From: Gemmatimonadota bacterium
GTDB lineage: Bacteria; 4572-55; J002
Assembly (NCBI GenBank): GCA_003697105.1
Contig: RFFQ01000195.1
Coordinates: 1-10,582 of the forward strand
Direction of reading: 5' to 3'
Length of the DNA: 10,582 bases
Made by a program: the position numbers and the translations under genes. The notes under the pieces were generated by a model, which had not been told where the DNA came from, searched no databases, and worked only from the letters and a program-made list of their open reading frames with translations. Within the stretch, counting starts at the first letter, position 1. Every line of letters begins with the position of its first letter. Of the stretch, positions 1 to 10,582 are shown piece by piece.

Positions 1-408
1 GTGGAAAGTGAACAACCGGCGCTGGAAGATGAATTTCTGGCAGCGGAGAGTGAACAACCGGCGCTGGAAGATGAGTTTTTAACGGCGGAGGCAGAACAAC
101 CGGCGTTGGAAGACGAGTTTTTTGAGGCAGAACCTGCTCCTCCGGTGGAAGCGGCGCAACCGGCGCTGGAAGATGACTTTTTTGAGGCAGAACCTGCTCC
201 TCCGGTGGAAAGTGAACAACCGGCGCTGGAAGATGAATTTCTGGCAGCGGAGAGTGAACAACCGGCGTTGGAAGACGAGTTTTTTGAGGCAGAACCTGCT
301 CCTCCGGTGGAAAGTGAACAACCGGCGCTGGAAGATGAATTTCTGGCAGTGGAGAGTGAACAACCGGCGCTGGAAGATGAGTTTCTGGCAGCGGAGAGCG
401 AGCCCCTG
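1..408 (+). repeat. In-frame tandem repeat array encoding acidic QPALED(E/D)F units
   Basis: Eight copies of QPALED begin at residues 5, 19, 33, 53, 73, 87, 107 and 121. They occur as 14-residue (42-bp) units ending in FLAA-type sequence and 20-residue (60-bp) units that add EAEPAPPV. A 42+60 pair gives a 102-bp higher-order step, seen between 205 and 307. The DNA copies are nearly identical: bases 1-63 match 205-267 exactly. That points to recent duplication or gene conversion. The array runs off the left edge, so total copy number is unknown. Each unit is rich in Glu/Asp, Pro and Ala and is probably an extended, disordered spacer. Confidence 0.93.
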
Positions 409-2037
409 GCAGTGGAGCAGGAGCGTACGATTGAAGATGACCTATTTGCACCTGAACCAGATGTTCCGGAATCGAGAGAAGATAGGGTCGCAGAGGGCGG
501 AGCAACGCCACCTTCGTTTGAAGATGCATTACTGTCAGCGGAAGAATCAACGGCAGAACCGGTTTCGGAGCCCACAGATACCTATCAGGCTGAAATTGAT
601 GCTGAATATGAGGCGTATGAACCGGTCGAACAACGGGCAGAAGACGAGATGGTTGATGATGGTTACAGTATCCCCGACGACGATATTGTCGATGTCGAGG
701 AAGCTATCCATGAGGCCGAAAGTGTGGTACAACATCATTATGCCGAGGATATTCCTTTGGTGATGGCTGACACCGTGCCTGACGCGGATACCGCTGTTGA
801 AGAAGAAATCGATGTGAGTACCGTTGATACCAGTGACATCGAAATGGGGCTTGAGACGGCGGTTGTTGATGTGGGCTTGCTCGAAGAAATGATTGCATCA
901 AGTACCCAAATGGTGCTTGCTCAAGTGCATCTGGATAAAAATTTGGGACATTTAACACAGTTAGTGGATTCGCTTATGCGTGTACATGCCGGGATGATGG
1001 CTAGCATTGACCCGGCAACGCTTCCATCCCCCAAGGGTAGCGGTGAATCGGATATGCCAAGCGATATTTTTACGCAAACCCATCTTGCCGCAGACATACC
1101 ACACCAACTCTGGCAAGATGCCGGACATTTGGGTGAATTTTTGAATCAACTGCAGCGTGTTTCAACCGCCGTTCGGACAAATATTAACGAGTTAAACCGT
1201 ACTTCTGCTGAGATCATCAAGCAGTTGCAGCATATTCATAGTACCACTTTATACGATGTCTTTGAATCTTGTGAAAAGTTAGTGGCGGCCCAAGCTTCAG
1301 CGGCCGGAAAAGACGTTCAAGTATCGATTAAAAAGACCGGTATTGTGATCGATAAAACCCTCGCCGCCGATCTGAAATCTATTTTTGAACCTTTACTCAA
1401 AATTATGGTCGCTGATATTGAATCCCTAGAAGAACGAGAGGCACGAGAGAAGTCGCTCATTGGTGAGATTACTTTTTCCGCGTGGACCGAACATGGGCAA
1501 ACGATAATCCAACTTCAGTCGGATGGCGGGGGTAATCTTCAAGACGATATCGGAGGTTGGCGTGACTATCTCGCGGTCCGGTTAGATGGACTTTTGGAAG
1601 TTGAGGTTATGCCGGAAGAAGGACTGGTTTTTCAGATGCGGATACCAAATCATCACGAGGTTGTTCCCGCCTTATTTGTGAAAATTGGGCAACATCTTTA
1701 TGTTTTTCCAGTGGCGAAGGTGGAAGGATGGCTAAAATTACCCGTTGCAGACCTAAATACCCATGACAACCATCACTATTTCACTTTCCGCGATCAAGAA
1801 ATACCACTCATTGAACTCTCAGCGGCTAAATCCACAGAAAAAACGGAACTCTCTGTTCTGATTTTTACGGATTCAACCGGTACCCTGGGTTTTGCTGTAG
1901 ACCAGATTTTGGGAGAACGGGAAGTCATTATCGAGCGCATTAGCCAGTTACAAAATCAGGAATTTATGGTTATCAATGCCTCGTTAGTGCAAGAACCGGA
2001 TGCACGGATGATCATCGATTATCACCATCTGGTATGA
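1..2037 (+). CDS. CheA-like signalling protein with degenerate kinase core and C-terminal CheW domain (5' end outside window)
   Basis: The frame is open from base 1. The GTG there lies inside a repeat array, so the true start is probably upstream and 678 aa is a minimum. Residue numbers count from base 1. Residues 1-135 are tandem repeats with the core QPALED. Residues 136-285 form a very acidic low-complexity linker. Residues 290-435 are helical (LLEEMIASS..., LNRTSAEIIKQLQ) and sit where ChpA/PilL-type CheA proteins have their dimerisation helices. Residues 436-548 match the position of the CheA HATPase domain: IFEPLLKIMVADIE stands where an N-box with N and H is expected, SDGGGNLQDD stands at the DxGxG site, and EVEVMPEEGLVFQMRIP matches the last strands. 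Residues 550-675 are CheW-like, with VFPVAKVEGW and DQILGEREVIIERI. The N-box Asn/His and the later GxGxG box are not recognisable, so ATP-dependent kinase activity is doubtful. Missing upstream HPt domains are expected from the family but not seen. No receiver domain follows the CheW domain. Expected location is cytoplasmic, near a receptor array. Confidence 0.75.
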   Translation: MESEQPALEDEFLAAESEQPALEDEFLTAEAEQPALEDEFFEAEPAPPVEAAQPALEDDFFEAEPAPPVESEQPALEDEFLAAESEQPALEDEFFEAEPAPPVESEQPALEDEFLAVESEQPALEDEFLAAESEPLAVEQERTIEDDLFAPEPDVPESREDRVAEGGATPPSFEDALLSAEESTAEPVSEPTDTYQAEIDAEYEAYEPVEQRAEDEMVDDGYSIPDDDIVDVEEAIHEAESVVQHHYAEDIPLVMADTVPDADTAVEEEIDVSTVDTSDIEMGLETAVVDVGLLEEMIASSTQMVLAQVHLDKNLGHLTQLVDSLMRVHAGMMASIDPATLPSPKGSGESDMPSDIFTQTHLAADIPHQLWQDAGHLGEFLNQLQRVSTAVRTNINELNRTSAEIIKQLQHIHSTTLYDVFESCEKLVAAQASAAGKDVQVSIKKTGIVIDKTLAADLKSIFEPLLKIMVADIESLEEREAREKSLIGEITFSAWTEHGQTIIQLQSDGGGNLQDDIGGWRDYLAVRLDGLLEVEVMPEEGLVFQMRIPNHHEVVPALFVKIGQHLYVFPVAKVEGWLKLPVADLNTHDNHHYFTFRDQEIPLIELSAAKSTEKTELSVLIFTDSTGTLGFAVDQILGEREVIIERISQLQNQEFMVINASLVQEPDARMIIDYHHLV

Positions 2038-2064
2038 GAAACCCCCGTTCATAAACGGATGGAC

Positions 2065-2099
2065 AAGACGGTAGAGATTGAATCTACCGTCTTTTTTTT
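2065..2099 (+). terminator. Rho-independent terminator after the CheA-like gene
   Basis: AAGACGGTAGA (2065-2075) pairs perfectly with TCTACCGTCTT (2083-2093) around the 7-nt loop GATTGAA. A run of T follows at 2092-2099. A smaller hairpin, CCGTT-CATA-AACGG (2045-2058), lies just before it. There is no T-run on the other side, so it should work only for + strand transcription, ending the CheA-like transcript and isolating the next operon. Confidence 0.93.
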
Positions 2100-2112
2100 G
2101 TCCGAATTCCAA

Positions 2113-2141
2113 TTGACATTTTTTCACCGGCGTATTATGGT
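2113..2141 (+). promoter_or_regulatory. Candidate sigma70-type promoter for the 2211-7191 operon
   Basis: A perfect TTGACA -35 box (2113-2118) is followed after 17 nt by TATGGT (2136-2141), a 4/6 match to TATAAT. A TATTAT at 2133-2138 matches better but is only 14 nt away. The site lies directly after the terminator. A start near 2148 would give a leader of about 60 nt before the ATG at 2211. That argues against using the TTG at 2142 as the start codon. Confidence 0.5.
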
Positions 2142-2196
2142 TTGGCAGTTGTGGCGACCAACGATTGTTGGTTGGCTCTTGTTTCCGCCCATTTAC

Positions 2197-2203
2197 GTGA
2201 GGA
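2197..2203 (+). promoter_or_regulatory. Ribosome binding site setting the O-methyltransferase start
   Basis: GTGAGGA ends 7 nt before the ATG at 2211. It is too close (1 nt) to the in-frame ATG at 2205, so 2211 is the preferred start. Confidence 0.6.
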
Positions 2204-2210
2204 TATGGCT

Positions 2211-2864
2211 ATGATTCCCATCATTACGCCCGAAATTGAGCACTACCTTAACCGCCTTCAACCCACCACAGACCCGGTGTTGCAGGCAATGGAAGCGTAT
2301 GCCGCCGATATTCAGTTTCCCATTATTGGACCCCACGTCGGGCGATTATTGCACTTGCTGGCAAAGCTGAGTAATGCCCGTAAGATTTTAGAACTCGGGT
2401 CTGGGTTTGGTTACTCGGCGTATTGGTTGGCGCAAGCTATCCCCGCCGGTGGGGTTATTTATTGTACCGAGTTTGACCCTCAAAATCGGGAACGTGCCTA
2501 TACCTATCTGCAATCTGCGGGATTATCTAGTAAAGTCCGTTACTATACCGGCGATGCGCTGGAATGGATCGAGCAACTCGAAGAAACTGAATTTGATATG
2601 ATCGTGAACGATGTTGACAAAGAAGATTATCCCCGTGTTATCGAAAAAGCCTTACCAAAATTGCGCCTCGGAGGGCTATTAATTACCGATAATGTCCTCT
2701 GGAAAGGACAGGTCATTCAGGAGCCGCCCCCGGATACCAAAACCCAAAATGTCCAAATTTATCTCCAGCAAGCACTGCATCACCCAGATTTGACCACCGT
2801 AATCCTGCCCATTCGGGATGGCGTGGCGATTAGCATGAAAACAGGATCGGGAAAGGCTCCATGA
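2211..2864 (+). CDS. Class I SAM-dependent O-methyltransferase, cation-dependent (methyltransferase family 3)
   Basis: This 217-aa protein has the normal length and layout of the catechol/caffeoyl-CoA O-methyltransferase family. These are cytosolic enzymes that move a methyl group from SAM to a hydroxyl of a small, usually aromatic, acceptor. Visible motifs are the SAM loop LELGSGFGYS (60-69), the acidic ribose-binding residue E87 in YCTEFDP, the stretch NDVDKEDY (133-140) that replaces the usual IDADKxxY, and TDNVLWKGQV (159-168). By comparison with catechol O-methyltransferase, the likely metal ligands D134, D160 and N161 are kept. The C terminus has the usual RDGVAISMK ending. The start at ATG 2211 was chosen for its ribosome binding site; a longer TTG-initiated frame at 2142 would overlap the promoter. 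The stop overlaps the next start by ATGA, suggesting coupled translation with the acetyltransferase. The substrate cannot be read from the sequence. Confidence 0.88.
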   Translation: MIPIITPEIEHYLNRLQPTTDPVLQAMEAYAADIQFPIIGPHVGRLLHLLAKLSNARKILELGSGFGYSAYWLAQAIPAGGVIYCTEFDPQNRERAYTYLQSAGLSSKVRYYTGDALEWIEQLEETEFDMIVNDVDKEDYPRVIEKALPKLRLGGLLITDNVLWKGQVIQEPPPDTKTQNVQIYLQQALHHPDLTTVILPIRDGVAISMKTGSGKAP

Positions 2865-3301
2865 CAGTTGAAATCCCCCCAATAACCGCATTAAAATCAA
2901 TTAAACAACTTCTTAGGGATGCCGGATTGCCCTATGAAGATTTAACCCCATTGCACCTAGACCATTTTTTTGTGGCGGGCGAAAATGGTGCAATTCTGGG
3001 CACGGTTGGTTTAGAAATTTGCGATACACACCACGCGCTTTTACGCTCTTTGGTGGTTTCACCCGGCGCGCGCGAGCGTGGGTTGGGTACTCAACTGGTC
3101 AATACCGTCGAACAGTATGCTAGGCGTAAAGGAATCTCTTACGTGTTTTTGCTCACGACCACGGCAAGTGCCTTTTTTGCCAAACACGGATATGCGCTCA
3201 TTCCTCGTGAAGATGCGCCAGATGCCGTGCAACAGACGGCAGAATTTAAGAATATTTGCCCTTCAAGTGCCAGATGTATGTTCAAGCGGCTGGACTCATG
3301 A
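2861..3301 (+). CDS. arsN2: GNAT-family N-acetyltransferase, ArsN2-like
   Basis: A compact 146-aa GNAT protein. The acetyl-CoA pyrophosphate loop is RERGLG (71-76), after the strand LLRSLVVSP (60-68). The hallmarks of the ArsN2 subgroup are present: an N-terminal LLRDAGLPYEDL (17-28), LLTTTASAFFAKHGY (97-111), REDAPDAVQQTAEF (116-129) and the ending CPSSARCM (133-140). ArsN2 is named from arsenic-resistance loci, and the wider ArsN group acetylates amino groups of toxic compounds. No arsR, arsB, arsC or arsM is visible here, so the arsenic link rests on family resemblance alone. It starts by ATGA overlap with the O-methyltransferase, with AAAGG (2852-2856) 4 nt upstream, and its stop overlaps the start of the transglutaminase gene in the same way. 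The pairing with an O-methyltransferase might instead suggest modification of a small metabolite or drug. The GNAT assignment is sure; the substrate is unknown. Confidence 0.85.
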   Translation: MTVEIPPITALKSIKQLLRDAGLPYEDLTPLHLDHFFVAGENGAILGTVGLEICDTHHALLRSLVVSPGARERGLGTQLVNTVEQYARRKGISYVFLLTTTASAFFAKHGYALIPREDAPDAVQQTAEFKNICPSSARCMFKRLDS

Positions 3302-4884
3302 ATCGACTCTGGATAATTATCCTCGTATTGCTGTTTTCGACACCGGGGGACGCCCAACTTCGTACAGAAGCGATTGAAGCCTATAATGAAGCCGTCCCAT
3401 TGCTAAATGGCGGGCAGTGTGACCGGGCTGTGGCACTCCTTCGCAAAGCGGTGCGGCTGGCGCCCGAGGAAGTGACCTTTCGCCGCGGCTTGGCAATATG
3501 CCTGATGGAAACCGGCCAACACGAAGCGGCATTGCAGGAATTTAGGCGGGTGGTGGAAGCTGACCCAGATGATCACGAGGCATTTTACCAGATCGGTTAC
3601 ATTTATTCGGAAATTTTTCAAGATTTAGAACAGGCGCTACCCTATTATGAACGAGCCGCCCAACTCCAGCCGGTATCTACCATCTACCAAAAAACGTTGG
3701 GCCTCACCTACGAGCGTTTGGGGCAACTGGACAACGCCCGTCGGGTGTACGAAGATGCGTCTCGTCGCCAGAATGCGGATGAGTGGGTTGAGAAGCGGTT
3801 AAGTGCAAATCAACCGGCGGCGTACCGGGTGAAATACCGCCTTTTTTTGTCAAACAACGGGCGGTCAGACGTTCGCAAACTCCACTTGTGGGTGTCGGTG
3901 GCGCGTGATTTTCCACCCCACCAAGCGACAGAATTCGTTGCGGTTCACCCACCGGTTACCCAATTGGTGCAGGATTCGGTTGGGAATCCACTTGCTTATT
4001 TTGCCTTTGAAGATGTACCTTCCGGTTGGAAACAGACGGTAGAGTTTGATTACCGAGTGCAGATCAACCCCACGATGTACCATTTACAACCCGGAATGGT
4101 GTATTTAGCGGATTATGACCGCACGAAGCGACAAATTTCCCATTATTGCCAACCGGAACGGTTTGTAGAAGTCGATCATCCGCAAATACAAGCCAAAATG
4201 CGGGAACTGACAAGAACTTCCGGCAGTGATGCCATCCGTGCCATGCGGGAAATTTATGATTTTGTCCGGCTAAATCTCCCCTACACCATTGCCGAACGGA
4301 CTCACGGGGCGTTGTATGCCCTCAGTGGCGGCTCGGAGACGGATTGCAGTGAATTCAGCGCCCTTTTTACGGCATTAAGCCGCGCATACGGAGTGCCAAC
4401 GCGGCAGGTGCACGGGTATTTGCACCAACCGGATGCCGCTGAAAACACGGCTCATGCGTGGGCGGAAATCTACTTACCCAAAGGGCAATGGGTGCCCATT
4501 GACCCCACCTCCGGGCGGGATAGCCCAGAGCAGTTTTTTGGCAATATCAACAGTATTCAGATCGGGATGTGGACTCCCTCCCGTCTGTTGGAAGGGCATG
4601 ATCACTGGCTGATTTCGGAATATCGGGAAGACCAATCGATGCCGGAGATCGATTCTGATGTGGATTATCAGATTGAGGTGATCCCGCTCTGGCGCAATGC
4701 GGATCGCCCGGTTCCGGAAAGCTCTCTTGATCTACCGGTAGTGACCTCTTTAGAGGAGGTCATGCAGATTTCACCCTTTGAAAAACGTTCCGCTGTAACC
4801 CCGCTAACATTGATTTTTCTGGGGATTGCCTTTGTGCCCATGTTGGTGGTGGTTGCCCTTAAATTCAAGCAGGAATCATGGTAA
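3298..4884 (+). CDS. Secreted TPR protein with transglutaminase-like cysteine domain and C-terminal membrane anchor
   Basis: The ATG at 3298 is preferred to one at 3256 because it gives a clean signal peptide (MNRLWIIILVLLFSTPGDA, cleavage near residue 19-20) and overlaps the upstream stop as ATGA. The product is 528 aa. Residues 21-160 hold about four TPR units (for example DRAVALLRKAVRLAP and HEAALQEFRRVVEADPDD). Residues 170-300 form a beta-rich region typical of the segment before bacterial transglutaminase domains. Residues 310-405 are the transglutaminase/protease fold, with likely triad C350 (TDCSEFSALF), H386 (TAHAWAEIYLP) and D402 (WVPIDPTSG). A hydrophobic helix at about 502-522 is followed by KFKQESW, which implies a periplasmic body with a short cytoplasmic tail. 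Domains of this kind act as peptidases, amidases or crosslinkers in the envelope; the reaction here is unknown. The next gene starts immediately after its TAA. Confidence 0.85.
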   Translation: MNRLWIIILVLLFSTPGDAQLRTEAIEAYNEAVPLLNGGQCDRAVALLRKAVRLAPEEVTFRRGLAICLMETGQHEAALQEFRRVVEADPDDHEAFYQIGYIYSEIFQDLEQALPYYERAAQLQPVSTIYQKTLGLTYERLGQLDNARRVYEDASRRQNADEWVEKRLSANQPAAYRVKYRLFLSNNGRSDVRKLHLWVSVARDFPPHQATEFVAVHPPVTQLVQDSVGNPLAYFAFEDVPSGWKQTVEFDYRVQINPTMYHLQPGMVYLADYDRTKRQISHYCQPERFVEVDHPQIQAKMRELTRTSGSDAIRAMREIYDFVRLNLPYTIAERTHGALYALSGGSETDCSEFSALFTALSRAYGVPTRQVHGYLHQPDAAENTAHAWAEIYLPKGQWVPIDPTSGRDSPEQFFGNINSIQIGMWTPSRLLEGHDHWLISEYREDQSMPEIDSDVDYQIEVIPLWRNADRPVPESSLDLPVVTSLEEVMQISPFEKRSAVTPLTLIFLGIAFVPMLVVVALKFKQESW

Positions 4885-5067
4885 ATGAGCCTCGATGACC
4901 TCTATCACAAAGCCGGAGAGTGTGTGCGCGAGCGCAACTACGCGGAAGCCCTTTCCTATTTGGAATACGCGCTCAGCCAATATCCCGATGATGCCAAAAC
5001 CCAGATTTTGGTGGAAATTTTACGGCTCAAACGAATGTGTGAGGAGTTTTTAGCCCGTGAAGTCTGA
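4885..5067 (+). CDS. Small TPR-like protein (60 aa)
   Basis: The ATG directly abuts the TAA of the transglutaminase gene. AGGA (4871-4874) lies 10 nt upstream, so a reading frame here is well supported by position. The protein has one TPR-like helical hairpin: DLYHKAGECVRERNYAEALSYLEYAL (5-30) followed by SQYPDD, with the typical small residue and A/L pattern. A further charged helix, VEILRLKRMCEEFLAREV, follows. There is no signal peptide, so it should be cytosolic. A single TPR hairpin seldom folds alone and may dimerise or dock on a partner, plausibly the short cytoplasmic parts of the neighbouring membrane proteins. That role is inference. Its 3' end overlaps the start of the next small gene by 11 bp. 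Confidence 0.72.
   Translation: MSLDDLYHKAGECVRERNYAEALSYLEYALSQYPDDAKTQILVEILRLKRMCEEFLAREV
5041..5046 (+). promoter_or_regulatory. Ribosome binding site for the 55-aa membrane protein
   Basis: GAGGAG sits 10 nt before the GTG at 5057, inside the coding sequence of the 60-aa TPR-like protein. It is the main reason for choosing this GTG as the start of the overlapping small gene. Confidence 0.55.
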
Positions 5068-5224
5068 TCCAACATCCCCTTCCGAACAAAACCGCTGGCA
5101 TCGCTGGGAAGAATTACATGACTGGCGAGCCAAATATCGCCGTCGCCGCTCCCCCATTATCATTTTGGGTCTGCTGATTTTGGTGCTGGTGTTGATGTGG
5201 CGGTTTGCCCATTACGGTATGTAA
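5057..5224 (+). CDS. Small single-pass membrane protein (55 aa)
   Basis: A GTG-initiated frame overlaps the last 11 bp of the TPR-like gene and ends at TAA 5222-5224, 14 nt before the next start. The translation has an N-terminal polar part with an aromatic and basic stretch (NRWHRWEELHDWRAKYRRRR, 12-31), then one hydrophobic helix (SPIIILGLLILVLVLMW, 32-48) and a short tail RFAHYGM. The RRRR just before the helix predicts, by the positive-inside rule, a cytoplasmic N terminus. A GAGGAG ribosome binding site lies 10 nt upstream. Without this gene a 171-bp hole would sit in an otherwise tightly packed operon. I recognise no family. The arrangement suggests a small subunit or anchor that works with the two larger envelope proteins on either side. 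Confidence 0.7.
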   Translation: MKSDPTSPSEQNRWHRWEELHDWRAKYRRRRSPIIILGLLILVLVLMWRFAHYGM

Positions 5225-5238
5225 GGCATGAGGTGCTT

Positions 5239-7191
5239 ATGAAAAAATGGATGATGTTATTGTGGCTGAGTGGTATCTTTAGTATGTTAGCCAGCGCCAG
5301 CCCGGCGCGCCCAGTGGTCTATTTTCTACCCGGTGTGTTTGATAGTACCGTCGTGGAAATGCGGATTGAGGCAATGCGCTTCATGGGGGTGACAATGGAA
5401 AATCTCGGTAAAATAGATTCCGAATGGCAGACGACCCGCCTGCCGCAAACGGATATTTCCGACGAAATTCAAGGTTACCTGATCGAGACTCGCACCCAGT
5501 GGGCAAGTCCCCTCCACCAAACGGAGATGAAAAATCGCTTGTTGGGGTATCTACCGGTGGCGGATTATCTGGTGTATCTCGAGATGGACCAACCGGACCC
5601 CAATTACCGCTGGATTTACGTGGTGATCTTCCCGTTGCGGGGCAGTAACACTCCCATTGTGCTCGAACGCGAACAGTACCGCGTGGATGATCATCTTGCT
5701 GAAAATATCGATGCGGCGGCGAATCGAGCGGCGCACAAAATATATAACAAGGTGCAGGAACTTACCCGTACCGCTTTTCGGGAGGAAAACAAGCGGCAAG
5801 TGGTGTTTGTGGTAGATGAGTCCGAAACGATGAAAACAAATGACCCGGATCGCATCCGTGCCGATGTGATCGATTTTATCATCGCCAATGTTCTGCATGA
5901 GTTTGATGAGGTGGGGCTGGTCGGCTTTAACTCCTTCAAAGAAACACGAACGATCCTGCCCTTAACGCCGGTGGAAACTTTGCGGAAACGCCAAAAATGG
6001 CCTGCCCAACAGATTCAAAATCAGCGGCGAGGGGGTAAATTTACGAATTTATATGCCGGATTACAACAGGCAGACCAACTATTTCAGGCAACCCCCCCAG
6101 CGGCGTGTCAGGTGGTCATTTTGCTCTCGGATGGTATTACCCGCCAGCAAAACGGTGACTCGGAACTGGATATTGCCGGTCTCAAGCGGCTTAAAAAAGT
6201 TAATGGAGTGGAACTCGGACGCACGGAAAAAGAGATTCATACGGCGGTGTATGACCAACTATTGCCACGATTGTTAGCCAATTTTCGGGAACGTGGCGTT
6301 CAACTGCACACGATCACCTTCGCCAAAGAAAGCGGGCGAGGGTTTACCTACATGGAAGAACTCGACCGTCTTCCCGATGGCATCAACGATGCCCTGATTT
6401 TAACGACGCGGTTTGATAGTCTCTATGCGGAAATTTTAACCCAAACGCTAAACCCCCAACGGTGCCGTCCGGGGGTGCATTCCCAATATCAGTATGAATC
6501 GATCCAGCTTCAACGGGGCAAAAATTACATTAAATACCTGGATGTCAGCCGTGATCCGGCGGATTTGCGCACCGATGTGTTTTTTAGTGAAAAAGTTGAT
6601 TTTAGCGATGGCAAGCCGGAGGTGATTTTATACACTCCCGATAATCGTATCTACCACAAAACGAGTGCGGGGCTTGGCAAGCGGAGCAGTATCTCCTTTT
6701 TCGTGCCGCAGGATAGTATTGCCAAATATGCAGCGGTGCCCGGTCGCTGGCGGATTGAAATCACACAAGTGGACGTAAATGTGGGGGCGGTTGTTGGGTT
6801 TGAATGGCTTTCGCGCCGGTCTGCCCCCCTATTGCTCTCCGCGTGGATTGACCCGGAAACGAACGAATGGTTTTTTGAGACCAATGACGTTCAAGCCATG
6901 ATGCAAATTGTACAGGACTTTCTCAATTCACTCCAGTTCCAAAACTGGACGGGTAAAATGACGGTGCGCGGCACAGAAACCACCATTCAAGCAGGTGGTA
7001 TTGAGGATACGCAGGCGGTAGAAATCACCGTTGAAAAAGAGACGCCCGAATCCGAACCGGTTATTACCCGCACGATTCCTGCCGAATCCCCTCCGAAAAA
7101 ATTCCCGTGGTGGTGGGTGATTTTGGGTATTGTTTTGGTGACCGGCGTTGCAACCGGTGCGTATTTCCGGTGGCGAAAACGGACGTATTAG
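5239..7191 (+). CDS. Secreted von Willebrand factor A (vWA) domain protein with C-terminal membrane anchor
   Basis: The ATG at 5239 (GAGG at 5230-5233, 5-nt spacing) is preferred to GTG 5197 because it starts a signal peptide, MKKWMMLLWLSGIFSMLASA, with likely cleavage near residue 20-23. The product is 650 aa. Residues 24-180 are an unrecognised alpha/beta domain. Residues 187-400 are a vWA domain. Its metal-binding (MIDAS) set is complete except that the usual DxSxS reads D193-E-S195-E-T197; the other ligands are T269 (GKFTN) and D298 (LLSDGI). Residues 410-600 are beta-rich with no family I recognise. A Pro/Glu-rich spacer (about 600-620) leads to one helix, WWWVILGIVLVTGVATGAYF (624-643), then RWRKRTY. 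This predicts a periplasmic body anchored by its C terminus. vWA domains usually bind partner proteins through a divalent cation. As the last gene of the operon it is a likely partner of the transglutaminase-like protein and the two small proteins. A MoxR-type ATPase, common near such proteins, is absent. Confidence 0.85.
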   Translation: MKKWMMLLWLSGIFSMLASASPARPVVYFLPGVFDSTVVEMRIEAMRFMGVTMENLGKIDSEWQTTRLPQTDISDEIQGYLIETRTQWASPLHQTEMKNRLLGYLPVADYLVYLEMDQPDPNYRWIYVVIFPLRGSNTPIVLEREQYRVDDHLAENIDAAANRAAHKIYNKVQELTRTAFREENKRQVVFVVDESETMKTNDPDRIRADVIDFIIANVLHEFDEVGLVGFNSFKETRTILPLTPVETLRKRQKWPAQQIQNQRRGGKFTNLYAGLQQADQLFQATPPAACQVVILLSDGITRQQNGDSELDIAGLKRLKKVNGVELGRTEKEIHTAVYDQLLPRLLANFRERGVQLHTITFAKESGRGFTYMEELDRLPDGINDALILTTRFDSLYAEILTQTLNPQRCRPGVHSQYQYESIQLQRGKNYIKYLDVSRDPADLRTDVFFSEKVDFSDGKPEVILYTPDNRIYHKTSAGLGKRSSISFFVPQDSIAKYAAVPGRWRIEITQVDVNVGAVVGFEWLSRRSAPLLLSAWIDPETNEWFFETNDVQAMMQIVQDFLNSLQFQNWTGKMTVRGTETTIQAGGIEDTQAVEITVEKETPESEPVITRTIPAESPPKKFPWWWVILGIVLVTGVATGAYFRWRKRTY

Positions 7192-7232
7192 CGGCAGAAT
7201 CCCGGGTAGCCGGTACGGATGTTGGGGGGAAG

Positions 7233-7262
7233 TTGCCGGAAACCCCTCTGAATTTTGATAAA
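7233..7262 (+). promoter_or_regulatory. Weak candidate promoter upstream of alaS
   Basis: The 115-nt gap between the vWA gene and alaS contains TTGCCG (7233-7238) and, 18 nt on, GATAAA (7257-7262), each a 4/6 match to the sigma70 boxes. There is no clear terminator in the gap: a GGGG/CCCC pairing near 7225-7246 has a long loop and no T-run. Readthrough from the upstream operon is therefore possible. Confidence 0.25.
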
Positions 7263-7289
7263 TGAACCGAGATTTTTCACTTTGAGTGC

Positions 7290-7295
7290 AAGGAG
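7290..7295 (+). promoter_or_regulatory. Ribosome binding site for alaS
   Basis: AAGGAG lies 11 nt before ATG 7307. It falls inside the longer frame that would begin at GTG 7286, so ATG 7307 is taken as the start. The resulting N terminus, MKTANQIRQDFLDFF, has the family's usual beginning. Confidence 0.8.
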
Positions 7296-7306
7296 TATTC
7301 TTTAAT

Positions 7307-10300
7307 ATGAAAACCGCAAATCAAATCCGGCAGGATTTTTTAGATTTTTTTGCTTCCAAAGACCATACGATTGTGCCCAGTGCTCCGGTGGTGCCCCACG
7401 GAGACCCTACGTTGTTGTTTACCAACGCCGGTATGAATCAATTTAAAGATGTCTTTTTAGGACAGGGAACGCGTCGTTATACGCGAGCGGCGGACACCCA
7501 AAAATGTATCCGAGTTTCCGGCAAACACAACGATCTGGAAGAAGTTGGGCGGGATGGTTACCATCACACCTTTTTTGAGATGTTGGGTAACTGGAGTTTT
7601 GGGGATTACTACAAAAAAGAAGCCATCGAGTGGGCATGGGAACTCCTGACCGAGGTTTGGAAATTACCCAAAGACCGGTTGTTTGCCACCGTTTACAGGG
7701 ATGACGATGAGGCATTTGAACTCTGGAAGACCTGTACAGACATTGGCGAAGATCGTATTTTGCGGTTTGGGGAAAAAGATAACTTTTGGGAGATGGGTGA
7801 CACCGGTCCCTGTGGTCCCTGTTCCGAAATTCATTATGACCGTACCCCAGATAAATCCGGTAAATCGCTGGTCAATGCGGGTGTGCCGGAGGTCATGGAA
7901 ATCTGGAATCTGGTCTTTATCCAATACAACCGGGAAGCAGACGGCTCGTTAAAAGAACTGCCGGCGAAACATGTGGATACGGGTATGGGTTTTGAGCGTA
8001 TCGTGGCGGTTCTTCAAAACAAAACCTCCAATTATGACACCGATATTTTTACGCCGATTATCGCGAAAATTGCGGAAATCGCCGGAGTGCCGTACTATCC
8101 GGATGAACGGGGCATCCCCCATCAGGTGATTGCCGACCATATCCGCATGATTACGTTTTCCATCGCGGATGGCGCGCTACCCTCCAACGTCGGGCGCGGC
8201 TATGTCATCCGCCGGATTTTGCGCCGGGCGGCGCGTTTCGGACGCAAACTGAATTTGCATGAACCGTTTTTGTACCAAATTGTCGATACCCTCGTCGAGA
8301 ATTACGGGCACATGTTCCCTGAACTGATCGAACAACAAGACCATGTCAAGCGTGTCATTGAAGCAGAAGAGACCAGCTTTAATCGCACTTTGGATCGCGG
8401 GATTCAGCTATTTGAGCAGGAGACTGAAGGTATTTCCAAACTGGCGGCGATAGACCGGGATATTCTGAGCCGGATGGAAGCCAATGCTGTTGCCGGCGAG
8501 GAACAGTATCGCCAAATGTTGCGTACTCTTCAACACCCTCTTGAGACCCATGCGCAGGCATTTGCCATGTGGTTGGATGAACTGAATGAGGTGTACCATC
8601 AGCAACTAAAATTGCTAGAACAAACACTGGATGAACTCAAGCAAGCACATCGATTACACGAAACCACCTGCCAACCCTTCATGGAGTATGTGGCAAATAC
8701 CGCCCGCGTTTTTGAGCGGAATTTGGAACGGGGTAGCGAACAGATCGAATCCTACGGCAAAGTGGAAGACCTAGACCCCCAAAACGCGGAGCGTAATCTT
8801 GCGGTGCTGTTGGATGCCTTGCGTGACATTTTTCAAAGTGATGATCCGCTAGCGACCAATGGCTTTAAACGCGCGCTACAGTACCATCTCCAACAGGATT
8901 ATATTATCCCCGGCGAGGTGGTTTTCCGTTTATACGACACCTATGGTTTCCCTGTGGATATGACCCGCCAAATGGCGGAAGAGCGTGGCTTGCAGATCGA
9001 TGAAAAAGGGTTTGAACAGGAGATGGCGGCGGCAAAAGCACGTTCCCGGGCAACAACCACCTTCAAAGTGAACTTATCCCAAGATGATAGCGATTGGATT
9101 CCCGTCGTGGCCGTGGATGAGATCGAATTCTTGGGCTATGAAGAGACCGAAGCGGATGCCCACATTGTTAAATATCGCTTTGAAGGTGACCAGATTCAAT
9201 TTGTGTTGGATCGAACTCCGTTTTATGCGGAATCTGGGGGACAGGTGGGCGATACCGGACGGGTTTATAACTCTGATTTTTCGATCCGGGTCGAAGATAC
9301 TCAAAAAATTAAAGGGCAGATTGTTCACATTGGAACCCTCCAACACGGGGAAATTACCGATAATCTGGCACGGGCAGTCATTGATAAAGACCGGCGGGCA
9401 GCAATCCGGCGTAATCACACCGCGACCCATCTGTTACATAAAGCGCTACGGGATGCGCTGGGTACGCATGTTCAACAAAAGGGATCGTTAGTTGCACCAG
9501 ACCGGTTGCGGTTCGATATTTCCCATTATGAGGCGATTGATGAGGCGACCTTACACAAGGTAGAATCGCATATCAATCAGAAAATCCTACAAAATATTCC
9601 GGTAGAGACCCACATCAAACCGCTGGAAGAGGCGCAAGCGATGGGGGCGATGGCGCTTTTCGGGGAAAAATATGATGAGATGGTACGGGTCGTTCAAATT
9701 GCGGATTATTCCTTGGAGCTTTGTGGCGGAACGCACTGCCGGGCTACCGGCGACATCGGGTTATGCAAGATTGTGAACGAGAGCAGTATCAGTGCTGGGG
9801 TGCGGCGGATCGAAGCCGTTACCGGTGAGGGTGCCCTTGCCGATATGGTAGAAAAAGAACACATTTTACAAACCGTAGCGCATACCTTGAAATGCGCGAT
9901 CCCGGAAGTGCCGCTCCGTGTGAATGATTTGCAAAACAAAATCAAAGCATTGCAAAAAGAAAATGAAGAACTGCAACAACAAGCTATCCGGGGGAAAATC
10001 GCGAATATCCTTGATGATGTTACAGAAGTAAACGGTGTACGTGTTCTGGCGACGCAACTGGACGGGGCGGATGGCGACGCCCTGAAATCCCTTTGTGATG
10101 AATTGCGTCCCAAATTAGGTCGTGGGATCGCGGTACTTGGCTCTGTGCTAGGTGGCAAAGTGGTGCTGGTGGTCATGGTCACGGATGATTTGGTAAAAAC
10201 AGGTGTCAAAGCGGGGGACATTATCAAACCGATTGCCAAAATCGTGGGTGGGGGCGGCGGCGGTCGTCCAAATCTTGCCCAAGCGGGTGGTAAAAATCCG

Positions 10301-10363
10301 GAAAAGTTGGGTGAAGCGATTCAACAAGTACCGGAGATTGTGGAAACGTTTTTGCCACAATGA
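7307..10363 (+). CDS. alaS: Alanyl-tRNA synthetase with a large helical insertion
   Basis: This enzyme charges tRNA-Ala with alanine in the cytosol and hydrolyses mischarged Ser- or Gly-tRNA. Catalytic-core signatures are LLFTNAGMNQFKDVFLG (37-52), RDGYHHTFFEMLGNWSFGDY (82-101), DNFWEMGDTGPCGPCSEIHYD (158-178) and VDTGMGFERI (223-232). The tRNA-recognition region includes NVGRGYVIRRILRRA (294-308) and RLYDTYGFPVDMT (541-553). The editing domain has DRTPFYAESGGQVGD (635-649), the zinc site H704/H708 (NHTATH) and C806/H810 (CGGTH). A coiled-coil linker (about 873-895) leads to the C-Ala domain, with GGGGGGRPNLAQAGG (981-995). All expected catalytic and editing residues are present. The length, 1018 aa, exceeds the roughly 875 of typical bacterial enzymes. 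The excess lies at residues 374-533, between FNRTLDRGIQLFEQE and IIPGEVVFRLYD, where most homologues have a short linker. The reading frame is intact throughout, so this is a real insertion and not a frameshift. Confidence 0.98.
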   Translation: MKTANQIRQDFLDFFASKDHTIVPSAPVVPHGDPTLLFTNAGMNQFKDVFLGQGTRRYTRAADTQKCIRVSGKHNDLEEVGRDGYHHTFFEMLGNWSFGDYYKKEAIEWAWELLTEVWKLPKDRLFATVYRDDDEAFELWKTCTDIGEDRILRFGEKDNFWEMGDTGPCGPCSEIHYDRTPDKSGKSLVNAGVPEVMEIWNLVFIQYNREADGSLKELPAKHVDTGMGFERIVAVLQNKTSNYDTDIFTPIIAKIAEIAGVPYYPDERGIPHQVIADHIRMITFSIADGALPSNVGRGYVIRRILRRAARFGRKLNLHEPFLYQIVDTLVENYGHMFPELIEQQDHVKRVIEAEETSFNRTLDRGIQLFEQETEGISKLAAIDRDILSRMEANAVAGEEQYRQMLRTLQHPLETHAQAFAMWLDELNEVYHQQLKLLEQTLDELKQAHRLHETTCQPFMEYVANTARVFERNLERGSEQIESYGKVEDLDPQNAERNLAVLLDALRDIFQSDDPLATNGFKRALQYHLQQDYIIPGEVVFRLYDTYGFPVDMTRQMAEERGLQIDEKGFEQEMAAAKARSRATTTFKVNLSQDDSDWIPVVAVDEIEFLGYEETEADAHIVKYRFEGDQIQFVLDRTPFYAESGGQVGDTGRVYNSDFSIRVEDTQKIKGQIVHIGTLQHGEITDNLARAVIDKDRRAAIRRNHTATHLLHKALRDALGTHVQQKGSLVAPDRLRFDISHYEAIDEATLHKVESHINQKILQNIPVETHIKPLEEAQAMGAMALFGEKYDEMVRVVQIADYSLELCGGTHCRATGDIGLCKIVNESSISAGVRRIEAVTGEGALADMVEKEHILQTVAHTLKCAIPEVPLRVNDLQNKIKALQKENEELQQQAIRGKIANILDDVTEVNGVRVLATQLDGADGDALKSLCDELRPKLGRGIAVLGSVLGGKVVLVVMVTDDLVKTGVKAGDIIKPIAKIVGGGGGGRPNLAQAGGKNPEKLGEAIQQVPEIVETFLPQ
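8426..8905 (+). other. Insertion segment inside alaS encoding about 160 helical residues
   Basis: Residues 374-533 of the synthetase have no counterpart that I recognise in standard AlaRS. They are rich in Glu, Gln, Leu and Ala with heptad-like spacing (for example LNEVYHQQLKLLEQTLDELK, 426-445), which predicts a helical bundle or coiled coil. Base composition and codon style look the same as in the rest of alaS, so there is no sign of a recent foreign insert. Boundaries are approximate. Confidence 0.7.
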
Positions 10364-10390
10364 ATTTGCCCCGTGCGCATCGAACAAAAT

Positions 10391-10420
10391 TGTAGAGACG
10401 TTGCATTGCAACGTCTCTAC
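10391..10420 (+). repeat. Near-perfect palindrome (14-bp arms) downstream of alaS
   Basis: GTAGAGACGTTGCA (10392-10405) and TGCAACGTCTCTAC (10407-10420) are exact reverse complements around a single T. The palindrome starts 28 nt after the alaS stop. As RNA it would form a strong hairpin. On the + strand no T-run follows, but on the - strand the hairpin is followed by AATTTTG, so any terminator action would be better for leftward transcription. It may also act as an mRNA 3'-end stabiliser. Similar GTAGAGACGTTGCATGCAACGTCTCTAC-type elements are, from memory, dispersed in several environmental bacterial genomes. Confidence 0.9.
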
Positions 10421-10507
10421 GGAATCCCACCGCATTGCAACGTCTCTACGGAATCCCACCACATTGCAACGTCTCTACGGAATTCCACCGCATTGCAACG
10501 TCTCTAC
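10403..10507 (+). repeat. Short tandem array of a 29-bp unit (about 3.6 copies) sharing the palindrome's right arm
   Basis: Units begin at 10403, 10432, 10461 and 10490 (the last partial). Each reads (G/A)CATTGCAACGTCTCTAC followed by GGAATCCCACC or, once, GGAATTCCACC. Copies differ at only one position each. Only the first unit is preceded by the complementary left arm, so one left arm faces four possible right arms. Confidence 0.92.
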
Positions 10508-10544
10508 GCCAACACCAACAACCTGCCCTATCTGTTGATGTGAA

Positions 10545-10582
10545 ATGACCCGTTTTAAAGACAAATACCGCATCGAAACCAC
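10545..10582 (+). CDS. Start of a probable IS200-like / REP-associated tyrosine (Y1) transposase (3' end outside window)
   Basis: ATG 10545 opens a frame reading MTRFKDKYRIET before the window ends. Many IS200-like transposases associated with short palindromic repeats begin with a closely similar (F/Y)K(N/D)KYRIE(S/T) stretch, followed by a WDY segment and the HUH motif, which lie beyond this window. Only 12 complete codons are visible and the ribosome binding site is weak, so the call rests on that N-terminal resemblance plus the palindromic repeats immediately upstream. Proteins of this group cut and join single-stranded DNA at palindromes. Completeness of the gene cannot be judged. Confidence 0.5.
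   Translation, partial: MTRFKDKYRIET

Follow-up and report, generated by a model that had tools for sequence, protein, structure and literature searches.

Transglutaminase-like and vWA proteins of the bacterial envelope are usually accompanied by a MoxR ATPase and by TgpA, a multi-TM protein. The precedent for a periplasmic transglutaminase core is TgpA of P. aeruginosa, which has transglutaminase activity in vitro (PMC3507681) and which, having the same catalytic core, is the nearest experimental guide for the TPR-transglutaminase described here (P0001). The Bat proteins (BatA-E) include MIDAS-bearing vWA and TPR proteins of the envelope, for which a large complex has been proposed (PMC3557215), and in the MoxR-vWA ternary conflict systems (VMAP) vWA proteins occur alongside TPR modules and, rarely, a transglutaminase-like peptidase (PMC7159879). 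The locus analyzed here, from a Gemmatimonadota bacterium, is a new architecture of these known domains.

The window analyzed is the entire contig C80 (10,582 bases) of a 4.18 Mb genome that is 97% complete. The four ORFs proposed in an earlier note on this DNA were all recovered on the + strand at the same positions, namely P0001 (3298-4884; 528 aa), P0002 (4885-5067; 60 aa), P0003 (5057-5224; 55 aa) and P0004 (5239-7191; 650 aa), and the overlaps of their starts and stops were confirmed: the P0001 stop abuts the P0002 start, P0003 overlaps P0002 by 11 nt, and P0004 starts 15 nt past the P0003 stop. The note had described these genes as a tightly packed four-gene module. While the overlaps and abutments are real, the tight packing does not start at 3298 and belongs to a six-gene run, since the P0001 start is overlapped (ATGA) by a GNAT acetyltransferase gene (2861-3301, + strand), the start of which is in turn overlapped by an O-methyltransferase (Methyltransf_3) gene (2142-2864, + strand), the first of the run. 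Downstream, alaS (7307-10363, + strand) lies 115 nt 3' of P0004, outside the module and bounding it; the four-gene "module" is therefore a boundary choice within a run of six or seven genes. The complete order is hairpin, O-methyltransferase, GNAT, P0001 (TPR-transglutaminase), P0002, P0003, P0004 (vWA) and alaS. The hairpin, a terminator-like pattern match at 2065-2093 (+ strand; 11 pairs, T-rich tail) located 3' of a CheA-like gene, is likely the upstream limit of the operon. A sigma-70-like promoter match (2113-2141, + strand; 10/12) directly precedes the O-methyltransferase gene, for which the ATG at 2205 is the more likely start; this match is weak because the count of promoter-like matches across the region was not above that in shuffles.

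The GNAT protein passes the NCBIfam cut-off for ArsN2, an arsenic-resistance acetyltransferase (152 vs 125 bits), with no ars genes nearby. At the beginning of the window (1-400), the CheA/CheW-like protein carries an acidic N-terminal tandem repeat of the ESEQPALEDEFLAAE type, with DNA periods of 21, 42, 60 and 102. The alaS product (window 7307-10363) contains a helical-looking insertion of ~155 residues (377-532), which separates the N-terminal catalytic part from the remainder and is present neither in the same-class genome nor in seven other genomes compared; residues 1-378 of this AlaRS match those of genomes G059 and G055 at 66% and 65%, respectively, and the same-class genome at 60%. 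At the contig end (10404-10508) a 29-bp unit, CATTGCAACGTCTCTACGGAATCCCACC, is repeated in tandem three to four times; the unit was absent from the other loci compared, and the repeats probably mark the point where assembly stopped.

P0001 was delineated using Pfam, triad residues, hydrophobicity and an ortholog in candidate division TA06 bacterium SM23_40. Its parts are a signal peptide, TPR repeats (~28-160), an N-terminal beta domain (~170-290), a transglutaminase-like core (302-403) and a C-terminal TM anchor (~498-525). Transglut_core (PF01841) matches residues 302-403 at 79.4 bits (cut-off 23), several TPR models likewise exceed their Pfam cut-offs, and the catalytic triad named in the earlier note, C350/H386/D402, lies in order within the above-cut-off Transglut_core match. 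The N-terminal stretch is signal-peptide-like as judged by eye, and the C-terminal hydrophobic segment is followed by basic residues. Pfam searches returned nothing significant for the N-terminal beta domain and no TgpA_N membrane domain in P0001. Among solved transglutaminase structures the closest in sequence is TgpA (6g49), at a marginal E of 0.01, which is too little to name the reaction of P0001.

Relatives were sought in 386 sampled genomes, only two of them from this phylum. One P0001 ortholog was identified, a 595-aa protein of SM23_40 (LJUI01000009.1; G103:C13:7444-9231, L069:7444-9231 / L074), with E 7.9e-63 and 39% identity for the transglutaminase part and 34% identity across the alignment. 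Its gene is flanked by an alkaline phosphatase gene, 62 nt away, and by rlmN in divergent orientation; no vWA, 60-aa or 55-aa gene adjoins it, and no match to P0004 better than E 0.25 was obtained in the SM23_40 genome. Further profile searches using the two sequences, among them a scan of GTDB 220, again returned SM23_40 and no third ortholog, and with an ortholog set of one, two sequences cannot separate a protease from a transamidase. The next best relatives share 24-28% identity over the N-terminal beta domain and core, and include proteins in which, in the examples checked, a beta-propeller replaces the TPRs. The strongest statement to be made is that P0001 appears, from its sequence, to combine TPR, N-terminal beta domain, transglutaminase-like core and C-tail anchor in an architecture of its own, which two bacteria from different phyla have kept.

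P0004 was delineated using Pfam, MIDAS residues, hydrophobicity and a structural model, and consists of a signal peptide, an N-terminal alpha/beta domain (~24-180) without family assignment, a vWA domain, a beta-rich domain (~425-620) and a C-terminal TM anchor (~622-645). The vWA assignment is above cut-off for two Pfam models (VWA_2, 39.9 vs 27 bits; VWA, 36.9 vs 23.8 bits), and the MIDAS is complete, with D193/S195/T197/T269/D298 all present as previously read. As in P0001, the start is signal-peptide-like by eye and basic residues follow the hydrophobic C-terminal segment. The N- and C-terminal regions gave nothing significant in Pfam. The N-terminal domain is the least explained part of the protein. 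The full-length AlphaFold2 model had a pLDDT of 36 and was unusable, and the N-terminal domain modelled alone from its single sequence reached 51, a low-confidence model in which a first helix is followed by three strands and then a long helix. This latter model had no Foldseek match at E <= 0.001; its best VIA-align score was to PqiC (8q2c; Z 7.2, rmsd 3.9, 98 aligned), with CsgG at Z 5.5 and ribosome hibernation factors tying, and its likeness to PqiC/LptE/CsgG-type envelope folds was no better than to unrelated alpha/beta folds of the same arrangement. These middling scores leave a CsgG/LpoB/TolB-type domain, the initial guess, as a candidate.

Searches with P0004, first of 60 genomes and then of 386, yielded only weak matches confined to the core of the vWA domain (best E 1.7e-6; 29% over ~120 residues), and no relative was found in the same-class genome, among the 42 pattern matches of a pattern-limited GTDB 220 contig scan, or in a pattern-limited scan of viral contigs; these were single-sequence queries, by which diverged orthologs could be missed. 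A 41%-identity match to P0004 on contig C144 of the same genome was rejected as the wrong frame of a long ORF. PHROGs and PADLOC returned no match beyond generic TPR. Within the genomes covered, the proposed gene-neighborhood check falls on the side that the note had named as refuting: the four genes were found together neither elsewhere in the 386 genomes nor in the pattern-limited GTDB 220 scan. This absence is weak evidence against a module, because only two genomes of this phylum were among those searched.

The two small genes were assessed by a log-odds score of codon usage, with 23,350 codons from other genes of the same genome as training data, and compared to a null set of 268 spurious ORFs of 45-75 codons located inside long genes. 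P0002 scored 0.285 per codon, exceeding 268/268 of the spurious ORFs. P0003, which has a GTG start, scored 0.037 and exceeded 259/268 (9/268 reach that score), a low value that still falls within the 5-95% range (0.004-0.31) seen for 55-codon stretches of real genes. Based on these scores, P0002 is well supported as a real gene and P0003 is plausible. In agreement with the original description of two tiny proteins, one TPR-like and one membrane-spanning, P0002 is a soluble TPR-like protein by sub-cut-off Pfam matches to TPR models only (TPR_19, 21.9 vs 25 bits), and P0003, for which no Pfam match was found, has a single, strongly hydrophobic segment that follows a very basic N-terminal stretch.

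The genome encodes BamA, LpxA and LpxC-FabZ, and an outer membrane and periplasm are thus present. These diderm genes support the placement of the locus in the envelope, as do the C-terminal hydrophobic segments that had been predicted and were found in P0001 and P0004, with one hydrophobic segment in P0003. The large domains of P0001 and P0004 would accordingly be expected to face the periplasm.

The explanation we favor, tentatively and at a little under an even chance, is that P0001 is a self-contained, inner-membrane-anchored periplasmic enzyme whose TPR region docks clients, with P0004 as a loosely cooperating adaptor. The signal peptide would export P0001 and the C-terminal helix would retain it in the inner membrane; the TPR superhelix would dock an envelope client, to be processed at a papain-fold Cys350-His386-Asp402 site acting as an amidohydrolase/protease or a transamidase. 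P0001 is most likely a self-contained periplasmic thiol enzyme, because two bacteria from different phyla keep its architecture, one of them without companion genes. P0004, an orphan of the same predicted topology, has a MIDAS metal site that could bind a client or partner by an acidic side chain; it is possibly a lineage-specific MIDAS protein serving as a cooperating adaptor. Loose cooperation with P0001 is plausible and perhaps probable, given that the two would be co-expressed and face the same compartment, the link being read from their co-location in a single genome. P0002, in the cytosol, and the single-pass P0003 may link P0004 to the cytosolic side.

Another reading, in which the six genes are merely co-transcribed as a matter of convenience, P0001 and P0004 serve separate clients and the small proteins are unrelated accessories, is somewhat unlikely. 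It would account for a run that mixes small-molecule enzymes, a GNAT protein and alaS, for the unlinked P0001 ortholog, and for the same-class genome, which lacks P0004 and in which the surroundings of alaS are different and unrelated to the window. However, P0001 and P0004 have in common an export signal and C-tail anchoring and lie <=355 nt apart with only two tiny genes between them, a likeness exceeding that of usual random neighbors (this is an argument, not a computed probability).

The fixed stoichiometry or complex suggested in the earlier note fares less well. As an obligate four-protein complex, the P0004 MIDAS would present substrates to P0001, P0003 would span the membrane and P0002 would form a cytosolic cap. 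Starts and stops that overlap or abut across the four genes, the matching topology of P0001 and P0004, the presence of TPR and vWA as interaction domains and the large complex proposed for the Bat vWA and TPR proteins (PMC3557215) are all consistent with such an assembly; yet the SM23_40 ortholog of P0001 occurs without the vWA, 60-aa and 55-aa neighbors or a convincing P0004 match (E 0.25 at best), and the metabolic O-methyltransferase and GNAT genes of the same run, hardly to be expected in such an assembly, are equally tightly packed, which argues against an obligate complex and makes it distinctly unlikely. Quite improbable, in our estimation, is an ATPase-free envelope processing machine in which P0001 is fed by P0004, a MIDAS adaptor whose N-terminal domain would be new, and P0003 links the cytosolic P0002 cap.

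With respect to MoxR, no MoxR AAA+ gene was found on the 10.6-kb contig, which shows 3.3 kb of sequence before the module and 3.4 kb after it. The genome has four MoxR genes that pass the family cut-off, all on other contigs. One belongs to a locus on contig C153 that encodes a vWA protein carrying the N-terminal domain of BatA (PF07584), MoxR, a DUF58-like protein (22.3 bits, slightly short of the 23.4 cut-off) and a transglutaminase of the TgpA type; the other three have no vWA neighbor within the stretches read. The note had named a rearranged MoxR/Bat locus with its ATPase elsewhere as the outcome that would count against a separate module, and the intact C153 locus supports the view that this is not what the window holds. 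A split or decayed MoxR/Bat-type locus with an ATPase acting in trans on P0004 is largely refuted and carries very little probability, for while vWA, TPR and transglutaminase form the MoxR-linked part list and three MoxR genes stand without a vWA neighbor, the genome keeps its own intact BatA-MoxR-DUF58-TgpA locus, Pfam finds neither PF07584 in P0004 nor TgpA_N in P0001, and a signal-peptide-exported vWA protein would be beyond the reach of a cytosolic AAA+ ATPase. As a separate observation, directly upstream of a MoxR gene on contig C48 lies a gene (L035:5514-8546; G000:C48) for a 1010-aa protein with YadA-head repeats and a terminal Peptidase_S74 (endosialidase chaperone) domain.

Returning to P0001 as a self-contained enzyme with a possible P0004 adaptor, comparisons with the known systems place the locus as follows. 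The VMAP systems are centered on MoxR and VMAP, whereas this locus is without MoxR and its PADLOC match is a trivial TPR. The Bat proteins resemble it in pairing a MIDAS vWA protein with TPR proteins of the envelope, but the present locus has no BatA N-terminal domain and no MoxR, and its transglutaminase-like enzyme is fused to the TPR. Beta-propeller transglutaminases (for example L040:8450-10165 and L042:8500-10179) have the N-terminal beta domain and core in common with P0001, at 25-27% identity, with an N-terminal Vgb/SGL-type propeller in place of the TPR. The SM23_40 TPR-transglutaminase has the same order of TPR, N-terminal beta domain, core and C-terminal TM with the triad conserved, and differs in its longer TPR region and in being unlinked, without the vWA or small genes; this stand-alone ortholog offers a clean route to working out the respective contributions of the TPR and of the vWA protein. 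TgpA, like P0001 in its predicted topology, is membrane-attached with a periplasmic Transglut_core, and the C153 TgpA locus also has a vWA protein; unlike P0001, TgpA has the N-terminal multi-TM TgpA_N and a DUF4129 tail and adjoins MoxR and DUF58, where P0001 has a TPR, a signal peptide, a C-tail anchor and no ATPase nearby. If active, P0001 would serve as a compact, soluble-domain equivalent of TgpA and be easier to work on. The locus has the same kinds of parts in another build and topology, free of an ATPase, and the conventional set is present in this genome as well.
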